Below are positions 1-64,000 of a DNA stretch of 64,000 bases, piece by piece (the first letter of the stretch is position 1; each line of letters opens with the position of its first letter). The notes beneath the pieces are model-generated. The model worked only from the letters and a program-made list of their open reading frames with translations, searched no databases and was not told the origin of the DNA. Position numbers and translations under genes: made by a program. Origin of the DNA: Psychrobacter sp. P2G3 (GTDB taxonomy: Bacteria > Pseudomonadota > Gammaproteobacteria > Pseudomonadales > Moraxellaceae); NCBI RefSeq assembly GCF_001593285.1, contig NZ_CP012529.1, positions 806,001 to 870,000 on the forward strand, read 5' to 3'.

Positions 1-122
1 TTTTGTAGCATATAAAATGACCACTCAATGCAGTTAAAAACTGGCTTTTGATTGGTGATATGCGTATAGTGAGCAAACAGTTTATGCCAGTTGTCACGCC
101 ATTGTTGATCACGCGTAATGAG
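1..122 (-). pseudogene. Possible coding remnant running off the left edge
   Basis: The minus strand is open from position 122 to the left edge. The translated residues look protein-like (rich in W, H, F, Y, N, Q; for example RDNWHKLFAHY). A TAA lies in frame at 123-125 and no ATG, GTG or TTG follows it, so there is no obvious start. It could be the 5'-deleted remains of a gene or a chance open frame; 40 codons are too few to decide. Family not recognised. Confidence 0.2.
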
Positions 123-497
123 TTATTAAATCAATTAAATGTCTAAATATGATATTGATTTAATAAATTTATCTTGCGTCTTTATTAGATGGATTTGATG
201 ACCAGCCTTTATCTAGGTATGCCACAGTTTTTACTGATAGGATAGTTGGAGATTGCCAGTCTTTCTGCTCTAGACTTTGTCGTCAGAGTTTAGTGGATTG
301 TCTTATTCATTCTCAGCACTTAGATAAATTTACGGTTGGTATCATCTTATACCGTCGTCAATAATCTTGATAATTGGTCGTTACCAGCACAGCCTTTGTG
401 TTTTCGTCTGCGTCAAGTACTGTCATTCCATTTTGCTCTATATAGTAATGGTCTGCAGTACTTATGACACTAGATTGGGTGAGGAGCACGTATTATC
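123..497. other. Leader region upstream of nuoA
   Basis: No convincing coding frame is seen on either strand. The stretch presumably carries the nuo operon promoter, but I could not pick a confident -35/-10 pair; TATAGT near 443 is only a candidate -10. A strong ribosome binding site, GAGGAG at 481-486, precedes the nuoA ATG at 498. Confidence 0.4.
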
Positions 498-1121
498 ATG
501 TCTGCCTATAATTGGTCAGCAGTTGCCTTTATTCTAGCCGCTATTGGGCTAGTTGTTTTTATGCTGGCTGTTCCGCGCTTACTGGGCGGTCGCTCTCAGG
601 GCTTACAAAAAGAAGAGATATTTGAAGCGGGTGTTGTCGGATCTGGCAACGCCCGTATTCGTTTGTCTGCTAAATTCTATTTAGTGGCTATCTTTTTCGT
701 TATTTTTGATTTAGAAGCGCTGTATTTGTATGCTTACGCGGTTTCAGTTCGTGAGGCTGGCTGGCTTGGATTTGCAGCGGCTACGGTCTTTATTACTGTC
801 TTAATCATTGGCTTGATATATGAGCTAAGTTTAGGCGCTATGAACTGGGCCCCTGCTGATAAGCTGCGTAAAAGACCACGTCTCTATGCTGCACCAGCTG
901 GCTTTAATTTAGCTGATATCACCAAGTTCGACGGCGTTGATGAGCTAATGGTGGACCCTACTGGCAAAATACCGGCGCAGTCTTCAGGTCAGATTAATGT
1001 CTCAAATAATATTGAGGCCAATCGTCGTCATTTACAAAGCATTGATCATATTAATACTACAGGTAATATTACCTCTGTGGATTTTGCGACGTCTGCACAA
1101 CCGCCTAACATTGAACGTTAA
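498..1121 (+). CDS. nuoA: NADH-quinone oxidoreductase subunit A (NuoA)
   Basis: This is a small membrane subunit of respiratory complex I, next to the quinone site at the junction of peripheral and membrane arms. Three hydrophobic segments lie at about residues 8-30, 60-80 and 90-112. Between the first two is the conserved family loop (residues about 38-60, with FEAGVVGSGNARIR). First gene of a 13-gene operon; the start is supported by GAGGAG 11 bases upstream. At 207 residues it is much longer than the usual 120-150. Everything after about residue 130 is a hydrophilic tail rich in N, D, T and S that the core family lacks. The core assignment is firm; the function of the tail is unknown. Confidence 0.95.
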   Translation: MSAYNWSAVAFILAAIGLVVFMLAVPRLLGGRSQGLQKEEIFEAGVVGSGNARIRLSAKFYLVAIFFVIFDLEALYLYAYAVSVREAGWLGFAAATVFITVLIIGLIYELSLGAMNWAPADKLRKRPRLYAAPAGFNLADITKFDGVDELMVDPTGKIPAQSSGQINVSNNIEANRRHLQSIDHINTTGNITSVDFATSAQPPNIER

Positions 1122-1299
1122 CCGTTTTTGCTCATAGCTATCTTTGCTTAGAAAAATCTGTAAATTGTTGAGAGCAACGATATATATAATGACAATGTCA
1201 GTATGTTTATATTAATGGTCAATTATTAATCATAAAAGTTATGGCGATAGTGATAACAAGACAATTGCCACGCTTTGCTTAATAGAAAGGTTGTATGTT

Positions 1300-1968
1300 A
1301 TGAAATACACATTAACAAAAGCCAACCCTGATGCAGATGTCTATCCTGCACAGTCTCGCCAAACGGTCAATGATCCTATTGAAGATGAAGTCAATAAAAA
1401 CGTCTTTATGGGTCGTCTCGAAGACCTCGTTCATTCGACAGCAAACTGGGGGCGTAAGCACTCACTATGGCCATTCAACTTTGGTACTTCTTGCTGTTAT
1501 GTTGAATATGCCACCACTTTAACTGCGGTTCATGATTTATCACGTTTTGGTGCAGAAGTTATTCGTGCTTCGCCTCGTCAGGCGGACGTGATGATTGTCG
1601 CCGGTACTTGCTTTGTCAAAATGGCCCCCGTTATTCAGCGCTTATATGAGCAAATGCTTGAGCCAAAATGGGTCATCTCAATGGGTGCTTGTGCCAACTC
1701 GGGCGGCATGTATGATATCTATTCGGTCGTGCAAGGCGTGGATAAAATTATTCCTGTCGATGTTTATGTGCCAGGTTGTCCCCCGCGTCCAGAAGCGTTG
1801 ATCCAAGGGCTTATGTTATTGCAAGAATCTATCACTAAAGAGCGTCGTCCGTTAGGTATTCATATGAATGATCAAGGTATCTATCAGCCACAAATGACGC
1901 CTGAGCGTGACCGTAAACAAGCAGATCGTATCGCTGTGAAAAACTTGCGTAGCCCAGATAGTATTTAG
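1300..1968 (+). CDS. nuoB: NADH-quinone oxidoreductase subunit B (NuoB)
   Basis: Peripheral-arm subunit that holds the terminal [4Fe-4S] cluster N2, which passes electrons to ubiquinone. The cluster motifs are visible in order: GTSCCYVEY (tandem cysteines), GTCFVKMAP and VPGCPPRP. I chose ATG 1300 (222 aa) because AGAAAGG at 1284-1290 lies nine bases upstream. A TTG at 1291 in the same frame would abut that site directly. A gap of about 180 bases separates it from nuoA, longer than in the tightly packed second half of the operon. The C-terminal 50 residues are hydrophilic, as in relatives. Confidence 0.96.
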
Positions 1969-2040
1969 TCTGGATAGTGTTTAGTTTGGTAGCTTGGCTC
2001 AATAATTAGTAGTCTGTAAAAGTATGCATACGCTCATCAT

Positions 2041-2100
2041 AGTTCAGTTATGATTAATATAGTTCGGTTATGATTAACATAGTTTAGTTATGATTAATGA
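2041..2100 (+). repeat. Three tandem 20-bp repeats upstream of nuoCD
   Basis: Three consecutive 20-base units at 2041-2060, 2061-2080 and 2081-2100 share the pattern AGTTYRGTTATGATTAAYRW with one to three differences each. The array ends right at the AAGGA ribosome binding site (2100-2104) of nuoCD. The sequence shows the repeat directly; any regulatory role is unproven. Confidence 0.9.
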
Positions 2101-2115
2101 AGGAATACATCATTC

Positions 2116-3891
2116 ATGGTCACGGTAGTCGAAAACATAGATCCTAAGATTAAGCCTGTCCCAGCAGTTATTAAAGAGCTGGAACATAATTATGCCGGTA
2201 AGTTCGTCGTGCAGCAGACCGTTGATGATATTCCAACCGTTTGGGTGGCACATGCTGATTTGCTCGATGTACTGTTATTTCTGCGTAAGCTACCAAAGCC
2301 TTATGTCATGTTATTTGACTTGTCAGCGATAGATGAGCGTTTACGCCAACATCGCGAAGGCTTACCAGCCAGCGACTTTACGGTGTTTTATCATTTGATG
2401 TCACTCGAGCGTAATAGCGATGTGCGTATTAAAGTGGCGTTGAGTGAAGATGATTTAAATGTACCTAGTGCTACCAATATTTGGCCAAATGCCAACTGGT
2501 ATGAGCGCGAAGTGTGGGATATGTTCGGCATTGTCTTCAGCGGCCATCCGCACCTAACCCGTATCTTACTACCTAAATATTGGGAAGGTCATCCATTACG
2601 TAAAGAGTATCATGCGCGTGCGACTGAATTTACCCCTTATTTCTTGAATACTGCTAAACAGCAGTATGAGCAAGAAAATCTGCGCTTTGTCCCCGAAGAA
2701 TGGGGCATGAAACGTTCAGGGCGCGATGAAGACTTTATGTTTTTGAACATCGGTCCCAACCATCCATCTGCTCACGGTGCTTTCCGTTTGGTGCTACAGC
2801 TTGATGGCGAAGAGGTGATTGACTGTATTCCAGATATTGGTTATCACCATCGTGGCGCAGAAAAAATGGCTGAGCGTCAGACATGGCACTCATTCATTCC
2901 TTATACCGACCGTATTGATTATCTCGGCGGGGTAATGAATGAGCTACCGTACATCATGTCGGTCGAAAAGCTTGCCGGTATCACCATACCAGATCGCGCG
3001 CAAACCATTCGCGTGATGATGAGCGAGTTTTTCCGTATTACTAATAACTTACTATTTGTTGGTACCTTTATTCAGGATGCGGGCGGTATGACCCCTGTAT
3101 TTTATATGTTTACCGATCGCCAAAAAGCGTATGACGTCATCGAAGCCGTGACTGGCTATCGTATGCATCCAGCTTGGTTCCGTATCGGCGGTACTGCTGC
3201 TGATTTACCACGTGGCTGGCAGCGTTTGGTTCGTGAATTTTTAGACTGGATGCCTAAACGCTTGGATGAATATGTCAAAGCAGCGCTACAAAACAGCGTG
3301 CTTAAGGGCCGTACCCAAGGCGTTGCGCAGTATAATGCCAAGCAAGCACTTGCTTGGGGTGTGACTGGTGCAGGTTTGCGTGCGACAGGCGTGGATTTTG
3401 ATCTACGTAAAGCACGTCCATACATGGGCTATGAGAACTACGACTTTGAAGTTCCTGTCGGCTATAACGGTGACGCTTACGACCGTTGTATGATTAAAGT
3501 CGAAGAGATGCGTCAGTCATTACGAATTATTCGTCAGTGTATGGATCATATGCCGCAAGGCCCTTATAAAGCTGATCATCCGCTAGCTGTACCACCACCA
3601 AAAGACCGTACCTTAAACGATATTGAGACTTTGATTAATCACTTTATCTCAGTATCTTGGGGTCCTGTGATGCCAGCGGGGGAATGCACTACAATCGTCG
3701 AGGCGACCAAAGGTCTGAACAGCTATTACATAACCTCAGATAAAGCGACGATGAGCTATCGCACGCGTATTCGTACCCCGACATTTGCACATTTGCAGCA
3801 GATGCCTTCGGTGATTAATGGCTCACTGGTGTCTGATGCCATTATGTATTTGGCATCGATTGATATTGTGATGGCAGATTGTGATCGCTAA
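2116..3891 (+). CDS. nuoCD: NADH-quinone oxidoreductase fused subunit C/D (NuoCD)
   Basis: Fusion of the 30-kDa (NuoC) and 49-kDa (NuoD) complex I subunits, as in E. coli and other gammaproteobacteria. Residues about 35-185 are the NuoC domain, ending in the family motif [12 protein letters not shown] followed by HPLRKEY. From about residue 205 the NuoD domain begins with [14 protein letters not shown] and [13 protein letters not shown], which line the quinone pocket next to cluster N2. The protein ends in the expected short acidic DCDR. Length 591 aa is close to the roughly 600 of E. coli. AAGGA at 2100-2104 supports the ATG, although an 11-base spacing is on the long side. Confidence 0.97.
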
Positions 3892-4049
3892 TGCTTTAAT
3901 CTAAGAATTGTAGTTTTAGAAAAAGATACGTTAATCAATATATTATTGCCAAGTGGCACACCAAAATGCTGTCATATTTTTATATAACGATAGTCGCAAT
4001 AAGGCTATCAGTAATGTGATAAAGCGTGATGAGTGAGGAAAGATAGAAG

Positions 4050-4562
4050 ATGATGAAAATTGTTTCCGATAAAATGCCAAAAGTAGATGTGGCAAGTATC
4101 CTCACCGCTGAGGAAATTGCTGCCATTCATGAGTTTATGCATCATTACCCACAGGCACGTGCCGCCTCACTAGATGCGTTAAAAATTGTGCAAAAGCGTA
4201 ATGGTTGGGTTGATGATGCGCAAGTGAATGCCATTGCCAATATTTTAGATATTCCGATGACAGATATGGATGGGGTTGCCACTTTCTTTAACCGTATTTA
4301 TCGTCAACCTGTTGGCCGTCATGTGATTCTTATTTGTGATTCAGTCGCCTGTTATCTGACTGGCTATGAGGCATTATCAGCTGAGCTACGCTCACAGCTA
4401 GGTATTGAATACGGTCAGACGACAACCGACGGTCGCTTTACGCTATTACCAATTTGCTGCTTAGGTAATTGTGATAAAGGTCCTGCCGTGTTGATTGACG
4501 AAGACACCTACGGCCCTGTCCAGCCTGAAGAAGTTGCCCAACTATTGGAGCTATACGCATGA
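4050..4562 (+). CDS. nuoE: NADH-quinone oxidoreductase subunit E (NuoE)
   Basis: The 24-kDa-type subunit of the NADH dehydrogenase module, carrying the [2Fe-2S] cluster N1a. The thioredoxin-like domain shows the four ligands C96 and C101 (CDSVAC) and C137 and C141 (CLGNC). At 170 aa it matches the family. GAGGAA at 4035-4040 supports the first of two adjacent ATGs. The stop codon overlaps the nuoF start (ATGA at 4559-4562), so translation is probably coupled, fitting the obligate NuoE-NuoF pairing. Confidence 0.97.
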
Positions 4563-5983
4563 GATTAACACTTTCAGAGCAGATCGCTCGTCGCGGTCAA
4601 GGCAAAGCACCAAGCCAGTTGAATGATCAGCGCGTTCCAATTTATGGTGACAAGGCAACAGCGACTAGCGAAACCAAACCTTTAACTTGGCGTCTAGCGC
4701 ATCATGATGCAGTGCTTGACTTGGCAACTTATGAATCTCTAAAAGGCTTTACTGGTTTAAAAGAAGCGTTATCAAAGTCGCCTAAAGACGTCGGCAATAT
4801 GATTAAAGCGGCCAACGTTAGAGGTCGCGGCGGTGCAGGCTTTAACGCCGGTCTTAAATGGTCATTTATGTCACCTCCTGATGGCTTACCGCGTTATCTT
4901 ATCTGTAATGCTGATGAGATGGAGCCGGGTACTTTCAAAGACCGTTTATTAATGGAGCGTCTACCGTTTCAGTTGATTGAAGGTATGCTCATCACTGCCC
5001 ATGCTATCGGTGCGACTGATGGATATATCTTTATTCGCGGGGAGTATATTTTAGCCGCAGAGCGTTTGGTCACTGCTATTGAAGAATGTCTAGCCAATAA
5101 CTTAATGGGCGACAACATCTTAGGCTCAGACTTTAGCTTCAATCTACATGTACATACTGGCGCTGGACGTTATATTTGTGGTGAAGAGACCGCACTTATC
5201 AATAGTTTAGAAGGTCGCCGTGCTAATCCACGTACCAAACCACCTTTTCCACAAATCTCTGGTGCATGGGGCAGACCTACCGTGGTCAATAACGTCGAGA
5301 CCTTGTGTAATATGCCAGCCATCTTAAATCATGGCGTAGAATGGTATCAGTCACTGTCTGAGATTAAAGGCAAAAGTAGAACCTCAGGCACGAAACTGTT
5401 TGGTTGTTCAGGCTTAGTCAATGATCCCGGTCTGTGGGAGCTACCATTTGGCTATACCGCTCGTGAAATCATCGAAGATTTGGCGGGTGGTATGAAAGAC
5501 GGCAAAAAGCTTAAAGCATGGTTGCCGGGCGGTGCATCGACCGACTTTTTGACGGCTGATCATTTAGATGTGGTCGTTGATTTTGATACGATTCAAGAAG
5601 CCGGTAGCCGTATGGGTACTGGGCTGATTATGGTCGTCGACGAAGCGCAAGATATGGTGCCGCTACTACGCAATCTAGAGATTTTCTTTCAGCGTGAATC
5701 ATGCGGTTGGTGTACGCCATGCCGTGATGGTCTACCGTGGGGCGTTAAATTGCTTACTGCTATCAACGATGGTGAAGGGCAAGTTGGCGATGTAGAAAAG
5801 CTAGAGGGCCTCACGCGTGACTTATGGATTGGTAAAACATTCTGTGCGCATGCGCCGGGTGCGATGGAACCACTGATGAGTGCGATTAAATATTTCCGTC
5901 CAGAGTTTGATCAAAAAATCGCGCAGGCGGTTGGTGTAGATGTTATTGATGCTGCAGCCAATCAACAGCCAGAAGTGAAATAA
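4559..5983 (+). CDS. nuoF: NADH-quinone oxidoreductase subunit F (NuoF)
   Basis: The 51-kDa-type subunit: binds NADH and FMN and carries [4Fe-4S] cluster N3. The glycine-rich nucleotide/FMN loop [14 protein letters not shown] is at about residues 89-102 and the FMN/NADH region [10 protein letters not shown] near 205. The cluster ligands appear in [12 protein letters not shown] plus the later cysteine of TFCAHAPG. Length 474 aa is slightly above the E. coli protein (445), the excess lying mostly in the first 50 residues. It overlaps nuoE by four bases and is followed ten bases later by nuoG. Confidence 0.97.
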
Positions 5984-5993
5984 GGAGAGCGGC

Positions 5994-8900
5994 ATGGCAG
6001 TCATACATATTGATGGGACCACTGTCGAAGTAGATAGCGCAGATAACTTGCTACAAGCCTGCTTATCACTCGGCATTGATGTGCCGTATTTTTGTTATCA
6101 TCCAGCCCTTGGCTCAGTAGGCTCGTGCCGTCAGTGCGCGGTCAAGCAATTCCAAAATAAAGAAGATATGGAAGCGGGTCGCGGTCGTCTCGTGATGTCA
6201 TGTATGGTTGCCCCTGGCGATGATATGTATATTTCGGTCACTGATGATGAAGCCAAAGCATTTCGTAAGTCGATGGTTGAGCTACTGATGACCAACCATC
6301 CGCATGACTGCCCAACCTGTGAAGAGGGCGGACATTGTCACTTGCAAGACATGACATATATGTCAGGCCATAGCCGTCGTCGCTATCGCTTTACCAAACG
6401 CACCCATCATAACCAAGAGCTTGGTCCATTTATCGCCCATGAGATGAACCGTTGTATCGCTTGCTATCGCTGTGTACGCTTCTATAAAGACTATGCGGGT
6501 GGCGAAGATTTGGGTGTTTATGGCTCAAACAATCGCGTTTATTTTGGCCGTGATAAAGATGGTCAGTTTGAAAGTGAGTTTTCAGGAAACTTAACCGAAG
6601 TTTGCCCAACCGGTGTGTTTACCGATAAAACGCATTCTGAACGTTATAACCGTAAATGGGATATGCAGTATGCGCCAAGCATCTGTCATGGCTGCTCTGC
6701 AGGTTGTAACATCTCACCAGGTGAGCGTTATGGCGAATTGCGCCGTATTGAAAACCGCTATAATGGTGAAGTAAACCGTTACTTCCTATGTGACCGTGGT
6801 CGCTTTGGTTATGGCTATGTCAACCGTGCTGATCGTCCAACGCAAGCGCTTGAGCGTATCAATGACAAGCACGTCAAAATTAATATTGACTATGCATTAG
6901 ATGAAACCATCAAACGTATTAAAGATAAAAAAGTCATTGGTATCGGCTCACCACGGGCCAGTTTAGAGACCAATTTTGCCCTAAAAAACCTCGTTGGCTT
7001 TGATAATTTCTCAACCGGTCTCAATCATCAGCAGCAAGCACTGGTCAATAAATGTATTGAAGTACTCAGCACCGAGGGTATTTATAACCCAGGCATGACG
7101 GATATTGAAAGCCACGATGCGGTATTAGTCTTGGGTGAAGATATTACCCAAACTTCGTCACGCGTCGCATTGTCAGTACGCCAAGCAGCAAAAAACGAAG
7201 GCCTAAAAATGGCGGCGGCATTACAGACGCAGCCTTGGCTTGCCGAACCTGTTAAACGTATCGCTCAAGATGCGTTAAGCCCAGTCTACGTCATTGATGT
7301 CATCCAAACTAAGCTAGAAGACATCAGTAAAGTGAGCGTGGTCGCAACGCCTGAAGATATTACTAAGCTTGGTTTTAAAGTGGCTGATGAGATTGCTAAT
7401 TTTGCGGATGATTTATCAGAAATAACAGATCCACAAACAGTAGAACAAAATGATGATGTGGACGCTATGCAAGCGCTTGCTCAGCAAATCGCTTATGACT
7501 TAATACAAGCCGATAAGCCGCTAGTCATCTCAGGCAGCAGCTTATCATCTACTGCCTTGATAGAAGCGGCTGCACAAATTACCCAAGCACTAAGCCAAAA
7601 GCGTGCGGCGATTAAAGCCACTGAACAGCATCAGGTTGAAACGCATAATGCTATGGTTCGTGATAAACAGCTTCGTGATAAACAGCTTCGCGCCGCTGAA
7701 AAACAAGCAGCAACCGCTCAGCAAAGTGAAGATAAAGATCTGTCTGCCAAACCGAATAAACCTGAAACAGGCGTTGATACAGAAGCACAAGACGATGTAG
7801 AGCGCGAGCCTGCAACTAAACTTGAGCTAAAAGAAGTGAATGACAGCTATCATGTGCAAGCTGGTATTTATTTAGCAGTTCCTGATGCTAACAGCATTGG
7901 CGTCTGTATGCTTGGCGGTCAATCAGTCGAAGAGTTACTGGCGACTGATTTTGATGTGGTGATAGTTGCTGAAAATCAGCTCACTGACGCTATCGATGCC
8001 AATAAGTTAACCCAGCTGTTAGCAGATAAAACCGTCATTGCACTGGATCATCAACTGCTTGATTGGCATAAAGACGTCGACATCGTATTGCCAGCAGCAA
8101 GCTTTGCTGAAGCGGATGGTACTTTGGTATCTGCTGAAGGTCGTGCTCAGCGCTTTTTCCAAGTTTATGATAACAACTACTACCATCCACTTAGCAGTAT
8201 CAAAGAAGGTTGGCGCTGGTTGCATGCTGTGCACAGCAGCATTGAAGGTAGAGATGTCGATTGGACACAGCTAGATGACGTGATTAATGCCTTAATAGCG
8301 ACGCATCCTAAGCTTGCTGGTATTAAAGGCGCAGCACCTGATGCCGATTACCGTATAACGGGTCTGAAAATTGCCCGTCAGCCGCGTCGCTACTCAGGTC
8401 GTACCGCAATGCGTGCGCCGATATCAGTACATGAGCCGATGCAACCAAAAGATTGGGATACGGGCTTAACCTTTTCAATGGAAGGCTATAGTGGTAAACA
8501 AACACCAAGCTCGATGATTCCTTTTGCCAATGCGGCAGGCTGGAACTCACCGCAAGCATGGAACAAGTATCAAGATAAAGTGGGTGGTAGTCTCAAAAAC
8601 GGTGATCCGGGTGTACGCTTATTCGATCAGTTAGAACGTCTAGCCACACGTCAGTATGTTGCACCAGAAGCCATGTCTGCGACCACGACTGACATGCAGC
8701 AAGGACAAGCGAAACTAGTGCCTATTTACAATATATATGCCAGCTCAATGATGGCTTCACGTAGCCCAATAGTTGCTGAGCAATTGCCTGTCGCGGCATG
8801 GTGTATTGGTATTGACGATGCCAAAGACTGGAATATTACTGCTGGCGATTACTTAGCAATTGAGATTGATAAACAACAAATTACCTTGCCCGTTCAGCTC

Positions 8901-9122
8901 GTCGGCTATTTAGCGGAAGGCTGTATTGGTTATCCCGTTGGGCAAGTGAGTATTATTCATCCGTCAATGCCAGCTTCGGTACGCAAAGTAGATGCACCAG
9001 TTACGATGATGGGTAGTATGGCTGATGATAGCTCTTTAACACGTAACAATGCTGGTGACGGTATTGATGACCATGGTGCAACTGTAGCTACTACAGCGCC
9101 GACCACCACACAGGAGATGTAA
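5994..9122 (+). CDS. nuoG: NADH-quinone oxidoreductase subunit G (NuoG)
   Basis: Largest peripheral subunit, an electron wire from NuoF to NuoI. The N-terminal [2Fe-2S] domain has C34, C45, C48 and C70. Next comes the HxxxCxxCxxxxxC site ([14 protein letters not shown]), the CIACYRC/EVCP set, and the fourth set CHGCSAGC plus a distant C that defines the extra cluster N7 of E. coli-type NuoG. The rest is a molybdopterin-oxidoreductase-like domain without cofactor function. At 1042 aa it exceeds the E. coli protein by about 130. Much of the excess is a hydrophilic insert at residues about 535-612 that contains a duplicated RDKQL. GGAGAG precedes the ATG by five bases. Confidence 0.96.
7659..7688 (+). 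repeat. 15-bp tandem duplication inside nuoG
   Basis: Two identical 15-base copies (7659-7673 and 7674-7688) encode RDKQL twice in frame. They lie inside the charged, low-complexity insert of NuoG. Being in frame and exact, this looks like a recent slippage event in a tolerant linker. Confidence 0.9.
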
Positions 9123-9123
9123 T

Positions 9124-10167
9124 ATGCAAGTTACCCGTATTATTCCTGATGTGCCAAGCTTTTTGGCCGGTAGCATGACCTTTGATACTTGGTCCATTCT
9201 ATTTATGGTCGCGCAGTCGCTGGTCATTTTTTTAGTAGTAGTTATGGTTGCCGCTATGATGATTGTCTATGAGCGCCGCATGTTGGCCTTATGGCAAGAT
9301 CGTTACGGTCCAAACCGTGTCGGACCTTTTGGCTCTTTGCAGCTAGTTGCTGACATGCTCAAAATCTTTTTCAAAGAAGATTGGACACCAAACTTTACCG
9401 ATAAGTTTATGTTCACTTTGGCGCCTGCGGTAGCGATGTTTACTGCATTGGCCTCATTTGCCATCATTCCTATCTCACCAACGCTTGGCGTAGCTGATTG
9501 GGATATCGGTATCTTGTTCTTCTTTGCAATGGCAGGTATTGCTGTCTATGCAGTGATGTTCGGTGGTTGGGCATCTGCAAACAAATTCTCCCTATTAGGT
9601 GGCTTACGTTCAGCGGCACAAACGATCAGTTATGAAGTGTTTTTAGGTTTATCGTTGATGGGTGTTGTTGCGCTGACAGGTTCTTTCAATTTACGTGAGA
9701 TTGTTGAGTCACAAATTGATGGCTGGTATATAATTCCGCAGTTTTTTGGATTTTTAACTTTTGTAGTGGCTGGTGTGGCGGTGACCCATAGACATCCTTT
9801 TGACCAGCCAGAAGCGGAGCAGGAGCTTGCCGAAGGTTACCATGTTGAATATTCGGGTATGAAGTTCGGTATGTTCTTCATTGGCGAGTATGTCAACGTT
9901 GTATTAATCTCTGCGCTAATGACCTGTCTATTCTTTGGTGGTTGGCTTGCGCCCTTTAATTTAGATATTCCATTTGTTCCACCAGCTTTTTGGTTCATGA
10001 TTAAGACGCTGTTCTTTATGACCATGTTTATTTTGGCTCGAGGCTCCCTCATGCGTCCGCGTTATGATCAGGTGATGAATTTCGGTTGGAAAGTTTGTCT
10101 GCCGGTTACTTTGATCAATTTGCTGATTACTGCTGCGGTTATTCTGATTTTTTCTCCAACGCTGTAA
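9124..10167 (+). CDS. nuoH: NADH-quinone oxidoreductase subunit H (NuoH)
   Basis: Membrane-arm heel subunit that forms the quinone access chamber and the start of the proton path. Eight or nine hydrophobic helices are apparent. Conserved loops include the first cytoplasmic segment [20 protein letters not shown], the acidic [19 protein letters not shown] loop, and [13 protein letters not shown] near the C-terminus. Length 347 aa (E. coli 325). It starts one base after the nuoG stop, with AGGAG inside the nuoG tail. Confidence 0.97.
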
Positions 10168-10211
10168 TTTCGGTAATGATCTGAAGTAATGCTGATAAGG
10201 ATAATAATCCC

Positions 10212-10760
10212 ATGTTTACTACGATAAAAAAGACTGTCATTGGTATATTTACCATTGTCCGCAGCATGTGGATGGTTAATAGCCATGCGATTAGGCCACG
10301 CGATACAATATTGTATCCTGAAGTGCCAGTGCCAGTACCGCCACGCTTTCGTGGGCGTATCATATTGTCCCGCGACCCTGATGGTGATGAACGCTGCGTC
10401 GCTTGTAACTTGTGCGCTGTGGCATGTCCAGTCGGTTGCATCTCTCTACAAAAAGCTGAGCGTGAAGATGGACGCTGGTATCCAGAGTTTTTTCGGATTA
10501 ACTTCTCACGCTGTATTTTTTGTGGTCTATGTGAAGAAGCTTGTCCAACGACAGCGATTCAAATGACCCCTGATTTTGAGATGGGTGAGTATGTGCGTCA
10601 AGACTTGGTCTACGAAAAAGAGCATTTGCTTATCTCAGGACCAGGTAAATACCCTGATTATAACTATTATCGCGTATCTGGTATGGCGGTGGCAGATAAA
10701 CCAAAAGGGGCGGCGCAAAATGAAGCTGCACCTATTGATCTTAGGAGCTTGCTGCCATGA
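10212..10760 (+). CDS. nuoI: NADH-quinone oxidoreductase subunit I (NuoI)
   Basis: Ferredoxin-like subunit with clusters N6a and N6b, linking NuoG to NuoB. Two complete 4Fe-4S motifs are visible: [15 protein letters not shown] and [15 protein letters not shown]. The amphipathic N-terminal helix that docks on the membrane arm is present. The 182 aa match E. coli (180). AAGGATAATAATCCC precedes the ATG. The stop overlaps the nuoJ start (ATGA at 10757-10760). Confidence 0.97.
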
Positions 10761-11476
10761 TGAATATCTTAAATAATCCTGAATTGGCAGGGTTCTATTC
10801 GCTCGCAGCGGTGGCTATTTTTGCTAGTCTACGAGTAATTACGAATGCCAATCCAGTACATGCTATTTTATCGATGATTGTATCGTTGTTAGCAATAGCC
10901 GGTATATTTTTCGTACTAGGTGCTCCCTTTGCAGGGGCGCTTGAGATTGTCGTATACGCTGGCGCAATCATGGTTCTTTTCGTCTTTGTTATTATGATGC
11001 TCAATCTTGGTATGGCTAATGATGCACGTGAAGAGCGCTGGCTTGATGCAAAGACATGGGCGGTACCTACTGGATTGACTGTCATTGTCGCGGTTGTGCT
11101 TTATGCGATGATTGGGCTTAATCATGACGAGGCTGCTGTTATTGGTGGTACCACTATTTCAGCCAAAGCAGTGGGTACGGCATTATTTACTAAATATATC
11201 ATGCTGGTTGAAGTGGCGGCGTTGCTATTATTAGCTGCCTTGGTTGCTGCTTATCATTTAGGCAAAGAGTCTATAGATGATGAGATTATCGGCAACGATA
11301 GCCAAGACTTTCGCCCAAGCGTTGGTAGCATCATAGAATATGAGAATGATGGCAGCGATACAGTTGGCGATGCCGTTAAAATGGCTAAACCATACGAATA
11401 TAAAGAAGTAGATCCACATGATTATGTGGGTATGCAGGTTGGTACGCAAAAAGCTACGCGCAAGGAGTCAGACTGA
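10757..11476 (+). CDS. nuoJ: NADH-quinone oxidoreductase subunit J (NuoJ)
   Basis: Membrane subunit with five hydrophobic helices; the third carries the family's pi-bulge region ([20 protein letters not shown]). Length 239 aa against about 184 in E. coli. The extra 55 or so residues are a hydrophilic acidic tail after residue about 170 (ending QKATRKESD) that should face the cytoplasm. The stop overlaps the nuoK start by one base (TGATG), so coupled translation is likely. The identity is firm; the tail has no known function. Confidence 0.96.
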
Positions 11477-11883
11477 TGGTACTAGCAGCGAGCGTGGCAC
11501 AAGACGTGTCAAACGTGCCGTTCGCCCATGAAGTAGCAGGCTTTGTACAGCCTGTTGCTGAGGCACAGGGTGTATTGGGTATGATACCCATGAGCCACGG
11601 ATTAATCCTAGCGGGTATTTTGTTCGCTATTGGTCTATGCGGTGTGATGGTTCGGCGCAATTTTTTGTTTATGCTAATGAGCCTTGAGATCATGATGAAT
11701 GCAGCAGCACTAGCGTTTGTAGTGGCGGGTAGCCGTTGGGTTGATCCAGATGGACAAATTATGTTTATCTTTATTTTGACATTAGCAGCAGCTGAGGCAG
11801 CCATCGGTTTGGCAATATTACTACAGTTTTATCATAAGCGTGGGCATCTCGATGTCGATAGCGCCAATGAGATGAAAGGATGA
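11476..11883 (+). CDS. nuoK: NADH-quinone oxidoreductase subunit K (NuoK)
   Basis: Three-helix membrane subunit with the conserved buried glutamates in [16 protein letters not shown] and in the [10 protein letters not shown] helix, which belong to the proton pathway. The family is normally about 100 aa. Here the coupled ATG at 11476, with AAGGAG at 11462-11467, gives 135 aa. An internal ATG at 11581 would give exactly 100 aa starting MIPMSHGL, the usual NuoK N-terminus, but has only a weak ribosome site. The upstream site favours the long form; conservation of the extra 35 residues would settle it. Confidence 0.93.
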
Positions 11884-11887
11884 TGTC

Positions 11888-13762
11888 ATGAGTTTATTAC
11901 CATTAACCTTTATATTCCCGCTCATTGGCTTTTTAATTTTAGCCTTTATGCGTGACAAATTAAGCGAACAGGCAGCAGCGTTCGTCGGCGTCGGTAGTAT
12001 GTTGCTATCAGCACTATGTACACTGGTTGCCAGTTACACTTTTTTGACGGTTAATCCAGCAGGTACGGTAATCCAGATACCGCTGTGGACATGGTTTCAA
12101 GTTGGCGATTTTGCGCCAAGCTTTGGTCTTAGTTTTGATGGATTAGCACTGACGATGACTGGAGTTATTACAGGTATCGGCTTTTTGATTCACCTGTTTG
12201 CCGCTTGGTATATGAAAGGTGATAAAGGCTTTGCACGTTTCTTTAGTTATATGAACTTGTTCGTGGCTAGTATGTTATTGCTGGTATTAGCAGACGACTT
12301 ATTGTTGCTATATCTTGGTTGGGAAGGTGTGGGTATCTGCTCATACTTGCTTATTGGTTTTTACTTTGAAGATCGTGCCAATGGCCGCGCTGCAATGAAA
12401 GCCTTTACGGTGACACGTGTCGGTGATGTGTTTTTGGCATTTGGGCTGTTTTTACTATTTCGTGAATTCGGTACGCTTAATATCCAAGAGATTATTACAC
12501 GTGCTCCTGAAGTATTCGATGTTAATAATCCAACGATGATTTTGACAACGATGATGTTGGTTGGCGGGGCAATGGGTAAATCAGCACAGTTGCCGTTGCA
12601 TACATGGCTTGCTGATGCAATGGCAGGTCCGACACCGGTATCTGCATTGATTCACGCAGCAACGATGGTAACCGCAGGAGTCTATTTAATTGCACGCATG
12701 CATCCGCTATTTATTTTGACCCCTGGCGTTTTATTGTATTGGGTTGGGGCAGTAGGTGCGTTGACACTGGTGGTCGCTGGATTTTGTGCACTGGTACAAA
12801 CAGATATTAAGCGTATCTTAGCGTATTCGACCATGAGCCAAATCGGTTATATGTTTTTAGCGCTTGGCGTTGGTGCATGGCAAGGTGCAATCTTCCATCT
12901 AATGACGCATGCTTTCTTCAAAGCTTTGTTGTTTTTATCTTCAGGTGCGGTCATTTTAGCGGTTCATCATGAGCAAAATATCTTTAAGATGGGTGGCTTA
13001 CGTAAAAAAATACCATTAGTATTTTGGTGCTATATCGTCGGTGGCGGTGCACTCGCAGCCATACCTTGGGTGACAGTTGGTTTCTATTCAAAAGAAGCAA
13101 TTCTGTGGGAAGCTTTTGCAACCGGTCATCAAGTCTTATTCTATATGGGTGTATTCGGTGCTTTCTTGACCGCGATTTATACTTTCCGTATGATTTGGAT
13201 TATCTTTTTTGGCGAAGAAAAAACGCCAGCGCATAAACTATCTGGTGTGTCGTATTGGTTGCCACTCAGCGTGTTGTTAGTGCTATCAACTGCAGTTGGT
13301 GCATGGATAACGCCACCGTTACAAGGTGTGTTACCAGAGAGTGTTGGGCATTTATTAGAGGTCGCTAATCAAGCCGAAGGTAAACATACAGCAGAATATA
13401 TTGCCATGGGTGCGATGCTTGCAGGACTGATATTAGCAGCACTATTATATGTGTTTGATAAAGGTCGCCTGCTTACGCGCTTTAAGCAATCAAGTATTGG
13501 TGGCGCGCTGTATTATTGGTGCTATAACGGTATGGGCTTTGATGCGCTATACGATTTAGTGTTTGTAAAACCCTTTTTATTCATTGGCCGCTTATTTAAA
13601 GCCGATCCTATTGATAAATCGTGGACGATATTACCTATGCTGGCATCAGCAGGTAACAAAGCTATGTCTGCAACGCAAACAGGGTCACTTCGAGGCTATG
13701 CTGCAAGCTTCGGCTTGGGCATGGCTGTGCTGTTGGTGCTGGTAATGATGACGGTGGTATAA
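11888..13762 (+). CDS. nuoL: NADH-quinone oxidoreductase subunit L (NuoL)
   Basis: Antiporter-like proton-pumping subunit at the distal end of the membrane arm, with the long lateral helix. Around 16 hydrophobic segments are visible. The signature regions include LGWEGVGICSYLLIGF (key glutamate), KSAQLPLHTWLADAMAGPTPVSALIHAATMV (given in part here as KSAQLPLHTWL), and the discontinuous helix with DIKRILAYSTMSQIGYM. Length 624 aa (E. coli 613). It starts four bases after nuoK. Confidence 0.97.
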   Translation: MSLLPLTFIFPLIGFLILAFMRDKLSEQAAAFVGVGSMLLSALCTLVASYTFLTVNPAGTVIQIPLWTWFQVGDFAPSFGLSFDGLALTMTGVITGIGFLIHLFAAWYMKGDKGFARFFSYMNLFVASMLLLVLADDLLLLYLGWEGVGICSYLLIGFYFEDRANGRAAMKAFTVTRVGDVFLAFGLFLLFREFGTLNIQEIITRAPEVFDVNNPTMILTTMMLVGGAMGKSAQLPLHTWLADAMAGPTPVSALIHAATMVTAGVYLIARMHPLFILTPGVLLYWVGAVGALTLVVAGFCALVQTDIKRILAYSTMSQIGYMFLALGVGAWQGAIFHLMTHAFFKALLFLSSGAVILAVHHEQNIFKMGGLRKKIPLVFWCYIVGGGALAAIPWVTVGFYSKEAILWEAFATGHQVLFYMGVFGAFLTAIYTFRMIWIIFFGEEKTPAHKLSGVSYWLPLSVLLVLSTAVGAWITPPLQGVLPESVGHLLEVANQAEGKHTAEYIAMGAMLAGLILAALLYVFDKGRLLTRFKQSSIGGALYYWCYNGMGFDALYDLVFVKPFLFIGRLFKADPIDKSWTILPMLASAGNKAMSATQTGSLRGYAASFGLGMAVLLVLVMMTVV

Positions 13763-13763
13763 A

Positions 13764-15392
13764 ATGATAGAGTTACAACAAACGTGGATGCTACCAGCAT
13801 TGATCGCAATTCCATTTATTGCAGGATTGTTATGTTGGTTGGTTGAGCGGATAAATAAGCGTCTGCCGCGCTGGATTGCCTTAATCGGGATGATGCTAAC
13901 CTTTGGTTTGTCACTCGTATTATGGCAGTATGGCGACTTTTCGGGCATGAGTAAGCAAGTAATTGCGCCGCAGTCTGCAGTACCATGGGTTACCGAATAT
14001 AGTGTGCCATGGATACCAAGCTTTGGTATTAGCTTTCACTTGGCGATAGATGGTATGTCGCTGTTGATGATTGCATTGACAGGATTACTCGGTGTTGCGG
14101 CTGTTGCCTGTTCGTGGAATGAGATTCAACGCCGTGTCGGCTTCTTCCATCTAAACTTGTTATGGAGTTTAGGCGGTGTCATTGGTGTGTTCTTAGCGAT
14201 TGATATGTTCCTGTTTTTCTTCTTTTGGGAGATGATGCTGGTTCCTATCTATTTCTTGATTGCCATTTGGGGTCATGACGTCGCTGGTGGTAAGACCAAA
14301 GAATATGCAGCAACCAAGTTCTTTATCTATACCCAAGCTTCTGGGCTTATCATGCTCATTGGTATTTTATTATTAGTACTATTTAGCTACGCCAATAGCG
14401 GTGTGGTTAGCTTTAACTATAATGACTTGCTCGGTACGCCACTTGGCGGCTGGGAATATCCGATCATGCTTTGCTTCTTTATCGGCTTTGCAGTCAAGCT
14501 ACCTATTATTCCATTCCATGGCTGGTTACCTGATGCCCATGCGCAAGCGCCAACAGCAGGTTCGGTGGATTTGGCAGGGGTACTGATTAAGACCGCGGCT
14601 TATGGTCTGATCCGTTTTGTATTACCGTTATTTCCAGCAGCCTCGCAAGAGTTTGCGCCGATTGCCATTACATTAGGTACGATTGGTATCTTTTACGGGG
14701 CATGGCTTGCCTTTATGCAAACTGATATGAAGCGTTTGCTCGCTTATACCAGTATCTCGCATATGGGCTTTGTGGTCTTGGCGATTTATGCAGGTACGTT
14801 GCTCAGCTTACAAGGCTTAATGATTCAAATGCTTGCGCACGGTCTTAGCTCGGCAGCTCTATTCATCATGGCAGGCCAGCTCTATGAGCGCTTGCATACT
14901 CGTGATTTGACCTTGATGGGTGGTATGTGGGGACAATTCCGTTACTATGCACCGATATTGATGTTCTTTAGTGCTGCACTTCTCGGTATTCCTGGTACCG
15001 GTAACTTTATCGGTGAATTCATGATTCTGTTTGGCGCATTTGCGCAGTATCCAGTGTTTGTGGTACTAGCAACCTTTAGCTTAGTATTAGCAGGTCTATA
15101 CTCATTAATCTTGATTTACCGCGCGCTATTTGGTGTCAATAATATCGAAGAGTTGGCGTTACATGAAACCAAATCACATGGTTTACCTGCTCGCAAGTTA
15201 AAAGATTTGGGCAAGCGTGAGCTGTCGTTATTACTTATGTTAGCAGCTGGATTGGTATGGCTCGGACTGTATCCGCAGCCAATACTTGATACATCAAGTC
15301 ACGCTATGCAGTGGATTAACAATGCATATATCTATAGTGAGATTACCCAAGTAGATATGTCACAGTTACTTGATGCAATGGAGGCACGTTAA
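13764..15392 (+). CDS. nuoM: NADH-quinone oxidoreductase subunit M (NuoM)
   Basis: Second antiporter-like proton-pumping subunit. The FFFWEMMLVPIYFLI segment carries the essential glutamate. The pump core is seen as FAVKLPIIPFHGWLPDAHAQ and DMKRLLAYTSISHMGFV. Length 542 aa compares with 509 in E. coli; the difference lies mainly in an extended N-terminal region and the C-terminus. One base separates it from nuoL (TAAAATG), so the two are surely co-transcribed. Confidence 0.97.
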   Translation: MIELQQTWMLPALIAIPFIAGLLCWLVERINKRLPRWIALIGMMLTFGLSLVLWQYGDFSGMSKQVIAPQSAVPWVTEYSVPWIPSFGISFHLAIDGMSLLMIALTGLLGVAAVACSWNEIQRRVGFFHLNLLWSLGGVIGVFLAIDMFLFFFFWEMMLVPIYFLIAIWGHDVAGGKTKEYAATKFFIYTQASGLIMLIGILLLVLFSYANSGVVSFNYNDLLGTPLGGWEYPIMLCFFIGFAVKLPIIPFHGWLPDAHAQAPTAGSVDLAGVLIKTAAYGLIRFVLPLFPAASQEFAPIAITLGTIGIFYGAWLAFMQTDMKRLLAYTSISHMGFVVLAIYAGTLLSLQGLMIQMLAHGLSSAALFIMAGQLYERLHTRDLTLMGGMWGQFRYYAPILMFFSAALLGIPGTGNFIGEFMILFGAFAQYPVFVVLATFSLVLAGLYSLILIYRALFGVNNIEELALHETKSHGLPARKLKDLGKRELSLLLMLAAGLVWLGLYPQPILDTSSHAMQWINNAYIYSEITQVDMSQLLDAMEAR

Positions 15393-15395
15393 GTC

Positions 15396-16874
15396 ATGAA
15401 TGAATCTACGATGAATGATTTGATGGGGCTAATGCCTTATGCACCAATCATTGCAGTAGCAGTTACATCACTGTTAGTCATGATTGCGATTACTGTCAAG
15501 CGCTCGCATGTGGTCACCGGTACTATTACTGTAATCGGTCTAAACGTTGGCCTATTTACCTTACTTGCGCAAATAGGCGGCGTGATAAGTAGAAAGGGTG
15601 TACTACCAAACGCTGAGCAGCTGTTTGTAATTGATAACTTTGCTCAGTTTAATATGGTCATTATCTTTATCTGTGCACTGGCTTGCTGTACGTTAGCGTA
15701 TGCGTATCTTGCCGATTTAAAAGACAATAAGGATGAGCTGTATTTGCTGATGCTAGTATCGACCACTGGTGCGCTATTGATGGTATCTGCACAGCATATG
15801 GCTGCTTTCTTTATGAGCTTAGAGCTGCTTTCAATACCGCTATATGGTCTATTGTCTTATACCTTTTTACGTAACCGCTCGCTTGAGTCGGGGCTTAAGT
15901 ATTTGGTGCTATCAGCGACTGCGTCTGCAACTTTACTGATGGGTATGGCCTTTATTTATGCGCAAGTTGGCTCGTTAGCCTTCAAGCCAATCAGTTTAGT
16001 ATTAGGTGACATGTTTGAGTCACCGCTGCTGATATTGGGCGCAGCGCTAATGATGTTTGGTATTGCTTTTAAACTATCAGCAGCACCTTTTCATATATGG
16101 ACACCCGATGTCTATGAAGGTGCACCAGCTCCTATTGCCACTTATCTGGCATCCGTATCTAAAGTTGCTATGATGGCACTTGCTGTCCGCTTTTTAATTG
16201 ATACGGCTTTATTGGCATTGCCTTCAGTACAGATGTTATTAATGGTAATGGCCACACTATCTATCTTAGTTGGTAACCTATTGGCAGTACGTCAAACCAA
16301 CCTGAAACGTCTGCTGGGTTATTCTTCTATTGCTCATATGGGTTATGTGCTGATTGTGATTGTTAGTATTGGTAGTGCGGCTGATAGCATATCTAGTATG
16401 TATATGGCCGCCTATGCCTTCACCTCTATTGGGGCCTTTGGTGTGGTGACATTAATGTCTAGCCCTTATCGGTTATCTGGTGAAGCTGACGAGTTGGTAC
16501 ATTATCAAGGACTGTTCTGGCGTCGTCCAGTGCTTACTGCGGTCATGACTATTATGATGTTATCGTTGGCCGGTATTCCACTGACCGCGGGCTTTATTAC
16601 CAAGCTATTTGCGATACTGGCAGCTGTTCAAGGTGCTAATTGGTTCTTGGCTGCAATGATTATCTTAGGTAGTGCTATTGGTCTGTTCTATTACTTACGC
16701 GTCATGCTGACACTATTTAAACGTCCGAAACAGTTTATTGAGTTTGATGTAGCAGGGCAATGGGGTATCCGTATGGGCGGACTGATGGTTATTGGTGTTA
16801 CCTTGGTGGTTATTTTCTTCGGTATATTACCAAACAGTATGATTGTGTGGTCAGGCATGGCAAGTATTTGGTAA
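15396..16874 (+). CDS. nuoN: NADH-quinone oxidoreductase subunit N (NuoN)
   Basis: Third antiporter-like subunit, last gene of the operon. The sequence has about 14 hydrophobic segments with the family cores SLELLSIPLYGLLSYTFLR and FKLSAAPFHIWTPDVYEGAP, and NLKRLLGYSSIAHMGYVLI in the discontinuous helix. Length 492 aa agrees with E. coli (485). It starts three bases after nuoM and is followed by a strong terminator at 16959. Confidence 0.97.
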   Translation: MNESTMNDLMGLMPYAPIIAVAVTSLLVMIAITVKRSHVVTGTITVIGLNVGLFTLLAQIGGVISRKGVLPNAEQLFVIDNFAQFNMVIIFICALACCTLAYAYLADLKDNKDELYLLMLVSTTGALLMVSAQHMAAFFMSLELLSIPLYGLLSYTFLRNRSLESGLKYLVLSATASATLLMGMAFIYAQVGSLAFKPISLVLGDMFESPLLILGAALMMFGIAFKLSAAPFHIWTPDVYEGAPAPIATYLASVSKVAMMALAVRFLIDTALLALPSVQMLLMVMATLSILVGNLLAVRQTNLKRLLGYSSIAHMGYVLIVIVSIGSAADSISSMYMAAYAFTSIGAFGVVTLMSSPYRLSGEADELVHYQGLFWRRPVLTAVMTIMMLSLAGIPLTAGFITKLFAILAAVQGANWFLAAMIILGSAIGLFYYLRVMLTLFKRPKQFIEFDVAGQWGIRMGGLMVIGVTLVVIFFGILPNSMIVWSGMASIW

Positions 16875-16958
16875 TCTAAGTTTAACGTGTGGCCTATCAA
16901 ACACAGGCTAGGTCGTTGCAACCCGTTACGGTTTATCTGCCGTTACTGTTAGAAAACC

Positions 16959-17000
16959 AAGATGCGCCAAGTCTATGATAAGCTTGGCGCATCTTTTTTA
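16959..17000 (+). terminator. Intrinsic terminator of the nuo operon
   Basis: A perfect 13-bp stem (16959-16971 with 16983-16995, containing GATGCGCC/GGCGCATC) and an 11-base loop run into a T-tract. It lies 84 bases after the nuoN stop and separates nuo from the reductase gene. Confidence 0.92.
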
Positions 17001-17056
17001 TTTGTTTGTTTTAATAAACTCTATAAAAATAAATGTTAAAAAAATATAAGTGACTA

Positions 17057-17884
17057 ATGATTATGGGTGAAAATAATATTCAAGCTGTTAAAGTGCTTAG
17101 TAAAACTACATGGACGCCTAATCTATTTAGTTTTACCGTGACTCGTCCAGACAGCTTTAAATTTACTGCAGGGCAATTTGTACGTTTAGGTGTTAATCCC
17201 AGCAAACTAAAATACTACAAGCAACAACACAAAGAGTCTGATGCAACATTGGATGAAGATATTTTTCGTGCTTATTCTATAGTATCTTCACCGTTTGATG
17301 AAGTGATTGAATTTTTCTCGATTGTGATTCCTGATGGAGCATTTACTTCGCAGTTGCAGCACCTGCAGGTAGGGGATGAGCTCCTACTCAATACCATGCC
17401 GTTTGGATTTTTGACCTTGGCACGTTATCAAAAACCGTTACCAAAAGACTTATGGCTGCTGGCAACAGGTACTGGTCTGGCACCCTTTTTATCTATGCTA
17501 CAAGACCTGCAAACATGGCAAGACTACGATCATATCGTATTGGCTTATAGTGCGCGCTCGCAAGAGGAATTGGCTTACGTTGAGCAAATAAGACAGCTAC
17601 AGGCAGACTTTGGCTCGTTGGTTGATAATCCTGCTGATTTAATATTTGTGCCGATCGTGACTCGTGAGCCAATGGAAGGAGCATTATCTGAGCGTCTGCC
17701 GAAACTACTGCTTAATGGAGAACTAGAGGAGCGCGCAGGTATAAAGCTGGACATCGATAATGCGCATGTGATGCTATGTGGTAATCCAGAGATGGTAGAG
17801 GATACTAAGGAGACCCTAAAAGATTTGGGTCTGGTCATGAATCGACGTGGTGAGGGTAATATTGCGGTAGAGAATTATTGGTAA
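17057..17884 (+). CDS. fpr: Ferredoxin/flavodoxin-NADP+ reductase (Fpr type)
   Basis: FAD enzyme that exchanges electrons between NADP(H) and ferredoxin or flavodoxin, feeding reduced iron-sulfur and radical enzymes. FAD-binding motif FRAYSI is at residues about 74-79, the NADP-binding GTGTGLAPF region near 139, CGNPEMVED near 235, and the C-terminus ends in VENYW, typical of the bacterial subclass with a terminal aromatic over FAD. Length 275 aa (E. coli 248). A second ATG at 17063 is also possible. It is monocistronic, between two intrinsic terminators. Confidence 0.9.
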   Translation: MIMGENNIQAVKVLSKTTWTPNLFSFTVTRPDSFKFTAGQFVRLGVNPSKLKYYKQQHKESDATLDEDIFRAYSIVSSPFDEVIEFFSIVIPDGAFTSQLQHLQVGDELLLNTMPFGFLTLARYQKPLPKDLWLLATGTGLAPFLSMLQDLQTWQDYDHIVLAYSARSQEELAYVEQIRQLQADFGSLVDNPADLIFVPIVTREPMEGALSERLPKLLLNGELEERAGIKLDIDNAHVMLCGNPEMVEDTKETLKDLGLVMNRRGEGNIAVENYW

Positions 17885-17921
17885 GCCCATTAAGTCGTTA
17901 ATTGCTTTAAGTTATTGACAG

Positions 17922-17957
17922 AAAAACGCCGCAATCTAATGATACGTGGCGTTTTTT
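17922..17957. terminator. Bidirectional intrinsic terminator between fpr and the 253-aa gene
   Basis: The 9-bp stem AAAAACGCC/GGCGTTTTT (17922-17930 with 17948-17956) has a T-run on the + side and an A-run on the other. It can therefore stop fpr from the left and the converging minus-strand gene from the right. Confidence 0.8.
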
Positions 17958-18010
17958 ATTAGTTAGCCAAAGCAGTAACGGTCTGTAAGAATTACTCTGT
18001 GATGTAAAAG

Positions 18011-18772
18011 CTACTCTGTGCTTGGCTCAGTGGCATCATCTATGGGATTAATAGGACCTTGCATTAACTCGGGTTCATCATCATCACTGATGATATCCTC
18101 ACCACTACTACCGCCTAATAGGTCGCGATAGTTAATCTGTGCCTTTAGAATTAGCTGATCTTCTTCGACTTCACCGTAGTTCACCTGTACCTTATGTAAG
18201 GTACTCATGATTTTTTGGTTCTTTTTTAGCCAGCGATTAATATCGAGATAAATAATATCTTCTTTCGCGCGGGCGATATTGATATAAGTCAGGATAACGC
18301 CTAACGGGTCTTTCTTGAGCACACTATGATAGAACCAGATGGCAAGTTTGATACCTTGAAGCTTCAAAAATGACTCACAGCGTAAGTTGAGGACGTCTGT
18401 ATAAGTCAGCTGGCCAAATACAAAGCGCTGTACATTGCGGTCAAGCTGGGCATGTACAAGGCTAAAGTTACTAGCTACTTCAGCGTAAACACCAGCGGCA
18501 TTAACCGTACAATATAAACGAAACCAGTCATCATGCAGCTCAACTCGTAACTCTAAGATAGCTTTGACATTGTCTGTGACAAACTTTTGCAGGGCATCAT
18601 TGACGTATTTTTGCGCAACGGGCAAAGCCAATTCATCATCAAGCTTATCAGCAGTTTTGTTGTACATATTTTTGATATTTTGGGTTAAGCTCTCCCAACC
18701 ATCACTAAATGACTCGTTAAAACGATAGCCAAGATTATCAGAGAAGTCATCAAAGTTATCGAAGTTACTCAA
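18011..18772 (-). CDS. Hypothetical protein, 253 aa, family not recognised
   Basis: A complete frame that starts at TTG 18772 with AAGGA eight bases upstream, a start style seen again at phoH. The product has no signal peptide or clear transmembrane helix. It opens with an acidic/aromatic segment (FDNFDDFSDN), has a mixed helical core with many aromatic residues (residues 50-200), and ends in an acidic tail (ISDDDEPEL) after about residue 225. I see no catalytic motif. It converges on fpr and shares its terminator. Codon use resembles its neighbours, so I take it as a real, lineage-limited cytoplasmic protein. Confidence 0.75.
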   Translation of the reverse strand: MSNFDNFDDFSDNLGYRFNESFSDGWESLTQNIKNMYNKTADKLDDELALPVAQKYVNDALQKFVTDNVKAILELRVELHDDWFRLYCTVNAAGVYAEVASNFSLVHAQLDRNVQRFVFGQLTYTDVLNLRCESFLKLQGIKLAIWFYHSVLKKDPLGVILTYINIARAKEDIIYLDINRWLKKNQKIMSTLHKVQVNYGEVEEDQLILKAQINYRDLLGGSSGEDIISDDDEPELMQGPINPIDDATEPSTE

Positions 18773-19069
18773 ACTTGTTATCCTTATGATTATAGTAGGA
18801 TTATTTTAACCGTATAATTGGTTGTCAGCTGCTAATTGATATAATAAGTAATTGATAGACATGACCAGTAGCAATATGACAAGTGAAAATAGTATATAGC
18901 AAAATAGCATGGTACAAAACTTAAGGCCTTGTATTGTAGCAAATAACTTAAGAAATATAACGAAGATAGGCAGGCGTGCCTAAATAGCTTCTTCCTCAGC
19001 TCTTAAGCTTTATGGCTATTTTGAATAGCGATAAAATGACAGAATAGCGATATAATTGCTGCTCATGTT
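18773..19069. other. Intergenic region between divergent genes
   Basis: AT-rich stretch between the minus-strand 253-aa gene and the TonB-type gene. It probably holds promoters for both directions, but no confident pair was identified. An 11-base direct repeat, GAATAGCGATA, occurs at 19023-19033 and 19042-19052 (period 19). Confidence 0.4.
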
Positions 19070-19192
19070 ATGATAGCGCGGATATTATTATTGGTAGGCA
19101 TAGTTATTGCTTGTATGATGGCTGCAAAAACATTACTGATGCAAAATAATCGTATCAATACGGTTATTACTGTTTTTATTCTTATAATTTGA
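19070..19192 (+). CDS. Possible 40-aa membrane peptide upstream of the TonB-type gene
   Basis: A short frame begins ATG 19070 and ends TGA 19190-19192. The first 20 residues (MIARILLLVGIVIACMMAAK) form a plausible membrane helix, and the C-terminal third is again hydrophobic. It ends nine bases before the GTG chosen for the next gene, an arrangement compatible with translational coupling. I see no good ribosome site, so it may be a chance frame. Confidence 0.3.
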   Translation: MIARILLLVGIVIACMMAAKTLLMQNNRINTVITVFILII

Positions 19193-19200
19193 GACTTACT

Positions 19201-20088
19201 GTGGCACATATTAAAGATTCTCAAAGCTATCATTTTTCTACTCAAGCTCCAACACGCAACTTTAGCTTACCGATAGCTATTACTATTGCGTTGTTGGTAC
19301 ATGGTGTTATTATCTTTGGTGTCAGCTTTTCTATGGGGCAAGATCCTGCGGCGCTGATGCAAGATGTGGCAAAGGCTTTGACAGACAATATGCAGCCGAA
19401 TGAGGATGCTCACTATATCGCTAATGCTTCACAAGAAGGCGGAGGCTCGGTACGCCAGCAAGTACGGCAAGAAAGCGCGCAAACTAGCCCACTGAGCTCA
19501 GAGCAGATAAGCGAGACTCAAGATGTCATCAATCTGCAACGCCAAGTGCGTCAACAGCGTTATCAAGAGAGCTATCTGCGCACGACTTTGAGTTGGCGTA
19601 AGGCTGATGTAGAAGCTGACAACGACAGTAAGCAAGCGCAAGATGATATGATGGCACAAGAGGAGCGTTTACGTAAACAGATTGCGACTTTAGAGGCGCA
19701 GCTGTCTCAGCGTCAACAAGTCTATGCAACCAAGTCCAAAGTCGTAACTGTCGATAGCAACTCTACTACTCGCGGCGCTGCGGCAGATTATATCGAAACC
19801 TTCCGTGAGCATGTTGAGCGTGTTGGTAACTTGTACTATCCGGTGCAAGCGCGTGCGCAAGGTATCACTGGTGAAGTACGTCTCATGGTGATTATCAGTA
19901 ATGATGGCAATATTAAAGCTATTCGTTTACTTGAAAGCTCAGGCTCGACGATATTGGATGAAGCGGCCAAGCAATCAGTACGGCAAGCGGCACCCTTTGG
20001 TAAGTTTACCGCAGATATGAGCGATATTGTAGAGCTACGTTTGATTCGTACTTATCGTTATAGTGATAAAGTAGAAGTAACTTATTAA
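19201..20088 (+). CDS. TonB-family energy-transducer-like protein
   Basis: Single-pass inner-membrane protein with a TonB-type periplasmic C-terminal domain. A short cytoplasmic N-terminus is followed by one helix with the family-style histidine (ALLVHGVIIFGV, residues about 27-45). Residues about 105-180 are a glutamine-rich predicted coiled coil instead of the usual proline-rich spacer. The last 90 residues carry the TonB fold (GEVRLMVIISNDG, SSGSTILDEAA, ending RTYRY). I chose GTG 19201 with GAG seven bases upstream; TTG 19189 is the alternative. No exbB/exbD is adjacent, so the partner is unknown. Confidence 0.82.
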   Translation: MAHIKDSQSYHFSTQAPTRNFSLPIAITIALLVHGVIIFGVSFSMGQDPAALMQDVAKALTDNMQPNEDAHYIANASQEGGGSVRQQVRQESAQTSPLSSEQISETQDVINLQRQVRQQRYQESYLRTTLSWRKADVEADNDSKQAQDDMMAQEERLRKQIATLEAQLSQRQQVYATKSKVVTVDSNSTTRGAAADYIETFREHVERVGNLYYPVQARAQGITGEVRLMVIISNDGNIKAIRLLESSGSTILDEAAKQSVRQAAPFGKFTADMSDIVELRLIRTYRYSDKVEVTY

Positions 20089-20286
20089 AACGGAAAATCT
20101 AAAACGTAAACTTTCAAAAAGTAATCTGTTAAAAAATACGGTATTCAAAAACCATTGGTTAAAATCACGAACAAACTGTAATCATGAATGGGTTAAAATA
20201 AATAATGAATTAGAATGAGTGCCAGTATCTGATTCTATTTTAATATGTCCTAATAAACAAACGAAGCTATAGAGTAAAGAGTCAGT

Positions 20287-21162
20287 ATGGAATTTTTAGG
20301 TTTTACTATCGATGTTGCCGCGTTAACGAGTAACGCACTAAGCTTAGCGCTTAAAGTCGTTTTAGCGATATTAATATTTGTGGTAGGGCGCTGGCTTGCC
20401 AAAAAGGCGGTTACCTTTGCTCATAGTATTATGCTACGTAGCCGTTTAGATGATACCGTGGCTAGTTTTTTAGGTCGTCTAATATATGGCGTGTTGCTGG
20501 TTATTGTAGTCCTAGCCGCCCTTAGCAAAGTTGGCGTACAGACCACGTCAGTCGTTGCCATATTAGGTGGTGCCGCAGTAGCCATTGGTTTGTCACTAAA
20601 AGATCAGCTATCAAACTTCGCAGCTGGCATCATGATTGTGACTTTTCGCCCGTTTGTACGTGGTGATTATGTGCAGATTAGTAGTTACACCGGTACAGTG
20701 ACTGAAATTACTTTGGTCAATACCCATCTAACGACGATTAATAATCACGATATCATTATTCCTAATAGCGACATTACTACTTCAGCGGTTATCAACTATA
20801 CAGCGCTACCCAACCGCCGTGTCGATATCACAGTAGGTATTGGCTATGATGCCGATATCAAAACTGCCAAAAATGTGATGCTAAGCTTAGCGAAAAATAA
20901 TGCAATGGCCTTTACCGACCCTGAGCCTATCGTGCGTGTGACCAATTTGGGTGATAACTCAGTTGACCTCACTTTAAACGTTTGGACAACCAATGCTGAT
21001 TGGTGGACAATGCAATGCGATTTGCTTGAACAGTTTAAACATGCGTTAGATGATGAGAAAATCGAGATTCCATTCCCGCAGCGCAGTGTCCATGTCAAAG
21101 GCTTAGATCAGATGATTAACCAAATGGGTCAATCACAAAAACTACCGATGACAAAAGACTAG
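20287..21162 (+). CDS. mscS: Small-conductance mechanosensitive channel, MscS family
   Basis: Inner-membrane channel opened by tension on osmotic downshock. Three hydrophobic segments precede the pore helix with its Gly/Ala packing face (ILGGAAVAIGLSLKDQLSNF, residues about 95-114). The cytoplasmic beta and alpha/beta domains follow (FRPFVRGDYVQI, IPNSDI, VGIGYDAD). Length 291 aa matches E. coli MscS (286). The final basic stretch resembles the cytoplasmic cage. It stands alone, about 200 bases after the TonB-type gene. Confidence 0.93.
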   Translation: MEFLGFTIDVAALTSNALSLALKVVLAILIFVVGRWLAKKAVTFAHSIMLRSRLDDTVASFLGRLIYGVLLVIVVLAALSKVGVQTTSVVAILGGAAVAIGLSLKDQLSNFAAGIMIVTFRPFVRGDYVQISSYTGTVTEITLVNTHLTTINNHDIIIPNSDITTSAVINYTALPNRRVDITVGIGYDADIKTAKNVMLSLAKNNAMAFTDPEPIVRVTNLGDNSVDLTLNVWTTNADWWTMQCDLLEQFKHALDDEKIEIPFPQRSVHVKGLDQMINQMGQSQKLPMTKD

Positions 21163-21180
21163 CCGAGTTAAATTTAGGAA

Positions 21181-21215
21181 TTTGGAGTTTATGAGTTTGG
21201 AGTTTGGAGTTTGAG
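21181..21215 (+). repeat. Short TTTGGAG repeat tract
   Basis: TTTGGAG occurs at 21181-21187, 21196-21202 and 21203-21209, followed by the variant TTTGAGAG. The tract lies in the 64-base gap between the converging mscS and ybeY genes, where a terminator would be expected; no good hairpin is seen. Confidence 0.6.
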
Positions 21216-21226
21216 AGGTTTGACGA

Positions 21227-21832
21227 TTAAGGATTTGAAACATAAGGGTTTGGTAGGTTCAAACCTGCTAAAATCTCAATCTCAAAACGTTCCATCTCAT
21301 CCTGCTCAGCTTGACCGAGCTCATGATCGAAGCCTAATAGATGCAACACGCCATGTACCAATAAGTGGCTAATGTGCTGTACTAGCGTTTTGTCTTGCTC
21401 TGTGGCTTCACGTATCATTACTTCATGACAGATAATTAGTTCACCAAGTGGCAATGTTGGCATCAGCTCAATAATATTAGCTGGCATCTCGCTTGGGTAC
21501 GACAGTATGTTGGTCGCATAATCCTTGTCACGCGCTTCTAGATTCAATTCACGACCTTCAGTCTCGTCAGTAATATATATATCTAATGCTTTAGGTTTCT
21601 GCTGCCACATCTCAAGACTGATATCTGTAAAGTAGGGTAGCGTCAGCCCATCTTTATTGCGCTCATTTATATAGTCTAGGGTCGCCATCATAATTGGTAA
21701 CAGACTATCTTCACTATAAAAGCCATCAATCAAATTATCACCAATACTATTAATAGCACTGACATTAAGCTCAGTACTGTCTAGAGTGTTTGTACTTACT
21801 TCATTCATATTATTATCGTTCGACGAGTTCAT
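21227..21832 (-). CDS. ybeY: Endoribonuclease YbeY, 16S rRNA 3'-end maturation
   Basis: Zinc metalloprotein needed for 16S rRNA processing and ribosome quality control. The metal site is intact: H160, H164 and H170 in HGVLHLLGFDH. The 201 aa exceed the E. coli protein (155) because of an N-terminal extension of about 40 residues rich in N, S and T. AGGA eight bases upstream supports the ATG at 21832. It lies downstream of phoH (ybeZ) in the same direction, the conserved pairing, but a 360-base gap with a hairpin terminator separates them, so ybeY may have its own promoter. Confidence 0.93.
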   Translation of the reverse strand: MNSSNDNNMNEVSTNTLDSTELNVSAINSIGDNLIDGFYSEDSLLPIMMATLDYINERNKDGLTLPYFTDISLEMWQQKPKALDIYITDETEGRELNLEARDKDYATNILSYPSEMPANIIELMPTLPLGELIICHEVMIREATEQDKTLVQHISHLLVHGVLHLLGFDHELGQAEQDEMERFEIEILAGLNLPNPYVSNP

Positions 21833-21849
21833 TTTTTTATCCTATTAAG

Positions 21850-22040
21850 AAATAGCATACTTATTAAGCATCATTATCTCAAATCTTATAATCATTTCGT
21901 TAACGCCACTATGGCTAAGTTGCTAGTCTGCTACTAGTATAGCCTGCCCAGTGTAAAGCTGCTACGGCGTCGCCTTTATTTATTATACTGATATATAGCT
22001 TGCACTCGGTTTCGTTGTGAATCAACTATAGTAGTTGGGA
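21850..22040. other. Non-coding stretch between ybeY and phoH, possibly a dispersed repeat
   Basis: No coding frame is convincing. The sequence holds small palindromes (GGCGTCGCC at 21966-21974 and CAACTA-TAG-TAGTTG at 22023-22037). It resembles intergenic sequence I associate with repeated elements in Psychrobacter genomes. That resemblance is from memory and unverified. Confidence 0.3.
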
Positions 22041-22089
22041 CAATGTTAAGATTAAACCTATTAAGTATTCAATTCATTAAGCACTCAAT

Positions 22090-22127
22090 AAAAAACCGAA
22101 TTACTAGCTTTAGTAATCCGGTTTTTT
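22090..22127. terminator. Intrinsic terminator downstream of phoH
   Basis: A 17-bp stem with one mismatch (22090-22106 with 22111-22127) and a four-base loop has A-runs and T-runs on its outer edges. It can therefore act on minus-strand transcription leaving phoH. Confidence 0.85.
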
Positions 22128-22138
22128 ATTTTAAGGCT

Positions 22139-22173
22139 AGGGCGTGTCCTCGTTCAGATTGAGGATACGCCCT
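22139..22173. repeat. Second hairpin after phoH
   Basis: A 13-bp inverted repeat with one G-T pair (AGGGCGTGTCCTC at 22139-22151, GAGGATACGCCCT at 22161-22173) lies between the phoH stop and the terminator. It is GC-rich and not followed by a T-run of its own; it may stabilise the transcript end or be a repeat-element remnant. Confidence 0.75.
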
Positions 22174-22192
22174 AAATATTTAAGACGCTGAG

Positions 22193-23296
22193 TTACAGCT
22201 TAGATGCCGCATTGGCTATTGCCTGTCTACGCTCTTGCTCAGCAATACGCTCTTGTTTGCGTTTTTCTTCTAATATCAATTGCTCACTGTCAAACACATC
22301 GTAAGCTTCAACGATTTGCTGTACCAATTGATGACGTACCACATCTTTTGAGTCAAACTTAGTAATATGAATCTCTTCAATACCGCTTAGGATTTCTAAC
22401 GCTTGCGTCAGTCCTGACTTAGTACCACGTGGTAAGTCGACCTGCGTAATATCACCAGTGATGACTGCACGCGAGCCAAAGCCTAGGCGTGTCAAAAACA
22501 TTTTCATTTGCTCAGGTGTGGTGTTTTGTGCCTCATCCAAGATGACAAACGAGTTATTCAAGGTACGACCACGCATATAGGCAAGTGGAGCAACTTCAAT
22601 AATCTGGCGCTCAATCATTTTACCGACTTTTTCAAAGCCAAGCATTTCATATAAAGCGTCATATAACGGACGTAAATACGGGTCAATTTTTTGCGCCAAG
22701 TCACCAGGTAAAAAGCCTAACTTTTCGCCCGCTTCTACAGCTGGACGTACGAGCAAAATGCGCTCAATCTCATTACGCTCTATCATATCGACCGCACAAG
22801 CGACCGCCAGATAAGTCTTACCCGTACCGGCAGGGCCAATACCAAACGACACATCAGAGCTAAGCACGTTTTTTACATAACGCTGCTGGTTGCCACCGCG
22901 TGGAATGATTTTACCTTTACGTGTGCGCAGACTAATGGGTGTAAAATCATTTGGTGAATCCAAATCGTTCTCATCATCTTCGCTATCAGTGACTTGCTCA
23001 TCATCTTCCATATCTTGATCGCGTGAGATACTAGATTGAATGATGAGATGTAACTCTTCTGCACTGATATCTTTTGTGTTTTGGGCTTCGTCGACTAGCT
23101 TATATATAATACGTTCGCCGCGCTCGACACCTGTGACATCGCCGCTCAGACAGAAGTCGCCTTGGCGTTGGCTGATTTTGATATCGAGGCGGTCTTGCAG
23201 ATATTTCATGTGATTATTGTATTCGCCAAGCACGGTTTTAAGCTGTGCTGGGGTCAATGACTCAAACTTTATACGGCGGCTCATGGAATCAGTCAA
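22193..23296 (-). CDS. ybeZ: PhoH-like ATPase (YbeZ)
   Basis: P-loop ATPase of the PhoH family; its pairing with YbeY suggests a role in RNA processing. An N-terminal region with RNA-binding character (residues about 1-90) is followed by an acidic linker (DSEDDENDLDS, about 104-114). Walker A is GPAGTGKT (154-161) and Walker B is FVILDEAQNTT. Length 367 aa fits YbeZ. The TTG at 23296 is preferred over ATG 23284 because AAGGA lies seven bases before it. The C-terminal 40 residues are a charged helix rich in E, R and K. Confidence 0.93.
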   Translation of the reverse strand: MTDSMSRRIKFESLTPAQLKTVLGEYNNHMKYLQDRLDIKISQRQGDFCLSGDVTGVERGERIIYKLVDEAQNTKDISAEELHLIIQSSISRDQDMEDDEQVTDSEDDENDLDSPNDFTPISLRTRKGKIIPRGGNQQRYVKNVLSSDVSFGIGPAGTGKTYLAVACAVDMIERNEIERILLVRPAVEAGEKLGFLPGDLAQKIDPYLRPLYDALYEMLGFEKVGKMIERQIIEVAPLAYMRGRTLNNSFVILDEAQNTTPEQMKMFLTRLGFGSRAVITGDITQVDLPRGTKSGLTQALEILSGIEEIHITKFDSKDVVRHQLVQQIVEAYDVFDSEQLILEEKRKQERIAEQERRQAIANAASKL

Positions 23297-23780
23297 GCGA
23301 TTATCCTTATATTAGTTACCCGATACTATCATTGATTCTCAATAGATTGATGGGCTTAATAGATAAAACAGTAGTAGGGTTTTATTACTTGTAGATAGTA
23401 GAAAAAATGACGGTAAAGTTATTATTGTTTATATGTATGGTAAGTGAAAGTCCTGTCTTCATTATGGTTGATAGTTTTTAAATTTCAAGCATTGTGTAGC
23501 AATGGACTGGGCTGTTTTTGTATGGTGATTGCAACCAATGCATATATCGACAAATTTTTGCTATGCTCATAAGCTTAGAAGTAGTTACTTAGCGTTAAGC
23601 ATACTGGGAAGGACACAGAGATTTGGGCAATTTGTGGTAATCTATCAGCTGTCTAAAAATTGTTTGGTCGTGACACCCAGAACCCTAAGAGGCTAATAAA
23701 CAGCTCACTATAATTAAGTATAGAAAGTCTTACTAAACGTATATAACCGCTCTATCCAACAGGTTCCAATAGGAATAATA
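23297..23780. other. Intergenic region between divergent phoH and ubiH
   Basis: 484 bases without a believable coding frame or tRNA. It presumably carries divergent promoters. I could not identify a clear -35/-10 pair or structured RNA. AGGAA at 23771-23775 is the ribosome site of the following gene. Confidence 0.4.
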
Positions 23781-25127
23781 ATGATACAAAATACTCATTC
23801 AGATATGCCAACGATATCAAATTCTGCGCCATCGAACACTGTTAATAAGACATCCAATATGAAAAATAATAAAACGGCAATGACCGAGCAACAGGTGCTC
23901 ATCGCTGGCGGCGGTCATGTAGGTTTATCCTTTGCATTGCTATTAGCACATCATGGTATTGCTAGTACTTTGCTAGAGAAAAACAGCTACCCAACTATTA
24001 GCCCAAAGGATGACAGTACGCGCAGTCATTATTTAGACAGCCGCAATACGGCATTATCTCGGCGCACCGTACAGATTTATCAAGAGATTGGACTGTGGGA
24101 CGAGCTGCAAAGTCATGCTTGCCGCATTGATGCCGTGCAAATCAGTGAGCAGGGTAGCTTTGGACGTGCGCAATTAAATAAAGCTGAGGAGAAGGTAGAA
24201 TCTTTCGGACAAGTCATGGAAAACGCTTGGCTTGGACGTAAGTTATTACTGGCTGCTCAGCAAGAACCGCTGATTACTTTGATTGATAATGCTAATGTCA
24301 TCGCTGTGGAACAACAGAGCGACGGTGTGACGCTGAGCTTTGGCTACTACGGTGAAGAGGAGCATGAACAGCAATTGCAAGCCAGCGTCTTAGTCGCCTG
24401 TGATGGTCGCGACTCTACGGTACGTCAGCTTTTAGATATTGGTACGACGACTTATGATTATCAGCAAACTGCTATCGTCGGTGTGGTAGAGACAGATAAG
24501 CCACACGAGCATGTCGCGATTGAGCGATTTAGTCCGGCAGGGCCGCTTGCGGTGTTGCCATTGACCGATCCAGCAGGCGACGGCAATGATGAGTACCAAG
24601 AGGGTTATAGACGCTCGGTAGTCTGGGTGTGCCCAACGGGTGAAGAAGATAAATACCTAGAAGATGATGCGCATTTTCTAGCGACTTTGCAGCAGGCCTT
24701 TGGAGCGCGCGCTGGTACGTTTAAAAAAGCCGGTCGCCGCGGTGCCTATCCATTGACACGGGTACTGGCAGATAAGCAGGTAGATGGTCGCTGCGTCATC
24801 ATGGGTAATGCGGCCCATACCTTGCATCCGGTTGCTGGACAGGGTTTTAATTTATGTATGCGTGATGCGCATGTACTGGCACAAATGATGAGTCGGCAAG
24901 TGCTAAAAGGCGAGGATATCGGTAATCCGACTTTGCTCAAACGCTATGAAAAAGCCCGCCAGACCGACCAAAAACGAGTTATTCGCTTTTGTGATGCCGT
25001 CGTGCATGGCTTTACGCATCCAAATCCAGTAGTGAAGCTGGCACGTAACGTGGCTTTGGTTGCCTTTGATAAACTGCCAAATATTAAGCCATTGATTGCC
25101 AATTATGCGATGGGCTTGAAGTCGTAG
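23781..25127 (+). CDS. ubiH: UbiH-type FAD-dependent hydroxylase (ubiquinone synthesis)
   Basis: Class A flavoprotein monooxygenase that hydroxylates the ubiquinone ring. The Rossmann FAD motif IAGGGHVGLSFALLLAHHG starts near residue 40, the DG motif is VACDGRDSTVRQ, and the ribityl-binding motif is GNAAHTLHPVAGQGFNLCMRD near 342 (quoted in part: GNAAHTLHP). GNAA in place of GDAA and the MRD ending are UbiH-like. The first 33 residues are a hydrophilic extension rich in N, S and T; ATG 23781 has a good AGGAA site, while ATG 23880 begins the conserved part. A second hydroxylase follows, as in the E. coli ubiH-ubiI pair. Confidence 0.82.
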   Translation: MIQNTHSDMPTISNSAPSNTVNKTSNMKNNKTAMTEQQVLIAGGGHVGLSFALLLAHHGIASTLLEKNSYPTISPKDDSTRSHYLDSRNTALSRRTVQIYQEIGLWDELQSHACRIDAVQISEQGSFGRAQLNKAEEKVESFGQVMENAWLGRKLLLAAQQEPLITLIDNANVIAVEQQSDGVTLSFGYYGEEEHEQQLQASVLVACDGRDSTVRQLLDIGTTTYDYQQTAIVGVVETDKPHEHVAIERFSPAGPLAVLPLTDPAGDGNDEYQEGYRRSVVWVCPTGEEDKYLEDDAHFLATLQQAFGARAGTFKKAGRRGAYPLTRVLADKQVDGRCVIMGNAAHTLHPVAGQGFNLCMRDAHVLAQMMSRQVLKGEDIGNPTLLKRYEKARQTDQKRVIRFCDAVVHGFTHPNPVVKLARNVALVAFDKLPNIKPLIANYAMGLKS

Positions 25128-25234
25128 TTCGACATATGGGTAAGTTATTAAGCAAATAAAATCTATAATTTCAGCTGCTGCCAAGTTTCATAAACATGAG
25201 CGGATAGCATGAATAACGCGACAAAGGATGTTTT

Positions 25235-26527
25235 ATGAAAAATAACCATACGCTCATTATCGGCGGCGGTATCGTTGGTGCAACCCTTGCGCTGAAACTG
25301 GCGCAAGCTGAAATGCCAGTGACCATGATTGATGCGCGCCCTGAACGTAGCGAGTCAGATTGGCAACAAGTGCTTGGCAAGCGGGATGCGCGTGTTTATG
25401 CATTAAGCCTTGCCAGTATCAACTTACTTAAAGACGTGGGCGCTTGGCAAAAGATAGCGGCATCAGAGCGCAAAGCCGATTATTCGCAAATGCAGGTTTG
25501 GCAGCTAAATGGTCGCGGCGAGTTACTGTTCGGCGATAGTGATGATGCTAATAATAGTAATGACAGCAGTAACAGCAATCAAAACTCTGAGACAAAAATG
25601 CTCGGCAGCATGGTTGAGCCCGCAGTTATCGAATATGCATTGTGGCAGCGTTTAACTGCCTCTGATATCAGTCAATATCTAACCGTTATCGATGGGCAAA
25701 AGGTTGTCGATATGGACTGGCTTGGTAGCGCGCAAGGTTACCGTGTGATGTTATATGATGGCACTGTGATTGACACGCGTTTGTTGGTGGGTGCTGACGG
25801 CCGCAGCTCGTTTGTACGCAGGCAGGCGGCAATTGAGTTGGATGTGCTTGATTATAATCAAACTGCGATTTGCTGCGCCATTCAAACCGACAAGCCGCAT
25901 CGAGCAACCGCCCGTCAAGCCATGCTGCCAACAGGTACGTTGGCATTATTGCCACTTGCTGATATTACTGATGAAGATAAAGCCAATCCACAACACTGGC
26001 AGTCGATTGTATGGACATTACCACGCAACCAAGCATTGGCATTGTTGGAAGAAACGCCGCGCTATATCGCTGATAAACTGGCTGCTGCTAGCAACTATGA
26101 GCTAGGCGCTATCCGCGAGATTGAATCCATCGCCAGCTTTCCGCTGACCGCGCAACAAGCAAAGAGCTATGTCGCAGATAATTTAGTCTTGATAGGAGAC
26201 GCTGCGCATGGCGTGCATCCACTCGCTGGACAAGGGCTAAACCTAGGCATGCTTGATGTAGAGGCGCTAAGTGAACAGCTCATGCATGACTTTGCACGTA
26301 GTGGTGGCACGCTTTGGGGCAGCAATCAAACCCTGCGTACTTATGAGCGTCTGCGTCGTCCGCATAATAGCCTGATGATGCATAGCTTTTCGGCGCTTAA
26401 TTGGCTGTTTGCAGGCTCGCTTGCGCAGATGCGTCCGATTCAACAACTTCGTAATGAAGGTATGTATCGCGTCAGCAAAATCAAACCGCTGATGCGCCTG
26501 TTTGCCAAGCAGGCGAGTGGGGTCTAG
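25235..26527 (+). CDS. UbiI/UbiF-type FAD-dependent hydroxylase
   Basis: Second class A flavoprotein hydroxylase of the ubiquinone family. FAD motif LIIGGGIVGATLALKLA is at residues 7-23, DG motif VGADGRSSFVRRQ near 183, and IGDAAHGVHPLAGQGLNLG near 320. The C-terminus runs to residue 430. A variable insert of S, N and D residues lies near residue 105-118. It sits 107 bases after the UbiH-like gene on the same strand. The family contains UbiI (C5), UbiF (C6) and UbiM/L, and I cannot separate these by eye; pairing with ubiH favours a UbiI role. Confidence 0.8.
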   Translation: MKNNHTLIIGGGIVGATLALKLAQAEMPVTMIDARPERSESDWQQVLGKRDARVYALSLASINLLKDVGAWQKIAASERKADYSQMQVWQLNGRGELLFGDSDDANNSNDSSNSNQNSETKMLGSMVEPAVIEYALWQRLTASDISQYLTVIDGQKVVDMDWLGSAQGYRVMLYDGTVIDTRLLVGADGRSSFVRRQAAIELDVLDYNQTAICCAIQTDKPHRATARQAMLPTGTLALLPLADITDEDKANPQHWQSIVWTLPRNQALALLEETPRYIADKLAAASNYELGAIREIESIASFPLTAQQAKSYVADNLVLIGDAAHGVHPLAGQGLNLGMLDVEALSEQLMHDFARSGGTLWGSNQTLRTYERLRRPHNSLMMHSFSALNWLFAGSLAQMRPIQQLRNEGMYRVSKIKPLMRLFAKQASGV

Positions 26528-26566
26528 GGTTTAAACTGAACGTTTTATATGAACTAAGGATGGCGT

Positions 26567-27265
26567 ATGAAAAATAATTCATGGATGACGATAGGCGTGG
26601 TAATAGCTAGTTTTATGTTAGCTTCCTGCCAATCTGTACCCAAAAACACCATAATCAATAAAAAGGCAGACAACACACCTAAAGTCATGATAGAGCCACA
26701 TGCAGATACAGACAGTGATGGCGTCCCTGACATTATAGATAATTGTCCGAACACTCCTAAAGGGGTAGTGGCGGATGAGTATGGCTGTCCAGTAGCGGTG
26801 AGTTTAATCGATTATCTTACGATGGAGCTACGAGTTTTCTTTGAGCAAAATAGTAATGAGCTACGAATGAAGTACTTGCCAGAAGTGGAAAAAGTAGCGG
26901 AAAAAATGCATAGCGATCCTGAGCTGGTGGTAGTCTTGTCTGGTCACCTCTCGGAACCTGAAGCTGCGCAAATATCAGTAGGTATAGACGGAAAAATGAA
27001 TCAAGTAAAAGCTGATAAACCTCCATTAGGACGTGAGCGGGCACAGGTAATAAAAACTGCTTTGATTAACAGAAATATAGCTGCTGATAAAATTTATACG
27101 TTTGATTGCGCTGATAGTATGCCGATTGCACCTAACGATACTGAGGAAGGCGCGTCAATGAACCAGCGTATTTATGGTAAAGCGTTAAAGGCAGATGATT
27201 TTTATACGGGCAGTGATAATGAGCACTCACTCACGTACTATAAAGAATTTTGTCAGCAATTTTAA
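26567..27265 (+). CDS. OmpA-like lipoprotein with TSP3-type repeat, copy 1
   Basis: A secreted lipoprotein: the signal peptide ends in the lipobox LASC with C21. After a short linker comes one calcium-binding thrombospondin-3/OmpA-hinge type motif (DTDSDGVPDIIDNCPNTP) ending in GCPV. An OmpA-like domain follows that would contact peptidoglycan (FFEQNSNELRMKYLPEVEKV; later PIAPNDTEEGASMNQRIYG). The domain departs from the classic form, since the NR pair near the end is NQR. First of three tandem paralogues, 40 bases after the hydroxylase gene and possibly co-transcribed with it. Confidence 0.8.
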   Translation: MKNNSWMTIGVVIASFMLASCQSVPKNTIINKKADNTPKVMIEPHADTDSDGVPDIIDNCPNTPKGVVADEYGCPVAVSLIDYLTMELRVFFEQNSNELRMKYLPEVEKVAEKMHSDPELVVVLSGHLSEPEAAQISVGIDGKMNQVKADKPPLGRERAQVIKTALINRNIAADKIYTFDCADSMPIAPNDTEEGASMNQRIYGKALKADDFYTGSDNEHSLTYYKEFCQQF

Positions 27266-27276
27266 AGGAAGAAGAC

Positions 27277-27873
27277 ATGACTATGCTATTAAGAAGTACG
27301 CTTGTTGTTTTAATCAGCGTCTTAACGCTATCCGCATGTCAAACGTCTGACTTGTCTAAGCAAACAAGCCAAACTATTAAGATGCCAACGGTTGTGATTA
27401 ATTCGGATAGCGACGGCGATGGCGTTCCTGATAAGTTAGATCAGTGTCCAGCTACACCTTTTAACGTGATAGTAGATGACAGAGGCTGCCCTTTTACGAT
27501 GCCTGGGGTAGGTCTAAAAATGGAATATCGCGCTTTTTTTGATAAAGATAGCAGTGAGCTGTTGCCAAAGTATCAAGCCGAGCTTGATAAGGTAGGTATG
27601 AGGTTACAAGAGTATAAAACCGCCACCATATTGATTGAAGGTCATAATTCAAGAACTGAAGTCGATAGCGCCTCTATAAACGAAGCGAATGCCTTGGCGC
27701 AAGACAGAGCGAATAAGGTTGAAAATTATTTAATATCGAAATATAACATTGCCTCTGAGCGCATCACGGCGACTGAGTATGGCGCAAGAAGACCAATTGC
27801 GCCTTCTGATAGTGAAGAGGGTAATATGTTGAACCGGCGCGTATATGCGATTGCGTCTGAACCTCAGGAATAA
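27277..27873 (+). CDS. OmpA-like lipoprotein with TSP3-type repeat, copy 2
   Basis: Second tandem paralogue. ATG 27277 with AAGGAAG just upstream puts the lipobox cysteine (LSAC) at residue 21, the same position as in copies 1 and 3. This argues against a longer TTG start at 27250 that overlaps copy 1. The motif DSDGDGVPDKLDQCP ends in GCPF. The OmpA domain is the most canonical of the three: FFDKDSSELLPKYQAEL, IEGHNSRTEVD, RITATEYGARRPIAPSDSEEG (in part) and NRRVYAI, so peptidoglycan binding is plausible here. Confidence 0.82.
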   Translation: MTMLLRSTLVVLISVLTLSACQTSDLSKQTSQTIKMPTVVINSDSDGDGVPDKLDQCPATPFNVIVDDRGCPFTMPGVGLKMEYRAFFDKDSSELLPKYQAELDKVGMRLQEYKTATILIEGHNSRTEVDSASINEANALAQDRANKVENYLISKYNIASERITATEYGARRPIAPSDSEEGNMLNRRVYAIASEPQE

Positions 27874-27944
27874 AAAACAACTTTATTACTGAAACGATTT
27901 GAGGTGACTCACCAAATCTAATTGAATAAGGACTCCAATTCGAT

Positions 27945-28661
27945 ATGAAACTAAATTTCTATCTAGCCAGCACCGTTTTTTGTAGTTCTTTGGCGTTATC
28001 GGCGTGTCAAACCACTCCAACTGCGCCGTCTAAAGATACAGCTCAACATGAAAACATCAGGACGATGCAAGCAGCGATTGATTCAGATGGTGACGGTGTA
28101 CTTGATGCTATAGACGAGTGCCCTGAAACGCCACCTAACGTAGTGGTCGATGCTAAAGGCTGTGAAATAATAATTGAGGGAGGCGAGGCGCTTGAGATGG
28201 AGTTTAGTGGATTTTTTCCATCCATGAGTAGTCAATTACCTGCTATTTATGATCCAGAATTCACAAAAATGGCAGAAAAAATCAATGAGTATCCAGAAGC
28301 CAGTGTTTTTATTTTTGGTCATGCAGCTACAAATGAAATAGATGAAGATGCTTTGGCGACTTTTAGTTTCGATTCTTTATCACGCAATCGCGCGCTAATT
28401 ATTAAGAATAATTTAGTTTTGCAACATAATATCGATGCTAAGCGTATCCGTACTTATGAGTGTTCAAATAAATTATTGGTTAAAGATACAGATTATATAA
28501 ACCCTAGCTTTAGAGCGCTTAATCTGAAAGGTCTTGAGGCAAAACAACGCCGCGCAACTTTAATGGCAAGTAGTGAAGTGCATGACTTAGAGAGTCTTGA
28601 ATATGTGTCTTATATAAGAAGATACGGTAAGTACGCTAAGCACTGTGAACCGTTCGAATAA
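27945..28661 (+). CDS. OmpA-like lipoprotein with TSP3-type repeat, copy 3
   Basis: Third tandem paralogue. Lipobox LSAC with C21, then DSDGDGVLDAIDECPETPP ending in GCEI. The OmpA-like domain keeps the FxGHA strand but has lost the terminal D-x10-R/NRR pattern that binds diaminopimelate; it reads GLEAKQRRATLMASSEV instead. Spacing to copy 2 is 71 bases, with AAGGA 12 bases before the ATG. Likely arose by duplication and is diverging; binding to the cell wall is doubtful. Confidence 0.78.
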   Translation: MKLNFYLASTVFCSSLALSACQTTPTAPSKDTAQHENIRTMQAAIDSDGDGVLDAIDECPETPPNVVVDAKGCEIIIEGGEALEMEFSGFFPSMSSQLPAIYDPEFTKMAEKINEYPEASVFIFGHAATNEIDEDALATFSFDSLSRNRALIIKNNLVLQHNIDAKRIRTYECSNKLLVKDTDYINPSFRALNLKGLEAKQRRATLMASSEVHDLESLEYVSYIRRYGKYAKHCEPFE

Positions 28662-28697
28662 TAACGACTGATTTTCATCAATCTTTAAAACTTATAC

Positions 28698-29609
28698 TTA
28701 CCCCAACGCCGAAAACAGTACCATTAGAACTGGCGAGACAATATTAATAATAAAGCCAAAACTAATCGCCAATGGCACAACTTTTAGGCCACCAGATTGT
28801 TGAATAATAGGCAGGGTAAAGTCTAAACTGGTCGCGCCACCAAGACCGACCGCAGCTGATGGATATTTGCGCATAAAGACGGGAATAAATAATAGCGCAA
28901 AGAACTCACGTATTAAGTCGTTAAATAGCGCCACACTGCCCCAAACCGCGCCATAAGCATCGGTCATGATAATCGCTGACAGTGAATACCAACCAAACCC
29001 TGATGCCAGTGCCAAGCCTTTCGTCCATGACACATCGGTAAACATCAGCGCGAAAACAAGTCCGCCAACCAAAACGGCTAGTGTAAAGATGATACTCATC
29101 TCGACGCCACGTTTATTGAGTAGTACTTCTTTAAGGGTAATGCCTGAACCCTTTAACCCAATGCCGACCAGTAAGATTAATACCATTAGCATTGCGGTCA
29201 TGGTGTTTTCAGGTGGCATATAATCCACGGGTAAGAGATAGCCAATCACCATGCCAATCACCACACAAATCACTTGCGCCAAGCTGCCTCGAATACTAAC
29301 GCGATGCTCTTTGGATTTGACGCTGGGCTTTTTGGCATGCCACGGGCGCAGGCGGTCAAACAGCATGAGCGCAAACAAACCACTGCCAATCGTCAAGATC
29401 GATAGGATAGTGACATATAGGGCGATTTCGCCTATTTGGCTACCCAGCCCTTCTACTTGTGACAACTCAATACCGATAAGGGTTAAGATGACATAAACCA
29501 AGTACGACAAGCCTTTATCAGCAAGCCTAGTCATTTTGGGATTAGAGGGAATGGCAAAGCCAATAAACATTGGCATTAATACCAAAACAAGGGTAACTAG
29601 GCTTTGCAT
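28698..29609 (-). CDS. lysO: Lysine exporter LysO family membrane protein
   Basis: Polytopic inner-membrane protein of the LysO (YbjE, DUF340) family, which exports L-lysine and the toxic analogue thialysine. It has about eight to ten hydrophobic segments and the family regions YVILTLIGIELSQVEG and FGWYSLSAIIMTDAYGA. Acidic residues in the membrane, important for transport in E. coli LysO, appear conserved in these regions. Length 303 aa (E. coli 299). It converges on the lipoprotein cluster; a 110-base gap separates it from the upstream nadB stop, too short for a lysine riboswitch. Confidence 0.88.
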   Translation of the reverse strand: MQSLVTLVLVLMPMFIGFAIPSNPKMTRLADKGLSYLVYVILTLIGIELSQVEGLGSQIGEIALYVTILSILTIGSGLFALMLFDRLRPWHAKKPSVKSKEHRVSIRGSLAQVICVVIGMVIGYLLPVDYMPPENTMTAMLMVLILLVGIGLKGSGITLKEVLLNKRGVEMSIIFTLAVLVGGLVFALMFTDVSWTKGLALASGFGWYSLSAIIMTDAYGAVWGSVALFNDLIREFFALLFIPVFMRKYPSAAVGLGGATSLDFTLPIIQQSGGLKVVPLAISFGFIINIVSPVLMVLFSALG

Positions 29610-29719
29610 GATGATGTGCTCGCAGCTTTTTGAAGGCGTTTTTAGGAAGCTGGAGATTGTATCATATTAGGCTATAAATGCTGGAACGAGGGGACAAAAA
29701 TTACCATATTCTTGCAAGT

Positions 29720-31618
29720 TTACAGGGTGCTAACGGCTGATCGCGAATGCTTATCTTGTTGGCTATATTTTTCACTGACTATAGCAAATTTATCAGATGC
29801 ATAAATATGGCGAGGCAGACTGTCTGATAGAGGGGTAATTACACTCACTTTAGGTTTGCTCGCTAAGTTTGGATAGTCTTTTCGGTAATGGCCACCGCGG
29901 CTCTCATGACGCTGATAAGCAGATTGTATAATCAAGGTCGCTAATTGCAACTGTCTTGCTAATTGAAAGTAGGGCAGCTCATTCAGAATAGTAGCGTTAT
30001 CTTTATTGTCGATAGCTAGTTGATTGGGGTTTACGCAGTTAAGCTCCTGTTGCCATTGCTGTATTTGTAAAAGTGCTTGTTCTAACAGCTGAGCATCACG
30101 GGTAATGCCCATATGAGACGTCATCAAAGCTTTTAATCCTGCGGTTATTCCAGTGATATCAGCATTTATATTGACGTGGATGTTGTGATTGTCATTAGAG
30201 TTGCTTTCACACTCAATAGACAATGGTAAAGTAATGCGCTGACAATCTCGAAGCGTTGGCAATGTCCAAATATCATGGATTGATTGATCTGAATTAGTAT
30301 AAATTGACGTTGTATCTAGCTTTTCAGTTGCTTTTAGATAGTGTGGTAAGTCAGCGGCGATATTACGCCCAACCACCACACATTCCAATAGTGAATTACT
30401 TGCCAAGCGGTTTGCCCCATGCAGACCTGTATAAGCAACTTCACCTGCGGCATAAAGCCCTAGCACGTCAGTCAGGCCATTGGCAGACGTCACTACGCCA
30501 CCGCAGCTATAATGAGCGGTAGGCGCGACTGGAATAGGGTCGGTAGTAATATCGATACCGAGGTCTAACAGCGTTTGATAAATCTGTGGGAAATGCTCGC
30601 GTAAAAATTCCGTTGGCAAGTGACTGACATCAAGATTGACGTAGCCAAATTCATTCATGCTAATTTGCTCCGCGATGGCACGGGCGACGATGTCTCTTGG
30701 TGCTAACTCTGCACGAGTATCGACGTCTAACATAAAGCGTTTACCAGTTTGCGGACAATATAACCGTCCACCTTCGCCGCGTAATGCCTCAGATATCAAA
30801 AAACTACTATCGCTAAATGCTAATCCGGTTGGATGAAATTGGATAAATTCTAGATTTGCTAAGCGACAGCCCGCTTGCCATGCCATCATAACTCCATCAC
30901 CGACACAGACATTGGGTGCGCTGGCACGTTTAAACAGCTGCCCTAGACCGCCACTCGCCATTACGACTGCGCGACTATGAAAAGTGAGTTTACGTTGACT
31001 GACGTGATCAAAAACAAGCGCACCTTGGCATTGATTATCATTATTTTTTAAAAGGCTGAGTGCTTCATGGTAAGGCAGAATAGTGATATTGGATGCAGCT
31101 TGCGCTTTTAAGGTCAAGGCTTCCATGATATGTCGACCAGTTGCATCATCAGCATGGGCAACTCGTCTACAGCCATGCCCACCTTCTTTGGTTAGGTGTA
31201 GTTGAGAGAGGTCGAAACCCGCTTTTATGTGACTTTTTGATTTTTGCTGGGGAATTTGAGTAAAGGGGACGCCTTGTTCGCATAGCCATTGTACGGCTTG
31301 TTGACCAGCATTTAGGATGTTAGTCGTATTATTAGCTTCACATAATCCTGCGCCAGCGATGAGCGTATCGGCGATATGATCAGCGACACAGTCATTTTTA
31401 CCCAAACTAGCCGCGATACCGCCTTGGGCGTAATGGCTTGAGCAAACATCCATTGCTGCTTTGCTTAATACTGTAACAGTTAACGATTTTGGCAAAGCGA
31501 GAGCAGTACTTAGTCCCGCTAAGCCAGCACCAATGATAAGTACGTCTGTTTGCCTAACATCATTAACATCAGCAATAGCGTTATTGTTTGCTCTATCCAA
31601 TACGCGCGCCTCACTCAT
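29720..31618 (-). CDS. nadB: L-aspartate oxidase (NadB)
   Basis: Flavoprotein that oxidises L-aspartate to iminoaspartate, the first step of de novo NAD synthesis. The FAD motif VLIIGAGLAGLSTALAL is at residues about 22-38; SSHYAQGGIAAS, the catalytic-region HPTG loop (FIQFHPTGLAF) and GLHGANRLASNSLLE are intact. ATG 31618 lies one base after the nadA stop and has GGAG nine bases upstream. The frame stays open for 93 bases inside nadA, but that is not needed. At 632 aa it is longer than the usual 540, with inserts rich in N, H and D around residues 455-480 and a long C-terminus. Confidence 0.95.
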   Translation of the reverse strand: MSEARVLDRANNNAIADVNDVRQTDVLIIGAGLAGLSTALALPKSLTVTVLSKAAMDVCSSHYAQGGIAASLGKNDCVADHIADTLIAGAGLCEANNTTNILNAGQQAVQWLCEQGVPFTQIPQQKSKSHIKAGFDLSQLHLTKEGGHGCRRVAHADDATGRHIMEALTLKAQAASNITILPYHEALSLLKNNDNQCQGALVFDHVSQRKLTFHSRAVVMASGGLGQLFKRASAPNVCVGDGVMMAWQAGCRLANLEFIQFHPTGLAFSDSSFLISEALRGEGGRLYCPQTGKRFMLDVDTRAELAPRDIVARAIAEQISMNEFGYVNLDVSHLPTEFLREHFPQIYQTLLDLGIDITTDPIPVAPTAHYSCGGVVTSANGLTDVLGLYAAGEVAYTGLHGANRLASNSLLECVVVGRNIAADLPHYLKATEKLDTTSIYTNSDQSIHDIWTLPTLRDCQRITLPLSIECESNSNDNHNIHVNINADITGITAGLKALMTSHMGITRDAQLLEQALLQIQQWQQELNCVNPNQLAIDNKDNATILNELPYFQLARQLQLATLIIQSAYQRHESRGGHYRKDYPNLASKPKVSVITPLSDSLPRHIYASDKFAIVSEKYSQQDKHSRSAVSTL

Positions 31619-31619
31619 A

Positions 31620-32759
31620 TTAGGCAGCTCCAACGTTAGCAAATAGTGCACGGTCTTTGACAATATCACCGCTCGCTGCCACACGTTGATTTTGCGCTTC
31701 GGCAAAATCAAGCATACGTTGTAAAGGTTTTTTTGCAGCTGCTGCCAGCTCAGGCGTCATCAATACTTCGCCGCTGCGCTGGGTTAAGCACTGTTCAATA
31801 CCTTGCAAGCCATTCATCGCCATCCAAGGGCAAAAAGCACAGCTTTTACAACTGGCGCTCTCACCAGCGGTAGGGGCAGCTAAGAAACGCTTATTTGGCG
31901 AGCGCTTTTGCATCTCATGCAAGATACCTAAATCGGTAGCAACGATAAAGGTATTGGCATCCATCTCATAAGTCGATTTTAATAGCTTACTGGTTGAGCC
32001 AACCACGTCGGCAAGTGCGACTACGCTATCAGGCGATTCAGGATGCACCAATACTTTGGCGTTTGGATACTCTTCTTTTAATTGCATAAGCTCAGTCGCT
32101 TTAAACTCGTTATGTACCAAGCACGACCCTTGCCAGAGCAGCATGTCTGCACCAGTCTCTTGCGCGATGTATTTACCCAAATGACGGTCAGGCCCCCAAA
32201 TGATAGGCTCGCCTCGCTCATGCAAATGACGGATAATATCGATACCAACGGACGAGGTCACGACCCAATCAGCTCGCGCTTTAACCGCAGCGCTGGTATT
32301 GGCATAGACCACCACTGTACGCTCAGGATGGGCATCACAAAATGCAGAAAACTCATCAGCAGGACAGCCCAAGTCAAGCGAACACTCAGCCTCCAAGTCT
32401 GGCATAAGTACCGTTTTTTCCATGCTTAGTATTTTTGCCGATTCGCCCATAAAGCGCACGCCAGCGACCACCAAAGTTTGTGCGCTATGGGCCTGTCCAA
32501 AGCGTGCCATCTCAAGCGAATCACCAACACACCCACCAGTTGCTAATGCCAAATCTTGAATAAAAGGATCAACATAATAGTGTGCGACCAATACCGCATT
32601 ATGCTCTTTTAGCAACTGTTTAATATTATCTTCAACCGCGAGACGTTCTGCACGCGGTAAGTCTGTTGGAATTTTAGCTTTAGCATATTCAATGTTCATT
32701 TGAGTAGCAATACGATTATCAGTACTCATGATGGGTGCGTCATAAGGATAAGTTTTCAT
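31620..32759 (-). CDS. nadA: Quinolinate synthase (NadA)
   Basis: [4Fe-4S] enzyme that condenses iminoaspartate with dihydroxyacetone phosphate to quinolinate. The N-terminal motif [14 protein letters not shown], the [10 protein letters not shown] region, HPESP and the C-terminal cysteine set [11 protein letters not shown] carry substrate and cluster ligands. I start it at ATG 32759 (379 aa), with AAAGG nine bases upstream; a TTG at 32789 is open but has no site. It is first in the minus-strand nadA-nadB operon, with a palindromic operator 88 bases upstream. Confidence 0.95.
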
Positions 32760-33072
32760 AAGTGCAAGCCTTTGGTGCGTTAACGACAAGCAATATGTCG
32801 CTAAAATAAATCAATTAAAAACAGCTAATAAATAAAACTATATTAATTATGCTCATTCTGAGCATAAAAACAAGATGTTTTTGTATGTTTTATAATTAAA
32901 ATAATAAGTTTGGACAGTATTAATGCTCTTATTGATTTGAACTAAGCGGTATTCTCAGTTAATAATTACAACCGTTTCCTACGATAAATCATGATTCACG
33001 CTATACTGAGCCTTGTCCAACATAAATTGCAAATTATCAATCATTAACCATTAAGGATAATAATAAAGAACT
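32760..33072. other. Divergent control region between nadA and the NAD regulator
   Basis: This AT-rich region carries the perfect operator at 32847-32867. A degenerate half-site, ATGCTC, lies at 32923-32928, nearer the regulator gene. On the minus strand, TTGTTT and TAATTA 18 bases apart flank the operator as a weak -35/-10 pair, so binding would block nadA transcription. No coding frame is seen. Confidence 0.55.
32847..32867. promoter_or_regulatory. Palindromic operator upstream of nadA-nadB
   Basis: A perfect inverted repeat with 9-bp arms, TTATGCTCA and TGAGCATAA, separated by TTC. The same left arm and a 7-of-9 right arm occur upstream of nadC at 34355-34375. Two matching sites at the two NAD-synthesis transcripts, with a NrtR-type regulator gene between them, make a regulator-binding site very likely. 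The binding itself is inference. Confidence 0.75.
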
Positions 33073-34116
33073 ATGACGTTGTCTTATTCACATGCGCATC
33101 AGCAGGGTAGTGGCACTACAGAAGTAGTGGCTGTATTGATTGCTATTACCGACCATACAGCGCGGGTTTTAACGGTTGATCAAGGTAAGTTATTGCCCAA
33201 TGGTCCGCTCATGCCACTGCATCGTTCCTTGCAAGCTGGTGTGCGCCAATGGGTCGAAGAACAGACGCAGCAGCCACTTGGTTATCTAGAGCAGCTATAT
33301 ACTTTTGTAGATACCAATAGGCGCAACATCGACGGTCATGCTTTGGTTTATGTTAGCTATTTAGGGTTGGTACAAGAGACGCAAACGCAAGAGTTACAGA
33401 GCCAAGCTTTGTGGCGCGACTGGTATGATTATTTCCCTTGGGAAAATCACTTAGATGGTGTGCCAAGCATCATTATGGATTTTATTGTGCCTGCGCTATT
33501 GGAATGGGCTAATACTGCGAAAGATGAAGTCACTCAGCAGCGTCGACGTCAGCGTATTCGCTTATGTTGGGGGCTGAGTGAGGAGTTTTTAGCGCGTGAA
33601 GTACTTACTGATAAAAGCACTGACAATCAGGTAATTGCAGATGTAGTGGATGAGAGTAGTGAGTGGGTAGCAGAGCATGCGCTCTTGCGTTATGAGATGC
33701 TCTATGAGGCAGGGCTTATTCCTGAAGCACCTAATTATTCACCTAGCTATCAGGTTAGTAATTCAGCTCTCAATTGGACACAAATGATGGGCGTTCCTAT
33801 GTATTACGATCATCGTCGTGTGATTGCCACAGCCATTTCTAGATTGCGAGCCAAAATAGAATATCGCCCGTTGATTTTTGGTTTGATGCCTGAAGTATTC
33901 ACATTGCTACAGTTGCAACAAAGTGTTGAGGCTTTATCAGGAGTACGGCTACATAAGCAAAACTTTCGCCGCTTGCTCGATTCACAGAACCTTGTAATGG
34001 AGACTGGGCAGAGTAGTAGTGCCCAGCGTGGTCGCCCTGCCAAGCTCTATCGCTTCCGTCATGATATTGAACTCCAAAGCTTACTGATGGATAGTAAGCT
34101 GCCAAAGCGTAAATAG
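33073..34116 (+). CDS. NrtR/NadQ-type Nudix transcriptional regulator of NAD synthesis
   Basis: Two-domain repressor-type protein. Residues about 15-150 form a Nudix-like domain (VVAVLIAIT, LYTFVDTNRRNIDG) whose catalytic box is degenerate, lacking the REXXEE core; this suits an effector-sensing rather than hydrolytic role. Residues about 230-345 form the winged helix typical of the family (IATAISRLRAKIEYRPLIFG, NFRRLLDSQNLV, GRPAKLYRF). It is transcribed divergently from nadA-nadB and upstream of nadC; both transcripts carry matching palindromes. I predict it represses them in response to an NAD-related ligand. Confidence 0.85.
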   Translation: MTLSYSHAHQQGSGTTEVVAVLIAITDHTARVLTVDQGKLLPNGPLMPLHRSLQAGVRQWVEEQTQQPLGYLEQLYTFVDTNRRNIDGHALVYVSYLGLVQETQTQELQSQALWRDWYDYFPWENHLDGVPSIIMDFIVPALLEWANTAKDEVTQQRRRQRIRLCWGLSEEFLAREVLTDKSTDNQVIADVVDESSEWVAEHALLRYEMLYEAGLIPEAPNYSPSYQVSNSALNWTQMMGVPMYYDHRRVIATAISRLRAKIEYRPLIFGLMPEVFTLLQLQQSVEALSGVRLHKQNFRRLLDSQNLVMETGQSSSAQRGRPAKLYRFRHDIELQSLLMDSKLPKRK

Positions 34117-34125
34117 CTTGCAAAC

Positions 34126-34276
34126 TACTATAGCGATTCCTAAATAAAAGAAGTACAAAAATTATAATGCGTTACTGAGATAATTTTTCCTTGCTTGCTG
34201 TTTCTGCGCAGACAGAGGCTGCGCAAAAATTATCCTAGTAGCGCTGTATTTATTTTATAGTAGATCGGCTATATCA
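34126..34276. repeat. Long imperfect palindrome, MITE-like or dispersed extragenic element
   Basis: The stretch folds on itself. The core is TGCGCA (34205-34210)/TGCGCA (34220-34225). An outer arm pairs GATAATTTTT (34179-34188) with AAAAATTATC (34225-34234). The ends are imperfect inverted copies (CTATAGCGAT near 34128-34137 and ATCGGCTATA near 34264-34273). There is no coding frame. This architecture fits a miniature inverted-repeat element or extragenic palindromic repeat inserted between the regulator and the nadC promoter. Copy number in the genome is unknown. Confidence 0.55.
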
Positions 34277-34354
34277 TATTCAGTACTCATAAAAATTATT
34301 TAACTAACGAAAGTTACTACCTTGTCTTGCGAGCCTATTAATTTTAAGTTATAT

Positions 34355-34375
34355 TTATGCTCATTTTGAGTTTAA
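34355..34375. promoter_or_regulatory. Second NAD operator, upstream of nadC
   Basis: Left arm TTATGCTCA is identical to the nadA operator; right arm TGAGTTTAA matches at seven of nine positions. The candidate -35 TTGAGT (34366-34371) lies inside the right half, and a -10 TATATC (34388-34393) follows after 16 bases. A bound regulator would therefore occlude the nadC promoter. nadC starts at 34421. Confidence 0.65.
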
Positions 34376-34420
34376 TTAAATTGATGTTATATCAACCACT
34401 GCGTATAAAAAGGACTAAAG

Positions 34421-35281
34421 ATGACAGTCATAAAAGAACCAGCATTGGATGAAGTGTTACTTAAACCCTTAGTGGAAGCTGCTTTGACTGAAGATTTGGG
34501 TAGACGTGGCGATGTCACATCTCAAGCAACTATTCCAGCCGATATGCAAGCGCAATTACAGATTAAAGCGCGGCAAGCAGGTGTGATATGCGGGATGGAT
34601 TTGGCACGACTGTCTTTTTTTCTAATTGACGCACAGATTGAGTTTACTGCTCAGGTCATTGATGGTGAGATGGTTGATGCTAATACGGTATTGGCAACTG
34701 TTCGCGGTAATGCGCGTCATCTACTGACTGCAGAGCGCACCGCATTGAATTTTATGACTCATCTAAGTGGTATTGCAACGTCAACACGGCAGATCGTTGA
34801 TAGTGTGGCAGATTATCCAGCGCAAATTACTTGTACGCGTAAAACCATTCCAGGCTTACGTACTGTGCAGAAATATGCGGTACGCTGCGGTGGCGGGCGT
34901 AATCATCGCTTAGGATTAGATGATGCAATTTTAATCAAAGACAATCATATTGCCATTGCAGGTGATATAAAAACAGCGATTCAACAAGCACAAGATTTCG
35001 CTGGCCATCTGATTCCAATTGAAGTTGAAGTCGATACGTTAGACCAGTTAAAGCAAGCTTTGGACGCTGGTGTAACTTTAGTACTTTTAGATAATATGTC
35101 GCCTGAAATACTGTCACAGGCGGTAGCAATGTGTAACGGTCGTGCAAAAACGGAGGCGTCAGGCGGTATTACACCTGAAACCGTGCAAGCAGTAGCAGAA
35201 ACAGGCGTTGATTTTATTGCGATGGGTTATTTGACTCATAGTACGACTGCGCTCGATATCGGGCTTGATTTTAGCGCTTAA
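34421..35281 (+). CDS. nadC: Nicotinate-nucleotide pyrophosphorylase, carboxylating (NadC)
   Basis: Quinolinate phosphoribosyltransferase: converts quinolinate and PRPP to nicotinate mononucleotide, joining the NadA/NadB product to the common NAD pathway. The family motifs are visible: EDLGRRGDVTS, LTAERTALNFMTHLSGIAT, TRKTIPGLR, KYAVRCGGGRNHR (PRPP/substrate-binding basic residues), and the closing EASGGI and DFIAMGYLTHS. Length 286 aa is typical. AGGA six bases upstream supports the ATG. Confidence 0.96.
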   Translation: MTVIKEPALDEVLLKPLVEAALTEDLGRRGDVTSQATIPADMQAQLQIKARQAGVICGMDLARLSFFLIDAQIEFTAQVIDGEMVDANTVLATVRGNARHLLTAERTALNFMTHLSGIATSTRQIVDSVADYPAQITCTRKTIPGLRTVQKYAVRCGGGRNHRLGLDDAILIKDNHIAIAGDIKTAIQQAQDFAGHLIPIEVEVDTLDQLKQALDAGVTLVLLDNMSPEILSQAVAMCNGRAKTEASGGITPETVQAVAETGVDFIAMGYLTHSTTALDIGLDFSA

Positions 35282-35347
35282 CCACCGCTTGATTAGCGAT
35301 AATTTACTCGTTACTGGGGTGTGCAAGTATTAACCAAAGTTAATGAT

Positions 35348-35376
35348 TTAATTAGGTTATCTGCCTATGCTACAAT
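35348..35376 (+). promoter_or_regulatory. Candidate promoter of the marC-family gene
   Basis: TTAATT (35348-35353), a 17-base spacer and TACAAT (35371-35376) preceded by TG form an extended -10 type sigma-70 promoter, about 93 bases before the GTG start. Confidence 0.45.
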
Positions 35377-35468
35377 GCCGCTGCTAACCGACTATTGGGA
35401 TATCGTTGCACTCGCACGATAGCCTTATCTTTTTGCCCCAGTTTTATCGATAGACAAGCGAGCGCTCA

Positions 35469-36110
35469 GTGAATACTGAAATTATCAAGATTATCTTAGC
35501 CTTTGTGGTATTGATTAATCCATTTAGTGCGTTGACATTGTTCTTAGATTTGACACGTGGCTACTCGATGATCAATCGACGTAAAGTTGCACGAATTGCT
35601 TGTCTGACTATTTTTATTACCATAAGCTTTTTTACCGTAGCAGGTGAGACGTTACTTAAGTTGCTTGGAATTTCTATTGGCTCGTTTCAGCTGGCAGGTG
35701 GCATACTGGTATTTTTGATTGCCCTCAATATGATGAATGGTGATGGTAATCCAGTGAAGCCTGATCAAGAAAACTTTGATGTCGATCATGTACAGAGTTC
35801 ACCACCCAGCACTGCCTCAGCTGTCGTACCACTTGCTATACCAATGATGATTGGGCCGGGTGGTATCTCAACAGTTATTATTTATTCCTCACAAATCTCA
35901 GGTATATTACGAGTCTCAGCGGTACTTATCGCAGGCTTATTAATCAGTCTATTTTGTTATTTAGCATTGATGGCAGCCGGTCGTATTAGCCGTTTATTGG
36001 GTGATACTGGACTAAATATTATGAGCCGAATCATGGGAATGTTACTTGCAGCGGTTTCTATTGAAATTATCGTTAGTGGCTTGCGCACCCTGTTTCCTGA
36101 TTTGATATAG
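35469..36110 (+). CDS. MarC family integral membrane protein
   Basis: Six-helix inner-membrane protein of the MarC/UPF0056 family, whose function is still unclear despite the old link with antibiotic resistance. Family features are VVLINPFSALTLFLDLT near the N-terminus, GGILVFLIALNMM, and PLAIPMMIGPGGISTVI in the second half. Length 213 aa is typical. It begins at GTG 35469; a hydrophilic loop rich in D, N, P and S lies in the middle. Confidence 0.87.
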   Translation: MNTEIIKIILAFVVLINPFSALTLFLDLTRGYSMINRRKVARIACLTIFITISFFTVAGETLLKLLGISIGSFQLAGGILVFLIALNMMNGDGNPVKPDQENFDVDHVQSSPPSTASAVVPLAIPMMIGPGGISTVIIYSSQISGILRVSAVLIAGLLISLFCYLALMAAGRISRLLGDTGLNIMSRIMGMLLAAVSIEIIVSGLRTLFPDLI

Positions 36111-36370
36111 TCTTTTTATCCCTGTTATTTCTCTTATTTGCTGTTTTTCCTATCAATTATTGCTCCATAATATTAACTGTTTAAAACCAATTAGCCATTT
36201 AAACAGTTAAGTACTGCAAGTCCCTACCTTTACTAAAAATCTTACCAAAAACTTTCTGTAGAACAGGTACAGTCATGAGTTCTTTTTGTCTCTTTCAAAA
36301 GTACTTTAAGGCTCTGATTAGTCTATTGATAACCAATGAACCCCTCTGATAAACGCCATTCATAAAAATA
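36111..36370. other. Intergenic region between marC-family gene and tmm-like gene
   Basis: No coding frame. Its main feature is the perfect palindrome at 36173-36210, described separately. The 3' end leads into an extended -10 candidate for the tmm-like gene. Confidence 0.4.
36173..36210. promoter_or_regulatory. Perfect 13-bp inverted repeat, possible operator
   Basis: Arms TTAACTGTTTAAA (36173-36185) and TTTAAACAGTTAA (36198-36210) are exact reverse complements with a 12-base spacer. They are AT-rich and not followed by a T-run, so a terminator is less likely than a protein-binding site. The repeat lies about 200 bases upstream of the tmm-like gene and 63 bases after the marC-family stop. 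Confidence 0.5.
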
Positions 36371-36379
36371 TGTTATAGT
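36371..36379 (+). promoter_or_regulatory. Candidate extended -10 element of the tmm-like gene
   Basis: TGTTATAGT (TG-N-TATAGT) lies 32 bases before the TTG start; no convincing -35 is seen at the proper distance. Confidence 0.35.
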
Positions 36380-36410
36380 AATTGCCCACTATTTCTAGCA
36401 GGAGTTAATC

Positions 36411-37793
36411 TTGAGTAAGACAAAAATTGCTATTTTAGGTGCAGGTCCAAGCGGTTTAGCGCAATTACGTGCTTTTGAAGCAGCTCGTTTAGCTGGTGCC
36501 ACAGACTTACCTGAAATAGTTTGTTATGAGAAGCAAAATGCTATTGGCGGTATGTGGAACTACAGTTGGCGCACAGGTCTAGATAGAAACGGTGAACCCG
36601 TTCACGGTAGTATGTATCGCTATTTATGGTCAAATGGTCCCAAAGAATGCTTAGAGTTTGCAGATTATTCGTTTGACGAGCACTTTGGTGAAGCTATCCC
36701 ATCATATCCGCCACGTGAAGTCTTAAAAGACTACATCATGGGTCGTATCGATAAGCAAGATATTCAAAAATACATCCGCTTCGAGTGCCCTGTACGTTGG
36801 GTGTCATTTGATGATGAAACGCAAAAATTCACCGTGACGGTGATGAATCATAAAACCAATGAGCAAGAAGTTGAAGAGTTTGATTATGTCGTGGTTGCAA
36901 CGGGTCATTTCTCCACACCAAACATGCCATACTTTGAAGGCTTAGAAGCATTCCCTGGTCGTATCCTACACGCCCATGACTTCCGCGATGCGTTAGAATT
37001 TAAAGATGAAGATATCTTACTCATTGGCAGTAGTTATTCTGCTGAAGACATTGGTACGCAGTGCTATAAGTATGGTACCAAATCAGTCACTATCAGCTAT
37101 CGCACACAAGCGCTTGGTTATGACTGGCCGGATGGTATTAAAGAAGTGCCATTAGTGACTCACTTCGAAGATGATGTGGCACATTTTGCAGACGGTACTA
37201 GCCAAAGCTTTGATGCCATCATTATGTGTACAGGTTATTTATTCCACTTCCCATTCATGCCTGATGAGCTGCGTTTGCAAACGCATAACTGCTTATATCC
37301 AGCCAATCTGTACAAAGGTATCTTTTGGCAGCCCAATCCAAAGCTGATATACCTAGGTATGCAGGATCAATATTTTACCTTCAACATGTTTGATGCGCAA
37401 GCGTGGTATGCTCGCGACGTAATGATGGGTGATATCGAAGTGCCTGACTTGGTGACACGTGAAGCAGATGAGCAAAAGTGGCTGACAACTTACGATAAAT
37501 GTACTACGGTCAGTGATTCAATCGACTTTCAAGCCGCTTATATCCGTGATTTGACCAATGCGACCGATTACCCAGAGTTCGCTGTAGAAAAGCAGGGTGA
37601 GATTTTAAAGCAATGGCAAGAAGATAAAGCTGAAAATATCATGACCTTTAGAGAAAAGGCCTATCGTTCTACGTTAACAGGTACGTTATCGCCTGAGTTG
37701 CCAGAGCCTTGGTTAGATGTTCTTGATGATTCGTTAGAGCACTTTTTGAATTTAACCTTTGTTAAGCCCAAGAAGCGCAAAAAAGCATCATAG
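36411..37793 (+). CDS. tmm: Flavin-containing monooxygenase, trimethylamine monooxygenase type
   Basis: Bacterial FMO that oxidises trimethylamine to trimethylamine N-oxide using NADPH and O2. FAD motif GAGPSG is at residues 9-14, the FMO signature FPGRILHAHDF near 184, and the NADPH motif GSSYSAEDIG near 206. Segments such as VHGSMYRYLWSNGPKECLEF and MQDQYFTFNMFDAQAW match, as I recall them, marine Tmm proteins more than generic FMOs. Length 460 aa fits. The TTG start has AGGAG seven bases upstream. No other methylamine gene is nearby. Substrate is inferred; methylated sulfides are also possible. Confidence 0.82.
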   Translation: MSKTKIAILGAGPSGLAQLRAFEAARLAGATDLPEIVCYEKQNAIGGMWNYSWRTGLDRNGEPVHGSMYRYLWSNGPKECLEFADYSFDEHFGEAIPSYPPREVLKDYIMGRIDKQDIQKYIRFECPVRWVSFDDETQKFTVTVMNHKTNEQEVEEFDYVVVATGHFSTPNMPYFEGLEAFPGRILHAHDFRDALEFKDEDILLIGSSYSAEDIGTQCYKYGTKSVTISYRTQALGYDWPDGIKEVPLVTHFEDDVAHFADGTSQSFDAIIMCTGYLFHFPFMPDELRLQTHNCLYPANLYKGIFWQPNPKLIYLGMQDQYFTFNMFDAQAWYARDVMMGDIEVPDLVTREADEQKWLTTYDKCTTVSDSIDFQAAYIRDLTNATDYPEFAVEKQGEILKQWQEDKAENIMTFREKAYRSTLTGTLSPELPEPWLDVLDDSLEHFLNLTFVKPKKRKKAS

Positions 37794-37820
37794 ATAGTAA
37801 ATAATCGCCAATTATTCTGA

Positions 37821-37855
37821 CCAAACATGCTTCACAAGCGTGTTTGGTTTTTTCG
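37821..37855 (+). terminator. Intrinsic terminator after the tmm-like gene
   Basis: A 12-bp stem with one G-T pair, CCAAACATGCTT (37821-37832)/AAGCGTGTTTGG, and a three-base loop run into a T-rich stretch (TTTTTTCGTTTTT). Confidence 0.88.
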
Positions 37856-37927
37856 TTTTTGCCGCCTTCTTTTATAGTTGGATTTGCCCACTGTTGTAGC
37901 TGTGCTTTTTTAATTTTGATAGCATTT

Positions 37928-38530
37928 TTAACTCTGATATAGATGCCAAGCTAAGTACAGCATAAGTATGCCTACTAGAGCATCGAGTATATTCCATGCT
38001 TTTGGTTTGGCAAATAGTGGTCTGAGTAGCCGTGCGCCATATCCAAGTGCAAAGAAGAAAAAGAACGAGGCGCTTACTGCACCAGCTGCAAATACCAATT
38101 TGCTATTCGCACCGGTTGAAACCATACCAACTAGCACCAATGTATCTAGATAGACATGCGGATTGAGCCAAGTAAAACCAAAACATAGTAATAATGCTTT
38201 TTTTAAACTGGTGACGACTTGTCCGTCGACATTGAGAGCATGCGATAGACGCACACTGGCATATAAGCTTTGTAACCCATAGCCAAGTAAGAATACGACG
38301 CCAGCGAATTTTGCAATGTCTACGACCTGTGGATAGCGTGCTGTTACTGCCCCAAACCCTGCCACACCGGCAGATATTAAAATTGCATCGCTGACTGCAC
38401 AAAATAAACAGACAAAAAATATGTGCTCGCGTTTAAGCCCTTGTTTTAGCACAAAGGCATTTTGTGAGCCAATGGCTATAATTAGTGATAATCCAAGCAA
38501 GAAGCCAGAAATATAATCGGGAGCATTCAT
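37928..38530 (-). CDS. LysE/ArgO family amino-acid exporter
   Basis: Six-helix inner-membrane exporter of the LysE superfamily, closest to ArgO/LysE which export arginine and lysine. The N-terminal signature SLIIAIGSQNAFVLKQGL is clear, as is FTWLNPHVYLDTLVLVG. Length 200 aa from ATG 38530; a TTG at 38557 in frame would add nine residues but is less likely. No ribosome site is obvious at either. It is divergent from the 247-aa gene, and no argP/lysG-type regulator lies next to it. Confidence 0.85.
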   Translation of the reverse strand: MNAPDYISGFLLGLSLIIAIGSQNAFVLKQGLKREHIFFVCLFCAVSDAILISAGVAGFGAVTARYPQVVDIAKFAGVVFLLGYGLQSLYASVRLSHALNVDGQVVTSLKKALLLCFGFTWLNPHVYLDTLVLVGMVSTGANSKLVFAAGAVSASFFFFFALGYGARLLRPLFAKPKAWNILDALVGILMLYLAWHLYQS

Positions 38531-38755
38531 AATGATTGACTTATTTTTAATGACCAAAATGTTGACGTTTGCTTACTGGCAGACTGACAAAAAGCTGTTA
38601 AGATAAGTCATTGAATGCAGCACAGTCAACCATAATAATAGTCATTTAAGCAAACCGAGTGCAAATGTATAAATCGTATTTTAATTAGGTTGGTGCTGCG
38701 GTTATTATTTTGTGGATAAGGTTTAATAATGAATGGGTGAGGGGCAAACTAGGTC

Positions 38756-39499
38756 ATGGTCGTAAGTTTGACAAGAATGCTACAGTCATTTGGGCAAGCT
38801 CAAGATGATCTGCCGACATTAGCTGCTCAAAATGCTCAGCAAATGGTTGTCAGTCAGAGTACAAAGGTCAATGATAATAACGATCAAGGAAATAGTAGGC
38901 CCTCTGTTCTTACACCTCCTGAGCGTGCAGACCGTATCTGTGCTGCGTTAGCACAGGTCAATGATATCCGCTCGTCAACGCCATTGACTGATCGCTATTT
39001 GTCCAATCGCTCTCAGATGCGCCCGATTAATAGACCACCTTTTGATCCAGATAGTTTATGGTATCTCAAACATGGAAGCTGTCCGATTATGACTGAGCTT
39101 GTTGATGTGGTTGATGAAGCCACCCTAAACGCGATGCCTATTGAGGCTGTTGCGATACTAGACCGAATTAATGGTAAGCTTAAGCGCTATCGTGAATGGA
39201 GTAGTGAGCTCAACGAGCAACAACAGCAGCAACATAATGAGCGTCAGTTTGTCATCGATAAGCTCGTGTCAGAGAGTATTCCAGAAGCGCTACATCATTA
39301 TGAGCAATTACAACGCTTTAGCCCGCATCGCACTAAGAATAATATGGTGCAAGGAAAAATGACTGCAGGTGACATGCTGACTGATCTATTCTTAGAGATT
39401 GATTACGAGCTTGATGAGCTACTAGATGAGTTGCATCAAATGGTTATGAATCGTCTTGCTTCAACGCACCGTTATGTTAAAAGCCGTACGCAAAGTTAA
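38756..39499 (+). CDS. Unknown protein, paralogue A of a three-gene family
   Basis: Hydrophilic protein without signal peptide or membrane segment. The first 110 residues are low-complexity (Q, N, S, P). From about residue 128 it carries the core shared with the next two genes: ILDRINGKLKRYREW, then ERQFVIDKLVSESIPEALHHY, then LFLEIDYELDELLDELHQM and a closing RYVKSR. The family is not known to me. The core looks like a small helical bundle. It has a poly-Q stretch (QQQQQ near 174) before the second core helix. A terminator at 39555 separates it from the next copy. Confidence 0.75.
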   Translation: MVVSLTRMLQSFGQAQDDLPTLAAQNAQQMVVSQSTKVNDNNDQGNSRPSVLTPPERADRICAALAQVNDIRSSTPLTDRYLSNRSQMRPINRPPFDPDSLWYLKHGSCPIMTELVDVVDEATLNAMPIEAVAILDRINGKLKRYREWSSELNEQQQQQHNERQFVIDKLVSESIPEALHHYEQLQRFSPHRTKNNMVQGKMTAGDMLTDLFLEIDYELDELLDELHQMVMNRLASTHRYVKSRTQS

Positions 39500-39554
39500 T
39501 ATCTATTTAGATGAGTTAGCATCATTAAACATAATCAGCTCAATACATAACAAT

Positions 39555-39585
39555 ATAAGGCTTCAATACAGCCTTATTTTTTTGT
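39555..39585 (+). terminator. Intrinsic terminator after paralogue A
   Basis: Stem ATAAGGCT (39555-39562)/AGCCTTAT (39570-39577), seven-base loop, followed by seven T. It splits paralogue A from the downstream pair. Confidence 0.88.
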
Positions 39586-39649
39586 TTAATGTTTATTTAT
39601 AATAATAAGAAGTTTCTAAATCATTCTGCTAAACAATGAGGACAATCCA

Positions 39650-40315
39650 ATGACCCAAGTAACTGCGATGTTAGTCATGTTTATTTTATACGGTGTGCTA
39701 CCAGCAGCTGGGTTATATCTAGGGTATCGTGGCATCAAAAAAGTCACTGCGCCTAAAATGCTCGAATATGAAGCGATGCCGCAGCTCGGTTATATTCCCG
39801 AAAAAAGCTTGCCAGAAGAAGTGAAAACAGCGCTTGCTCAAATTAATCAAAAAGGTGAAAAGCTTCGTGCTATCTATGGTGATACCAATAATGATGGCAA
39901 AATAGATGATAAAGATACCGTCAACGAAACATACATTATGATTCAAAATTTGATGGATAGGCATGTTCCGCTAGCAGTAGCTGACTATCGCCGCTTGCAT
40001 GACTTGGACGGTGCACTTGCTGAAAATACTAAGATTAAGCACTCTGATGTCACTGGTAAAGAGGCATTGCTTGAGGTACTTGAAACGATTAATACGCAGT
40101 TTGATGATTTGCTCAATGCTTCATATCATCAGGACGGTCAAAAGCTGCTAGCGACCAATCGATATTTACAGAAACGTTTTGATAATCCAAAGGTTGAATC
40201 AGCAAACGCCCAACAGCTTGATAAACTTGATAGTCTTGAAAACAAAGAAACTACGGACAAAGTCATTGAAAACCCTAGTAGCGAAAGCCCTAAAGCTGAA
40301 GATATTAAACTGTAA
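39650..40315 (+). CDS. Unknown membrane-anchored protein with EF-hand-like loop, paralogue B
   Basis: One N-terminal membrane helix (residues 4-27) anchors a hydrophilic domain. The shared core follows: TALAQINQKGEKLRAIYG, then YIMIQNLMDRHVPLAVADYRRL, then EALLEVLETINTQFDDLL and RYLQKRF. Between the first and second core helices is a perfect EF-hand-type loop, D78 to D89 (DTNNDGKIDDKD: D1, N3, D5, G6, I8, D12), absent from the two sisters. The C-terminal 40 residues are low-complexity. GAGG precedes the ATG. Function unknown; calcium binding is plausible. Confidence 0.75.
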   Translation: MTQVTAMLVMFILYGVLPAAGLYLGYRGIKKVTAPKMLEYEAMPQLGYIPEKSLPEEVKTALAQINQKGEKLRAIYGDTNNDGKIDDKDTVNETYIMIQNLMDRHVPLAVADYRRLHDLDGALAENTKIKHSDVTGKEALLEVLETINTQFDDLLNASYHQDGQKLLATNRYLQKRFDNPKVESANAQQLDKLDSLENKETTDKVIENPSSESPKAEDIKL

Positions 40316-40370
40316 ATGATAGGTTATATATACTAAATGGGAAATCGCCTGACTGAAAAACAAAGAGTGA

Positions 40371-40934
40371 ATGAATATGAGTATAGTATTGGGCGTTGGT
40401 ATAGCGGTTACCACGATTACGACCATCTACTTAGGTAAAAAAGGCTGGCAAGCACTACATAAAGCAGTTGGTATTACCCCAGGTATACTCGTTTATCAAG
40501 ATCCTAACGCGCCACTATCCTTATCTAGTATGACTTGGCAACAACTTAATTTAGACAACAATCATCTAAAATGCTTGTCAGATCACCAGTTACGCCAACT
40601 GCAACGTATTGATGAAAAGGTATTTGACTATCAAACCTACCAAAAAGAGTTACAAGCGCAGAAAATGACTTCTGTAGTCAATGAACAGCAGTTTATGTTA
40701 AATAAGATGCTTCAAGTTAGGTTGCCTGAAATGCTAGCCAGTCATCACTTAGCGAATATTAGTACAAGCTCTAAAAATATAAATAGTGAAAAGAAAGCAG
40801 AGGCTAGTGAGTTATTGCAACAGGTGTTAAATAATATTGAGCAGCGTTTAGATGTATTGTTAGATGAAATGGAAGCGCAGCATTTGCAAGATTTACGAGT
40901 AATGAAGAACTATATCGATAGCCACGACAGCTAA
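40371..40934 (+). CDS. Unknown membrane-anchored protein, paralogue C
   Basis: A hydrophobic N-terminus (residues 3-22, IVLGVGIAVTTITTIYLGKK) anchors the protein. The core is again present: LRQLQRIDEKVFDYQTYQKE, then EQQFMLNKMLQVRLPEMLASH, then LLQQVLNNIEQRLDVLLDEM and MKNYIDSH. It lies 55 bases after paralogue B without a terminator, so B and C are probably co-transcribed. No known domain recognised; 187 aa. Confidence 0.75.
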   Translation: MNMSIVLGVGIAVTTITTIYLGKKGWQALHKAVGITPGILVYQDPNAPLSLSSMTWQQLNLDNNHLKCLSDHQLRQLQRIDEKVFDYQTYQKELQAQKMTSVVNEQQFMLNKMLQVRLPEMLASHHLANISTSSKNINSEKKAEASELLQQVLNNIEQRLDVLLDEMEAQHLQDLRVMKNYIDSHDS

Positions 40935-40999
40935 ATACCTAGACATCTGAACATCCAAGTTGGTAATCACGTTTTGACCAATCTGTATACAAACTGCAT

Positions 41000-41040
41000 A
41001 AAAAAGCTGCCAATGATTATTCATCATTGGCAGCTTTTTT
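41000..41040. terminator. Bidirectional terminator between paralogue C and rluB
   Basis: A perfect 18-bp stem (41000-41017 with 41023-41040, core AGCTGCCAATGAT) has a five-base loop and A/T runs at both edges, serving the two converging genes. Confidence 0.93.
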
Positions 41041-41083
41041 ATGGTTTACTCCGAATCTATAGAAGATTCAAAGTGGCGTTACA

Positions 41084-41998
41084 TTAACGCTTATCGTTGC
41101 GGTCACGAGTATTGCGTGAACCACGACTAGCAGGGCTAGCACTACTCTTAGGTTTTGCGCTGGTAGTGCGATTATCAGTACGACGCGCTTTAAGCGGTTT
41201 ATTTTTGATACGTTCTTGCTTTTCTTTAGCAGCACCATGCAGACCAGTACCATAACGTGGGCGTAAGCTCACCAAATCGGTCAAAGTATTGATGTCTTTT
41301 TTATCTAGCTCTAAAAAGCGACCAGTACGCAGCTCTTTTGGTAGTGCAATCGTACCATAGCGAGTACGTAGTAGACGGCTAACCTTAAGACCTTGCGATT
41401 CAAACAAACGTCTTACTTCACGATTACGGCCTTCTGTTAGCCTGACGTGATACCACTTGTTAACGCCTTCACCGCCCCCTTCTTTGATATCTTCAAACTG
41501 TGCCATACCATCTTCTAGCATAACGCCAGCAGTAAGGTTGCGGGCAATGTCAGGGGTGACTTCACCCAGTACACGTACTGCATATTCGCGAGTAACTTCA
41601 TTCGATGGATGCATCAAGCGATGTGCCATCTCGCCATCATTGGTAAATAATAATAGCCCAGTTGAATTGATATCTAGGCGTCCCACCATTACCCAGCGGT
41701 CATGAGTTAGCTTTGGTAAGCGTTCAAAGACCGTTGGACGACCTTCTGGATCTTTGGCAGAGCAAACTTCACCTTCAGGCTTATAATAAGCCAATACACG
41801 GCGACGCTTCTCATTTTCGGCAGTATATTTAATTTGACGACCATCAACGCGAATCTCATCACCTTGTTCAACGCGATCACCAATAGTTGCAGGTCCATTA
41901 TTAACAGATACTCGACCTGCTTTAATAACTTCTTCCATTTGTCTACGTGAACCAAGACCCATACGGGCGAGGGCTTTTTGTAGTTTTTCATCTTTCAT
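41084..41998 (-). CDS. rluB: 23S rRNA pseudouridine synthase RluB
   Basis: Pseudouridine synthase of the RsuA/RluB group; RluB modifies U2605 of 23S rRNA in E. coli. An N-terminal S4-like RNA-binding domain (QKALARMGLGSRRQMEEVI) precedes the catalytic domain with GRLDINSTGLLLFTNDGE, D109 being the catalytic aspartate, and RNREVRRLFE. The last 55 residues are a basic, disordered tail rich in K, R and S, as in many RluB proteins. RluB is preferred over RluE/RsuA because of the tail and S4 domain. Confidence 0.9.
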   Translation of the reverse strand: MKDEKLQKALARMGLGSRRQMEEVIKAGRVSVNNGPATIGDRVEQGDEIRVDGRQIKYTAENEKRRRVLAYYKPEGEVCSAKDPEGRPTVFERLPKLTHDRWVMVGRLDINSTGLLLFTNDGEMAHRLMHPSNEVTREYAVRVLGEVTPDIARNLTAGVMLEDGMAQFEDIKEGGGEGVNKWYHVRLTEGRNREVRRLFESQGLKVSRLLRTRYGTIALPKELRTGRFLELDKKDINTLTDLVSLRPRYGTGLHGAAKEKQERIKNKPLKARRTDNRTTSAKPKSSASPASRGSRNTRDRNDKR

Positions 41999-42408
41999 AA
42001 TCGTGTCCTTGAGTCGGTTAGGTTACATTTCGCAATGTATCAACATCATTGAGTGAGTTTCACCGTGTATTCTACGCTATTTTAAAGTGTTTAGCGCGTA
42101 AATTGCTTTATTAACAATTCTTTAATTTCGTAAAGACTATTTATAAATGCATTATTTATTGGCAATCATTCATACCTATAATGTTGCGTTCATACTTTGC
42201 TAATCAAGTTTGGCAAAAAATTTACCACCGTTTAGGCCGTTAAAAGTAATATAAATACCGTTCGTACTATTAAATGATATTTCTATTTCTCTTATGTTAT
42301 GTCGGTTGTTACTATCTAAGTTGTAAGAGAAGAAAGTTGTAGAGTGGTAATACTCAACAATACTGCACGGCAATTGATTATTCTTCCATTACAAAAGTTT
42401 ATAGAATA
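41999..42408. other. Long upstream region of the polysaccharide locus
   Basis: No coding frame, and no ops/JUMPstart (GGCGGTAG) element was found on reading. The region is AT-rich and leads into the candidate promoter at 42409 and the leader repeats at 42447. Confidence 0.4.
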
Positions 42409-42437
42409 TTGCGTTGTATTTAATTTGAGTGTATATT
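42409..42437 (+). promoter_or_regulatory. Candidate promoter of the wza operon
   Basis: TTGCGT (42409-42414), a 17-base spacer and TATATT (42432-42437) form a reasonable sigma-70 promoter. It would start transcription near the first leader repeat, about 100 bases before wza. Confidence 0.45.
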
Positions 42438-42446
42438 CAGCGATAA

Positions 42447-42503
42447 TTAATCCGCTTTTTCGAATATATGTATTTTTTTAATCCGTTTTTGCGAATATAT
42501 GTA
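42447..42503 (+). repeat. Direct repeat in the wza leader
   Basis: Two 26-base copies (42447-42472 and 42478-42503) of the type TTAATCCG...CGAATATATGTA differ at only a couple of positions, with a period of 31. They lie directly downstream of the candidate promoter, in the untranslated leader. Confidence 0.85.
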
Positions 42504-42546
42504 ACAAATATACTCGTTTTGAAGGATATAAGGTTGAGTAGACATC

Positions 42547-43668
42547 ATGGTCAATAAGCATTCCACCCCTATGCATAACTCCTCAAAGTTGCTAAACGCA
42601 TTCTATTTATCAGCTGCTGTGTTTCTAACTGGTTGTACAACCATTAATGCAGGGCTGCAATCTGGAGATTTGCCTCCTAACGGTACTTTTGTAGCAGAAA
42701 ACGGTATTCGGTTTAATGTTCAGCCATTAAATCTGGCTACTCTACCGCCTAAACAAGTTGCTGTTCGTAATAATGATGTGTCTCGTCTGATTCAATCTTC
42801 TAGACCAGTAGATTATCGTATCGCTGATGGAGATATCTTAAGCATTGTATTGGTGGGTTATCCAGATATCGCCCCTTCCTCATCAGCTGGAAGCTCTAAT
42901 CCTTACGCTGCAGGTTATCCTGTTGATCAACAAGGCTTTATTCAATTTCCTATGATAGGTCGTATTAAGGCGAGTGGTTTAAGTGTGCCTCAGTTTACGA
43001 ACAACCTACGCGGAAGATTGCAAAAATATCTTAAATACTCGGATCCACAAGTCAAAGTGGTTAATTACCGTGGCAATAAGTTCTTTATCGATGGTGAAGT
43101 TAGACAGCCTGGTGAGTTTAATATTGAGGATGCGCCAGTATCGCTATATGGAGCTATTTCTATGGCAGGCGGAGCAACCACAATTGGTGATTCAAACAAT
43201 ATTATATTGAATCGTAAAGGTCAAAGCTATTCATTAGGTTTGCAGTCATTGCGCGAAATGGGTTCTTCAGCCAATCAGATATATTTGCAAGACGGTGATT
43301 CTGTACACGTCAACAGTCAGAGCCGTAACAGAGTCTTTGTTTTAGGTGAATTTGGAAGAATTGAGCCTATACCTATTTTGGAGCAAGGACTTAGCCTATC
43401 TAGCGTATTAGGAGAGTCAAGAGGCCTGAATGCTAGTACCGCTGATGCTGCCAAGATATACATCGTGCGTGATAATAAAGAAGCTCAATTTACCAATATC
43501 TATTATGTCGATATGCAGACCATTACTAGTTTTGCATTGGCCAATCGTTTTGAGATGCAGCCCAATGATATCGTCTATGTCGACCCAACTGGTCTAACTC
43601 GTTGGAACCGTGTTATCAGCGCATTGCTACCATCTACCTCTGCGGCCAGATTAATTTCAGGTATATAG
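42547..43668 (+). CDS. wza: Polysaccharide export outer-membrane lipoprotein (Wza type)
   Basis: Forms the octameric outer-membrane channel for capsule or exopolysaccharide. The signal peptide ends in lipobox LTGC (C30 from the first ATG, C22 if ATG 42571 is used). Domains follow the Wza order: the polysaccharide export (PES) domain with DYRIADGDILSIVLVGYPDI near 95, then SLBB-type repeats (FFIDGEVRQPGEFNI, RVFVLGEFGRIEPI). It ends in a possible membrane-spanning amphipathic helix (WNRVISALLPS). Length 373 aa is typical. First gene of wza-wzb-wzc. Confidence 0.94.
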   Translation: MVNKHSTPMHNSSKLLNAFYLSAAVFLTGCTTINAGLQSGDLPPNGTFVAENGIRFNVQPLNLATLPPKQVAVRNNDVSRLIQSSRPVDYRIADGDILSIVLVGYPDIAPSSSAGSSNPYAAGYPVDQQGFIQFPMIGRIKASGLSVPQFTNNLRGRLQKYLKYSDPQVKVVNYRGNKFFIDGEVRQPGEFNIEDAPVSLYGAISMAGGATTIGDSNNIILNRKGQSYSLGLQSLREMGSSANQIYLQDGDSVHVNSQSRNRVFVLGEFGRIEPIPILEQGLSLSSVLGESRGLNASTADAAKIYIVRDNKEAQFTNIYYVDMQTITSFALANRFEMQPNDIVYVDPTGLTRWNRVISALLPSTSAARLISGI

Positions 43669-43683
43669 AAAGAAGTATAGGTT

Positions 43684-44115
43684 ATGGCGTTTGATAACAT
43701 CTTAGTTGTTTGCGTAGGCAATATATGCCGTAGTCCGATGGCAGCTGCAATATTAGCTAAGCGTTATCCGCAAAAGCATATTGACTCTGCTGGCCTATCA
43801 GCACTGATAGACCATCCTGCTGATACAAAAGCAATTGAAGTAATGGCAGTTGACGATATAGATATCAGCACACATGTCGCTAAGCAAATTAGTGAAGAGT
43901 TAGTAGGAAAAGCAGATTTAATTTTGACCATGTCAACAAGCCAGACCAAATGGATTGAAGAAAAATGGCCACATTGCCGAGGTAAAACGTTTCGGATTGG
44001 CCATTGGATTGATAAAGATATTACAGACCCTTATCGGTCTCCTAAATCGGTGTTTGAGGCTGCTAAAAGCAATATTGTTAAAAGTCTCGAACAATGGAAT
44101 GAAAAAATCACTTAA
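43684..44115 (+). CDS. wzb: Low-molecular-weight protein tyrosine phosphatase (Wzb type)
   Basis: Dephosphorylates the Wzc kinase, enabling cycles of polymer assembly. The P-loop VCVGNICRSPMA contains catalytic C10 and R16, and the general acid is D115 in DPYRSP. Length 143 aa is typical of bacterial LMW-PTP. It lies 15 bases after wza and 15 before wzc, in the usual order. Confidence 0.95.
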   Translation: MAFDNILVVCVGNICRSPMAAAILAKRYPQKHIDSAGLSALIDHPADTKAIEVMAVDDIDISTHVAKQISEELVGKADLILTMSTSQTKWIEEKWPHCRGKTFRIGHWIDKDITDPYRSPKSVFEAAKSNIVKSLEQWNEKIT

Positions 44116-44130
44116 GTAGCGGATATAAAT

Positions 44131-46338
44131 ATGAATACAGACTCAAAAAATCTATCAACATCCGTCAGTGATCGGGACAATGACGACATCACTCTGTCAA
44201 GCCTACTCGGCTCATTGTTACGTGGCTGGAAAACTTTGCTTTTTTTCACTCTATTAGGCTTGATAGCAGGCATATTATATAGCCGCTACGTAATGCCTAC
44301 TTATGAGTCAGATGCAGTGGTGCAAATTGATGCCAGTCCTCAAGGTGTCTCAGCGCTTGGTGAAAATATCTCTAATTTGGTTGGGTCAGAAGCTAGTATG
44401 GCTCAAGCGGAAGCAGAGCTAATAAAGTCGCGCATGATACTGGGGCCAGTCGCAGATTCATTACACTTACAAATTCGCTTGAGCAACCCTGAAATTGGGG
44501 TTATTGAGAGAATAACAAAAGATCGAATCAATACACCAATTCATTCCGAAGAGGGAGTGTCATTACAGACTGACAGCGGACAAGTCACAGTCAGTCAGTT
44601 CGACGTATCAAAAGATTATTTAGATCGCGGCTTCACTTTAGCGAGATCTGATACAGGTTTTGTACTTAGTAATGGTACTGATAGTTTTAAAGGTCAGTTA
44701 AACCAGCCGCATCAGTTCAAAGGGGTAGATGGTGATATCCAGATTACAGTGGAAGAGCTGCCTAACAATAATCAGCCTATCAATATCACTAAACAATCAT
44801 TACAAATTACGACAGATAGTATAAACGGTAATTTGACAGTAGAAGAACTAGGTGTATTGACCGGTATTATTCAGATGTCTTTGTCTGGACCTAACCAACA
44901 ACAAACCACTTTAATATTAAACGAAATTGTTCTGTCATATATAAATCAAAATAAATCTCGTAGTTCTGAAGAAACAACTAAAACTCTGGATTTCATGGAA
45001 ACACAGATTCCTGTGTTGAAGCAAAAGCTTGAAGGCTCTGAGTCACTGTTTAATGATTTCCGTAAAAAGTACGGCACTATTGATGTGGCCCAAGAAGCAC
45101 AGCTACTGTTGGCAGAGGACTCTAGAATTGACGGTCAACTTAACGATCTAAAGCTTCAACAAGCTGAGTTGTCTACTTACTATACAAATGAGCATCCATT
45201 AGTTATTCAAATCAATGATCAATTGAGAGTATTGAACAGCAGAAAGCAAGAGATCAGTAATACCATTGCAGGCTTACCTGAGATTCAAAGAGAGTTTTTG
45301 AAACTATCGGAAGATGTTGATATCAATAGAGAGATTTATCTCACTATGCTCACAAACTATGAGCAATTAAAAATCGTTAAAGCAGGTCAAATTGGTTATG
45401 CACGTATCGTTGACTTACCTGTCAGTACTTATAATGCTATTGAACCAAAAGAAAAGCTAATCATTCTGTTAGCCACCATTCTAGGAACAATAATAGGTAC
45501 AGTATTAGTGCTACTTAGAAGCTCAATGAGAAACGTCGTTCGAGACCCTGAAAACCTTGAATCTAAAATAGGCGTCCCTGTTATAGCGACGGTTCCTCGC
45601 TCAAAAGCATTGCAACGTTTGAGCAAGAACAGCCGTGCCACTAATCGACTGCTATCTTACGCTGATCACAATAGTCCAAGTTATGAGGCGATAAAGAGCT
45701 TAAGAACGTATCTAATGTTTGGTATGCCGAGCATTGCTAAGACCAATCAACGCGGTCGTGTAATAGTCGTCACTGGCGAAAGTCCAAATGTTGGCAAGTC
45801 TTTCATCGTCGCAAATTTGGCAGAAGTATTTGCCCAGCTAGATAAGAAAGTTCTAGTTATCGATGCAGATATGCGTTTAGGTAGTCTTCACAGCATATTT
45901 AATATGGAACAAGATGACGGTCTTGCAGATTTCTTTACGCAAGATCAAAGTACCGCCGTTAGTATTACTCATCCTACTAATATAGGTAACCTTGACTTTA
46001 TTCCACGTGGTAATAATTCGCGTAACCCTTCTTCAATGCTAGCTGGTGAGAAGTTTGGTGGTTTGATGAATGAGCTAGCGGCTCATTATGATTACATCAT
46101 TATTGATACACCACCTGTGCTAGCAGCGACAGATGCCGTAATACTTTCTAAATATGCTGACCAAGTAGTGATGGTGACTCGCCATAATGATTCATTAGAG
46201 GGTCAGTTAGCTTATGCTGTCAAGCAGATGAACAAAGCGAACATTCAGGTAGACGGCATTGTTATCAACGATATGCAGCAAGGAATTATGAGTAAGAATA
46301 GCTATCATCACACTTACACTTATGGCAACACCCAATAA
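44131..46338 (+). CDS. wzc: Tyrosine autokinase and chain-length regulator (Wzc type)
   Basis: Inner-membrane polysaccharide co-polymerase of the PCP-2a class. The N-terminal Wzz domain begins with a membrane helix at about residues 33-52; a periplasmic coiled-coil region (residues about 280-400) and a second helix at about 443-461 follow. The cytoplasmic BY-kinase has Walker A GESPNVGKS (near 549) and A' VLVIDADMR (near 575). The C-terminal tyrosine cluster YHHTYTYGN is short, with three tyrosines. Length 735 aa is usual. Confidence 0.95.
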   Translation: MNTDSKNLSTSVSDRDNDDITLSSLLGSLLRGWKTLLFFTLLGLIAGILYSRYVMPTYESDAVVQIDASPQGVSALGENISNLVGSEASMAQAEAELIKSRMILGPVADSLHLQIRLSNPEIGVIERITKDRINTPIHSEEGVSLQTDSGQVTVSQFDVSKDYLDRGFTLARSDTGFVLSNGTDSFKGQLNQPHQFKGVDGDIQITVEELPNNNQPINITKQSLQITTDSINGNLTVEELGVLTGIIQMSLSGPNQQQTTLILNEIVLSYINQNKSRSSEETTKTLDFMETQIPVLKQKLEGSESLFNDFRKKYGTIDVAQEAQLLLAEDSRIDGQLNDLKLQQAELSTYYTNEHPLVIQINDQLRVLNSRKQEISNTIAGLPEIQREFLKLSEDVDINREIYLTMLTNYEQLKIVKAGQIGYARIVDLPVSTYNAIEPKEKLIILLATILGTIIGTVLVLLRSSMRNVVRDPENLESKIGVPVIATVPRSKALQRLSKNSRATNRLLSYADHNSPSYEAIKSLRTYLMFGMPSIAKTNQRGRVIVVTGESPNVGKSFIVANLAEVFAQLDKKVLVIDADMRLGSLHSIFNMEQDDGLADFFTQDQSTAVSITHPTNIGNLDFIPRGNNSRNPSSMLAGEKFGGLMNELAAHYDYIIIDTPPVLAATDAVILSKYADQVVMVTRHNDSLEGQLAYAVKQMNKANIQVDGIVINDMQQGIMSKNSYHHTYTYGNTQ

Positions 46339-46365
46339 TAGCGGTAACACAACCAGTTGAGTCTT

Positions 46366-48327
46366 ATGTCTATGAAGCCAGAGCCTAATAAAACGTATTC
46401 TGCAAATAACAACGCTGGTAACGGGTTATATGGTACTGCCCAGCGATTGTTAGAGATGCCACGCGTAGCAAAGCGCGGGTTCTTTCTGACCACAGATATG
46501 CTGATGTCAATGGTTTGTTTATTCCTTGCTTTGGCATTGCGATATGGTGATATCGATAACCATATTAGTCCTTTGTTACTGTTTCTTTATGCGCTGCCTC
46601 CTGTCATTGGTCTTTATTACATTGGCTTTTATAGAGGTGTTGCTCGTATATTTTCTGATAGGGTTATGCGCAACGTACTACAGCTATTTATCGTACTCAT
46701 TATTGCCTACGAAGTCATGAATTTTTTCGAAATATTAACTGATATACCGCGTTCAGTTCCTATTTTGTACCTATTCTTATTCTTTGTTTGGTTGTGGAGC
46801 AGTCGTTTAAGTATACGAGAAATATTAGAGCGTAGCAGCGGTATCCAAAAGAATCATGTTAAAAATGAAGATACTCAGGAAAATGTCATCATTTATGGGG
46901 CAGGTGCAGCAGGTAGAGAGTTGTTTGATGCATTAGAACGATCTCATAAATATAGTACAGTTGCTTTTGTGGATGACAATCTGCAATTGGCAGGCGGGTA
47001 CTTACTAGGTGTAAAAATACATGATGCTGCTGAAACGGTAGAACTTGTAGACAAGTTAGATGTCTCCCAAGTGTTCTTAGCAATGCCTTCGATTAGTCGC
47101 GCTCGTCGTAGACAGATTATTGAAGAGTTTGCAGAAGTATCAGTCAAAATTAAACAGCTACCAAGCTTGCATGAGATTGCTGATGGGCAAGTTACAGTCA
47201 GCACTATGCGTCCTGTTGATATTTTAGATGTATTAGATCGGCAGACGGTTGAGCCTGACGCCATGTTATTGAGCAAAAATATCGCAGGTAAAAACATTCT
47301 AGTCACTGGTGCTGGTGGATCTATCGGTAGTGAGCTGTGCCGACAGATAATCAAAAACAAACCTCAGTGCTTGATACTGTATGAGTTGTCCGAATATGCC
47401 TTATATAGCATTCATCAAGAGCTAAAAAACCAGCAAGTTCTTAATCCTGATTATAGTGATATTCAAATCATTGCCATGATTGGTAATGTGACCAATGAAG
47501 ATAAGCTCATTAGAGTATTCAAAAAATATAGTATCCATACGGTATATCACGCAGCTGCATATAAGCATGTACCTATTGTTGAACATAATCCCTTTGAAGG
47601 CGTTATCAATAATTCTAAAGGTACTTACCATTGCGCTTACGCAGCCCTGCAGGCCAAAGTTGAAACTTTTGTACTTATTTCTACTGATAAAGCGGTAAGA
47701 CCGACCAATATTATGGGCGCTTCTAAACGTTTGGCTGAGCTGGTATGTCAAGGGTTGAGCCAAGTAAATAGTAAAACTTGCTTTAGCATGGTGCGCTTTG
47801 GGAATGTACTTGGTTCATCAGGTTCGGTCATTCCTTTATTCACCAAACAAATCGAGCAGGGTGGTCCTATTACTGTAACGCACGAAGATGTTACACGCTA
47901 TTTTATGACCATTCCAGAAGCAGCAAGCTTAGTCATACAAGCAGGTGCAATGGCAACAGGTGGGGAAGTATTTGTCTTAGATATGGGAGAACCAGTCAAA
48001 ATCGTAGATCTGGCCAAACGTATGATTTATCTAACAGGCTGTAAGCTCAAGGATAAAAATAATCCTGATGGCGACATGGAGATTGTCGTTAGTGGATTAA
48101 GACCAGGTGAGAAGCTCTATGAAGAGCTTATTATCGGCGACGATAATGTAGAGCCTACGCAACATCCACTAATTAGGCAGGCAATGGAACAAAGCTTCCC
48201 ACTAATGGATATCGAAAACATGCTGTCTCAGCTAACACGTAGAGCCCAGCCACATGATGTTGAATGGCTAAAAGAAGAATTTAAATACTTTGTAGAGGGC
48301 TACCATGAAGGTTCAGCACCTTCGTAG
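46366..48327 (+). CDS. Membrane UDP-sugar 4,6-dehydratase (PglF/WbpM/CapD type)
   Basis: Converts UDP-GlcNAc to the 4-keto-6-deoxy sugar, the entry to bacillosamine/QuiNAc4NAc or FucNAc. Four N-terminal membrane helices (residues about 38-145) and a first Rossmann-like domain (VIIYGAGAAGRELFDAL) precede the catalytic domain with NAD motif VTGAGGSIGSELC near 313. The catalytic site is the long-type form, with Met replacing Tyr in IMGASKR (lysine four residues later). Start uncertain: TTG 46357, ATG 46366 and ATG 46372 are all in frame. Follows wzc by 27 bases. Confidence 0.92.
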   Translation: MSMKPEPNKTYSANNNAGNGLYGTAQRLLEMPRVAKRGFFLTTDMLMSMVCLFLALALRYGDIDNHISPLLLFLYALPPVIGLYYIGFYRGVARIFSDRVMRNVLQLFIVLIIAYEVMNFFEILTDIPRSVPILYLFLFFVWLWSSRLSIREILERSSGIQKNHVKNEDTQENVIIYGAGAAGRELFDALERSHKYSTVAFVDDNLQLAGGYLLGVKIHDAAETVELVDKLDVSQVFLAMPSISRARRRQIIEEFAEVSVKIKQLPSLHEIADGQVTVSTMRPVDILDVLDRQTVEPDAMLLSKNIAGKNILVTGAGGSIGSELCRQIIKNKPQCLILYELSEYALYSIHQELKNQQVLNPDYSDIQIIAMIGNVTNEDKLIRVFKKYSIHTVYHAAAYKHVPIVEHNPFEGVINNSKGTYHCAYAALQAKVETFVLISTDKAVRPTNIMGASKRLAELVCQGLSQVNSKTCFSMVRFGNVLGSSGSVIPLFTKQIEQGGPITVTHEDVTRYFMTIPEAASLVIQAGAMATGGEVFVLDMGEPVKIVDLAKRMIYLTGCKLKDKNNPDGDMEIVVSGLRPGEKLYEELIIGDDNVEPTQHPLIRQAMEQSFPLMDIENMLSQLTRRAQPHDVEWLKEEFKYFVEGYHEGSAPS

Positions 48328-48392
48328 ACCTTTTTCACTATAGTGCTCATTAATTTGGGTTATCGAAAACACTTTATTTAGAAAGGAATGTT

Positions 48393-49670
48393 ATGAGAGA
48401 TATCAATAATATAAAGATAGCAGTTATCGGCCTTGGTTATGTGGGTCTACCTCTAGCTGTTGAGTTTGGTAAAAAAGTCTCTGTAATGGGCTTTGATATA
48501 AATGCTACTCGTATTGCCGACTTGCAAGCAGGTACGGATCATACATTAGAAGTTAGTGATGAGGAGTTATCTCAAGCGACGCATCTGAGCTATACCTCAG
48601 ATATTCAAGCGCTTAAAGATTGTAACTTCTTTATCGTTACTGTACCGACACCAATTGATGATTTCAAACAGCCAGATCTAACTCCTTTAATCAAGGCGTC
48701 ACAATCTATAGGCGGTATTCTCAAAAAAGACGATATCGTCGTTTATGAGTCTACCGTTTATCCAGGCGCTACAGAAGAAGTATGTATTCCTGTGCTTGAA
48801 GAAGTGTCTGGTCTAACTTTTAACCAAGACTTTTATGCAGGATATAGTCCTGAGCGTATTAATCCAGGTGATAAAGAGCATAGAGTAGTTAATATCTTGA
48901 AAGTCACTGCAGGCTCTACACCTGAAATAGCAGACTTTATTGATGATGTTTACAATCTAATCATTATCGCTGGCACGCATAAAGCGCCAAGTATCAAGGT
49001 CGCAGAAGCAGCTAAAGTTATTGAGAATACACAAAGAGATGTGAATATTGCTCTAATTAATGAATTGGCCGTTATTTTCAACAAAATGGATATCGATACC
49101 GAAGCGGTGCTAACAGCCGCAGGTACTAAATGGAACTTTTTACCATTCCGTCCAGGCCTAGTGGGTGGACATTGTATCGGTGTCGATCCTTACTATTTAA
49201 CGCATAAGGCACAAGCCATTGGTTATAACCCTGAGATTATTCTTGCTGGTCGTCGTTTAAACGATGGTATGGGAGAGTATGTTACGACTCAGCTTATTAA
49301 GAACATGATTAAAAAACGTATTCAAGTAGAAGGCGCAAAAGTGCTCATACTGGGGCTAAGTTTTAAAGAAAACTGTCCTGATGTGCGTAATACTAAAGTT
49401 ATCGATATCGTTCACGAATTGCAAGAATATAACATCGAAGTCGATATCTATGATCCTTGGGTAGATGCTAAAGAAGCTCATCGTGAGTATGGCATCACAC
49501 CAATCAGTAAACCTCAAGCAGAGCAATACGACGGTATTATTTTAGCAGTTGCACACTCAGAATTTACAGATATGGGTGTCAGTAATATCAGAGAATTAGG
49601 TAAAGAGAAACACGTGCTTTATGACCTAAAATATGTATTTGCAAAAGAAGAAACTGATATTCGCCTGTAA
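48393..49670 (+). CDS. tviB: UDP-N-acetylhexosamine 6-dehydrogenase (TviB/WbpO type)
   Basis: Oxidises C6 of UDP-GlcNAc or UDP-GalNAc to the uronic acid with two NAD+. NAD-binding motif [14 protein letters not shown] is at residues 13-26, and the catalytic C261 is in [12 protein letters not shown]. The [21 protein letters not shown] region is typical of the Vi antigen TviB subgroup rather than UDP-glucose dehydrogenases. Length 425 aa. GAAAGGAATGTT lies before the ATG. The paired epimerase TviC follows, so the product is probably UDP-GalNAcA, as for Vi antigen. Confidence 0.93.
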
Positions 49671-49701
49671 ATATAAGATATATAGCTAATAAGGACATAC
49701 C

Positions 49702-50730
49702 ATGACGCAATATGAACAGACAACGCAGACACTAGCAAACAATCCAAAGCAATGGCTGATTACTGGAGTAGCAGGCTTTATCGGCTCAAACTTACTTGAG
49801 ACTTTGTTGAAGCTCGATCAAACCGTCGTAGGTTTAGATAACTTTGCGACAGGTCATCAAAAGAACTTAGATGAAGTACAGTCGTTAGTATCTGCAGATC
49901 AGTGGCAACGTTTCAGATTTATCGAAGGCGATATAAGAAAAGTAGATGATTGCCATCAAGCATGCAAAGGTGCAGATTATGTCTTGCATCAAGCTGCACT
50001 AGGCTCTGTACCTCGTTCTTTAGCAGACCCTATTGCTACCAATGAAACCAATATTTCAGGGTTTCTGAATATGTTAGTGGCTGCGCGTGATGCGGAAGTA
50101 TCAAGCTTTACTTATGCAGCGAGTAGTTCAACATATGGTGACCATCCTGCATTACCTAAAGTCGAAGACGCTATCGGCAAGCCACTATCTCCATACGCCG
50201 TGACTAAATATGTCAACGAGTTGTATGCAGAAGTATTTGCACGCAGCTATGGTTTTGAATCTATCGGTCTTCGTTATTTCAATGTGTTTGGCAGACGTCA
50301 AGATCCAGACGGTGCTTATGCAGCAGTTATTCCAAAATGGACAGCTGCCATGATTGAGAACGATGATGTGTATATCAATGGTGATGGCGAAACCAGCCGT
50401 GATTTTTGTTATATCGACAATACGGTACAGGCAAATATATTGGCAGCGACAACTACCAATAATGAGGCCAAAAACCAAGTTTATAATGTGGCAGTAGGCG
50501 ATAGAACGACGCTAAACAAGTTGTTCAACTCGATTAAGTCAGCATTAGCAGAAAATAATGTGAAATATGATAAAGAGCCTGTATATCGAGACTTTAGGGA
50601 AGGTGATGTAAGACATTCTCAAGCGGATGTGACTAAAGCAAAAAACTTATTAGGATATAAGCCTCAGTTTGACATTAGTCAAGGTATCGATAAAGCCATG
50701 CCTTGGTATGTTAAGTCGTTAGCAAATTAA
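49702..50730 (+). CDS. tviC: UDP-N-acetylhexosamine C4-epimerase (TviC/WbpP type)
   Basis: Short-chain dehydrogenase/reductase that interconverts UDP-GlcNAc(A) and UDP-GalNAc(A). NAD motif [12 protein letters not shown] is at residues about 22-33; the catalytic pair is Y165 and K169 (YAVTK), with the upstream serines in [24 protein letters not shown] is the substrate-binding region common to the group. Length 342 aa fits. It is 31 bases after tviB, with AAGGA eight bases before the ATG. Confidence 0.93.
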
Positions 50731-50742
50731 TAGTTGAGTTTT

Positions 50743-51999
50743 ATGATTAGTAAAGTTCGCACCATGCTACGTAATAAAGATACTAGCCAATTGCTAAAAA
50801 ACTTTTTTTCACTGGCAGTTTTAAAGCTTGTTAATGCCGTATTACCTTTCGTTACTTTGCCTTATTTGATAAAGGTATTAGGGATACAGCAATATGGGGC
50901 GATCGTATTAGCACTGTCATTAATAGCTTATTTTCAAGCAGTAACAGATTATGGTTTTAATCTGTCAGCGACACGAGAGATTGCAAGGCATCGAACCAAT
51001 AAGAGACAATTAAGTTTTATCTACAGTAAAACAATCATTACCAAAATGTACTTACTGCTGTTCTCTTTAGCTGTATTGATACCGATAATTTTGCTTGTAC
51101 CGCAGTTTAAAGAGGATTTACTTGTATATTTATTAATGTGTTTAATGCTCATAGGTCAAACCCTATTCCCTGAATGGTTTTTTAGGGGCGTTGAAAAAAT
51201 GGGTTATATAACGGTTTTAAATCTTATAGTTAAGCTTTCATTTACCATAGGAGTTTTTATATTAATAAAAGCTCCACAGGACTATTGGATATATCCATTT
51301 TTATTAGGGGTAAGCTATATTATCGTAGCATTTATTTCACATTATATAATAATACGTAAATTCAATTTAAAGGTAATGTTTGTAGGTATTAAAAGAGTTA
51401 AAAAGACGTTAAAAATTGGCTTTCCACTATTTGTAAACCAATTCGTTCCAAATCTTTTTAATAATACAACTAATTTTCTTGTTGGGATGATACTGGGTAA
51501 GGCGTCTGCAGGTTATTTTGGCGCCACAAGACAGGTTGTACAGTTATTGACTGTTTTTAACTCTGTAGTATCAGGTGTGGCTTTTCCATATTTAATTAGG
51601 TATAAAGAAAAGTTCGATATTTTTAGCAAATACTATTTAATCTTAATAGCAGCTATTTCAATTTTCTTAATAATAGTGCATCAGTATATTTTTGATATTA
51701 TTGGTATAAAATATAGTTCTGACTCAGAAGTCTTTTATATGCTTATGGCAGGATTTTTGGCTATTGTTTTCTACAGTATTTACTCTACTAACTATCTAAT
51801 CTCGAGAGGATACGATAAGGTGGTAATGAGAATTACTATAGCAGCGTCAACAATAGGATTTGCATTATCCTTCCCACTTATTTATAAGTTTGGACTATTG
51901 GGAGGAGCTACTAATATATTTATAGGTCAATTGATTTTAGGATCTGGATCCTACTTCTATTTCAAAAAGATAAACAAGGGCATAAAACATGAAAGCTAA
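50743..51999 (+). CDS. wzx: Oligosaccharide-unit flippase (Wzx type)
   Basis: Polytopic membrane protein of the polysaccharide_synt family, which flips undecaprenyl-linked repeat units to the periplasm. About 12 hydrophobic segments are spread along 418 aa. NAVLPFVTLPYLIKVLG near the N-terminus and the basic loops (RKFNLKVMFVGIKRVKKTLK) are typical. ATG 50743 is chosen; an in-frame TTG at 50734 is also possible. This gene starts the AT-rich block of the locus. It overlaps the next gene by 11 bases. Confidence 0.87.
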   Translation: MISKVRTMLRNKDTSQLLKNFFSLAVLKLVNAVLPFVTLPYLIKVLGIQQYGAIVLALSLIAYFQAVTDYGFNLSATREIARHRTNKRQLSFIYSKTIITKMYLLLFSLAVLIPIILLVPQFKEDLLVYLLMCLMLIGQTLFPEWFFRGVEKMGYITVLNLIVKLSFTIGVFILIKAPQDYWIYPFLLGVSYIIVAFISHYIIIRKFNLKVMFVGIKRVKKTLKIGFPLFVNQFVPNLFNNTTNFLVGMILGKASAGYFGATRQVVQLLTVFNSVVSGVAFPYLIRYKEKFDIFSKYYLILIAAISIFLIIVHQYIFDIIGIKYSSDSEVFYMLMAGFLAIVFYSIYSTNYLISRGYDKVVMRITIAASTIGFALSFPLIYKFGLLGGATNIFIGQLILGSGSYFYFKKINKGIKHES

Positions 52000-53065
52000 A
52001 AAGTTTGTAAAAAATAAAGTTGTTGGAAGCTGGAAGTTTTTATCAGCGTATTCTGCTTTTCATAAGCTGCATAAATCAATATATGATTCTCCCGACTTTC
52101 AAAAAGTAAGTCTAACAAAAGATGAGAAGAAGGAATATCGTAATTACTGGAAAGCTGTATCCCCAGTTGTTAGCTTCAAGACAGTAGAAATATCAAAATC
52201 ATTATCAGGGGCATTTAATAAGCGGATTATCCCTGAAGAGTTTTATAGCTTATATGTTGAAAGATTCTTAAATAATGAAGGAAATGTTGAATTTCTAGCG
52301 CATAAAAGTATATATAACAAATGGTTTGGTAGAGGTATCTTTCCAAAAGACTTCTTTCATAAGCTTGATGGTAGTTATTATACGTATGAATTCGAAGCTA
52401 TAGATGATATTGAAGCGTTTATTGATAATGAAATTAACAATACTGATTTTCCTATCGTCATTAAACCTAATAAAGATAGTTATGGTGGAAAGGATGTGTA
52501 CTTTGTTGATAGCAAGGAAGATATTAAAGAAATTATAAAACAACATCCTAACTTAGTGGTTCAAGAAAAAATAGAACAGTCTGAATTAATCAATGCCTTT
52601 AACAAAGATAGTGTGAATACTGTTCGTGTAAGTTTATATAAAGATAAAGATAATGTAGTACATATGCTTAATTCTGGTATACGTATAGGAAAAGATGGAA
52701 GCTTAGATAATGTATCAGATGGTGGGATTGTCTGTAGTATAAAATTAAATGGAATACTAAATGAATATGCAACTGATATAGATGAAAAAAAGTATTTGAG
52801 TCATCCTAATTCCGGTTTTGTTTTTGAAGGTAAGAAATTTCCACTATATAACGACTTGGTTGAAGTAAGTAAAAGCATTGCTAGAGCTGTTGTAGGTGCT
52901 CGTATAATCAGCCTTGATATGGCCTTAGACTCTACTGAAAAATGGCGATGCATAGAGATAAATCTATTTGGCCAAACTATAAGGATCCCACAAAATGCAG
53001 GGGAGCCGTTCTTAGGTGAATATACTGATGAAATCATTAGTGATTTTATTAAGTCTAGGAAATGA
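51989..53065 (+). CDS. ATP-grasp protein of the sugar-transfer-associated type
   Basis: An ATP-grasp-like enzyme resembling the family annotated as sugar-transfer-associated ATP-grasp in polysaccharide loci. It shows the nucleotide-binding strand FPIVIKPNKDSYGGKDVYFV (near 154), VVQEKIEQ, and the metal-binding end RCIEINLFGQT (near 334). Length 358 aa. Such enzymes ligate a carboxylate to an amine or thiol; here the substrate is not known. The codon use is AT-rich, like its neighbours. It overlaps wzx by 11 bases and is followed by a hairpin. Confidence 0.72.
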   Translation: MKAKKFVKNKVVGSWKFLSAYSAFHKLHKSIYDSPDFQKVSLTKDEKKEYRNYWKAVSPVVSFKTVEISKSLSGAFNKRIIPEEFYSLYVERFLNNEGNVEFLAHKSIYNKWFGRGIFPKDFFHKLDGSYYTYEFEAIDDIEAFIDNEINNTDFPIVIKPNKDSYGGKDVYFVDSKEDIKEIIKQHPNLVVQEKIEQSELINAFNKDSVNTVRVSLYKDKDNVVHMLNSGIRIGKDGSLDNVSDGGIVCSIKLNGILNEYATDIDEKKYLSHPNSGFVFEGKKFPLYNDLVEVSKSIARAVVGARIISLDMALDSTEKWRCIEINLFGQTIRIPQNAGEPFLGEYTDEIISDFIKSRK

Positions 53066-53105
53066 TCTATTTTTATAATTAAATCTGTACTTAAAATATT
53101 CTTTA

Positions 53106-53155
53106 CATCGAATACCTATCATTGTTTTATGTAGGTATTCAATGTATATTTTTTG
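53106..53155 (+). terminator. Probable terminator inside the polysaccharide locus
   Basis: Inverted repeat GAATACCTA (53110-53118)/TAGGTATTC (53132-53140), extended by three pairs after a mismatch, is followed by a T-rich run. It lies 40-75 bases after the ATP-grasp stop in a 223-base gap, so the downstream genes may need their own promoter. Confidence 0.6.
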
Positions 53156-53288
53156 TCTATCTTTACAAATGTTTTATCTAATAGTAATAATAATTTTACA
53201 ATATATAATTAAATGATGTATTTTTGTAATTAAAGTGGTATTCTTGTTAGTTAAAAGATAGAAATATTAATTGCAGGGACTTAATATT

Positions 53289-54332
53289 ATGAAGGTATAT
53301 ATCGCTACACTACCTAATGGATTTTTTGGTAGTACTGGTCAAAGTTGGCAGAGTATAGATGTTAACAAAGTGTCAAGTCTCTTGAATTATGATAGTGAAA
53401 TTATAACTATCAATGACCTGATGCATATTGATTTTGATAAAACAGATATGGTTTTTTACACTTCTAGTGATGAGGAAAATATTAGACTGTATCTAAGAGA
53501 TGTCATGTATTTCATTAATAAAAAATGTAGAATTATACCAAGTTACGATATACTTATGAGTCACGAAAATAAAGGATTTCAAGAGTTATACAGAACTGAA
53601 TTAGGTTTTGGTAATTTAAAAGGAAATTACTTCTTCGATATCGATGATTCTAACTTACCATTACCGAAGGTATTAAAAACAGTGGGTGGAGCAGGTAGTA
53701 GTGGTGTATTTCTAATAAAGGATGAAAAAGATCTTTTAGATATTAAGAAAAAATATTTCAATGTATCAAATAAAAGAAAGGTAATAAAATTACAAAGAAA
53801 AATTAGACTACAAGCTGAGGAGTTTTCAATATACAATTATAGACATAAAGGGTTTAATAGGTTTGTTGAACAAAAATTTATACCTAACTTAACAAATGAT
53901 TTTAAGATTTTAGTATTTGGTGACAGGTACTATAGTTTAAAAAGAAACATTAAAGAAGGTGACTTTAGAGCGAGTGGAAGCGGACTGTTTGAACATGTAA
54001 GGCCTCCGAAAGAGACTTTAGACTATGCGAAGAGTATATTTGATGAAATCAACAATCCTTATGCTTCGTTAGATATTGCTCAATCACCGGATGGTTGTCA
54101 TTTAATAGAGTTTCAAGGTACTAATTTTTCACCAGGCACCTTACTGAAAGCGCCAAGTAGATATGTTTGTATAAATGGAGAATGGGTTGAAGAGAAGAAT
54201 AATCAAGATCTTGAGGAAAATTTTGCATATGCTCTAAATTTTTTTATAAAAAGTAATGAATCATTTTCTTTACAAGACGTTTTAAATGTAAAATTTAAAA
54301 ATGAAGGTTTAAAGGCTTTGAAGGTTTTATAA
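53289..54332 (+). CDS. Second ATP-grasp-like protein, RimK/glutathione-synthetase style
   Basis: Hydrophilic protein of about 347 aa with ATP-grasp features: LPKVLKTVGGAGSSGVFLI (near 125), EQKFIPNLTNDFKILVFGD (near 195) and a metal-binding end IEFQGTNFS (near 280). It is not closely similar to the neighbouring ATP-grasp protein and its substrate is unknown. ATG 53289 is preferred to TTG 53271, since GGGA sits nine bases upstream. Strongly AT-rich with many ATA and AAA codons, which suggests recent transfer. Confidence 0.68.
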   Translation: MKVYIATLPNGFFGSTGQSWQSIDVNKVSSLLNYDSEIITINDLMHIDFDKTDMVFYTSSDEENIRLYLRDVMYFINKKCRIIPSYDILMSHENKGFQELYRTELGFGNLKGNYFFDIDDSNLPLPKVLKTVGGAGSSGVFLIKDEKDLLDIKKKYFNVSNKRKVIKLQRKIRLQAEEFSIYNYRHKGFNRFVEQKFIPNLTNDFKILVFGDRYYSLKRNIKEGDFRASGSGLFEHVRPPKETLDYAKSIFDEINNPYASLDIAQSPDGCHLIEFQGTNFSPGTLLKAPSRYVCINGEWVEEKNNQDLEENFAYALNFFIKSNESFSLQDVLNVKFKNEGLKALKVL

Positions 54333-54547
54333 GAGAACAGGTGTAAGATACAGATAAGATATCTCAATCATTGTTTTTTTTATGAAAAATAATTAAAATC
54401 TATATAGTACTAACTGTTTTTTTGGGAATACTGGCATGTAAAATGAAGTTTATTTCTTCTCATTACCAAAGAAATATTTTGGTAAAGAAAAATTGCTATA
54501 CAAAGAAACCTTTTCTTATGGCTTGTTACACTACGTGGAATGTAAAA

Positions 54548-55663
54548 ATGACTAAAAAAGTAACACACGTAATTATTGGCTTGAATGTAGGCGGTGCTGA
54601 GTTGATGCTCAAACGATTAGTACTGCACAGTCAAAAAACAGGTCAGTTTCAACATAGGGTTATTTCTTTAACAGATATTGGTATTATTGGTTCAGATTTA
54701 CAGAGTCAGGGGATAACAGTACATAGCCTCGGTATGAAATCTGTATCATCAGTACCGAGAACCCTTTTTCGGTTGAGAAGTTTACTAAAAGATACTAGGC
54801 CCGACGTCGTACAAACTTGGATGTATCATGCTGACTTCTTGGGTGGTCTAGCTGCAAAGAGTGTAGGTGTTGATAATATTATTTGGGGTATCCGTACTAC
54901 AGATGTATCTCAAGGTGCTTCCAAGCAAACAGTTCATCTTAGTAAGTTATGTGCAAGACTGTCTTATTACGTCCCCAATTCTATAGTTTGTGCGGCTCAT
55001 GTATCAAAAGACTATCATATAGGTATTGGTTACGATAAATCTAAGATGATGGTTATCCCTAACGGTTTTGATGTAGAGGCGCTTTCTTCTACAGAAGAAG
55101 ATGGACTTAATATTCGTAAGCAATTTGACTTGTCCCATAATGATATCGTCATTGGATCTGTAGGCAGGTTTAACCCAGTCAAAAACCAAAAGCTTTTTGT
55201 ACAAGTTGCCTCTACGTTAATAAAAGATTTTCCAGATTTGAAGTTTATGTTAGTAGGTAGAGATAATGACTCAAAAAATAAAGAGCTAATGTCTTGGATT
55301 AAACAGTACGACCTTTTAGATAATTTTAGACTGCTGGGTCAGAGGAATGATGTACCTAAATGTCTTAGAGCTATGGACATTTTCTGTTTACATTCTAAAA
55401 CTGAAGGGTTTCCAAATGTAGTAGGAGAAGCTATATTATCAGATACTACATGTGTAGCAATTAATGTAGGGGATGTTGGAGTCCTTTTAGATGAAGAGTC
55501 TATTGCTCTAAGTAATGATGTAACTGGAGTTAGTAATACTATAAAAAACTATCTTACCTATCCGAAAGATAAATTACTTAAAAAAGCCAATGAGAACAAA
55601 CATAATATTATTACTAAATACTCTATGGAAGTAATTATAGACAAGTTCCACAGTTTATATTAA
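54548..55663 (+). CDS. Glycosyltransferase family 4 (retaining)
   Basis: GT-B fold glycosyltransferase using a nucleotide sugar. The N-terminal domain starts HVIIGLNVGGAELMLKRLV; the C-terminal domain has VGRFNPVKNQKLF and the EX7E-type motif EGFPNVVGE. Length 371 aa fits GT4. I start at ATG 54548 with GGA upstream; the open frame extends back to 54422, but the extra 42 residues (rich in K and C) are unlike the family. Adds one sugar of the repeat unit. Confidence 0.85.
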   Translation: MTKKVTHVIIGLNVGGAELMLKRLVLHSQKTGQFQHRVISLTDIGIIGSDLQSQGITVHSLGMKSVSSVPRTLFRLRSLLKDTRPDVVQTWMYHADFLGGLAAKSVGVDNIIWGIRTTDVSQGASKQTVHLSKLCARLSYYVPNSIVCAAHVSKDYHIGIGYDKSKMMVIPNGFDVEALSSTEEDGLNIRKQFDLSHNDIVIGSVGRFNPVKNQKLFVQVASTLIKDFPDLKFMLVGRDNDSKNKELMSWIKQYDLLDNFRLLGQRNDVPKCLRAMDIFCLHSKTEGFPNVVGEAILSDTTCVAINVGDVGVLLDEESIALSNDVTGVSNTIKNYLTYPKDKLLKKANENKHNIITKYSMEVIIDKFHSLY

Positions 55664-55700
55664 AAAACAAAAGTTAATACACAATACTGTAGTGAATAAT

Positions 55701-56882
55701 ATGAATATAAAAGTTCCTAGTTTTATTAGTTTAAACTCATTTGTATTGACTTCAATACTTGTAATTTTTATTATAAGTTTTTCGAACTTTGCTAATTTGA
55801 GAGCGCCTTTAATAGTTGTACACTTTACTTTGTTTTATCTTCTTGTAATGTATAAGCATCAAATAGTAATAATGAATAAAAGTTTAATTGCTATTTTCTT
55901 TCTTGTGCTATTTGTCGTAATACAGAGCATCATTTTTCAAGGTAGTCTGTTGATAATAGTTCAGTCAATAGCGTTGGTCTTGTTCTTATTTTTCACCTCT
56001 CAAATTGCCTTAGCTGAAGGAAAATCCTTTTATTATAAGGAGCAATACAAAACACTATCTAAAACTCTACTTATACTGCTACCTTTTTTTCTTATAAGTT
56101 TTAATAGTTGGTCAGATTTCAGGCAGCCTGGGCTGTTTAGGAATCCCAATATCACCAGTCATCTTTCTGTAATGATATTACCTTTTATCTTATTAGGAAT
56201 GGATCAGAAAAAGTATAAGACGTTAGCAGTAATAATTGTAATTCTAATTACTACTGTTACTGCCTCTAGAAGTGCAGTATTGGCATTTTCATTAGGTTTA
56301 TTAACTTATATTTTTGTGACTGTATTTCCGAAAAGTAATTTTTTTACCCTATTTGTATTGTTACTATCTGTATTAGGGATATCTATTTATTCCGTTGAAA
56401 TTGCAGAATGGGTGTCTGGTAATTTTTCTGGTTTGGCGAGTTCATCTGATTCACGTCTATTAGACACTGGTTACAATGGCCGTGACATATTGATGCAATT
56501 AGCGCTCGATAGGTTCAAAAGCCAGCCTATGTTGGGATTAGGTTTTGATGGTGTTAAGTTTGATTTTGGTGGGCATGAGCTTGGTACCCATAACGGATTA
56601 GTAGAGATTTTGATAAAGTTCGGAATTATTGGCACTTTTATTTTTACCTTGTTTTGTTTGTCCTTGATATGGATGACATCCAAGCACAATGCTCGATTTA
56701 AAGCCGCGACAATTATGTCTCTTGCAACAATATTTTCTTTATCTACAAACAGCTCGACTTTTTTTGTACTTAATTACTTAGCTATCTACCCAATACTTTT
56801 AGTTTATTTAGGTTATAGAGTACAAGATGAAAGTTATAAACTACAAAATGAAACTAGAAGAGAGCTTCTGGTCGAACATTAA
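55701..56882 (+). CDS. wzy: Wzy-like polysaccharide polymerase / O-antigen ligase family
   Basis: Polytopic membrane protein of about ten helices with a large periplasmic loop (residues about 230-290). The motif region GLGFDGVKFDFGGHELGTHNGLVEILIKFGIIG (short form: THNGLVEIL) is typical of the Wzy/WaaL superfamily. In the context of wza-wzb-wzc, wzx and PglC it is most likely the polymerase. Sequence is AT-rich. A GTG at 55692 in frame would add three residues. Confidence 0.8.
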   Translation: MNIKVPSFISLNSFVLTSILVIFIISFSNFANLRAPLIVVHFTLFYLLVMYKHQIVIMNKSLIAIFFLVLFVVIQSIIFQGSLLIIVQSIALVLFLFFTSQIALAEGKSFYYKEQYKTLSKTLLILLPFFLISFNSWSDFRQPGLFRNPNITSHLSVMILPFILLGMDQKKYKTLAVIIVILITTVTASRSAVLAFSLGLLTYIFVTVFPKSNFFTLFVLLLSVLGISIYSVEIAEWVSGNFSGLASSSDSRLLDTGYNGRDILMQLALDRFKSQPMLGLGFDGVKFDFGGHELGTHNGLVEILIKFGIIGTFIFTLFCLSLIWMTSKHNARFKAATIMSLATIFSLSTNSSTFFVLNYLAIYPILLVYLGYRVQDESYKLQNETRRELLVEH

Positions 56883-56903
56883 TATCCTTTAATAGAGTAG
56901 CTT

Positions 56904-58031
56904 ATGAAGTTTTTAATTATAGCCAGTGTAGCCAATTCATTAGTTGGTTTTCGCAAGCCTTTTATTATAGCCTTATTAGATAAAGGGTTAGAAGTTCATG
57001 TGGCTGCTCCAGAGTTGTTAGAAAACCAAACTATAACGTCTGAGCTAAAAGCACTAGGCGCAATCCCTCATAGTATTTCGATGCAACGTACGGGTCTTAA
57101 CCCGGCAGCGGATACAAAGACCTTGTTTTCAATTTATTCTCTGATGAGAAATATCAAGCCAGACTATATGATGGGATATACCATTAAGCCTGTAATCTAT
57201 GGGACGCTTGCAGCTTGGTTAGCTCGTGTACCAAAGCGTTTTTCTTTGATTACTGGTTTAGGGTTTGCCTTTACTGGAGGAGAGGACAACAAGCGTAAAA
57301 GGGTACGTGCTGTTGCTCAAGGCTTATATCGTACAGCACTGCGTCATTGCCAAATTGTGTTTTTTCAAAATCACGATGATGAAGCATTGTTTTACGAATT
57401 GAATATTATCTCTTCGCAGACACATACCTGTGTAGTAAGTGGATCAGGTGTGGATGTGGATGAATTTGATGTTGTGCCTTTTGATACGCAAAAGCCGTTA
57501 CGCTTTTTATTGATTGCTCGATTATTAGGCGATAAAGGTGTGCGAGAGTACAATCAGGCCGCTCAACAAGTTAAAAAACTACACCCTGAAGTGCAGTTTG
57601 ATTTAGTCGGTGGTCTTGATGCTAATCCAACTAGTATTACTCAAGCTGAGCTGGATAAATGGATCGAATCGGGTACCATTAATTTCTTAGGTCTCTTAAA
57701 AGATGTGCGCCCAGCGATTCAGGCATCTTCAGTCTATGTGTTACCGTCTTATCGTGAAGGTACACCACGTACAGTACTAGAAGCAATGGCAATGGGACGA
57801 GCTGTTATTACCACTGATGCACCAGGCTGCCGTGAGACCGTTGTAGATGGTGATAATGGCTTCTTAGTACCTGTTAAAGACGCAGATGCTTTAGCGCAGG
57901 CGATGTTACGTTTCATTGAAGAGCCGGAATTGATTGGAAAAATGGGTAAACGTTCACGCGCGATAGCGGAAGAAAAATACGATGTACATAAAGTAAATGC
58001 ACAAATGATGTCTGCAATGGAATTGGAGTAA
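56904..58031 (+). CDS. Glycosyltransferase family 4, PglA-like
   Basis: GT4 enzyme resembling PglA-type transferases that add a HexNAc to an undecaprenyl-linked diamino sugar. ASVANSLVGFRKPFIIALLDKG opens the N-terminal domain; the C-terminal domain has RLLGDKGVREY and the EX7E motif EGTPRTVLE, followed by APGCRETVVDGDNGFLVP. Length 375 aa. It lies directly before the PglC-like transferase, the usual arrangement. Base composition is less AT-rich than genes just upstream. Confidence 0.85.
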   Translation: MKFLIIASVANSLVGFRKPFIIALLDKGLEVHVAAPELLENQTITSELKALGAIPHSISMQRTGLNPAADTKTLFSIYSLMRNIKPDYMMGYTIKPVIYGTLAAWLARVPKRFSLITGLGFAFTGGEDNKRKRVRAVAQGLYRTALRHCQIVFFQNHDDEALFYELNIISSQTHTCVVSGSGVDVDEFDVVPFDTQKPLRFLLIARLLGDKGVREYNQAAQQVKKLHPEVQFDLVGGLDANPTSITQAELDKWIESGTINFLGLLKDVRPAIQASSVYVLPSYREGTPRTVLEAMAMGRAVITTDAPGCRETVVDGDNGFLVPVKDADALAQAMLRFIEEPELIGKMGKRSRAIAEEKYDVHKVNAQMMSAMELE

Positions 58032-58037
58032 CGATAC

Positions 58038-58646
58038 ATGATAAAGCGACTGTTTGATATTACTGCTGCAACTACGGCATTGATAATTTTATCTCCCGTA
58101 TATGGACTTGTAGCGTACAAAGTCAAAAAAAACCTTGGTTCGCCAGTCTTATTCAGGCAGGTACGCCCTGGTCTGAATAGCGAACCTTTTGAGATGTTCA
58201 AGTTTCGAACTATGACTGATGCTGTTGATTCAGAAGGTAAACCTTTGTCAGATGGGGAGAGAATCACTGATTTTGGTAGATTTTTAAGAAAAACCAGTCT
58301 AGACGAACTGCCTGAACTCTTGAATATAATTAAGGGAGATATGAGTATAGTTGGGCCTCGTCCACTACTTATGAAATATCTACCATATTATACTGAAGAA
58401 GAAAGTAAACGTCATAGTGTACGACCAGGGTTAACAGGTTTAGCTCAAGTTAATGGCAGAAACATGCTTAATTGGGATGATAGGTTGTCACTAGATAGCT
58501 ACTATGTTGATAATATGTCGCTCTTGTTGGATGCTAAGATCATCTTAAAAACAGTACTAGTTGTTTTTAATCGTAAAGATATCGCAGAGGTTCCTAGCGA
58601 TATATTTCCTTCTCTTGATATATATAGGAAAAGTTATGATAGCTAA
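58038..58646 (+). CDS. pglC: Initiating phosphoglycosyl transferase (PglC type)
   Basis: Monotopic membrane enzyme that transfers a phospho-sugar from UDP-sugar to undecaprenyl phosphate, starting each repeat unit. One N-terminal re-entrant helix (residues about 8-27), KFRTMTDAVDSEG, and the catalytic dyad D89-E90 in SLDELPELLN are visible, with SIVGPRPLL downstream. At 202 aa it is the short PglC form, not the long WbaP form. With the 4,6-dehydratase and DegT aminotransferase it suggests a diNAcBac/QuiNAc4NAc first sugar. Ends overlapping the next gene by 11 bases. Confidence 0.9.
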   Translation: MIKRLFDITAATTALIILSPVYGLVAYKVKKNLGSPVLFRQVRPGLNSEPFEMFKFRTMTDAVDSEGKPLSDGERITDFGRFLRKTSLDELPELLNIIKGDMSIVGPRPLLMKYLPYYTEEESKRHSVRPGLTGLAQVNGRNMLNWDDRLSLDSYYVDNMSLLLDAKIILKTVLVVFNRKDIAEVPSDIFPSLDIYRKSYDS

Positions 58647-59166
58647 AGATTTCTCTGCTCAAGATATTGATACTCGGGTGGAATGGATAAATAACCCTGC
58701 TATTAACAATTCAATGTATTTTGAATTACCTGCTACTGTTGAGAAAACCCTTAAATGGTATGAGTCTAATATAAATAATAATACTAGAAAGGATTTTTCA
58801 TTTTTTAATGAAGACAGATTGGTAGCAATGGGAGGTTTGGTGTCAATCGACCATACATCCAAACATGCTGAGCTTTACGTTATGGTCAATCCAAAGTCTC
58901 ATGGTCAAGGGTGGGGGAAGCAGTCCACTCAGTGGTTACTTTTTTATGGTTTCACCTACTTGAATCTGAATAAAGTTTATTTGTTTACTGACGGAGAGAA
59001 CGTTAGTGGCTATAGTTTGTACGAGTCTATAGGGATGACTAACGAAGGAACAATGCGTCAGCATAAATTCAAAGATGGTAGTCTTAAAGACAGAAGGATT
59101 TATTCAATTTTGGCCACAGAATGGAAGTCTTTAGACTATATAGAGGCTTTTAAATATGCAACTTAA
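58636..59166 (+). CDS. GNAT family N-acetyltransferase
   Basis: Acetyl- or acyl-CoA-dependent GNAT of 176 aa. The acyl-CoA loop is VNPKSHGQGWGKQSTQWLL and the C-terminal region has YSLYESIGMTNEG. ATG 58636 with AGGA seven bases upstream overlaps pglC by 11 bases. An upstream start at 58561 would lie entirely within pglC and is unlikely. It is not the left-handed beta-helix PglD type, so bacillosamine N-acetylation is not the obvious role. It overlaps the PLP gene by 11 bases. Confidence 0.82.
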   Translation: MIAKDFSAQDIDTRVEWINNPAINNSMYFELPATVEKTLKWYESNINNNTRKDFSFFNEDRLVAMGGLVSIDHTSKHAELYVMVNPKSHGQGWGKQSTQWLLFYGFTYLNLNKVYLFTDGENVSGYSLYESIGMTNEGTMRQHKFKDGSLKDRRIYSILATEWKSLDYIEAFKYAT

Positions 59167-60064
59167 TCTAATCCATTCTTTAAAGACAAGTAGCAATCAC
59201 GATATACATGTATTTCGCGATGACTTGTATCCTTTTTTAGGAGGAGGAAATAAAGGAAGGAAAATAGACTCCATTTCCAAAGATATTGTCGCTCAAGGCT
59301 CCACAGCCATTGTAACTACCGGCGGCATTAACTCTAATCATTGTCGTGTGACTGCTATCTATGCCGCCCAAAACAATATGAAATGTACATTAGTTCTTCA
59401 TGGAGAAGAAAGCACCTTTTATAGGCAACAAGGTAACTCACAAATTATGCGGGATACAGGAGCGAATTTGGTTTTTGTAAAAGACCCTAGCGAGATTTCC
59501 AGTAAGATGAACTTAGCCATGCAATTTTATGCAGATGCTAATGAAATGCCATACTATTTGTGGGGGGGAGGGCACTCAACTGTTGGTGCAAAGGCGTACA
59601 TTGATGCTGTGAGTGAATTGGCAGATTACCGTGACAAAACGAATTGGGCACCCAAATATATTTTTCTTGCATCAGGGACAGGTTCTACACAAGCTGGAGT
59701 TATGGCTGGACTAGATAAATATAACTTTTATGACACAACAGTAATAGGTATATCTATAGCTCGAGATCGAGAAAGTGCTGAGAAAATTATTAGCGAGTTT
59801 TATGAGAAAGTTTGTTTGCAATATGATATTGAACCTCAACAAAAAACGATTGTTATAGATGATTATCTTTGTGGAGGCTACGAACAATACAACGCGGGCA
59901 TATCTGCACTTTCTCAAAGCTCGTTACAACAATTTGGATTTATTCTAGACACAACCTATACTGCCAAAGCATTTTATGGAATGCAAAATCACCTTACAAG
60001 TAATATCAGTAGTTCGCCCATATTATTTTGGCATACTGGTGGTTTATTGAATTACTTAAAATAA
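59156..60064 (+). CDS. PLP enzyme of the ACC deaminase / D-cysteine desulfhydrase family
   Basis: Fold-type II PLP enzyme of 302 aa. PLP-binding GGGNKGRK is at residues 29-36 (K33 the likely Schiff-base lysine), NSNHCRVTAIYAAQ binds substrate, and SGTGSTQAGVMAGL holds the phosphate. Known family members deaminate ACC or break down D-cysteine; the same fold also catalyses amino-acid elimination and replacement. Its place between GNAT and ATP-grasp genes suggests supply of an unusual amino acid for polymer decoration, which is inference. Overlaps the GNAT gene by 11 bases. Confidence 0.82.
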   Translation: MQLNLIHSLKTSSNHDIHVFRDDLYPFLGGGNKGRKIDSISKDIVAQGSTAIVTTGGINSNHCRVTAIYAAQNNMKCTLVLHGEESTFYRQQGNSQIMRDTGANLVFVKDPSEISSKMNLAMQFYADANEMPYYLWGGGHSTVGAKAYIDAVSELADYRDKTNWAPKYIFLASGTGSTQAGVMAGLDKYNFYDTTVIGISIARDRESAEKIISEFYEKVCLQYDIEPQQKTIVIDDYLCGGYEQYNAGISALSQSSLQQFGFILDTTYTAKAFYGMQNHLTSNISSSPILFWHTGGLLNYLK

Positions 60065-60091
60065 CAACTATTAGATGAAAAGTAGGACTTT

Positions 60092-61102
60092 ATGAATATT
60101 TTATTCTCATGTGCTGGCCGCAGAAACTATTTACTGCAATACTTTAAAAATGCACTAGCAGGAAGTGGAAAAGTTTTTGCAACCGATTCATCACTTTTAG
60201 CACCTACGATGGCTGAGGCGGATGAAGCCTTCTTAGTGCCACCTGTTAACGCTGAGCATTATTTAGAAGTCTTATTAGGCATTTGCAAAGACAACGAGGT
60301 AGGGATGGTCATATCACTCAATGATCATGAACTACCTATATTAGCTGCTGCTAAAGATAGGTTTGCAGCAATTGGCACTACGGTAGTTGTCTCAGATTTA
60401 TCTGTCATTGAGCTCTGTTTTGATAAAGGTTTGACAGAACGTTTCTCAAAAGAGGTAGGTATTAAAACATCGTTGACATTTACTTCTCTTGAGTCTGCGA
60501 CGCAAGCAATCGAAGCCAAAACTCTACAATTTCCATTATTCGTTAAGCCTCGTTGGGGTTCTGGATCTGCTGGAATTGAGAAAGTTGAAAGCTTACAAGA
60601 GTTAAACCTTGCTTGGGAATTCAATAATATTAAGCTGGATCGTTGGGGCTTACGTGTTGGTGATCATCAAGAGTCTGGTTTATTGATCCAGCAAGCATTG
60701 CCAGGGCATGAATACGGCATAGACATAATTAACGATTTAGAAGGTAATTATCAAGCCACTTTCGTTAAACAAAAGCTAGGTATGCGGGCAGGTGAAACTG
60801 ATAAAGCAAAAACGTTAAATTTGCCAGTATTTGAAGAAATTGGACGAAAAATATCGGAAGCCTTAGGACATGTGGGCAATTTAGATTGCGACTTTTTCGT
60901 TGATGGTGATGATATTTATTTACTTGAAATGAATCCAAGGTTTGGTGGAGGATATCCTTTTTCTGCTGAAGCAGGTGTGGATGTACCTTCAGCGCTAATT
61001 GCATGGGCTTTAGGAAAAGAGCCAAATGCTAGCTGGAAAGACATTAAATTTAATGTTACAACAGCTAAATGTGATCGTTTAGTTAAAGTGTCGGAAGTTT
61101 AA
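60092..61102 (+). CDS. Third ATP-grasp protein, carbamoyl-phosphate-synthase-like
   Basis: An ATP-grasp ligase of 336 aa with an N-terminal Rossmann-like preATP domain (ILFSCAGRRNYLLQYFKNAL), nucleotide strand FPLFVKPRWGSGSAGIEKV near 150, and metal/ATP residues in CDFFVDGDDIYLLEMNPRFGG near 265. Proteins annotated as CPS-large-subunit-like occur in many O-antigen and capsule loci. It likely couples a carboxylate to an amine, perhaps the amino acid from the upstream PLP enzyme; the substrate is unproven. Confidence 0.75.
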   Translation: MNILFSCAGRRNYLLQYFKNALAGSGKVFATDSSLLAPTMAEADEAFLVPPVNAEHYLEVLLGICKDNEVGMVISLNDHELPILAAAKDRFAAIGTTVVVSDLSVIELCFDKGLTERFSKEVGIKTSLTFTSLESATQAIEAKTLQFPLFVKPRWGSGSAGIEKVESLQELNLAWEFNNIKLDRWGLRVGDHQESGLLIQQALPGHEYGIDIINDLEGNYQATFVKQKLGMRAGETDKAKTLNLPVFEEIGRKISEALGHVGNLDCDFFVDGDDIYLLEMNPRFGGGYPFSAEAGVDVPSALIAWALGKEPNASWKDIKFNVTTAKCDRLVKVSEV

Positions 61103-61148
61103 AGTAGTATATATTTAATGAATTTTTTCTTTTATAAGTAATCTAGAT

Positions 61149-62090
61149 ATGGCTTTTACATTGTCACATATGGCTGCAGCACTGCCATTCTATCGAAGTA
61201 AAAACAAAAACCATAGCATGCGTTGGTTTCAGTTTGATGCCTTACTTATTGGTACGATGATGCCAGATCTGCATTATTATATAAATATAGGCAGCTCACT
61301 TTCTCGTCAATCACATGAATGGACAGGTTTATTTACCTACAATTTACCGTGGGGTTTAGCTGTATTTACATTATGGTATTGGGGTTTGAAACCTGCCGCC
61401 TTTGCACTAGTTCGACCGTTTTTAAAAGAACTTACAGTTGGTAATTTTATCCAACCAAATAAAGAAGTCAATGAAGAGCGCAACAAAGTTCAAAGACGCT
61501 TCATTGGTTATGCTGATAAGATTTGGTCATTTGCGAACATTAGAAAAAGAGTAATGCACAAGGTAAAGTCTTTCTATTTGCCAGTAGTATTAGGGCTAAT
61601 AGTTGGTGCGGCCACGCATCTGATTTGGGACGGTATTACTCATGCCGATGGATTTATTGCACAGCGTATAGATTGGTTACAGTATCCTTTATATTTTTAT
61701 CCTTTTAAAGGAACAAGCATTGCTAGAATACTACAATATTTAAGCTCAATGGCAGGACTAGTGATTTTGGCATGGTTTGCTACATCACGCTTACAGATTT
61801 GGAAGCGTAGTAATAACTCATCTGAACAAGCAACAATCTCAGATGCTGCTGCAAGAACTTTCTTTACGAAGAAACAAAGTCTAACAATCATTGGTTTGAT
61901 GGCTACTTTATCTTTAGTTTGGATTGTACAGACATCTCTAAAATGGTATCCATCATTGAGCGGTAGTCCATATAGATTTGCTGCGAAAGTATCGGTGAGC
62001 GTACTTCCAAATATCGCTGTATTATGTATTGGTTACGCTGTCATTTATCATTTAATTTATTTATCTAGATACGCATTTCGGAAGAAATAA
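61149..62090 (+). CDS. DUF4184 family membrane protein
   Basis: Polytopic membrane protein of unknown function with the family start MAFTLSHMAAALPFYRS. Several helices follow. Histidines and acidic residues cluster at the membrane edge (MMPDLHYYI; GAATHLIWDGITHADG). Length 313 aa. Such metal-like motifs in DUF4184 and related hydrolase-like proteins suggest, but do not prove, enzyme activity. It lies at the end of the tight block, 46 bases after the ATP-grasp gene. Confidence 0.78.
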   Translation: MAFTLSHMAAALPFYRSKNKNHSMRWFQFDALLIGTMMPDLHYYINIGSSLSRQSHEWTGLFTYNLPWGLAVFTLWYWGLKPAAFALVRPFLKELTVGNFIQPNKEVNEERNKVQRRFIGYADKIWSFANIRKRVMHKVKSFYLPVVLGLIVGAATHLIWDGITHADGFIAQRIDWLQYPLYFYPFKGTSIARILQYLSSMAGLVILAWFATSRLQIWKRSNNSSEQATISDAAARTFFTKKQSLTIIGLMATLSLVWIVQTSLKWYPSLSGSPYRFAAKVSVSVLPNIAVLCIGYAVIYHLIYLSRYAFRKK

Positions 62091-62399
62091 AAATTTGCTA
62101 TAAAAAATTTTATTTCAGGTTTTTGCTATATTAAAAATTGGATAGAACTTCGTAAACAGCACTTCAACGCAAAATGGCTGACTTATCTAGTTTTTATGTG
62201 GATAGACTGAGTATTGAAAATTTTTTCAATACTTTATAATTCAGTAGTCATTGTTAGAGCATTTAATATATATTTGCTCTGATTCTAGTTAGCTTAGTTA
62301 ATTTAATGTTTGATATGGCTAGAAGTTTGTATTATATTCGGATTAAAGAATATATATAAATCCCACTAAATTATTTATATATCAACACTTGGAAATATC
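62091..62399. other. AT-rich intergenic stretch
   Basis: No convincing coding frame. It contains the hairpin at 62210-62233 and leads to the promoter/ribosome site (TTGGAA) of the 111-aa gene. Confidence 0.4.
62210..62233. terminator. Perfect palindrome, possible terminator of the block
   Basis: Arms AGTATTGAAAA (62210-62220) and TTTTCAATACT (62223-62233) are exact reverse complements with two T between them; part of the T-rich centre would form the loop. It is followed by TTATAATT. Could be a weak terminator or an operator. Confidence 0.45.
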
Positions 62400-62735
62400 A
62401 TGATTCTTATACACAATGCGCTTATTAATAATATCAAACGCTCTGAAGCGGCTTATAAGGTCTATCAACAGGGCTTGACCTATCATCAGGCTTTGCATAT
62501 TTTTCATGCGAATGAAAAAATTTATGAAGAACTTAATTTTTTGCTGAACAATAACAATATAGATATGGCTATGAGTAAAAAAATATTTAATTATATTTTT
62601 TATCTCGAAGATTGGTTTTTACAGTTTTCGAAGCTCGAGAATGATATTGATGATATTGAAGATCGCTTTTCTTTTGTGTCATTAAAACATAGTATAGTTT
62701 ATCCATCGAGCTTCTTAGATGATGTTATCCAATAG
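62400..62735 (+). CDS. Hypothetical protein, 111 aa
   Basis: Small soluble protein, predicted mostly helical, with no signal peptide or recognised domain (starts MILIHNALINNIKRSE; an acidic run ENDIDDIEDR near residue 81). TTGGAA precedes the ATG. A terminator follows at 62828, so it may be a monocistron inserted in the polysaccharide locus. Codon use is AT-rich. Confidence 0.6.
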   Translation: MILIHNALINNIKRSEAAYKVYQQGLTYHQALHIFHANEKIYEELNFLLNNNNIDMAMSKKIFNYIFYLEDWFLQFSKLENDIDDIEDRFSFVSLKHSIVYPSSFLDDVIQ

Positions 62736-62827
62736 GGTATATTATTAATTGGTCGTTATTGTTGTTTCGATATTAACAATATTCTTGAAGGATTTTCAAT
62801 CATTACTATTTTTCGCATACTGCATAT

Positions 62828-62868
62828 AAAACAATGATGACTCGAACTTAGTCATCATTGTTTTGTAA
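62828..62868 (+). terminator. Intrinsic terminator after the 111-aa gene
   Basis: A perfect 15-bp stem (62828-62842 with 62850-62864, containing CAATGATGACT) and seven-base loop end in TTTT. Confidence 0.85.
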
Positions 62869-62940
62869 TAAATAACAAAGATAGAATAAAACCAAAAATT
62901 ATTAATAATTAATTTTCAATACTACAATGAGGAAGTCACA

Positions 62941-64000
62941 TGCTAAATTCACCTTTTTCACCTTGGCCAAGTTTTACCCAAGAAGAGGCTGATGCTGTCA
63001 GTAAAGTGCTACTGTCTAATAAAGTAAACTACTGGACAGGCCAAGAGTGTCGTCAATTTGAGCAAGAATTCGCTGATTGGTCAGATAGTAAGTATGCTAT
63101 AGCCTTGGGCAATGGTACTTTAGCATTGGATGTGGCTTTACAAGCGCTAGAAATCGGCGTAGGTGATGAAGTTATTGTTACTCCGCGTACTTTTATCGCT
63201 AGTATCTCTAGTGTGGTCAATGCGGGCGCTACGCCTATATTTGCTGATGTTGATGAGTCTACTGGTAACATTACTCCAGAAACGATCGCTGCGGTTATAA
63301 CAGACAAAACCAAAGGCATCGTGTGCGTGCATCTAGCAGGCTGGCCATGCGACATGGATGGCATGATGGCGCTTGCAGATAAGCATAATCTATACGTCAT
63401 TGAAGACTGTGCACAAGCGCATGGCGCTCACTATAAAGGCCGTAGTGTTGGTAGTATTGGTCACATTGGCGCATGGAGCTTTTGCCAAGATAAGATTATG
63501 ACTACTGGTGGCGAAGGCGGGATGGTCACTACTAATGACGAAAATCTATGGCGTAAGATGTGGGCATATAAAGATCATGGCAAAAGCTACGCTGCTGTAT
63601 ATGAAAAAGAGCACCCACCTGGCTATCGTTGGTTACATGAGAGCTTCGGTACTAACTGGCGGATGACTGAGATGCAAGCGGTCATAGGACGTATTCAGCT
63701 TGAAAGGATGTCTGACTGGACGGCTAAGCGTACTGCTAATGCGCAAGCAATCTTACAAGCGTGTACCCAATGGGAAGATAAAGGTTATTTGAATGCGCCA
63801 AAGTTAGAAGAAACCCCAGAGTTTGCAGATTCTAAGCATGCATACTACAAGTTATATGTTTATGTGAATGCTGATAATCTGCCTGATGGCTGGTCGCGTG
63901 ACCGTATCATTGAAGAAATCAGTCAGCTAGAAGTGCCTTGTTTTTCTGGATCGGCATCTGAGGTTTATTTAGAAAAAGCATTCGATGGCACAGGATTGCG
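62941..64000 (+). CDS. DegT/DnrJ/EryC1/StrS family sugar aminotransferase (partial)
   Basis: PLP-dependent aminotransferase acting on 4-keto (or 3-keto) nucleotide sugars; 353 codons are visible and the gene runs off the right edge. Features: NGTLALDVALQALEIG near the N-terminus, VIEDCAQAHGA, and the PLP lysine in SFCQDKIMTTGGEGG (near 183). Together with the 4,6-dehydratase it would make UDP-4-amino-sugars of the PglE type. GAGGAAG precedes the ATG. It lies behind a terminator, so it probably starts a new transcript, and an acetyltransferase may follow outside the window. Confidence 0.88.

Follow-up and report, generated by a model that had tools for sequence, protein, structure and literature searches.

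The window, a stretch of 64,000 nucleotides of contig NZ_CP012529.1 of Psychrobacter sp. P2G3, holds three consecutive genes (A, B and C) whose products match no Pfam or NCBIfam family at the cut-offs of those collections. The genes share one strand and are flanked by a LysE-type gene and an rluB-like gene, both named by eye and both on the opposite strand. The features of the locus are as follows.

38756..39499, plus strand: gene A, 247 aa, with an N-terminal MVVSLTRMLxSFGQ segment, a variable linker and a C-terminal domain
39128..39496, plus strand: shared domain of A, residues 125-247, delimited by alignment to B
39555..39577, plus strand: terminator-like stem-loop with a T run, between A and B
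39650..40315, plus strand: gene B, 221 aa, with a membrane helix, a three-helix domain, an EF-hand-like loop and a variable C-terminal tail
39815..40180, plus strand: three-helix domain of B, helices of the model at residues 56-77, 93-119 and 136-177
39881..39916, plus strand: EF-hand-like loop DTNNDGKIDDKD, B residues 78-89, between helix 1 and helix 2
40371..40934, plus strand: gene C, 187 aa, with a membrane helix, a W...H...GI..G juxtamembrane segment and a three-helix domain
40395..40469, plus strand: predicted membrane helix of C, residues 9-33 of the model
40569..40931, plus strand: three-helix domain of C, helices of the model at residues 71-96, 105-131 and 139-186
40997..41043, minus strand: stem-loop of 20 counted pairs, between the convergent gene C and rluB-like gene

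The initial annotation let a terminator divide A from the B-C pair. The stem-loop is there in the window, but the division is not general, as the strict terminator pattern recurs in 16 of 72 relatives. Two neighboring regions were read by eye. Directly past the rluB-like gene, from 42547 onwards, a capsule or exopolysaccharide cluster begins with wza-, low-molecular-weight phosphatase-, wzc- and sugar-nucleotide enzyme-like genes. At 26567-28661 a D-x-D-G-x-x-D...C-P motif recurs in each of three consecutive ORFs (232, 207 and 238 aa), which resemble OmpA-type lipoproteins in tandem.

Profile-profile comparison of the sequences confirms A, B and C as diverged paralogues, old copies of one gene, as had been proposed from inspection of the translations. 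All three pairs are significant over 123-133 columns (A-B, P 6.5e-14; A-C, P 7.3e-18; B-C, P 2.2e-14), and single-sequence searches detect the three proteins by one another. The ordered core drawn by eye is borne out by the profile comparison and by its conservation: L-x-x-I-x-x-K, then E-x-x-F/Y...P, and then a third helix with D and a closing Y.

A family profile is found in 109 of the 299 genomes of a Moraxellaceae sample, in two of its 16 genera. In the same sample B as query matches 103 of the 105 own-genus genomes and six of one further genus, where G022 alone is matched at the strength of a B (E 5.5e-31) and the scores of the others, 0.006 to 4e-8, are those expected of cross-matches. 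With the A profile the family is again detected in these 109 genomes; full strength (E <=1e-99) is reached in 92 of the 105 own-genus genomes, the other 11 own-genus genomes score 7e-7 to 2e-16, and those with listed places match at B or C. The family is carried by all six genomes of the second genus, and the loci of this type come from records titled Moraxella boevrei, M. macacae and, once, Streptomyces cinereus. This last record (BMPS01000024.1, titled Streptomyces cinereus JCM 3040) bears a Moraxella-type A locus, and its name or sample is probably wrong. A joint profile run on an order-level sample matches 11 of 390 genomes, none of them from outside the own genus. Within the samples searched, the three-gene expansion is specific to the lineage, and to this extent the lineage specificity suggested at the outset stands; the domain itself also occurs elsewhere, as described below.

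Gene order was followed in 77 fetched loci, in a scan keyed on A; 74 of them are Psychrobacter loci, with 60-89% identity to A, and the B of another Psychrobacter record is 82% identical to that of the window. The trio stands in tandem on one strand in 72 of the 77. In the remaining five, A is alone in four (one cut by a contig end) and B is split in one. At locus L104 (7005-7734) B is in two ORFs and C is short, a broken or badly assembled copy, and five own-genus loci (L036, L038, L039, L042 and L047) hold B and C without A. In a tree of the family B groups with the Moraxella B (support 93) and A with the Moraxella A, while C stands beside A. The grouping is by copy across lineages, which argues that the copies are older than the split between Psychrobacter and the Moraxella-type lineages.

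A fourth paralogue, D, stands apart in this tree. It is a membrane-anchored protein of 205 aa, unlinked to the trio and present in some genomes (in G074 it is on a different contig from the trio); a search of the P2G3 genome did not find it. At E 0.001 D is matched in 26 of 199 genomes, five of which are only cross-hits (6e-5 to 7e-4). One D locus is given here; further D loci are L183-L187.

L166, 4953-5570, minus strand: paralogue D

Longer forms of D, of 341-438 aa and with an additional C-terminal region of no recognised kind, occur in the own-genus genomes G008, G108, G111 and G130, which are without A, and in the Moraxella-type G050, where D adjoins an rluB-like gene.

The proteins B and C were modeled with AlphaFold2 from family alignments. 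The order of the fold is alike in the two models: a membrane helix (residues 2-33 in B, 9-33 in C), then a three-helix bundle with the helices listed above, at a mean pLDDT of 76.9 for B and 85.2 for C. The membrane anchoring that had been proposed for B and C is thus upheld by the models. Fold searches of the PDB gave no specific relative of either model; three-helix bundles are common and the matches were unspecific. The flank after the membrane helix is more positively charged than the one before it in 71 of 72 B proteins, 70 of 71 C proteins and all 120 D proteins, which by the positive-inside rule would place the domain in the cytoplasm. The three proteins are small and probably located at the inner surface of the cell membrane. 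The proposal of an envelope system survives in a narrower form, that of the inner membrane, since the domain would face the cytoplasm.

No membrane helix was found in A. Its N-terminus carries M[VI][VI]SL and nine further residues in 69 of the 77 A proteins, and the amphipathic segment of the window's A has the fourth highest hydrophobic moment of the 237 eleven-residue windows of the protein. A is probably at the membrane peripherally, through this conserved amphipathic segment. The Moraxella-type relatives of A are informative on how this came about: all three in the set of 77 have a membrane helix, and they carry a W...H...GI..G segment like that of C. Most likely, then, the anchor was kept by B and C and lost by A; of the two options left open in the initial annotation, that B and C gained or that they kept an anchor, the first is disfavored.

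In Psychrobacter the loop that links helices 1 and 2 of B reads D[TS]NNDGxIDDxD. The twelve-position EF-hand loop pattern of PROSITE is matched by 71 of 72 B proteins (two fragments below 150 aa left out), by all 120 of the database relatives listed, and by none of 77 A or 73 C proteins. The full pattern, which has a hydrophobic position 13, is matched by only 2 of the 72, since the thirteenth position is usually threonine. With the Pfam EF-hand models the best score among 63 family members was E 0.21 (EF-hand_5), with matches in three of them. The single Moraxella-type B aligned is without the loop, which implies either a gain in Psychrobacter or a loss outside it.

The domain has relatives far from this lineage. 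A search of 229 class-level genomes with the joint profile of A, B, C and D gave one strong match outside the family (E 6.2e-8) and two weaker ones (E 0.006 and 0.0085). The strong match is a 378-aa PspC-domain protein (PF04024, 5.8e-20) of the Gammaproteobacterium G1026. Its C-terminal part holds the domain twice, the copies matching one another at 4.6e-14 in a small database, and its gene is 2.3 kb from a telA (PF05816, 2e-86), with an MscS-type channel gene between. A tblastn search of plasmids with this protein returned three records. On a Sphaerotilus plasmid the row is [380 aa]-telA-vWA-[226 aa], the match being the last gene, and in Deinococcus taeanensis the domain gene follows a vWA gene. 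Among 72,556 plasmid records the Sphaerotilus domain protein matches seven (E 0.01) and the Sphaerotilus TelA 17 (E 1e-10); five records have both, at a distance of 1.6-2.3 kb (Sphaerotilus, Nonomuraea and three near-identical Variovorax). The order of a 374-380-aa-type gene, telA, vWA and the domain gene is common to Sphaerotilus, Variovorax and Nonomuraea; the Nonomuraea record is unannotated, and its frames flanking telA match the Sphaerotilus 380-aa and vWA proteins (6.3e-79 and 2.5e-97). The Variovorax telA-vWA row is followed, about 2.4 kb further downstream, by an annotated Wadjet anti-phage system (L214, 7796-10390).

These matches were examined with several profiles. Over 1331 open segments of 22 loci the profile of A, B, C and D matches five outside loci (the PspC protein, one Deinococcus, Sphaerotilus, Variovorax and Nonomuraea) at E 5.1e-12 to 5.7e-5, and nothing further at E 1e-3; this profile includes none of the seven sequences of the intermediate profile described below, and D. 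taeanensis and Curtobacterium are missed at that threshold. Without D, the profile of A, B and C matches only two of the five (5.8e-5 and 1.2e-4). A profile built without Nonomuraea and Variovorax still matches both (1.7e-22 and 1.4e-21). The intermediate profile, made of seven sequences, finds the domain in a Curtobacterium telA-TerD locus (E 8.2e-8). Compared with the joint A, B and C profile it gives 97.2% and P 3.8e-11 (reversed control, 0.24), and with the single sets P 2.1e-7 for A, 5.1e-9 for B, 1.7e-5 for C and 8.6e-6 for D (reversed controls, 0.82, 0.39, 0.12 and 0.79). By these comparisons the domain extends beyond the lineage, where it is encoded next to telA and joined to PspC. The earlier statement that no described family has this pattern holds for Pfam and NCBIfam, but it must now be set against these occurrences.

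The outside relatives differ from the trio in their arrangement. The gene of Sphaerotilus, Variovorax, Nonomuraea and D. taeanensis encodes, like the trio, a homologous C-terminal domain behind an N-terminal hydrophobic segment. This segment spans 19 residues in Sphaerotilus and 29-40 in the other three, where by eye it looks like a hairpin, while the members of the trio have one membrane helix or none; the gene is present in one copy and, in three of the four, in an operon with telA, while the trio has three copies, none linked to telA. The G1026 protein shares with the trio the domain and the membrane context, and has its own telA 2.3 kb away. Unlike the trio it has a PspC N-terminus, and the domain twice in one chain; PF04024 has no match in A, B or C.

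XpaC (PF10112, Halogen_Hydrol) is a known operon partner of telA and, like the trio, combines a membrane anchor with a C-terminal helical domain, although the anchor is a different one and the trio is without a telA operon. XpaC is reached through the intermediates: their profile gives 84.2% and P 7.3e-6 over 108 columns (reversed control, 0.031), and P 4.9e-4 with a five-sequence XpaC subset. With A, B, C, D and the intermediates merged, P is only 0.006 (reversed, 0.046). Direct comparison of the trio with 17 XpaC sequences gave P 0.048-0.27, against 0.017-0.25 for reversed decoys; the C set alone leans forward, at best with 11.6 versus 5.3 bits. A PF10112 scan matched one of 23 family members, at 16.8 bits for a gathering cut-off of 29.8. 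PF10112 is not listed for A, B or C, is not among the best 25 of 106 families for 63 family members, and has no match in the P2G3 genome. Because the direct comparison is no better overall than reversed decoys and the score is below the Pfam cut-off, we do not claim the trio as members of XpaC and read the relation as probable descent from a common domain.

TelA, a protein associated with the survival of toxic ions and of compounds that attack membranes, has one match in the P2G3 genome (PF05816, E 1.2e-90). The trio lies at 0.845 Mb of a contig of 3.32 Mb and telA at 3.244 Mb, without a physical link. This TelA shares 55% identity with the one beside the G1026 PspC protein, a grouping with a clade support of 99, and 49.5% with that of Sphaerotilus and 46.9% with that of Nonomuraea. 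It is 43.4% identical to the TelA of Arthrobacter, whose 10-kb locus is without a domain gene, and only 37.2% to Curtobacterium and 24.8% to Variovorax, though both loci hold the domain. In a tree of 15 sequences, partly chosen for having the domain nearby, it is closest, outside its own family, to TelAs linked to the domain. In the Moraxellaceae sample 107 of the 109 genomes with the family also have TelA, as do 104 of the 190 without it. TelA thus nearly always accompanies the family, but is not confined to such genomes; G043 and G276 have TelA without the trio, and G108 and G270 the reverse. In four loci from genomes that we take to be Acinetobacter (L077-L079 and L088), telA is between a 258-279-aa helical protein and a membrane protein of about 300 aa; those of the neighbors that were scanned have no family above cut-off. 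A one-sequence search at 1e-8 gave no TelA in seven included PF10112 loci and the Acinetobacter-type loci.

Envelope-stress literature, as available in excerpts, names both partners. There, xpaC is raised in an Enterococcus faecium liaR mutant and tied to CesSR (PMC10269926), xpaC-like and telA1 transcripts are up in Lactococcus overproducing membrane proteins (PMC3139573), Listeria with a telA disruption is cited as more sensitive to nisin and tellurite (PMC12791056), and sub-membrane structures are ascribed to TelA and TerF-vWA (PMC7824862).

We lean, with somewhat better than even confidence, towards the trio as a triplicated set of inner-membrane, cytoplasm-facing partners of TelA in a sub-membrane assembly, where binding to TelA, complex formation and physiological role are inferred. 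The locus would be a tandem, ancient and lineage-specific expansion of one cytoplasm-facing helical domain at the inner membrane, with B and C each held by one membrane helix and A probably peripheral, through its amphipathic segment. Together with the separately encoded TelA, the presumed partner from the TelA/Ter sub-membrane module and itself no paralogue of the three, they would form the assembly, which may support membrane or envelope integrity under stress, such as toxic oxyanions or membrane-active compounds. The loop of B may bind Ca2+ and so tune the assembly. A more elaborate version, to which we give a low probability as a whole, makes the trio a calcium-tunable, multi-subunit form of the TelA/XpaC sub-membrane module that senses ionic or membrane stress at the inner face: triplication would have split one XpaC-like partner into three subunits, B would have acquired the EF-hand-like loop, and A would have exchanged its membrane helix for the peripheral amphipathic segment.

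Other readings dispense with TelA. One membrane helix joined to a helical bundle is a common layout for scaffolds, and YhcB, a small one-helix coiled-coil protein, is a model for the view that the trio serves cell division or envelope growth as a cytoplasmic scaffold anchored in the membrane, with a function unrelated to TelA. The presence of B in 103 of 105 own-genus genomes and purifying selection would fit such a housekeeping role, as would the distance between the trio and telA in the P2G3 genome. We consider it unlikely nonetheless, for the relatives outside the lineage are repeatedly beside telA, and once on PspC, and the TelAs concerned are related. Helical sequence does give weak matches (Osmo_CC is one case here, an Acinetobacter-type telA neighbor another), and chance likeness of amphipathic helices could in principle have united non-homologous genes, within the trio or with the outside relatives. 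For A, B and C this is already contradicted by P values of 1e-14 to 1e-18 and a conserved tandem order, and with the outside relatives P is 1.7e-5 to 3.8e-11 for forward profiles and 0.12-0.82 for reversed ones; the explanation is highly improbable.

The fusion of two domain copies to a PspC domain invites yet another reading, in which the trio senses or transduces membrane stress at the inner face in the manner of Psp, working with Psp-type partners instead of TelA. A survey of Psp systems (PMC11237479, seen in part) describes PspC fusions and reads PspC associations as sensory; a term search of its main text gave 0 occurrences of TelA or XpaC. Against this reading, a single PspC fusion was seen, while four telA loci from other lineages have the domain, and neither of the two proteins from these loci that were scanned against Pfam has PspC. 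We hold it to be rather improbable.

With TelA, an unannotated domain without a Pfam or NCBIfam model gains a testable partner. Both TelA and XpaC have been linked to the survival of antimicrobials that act on the cell envelope, and their mechanisms are obscure. The trio, conserved across most of the genus and related in sequence to a gene of telA-vWA operons and to a PspC fusion, joins two envelope-stress systems that are seldom treated together, and B, as a natural variant with a predicted Ca2+ loop, may serve for probing the regulation of such a module.
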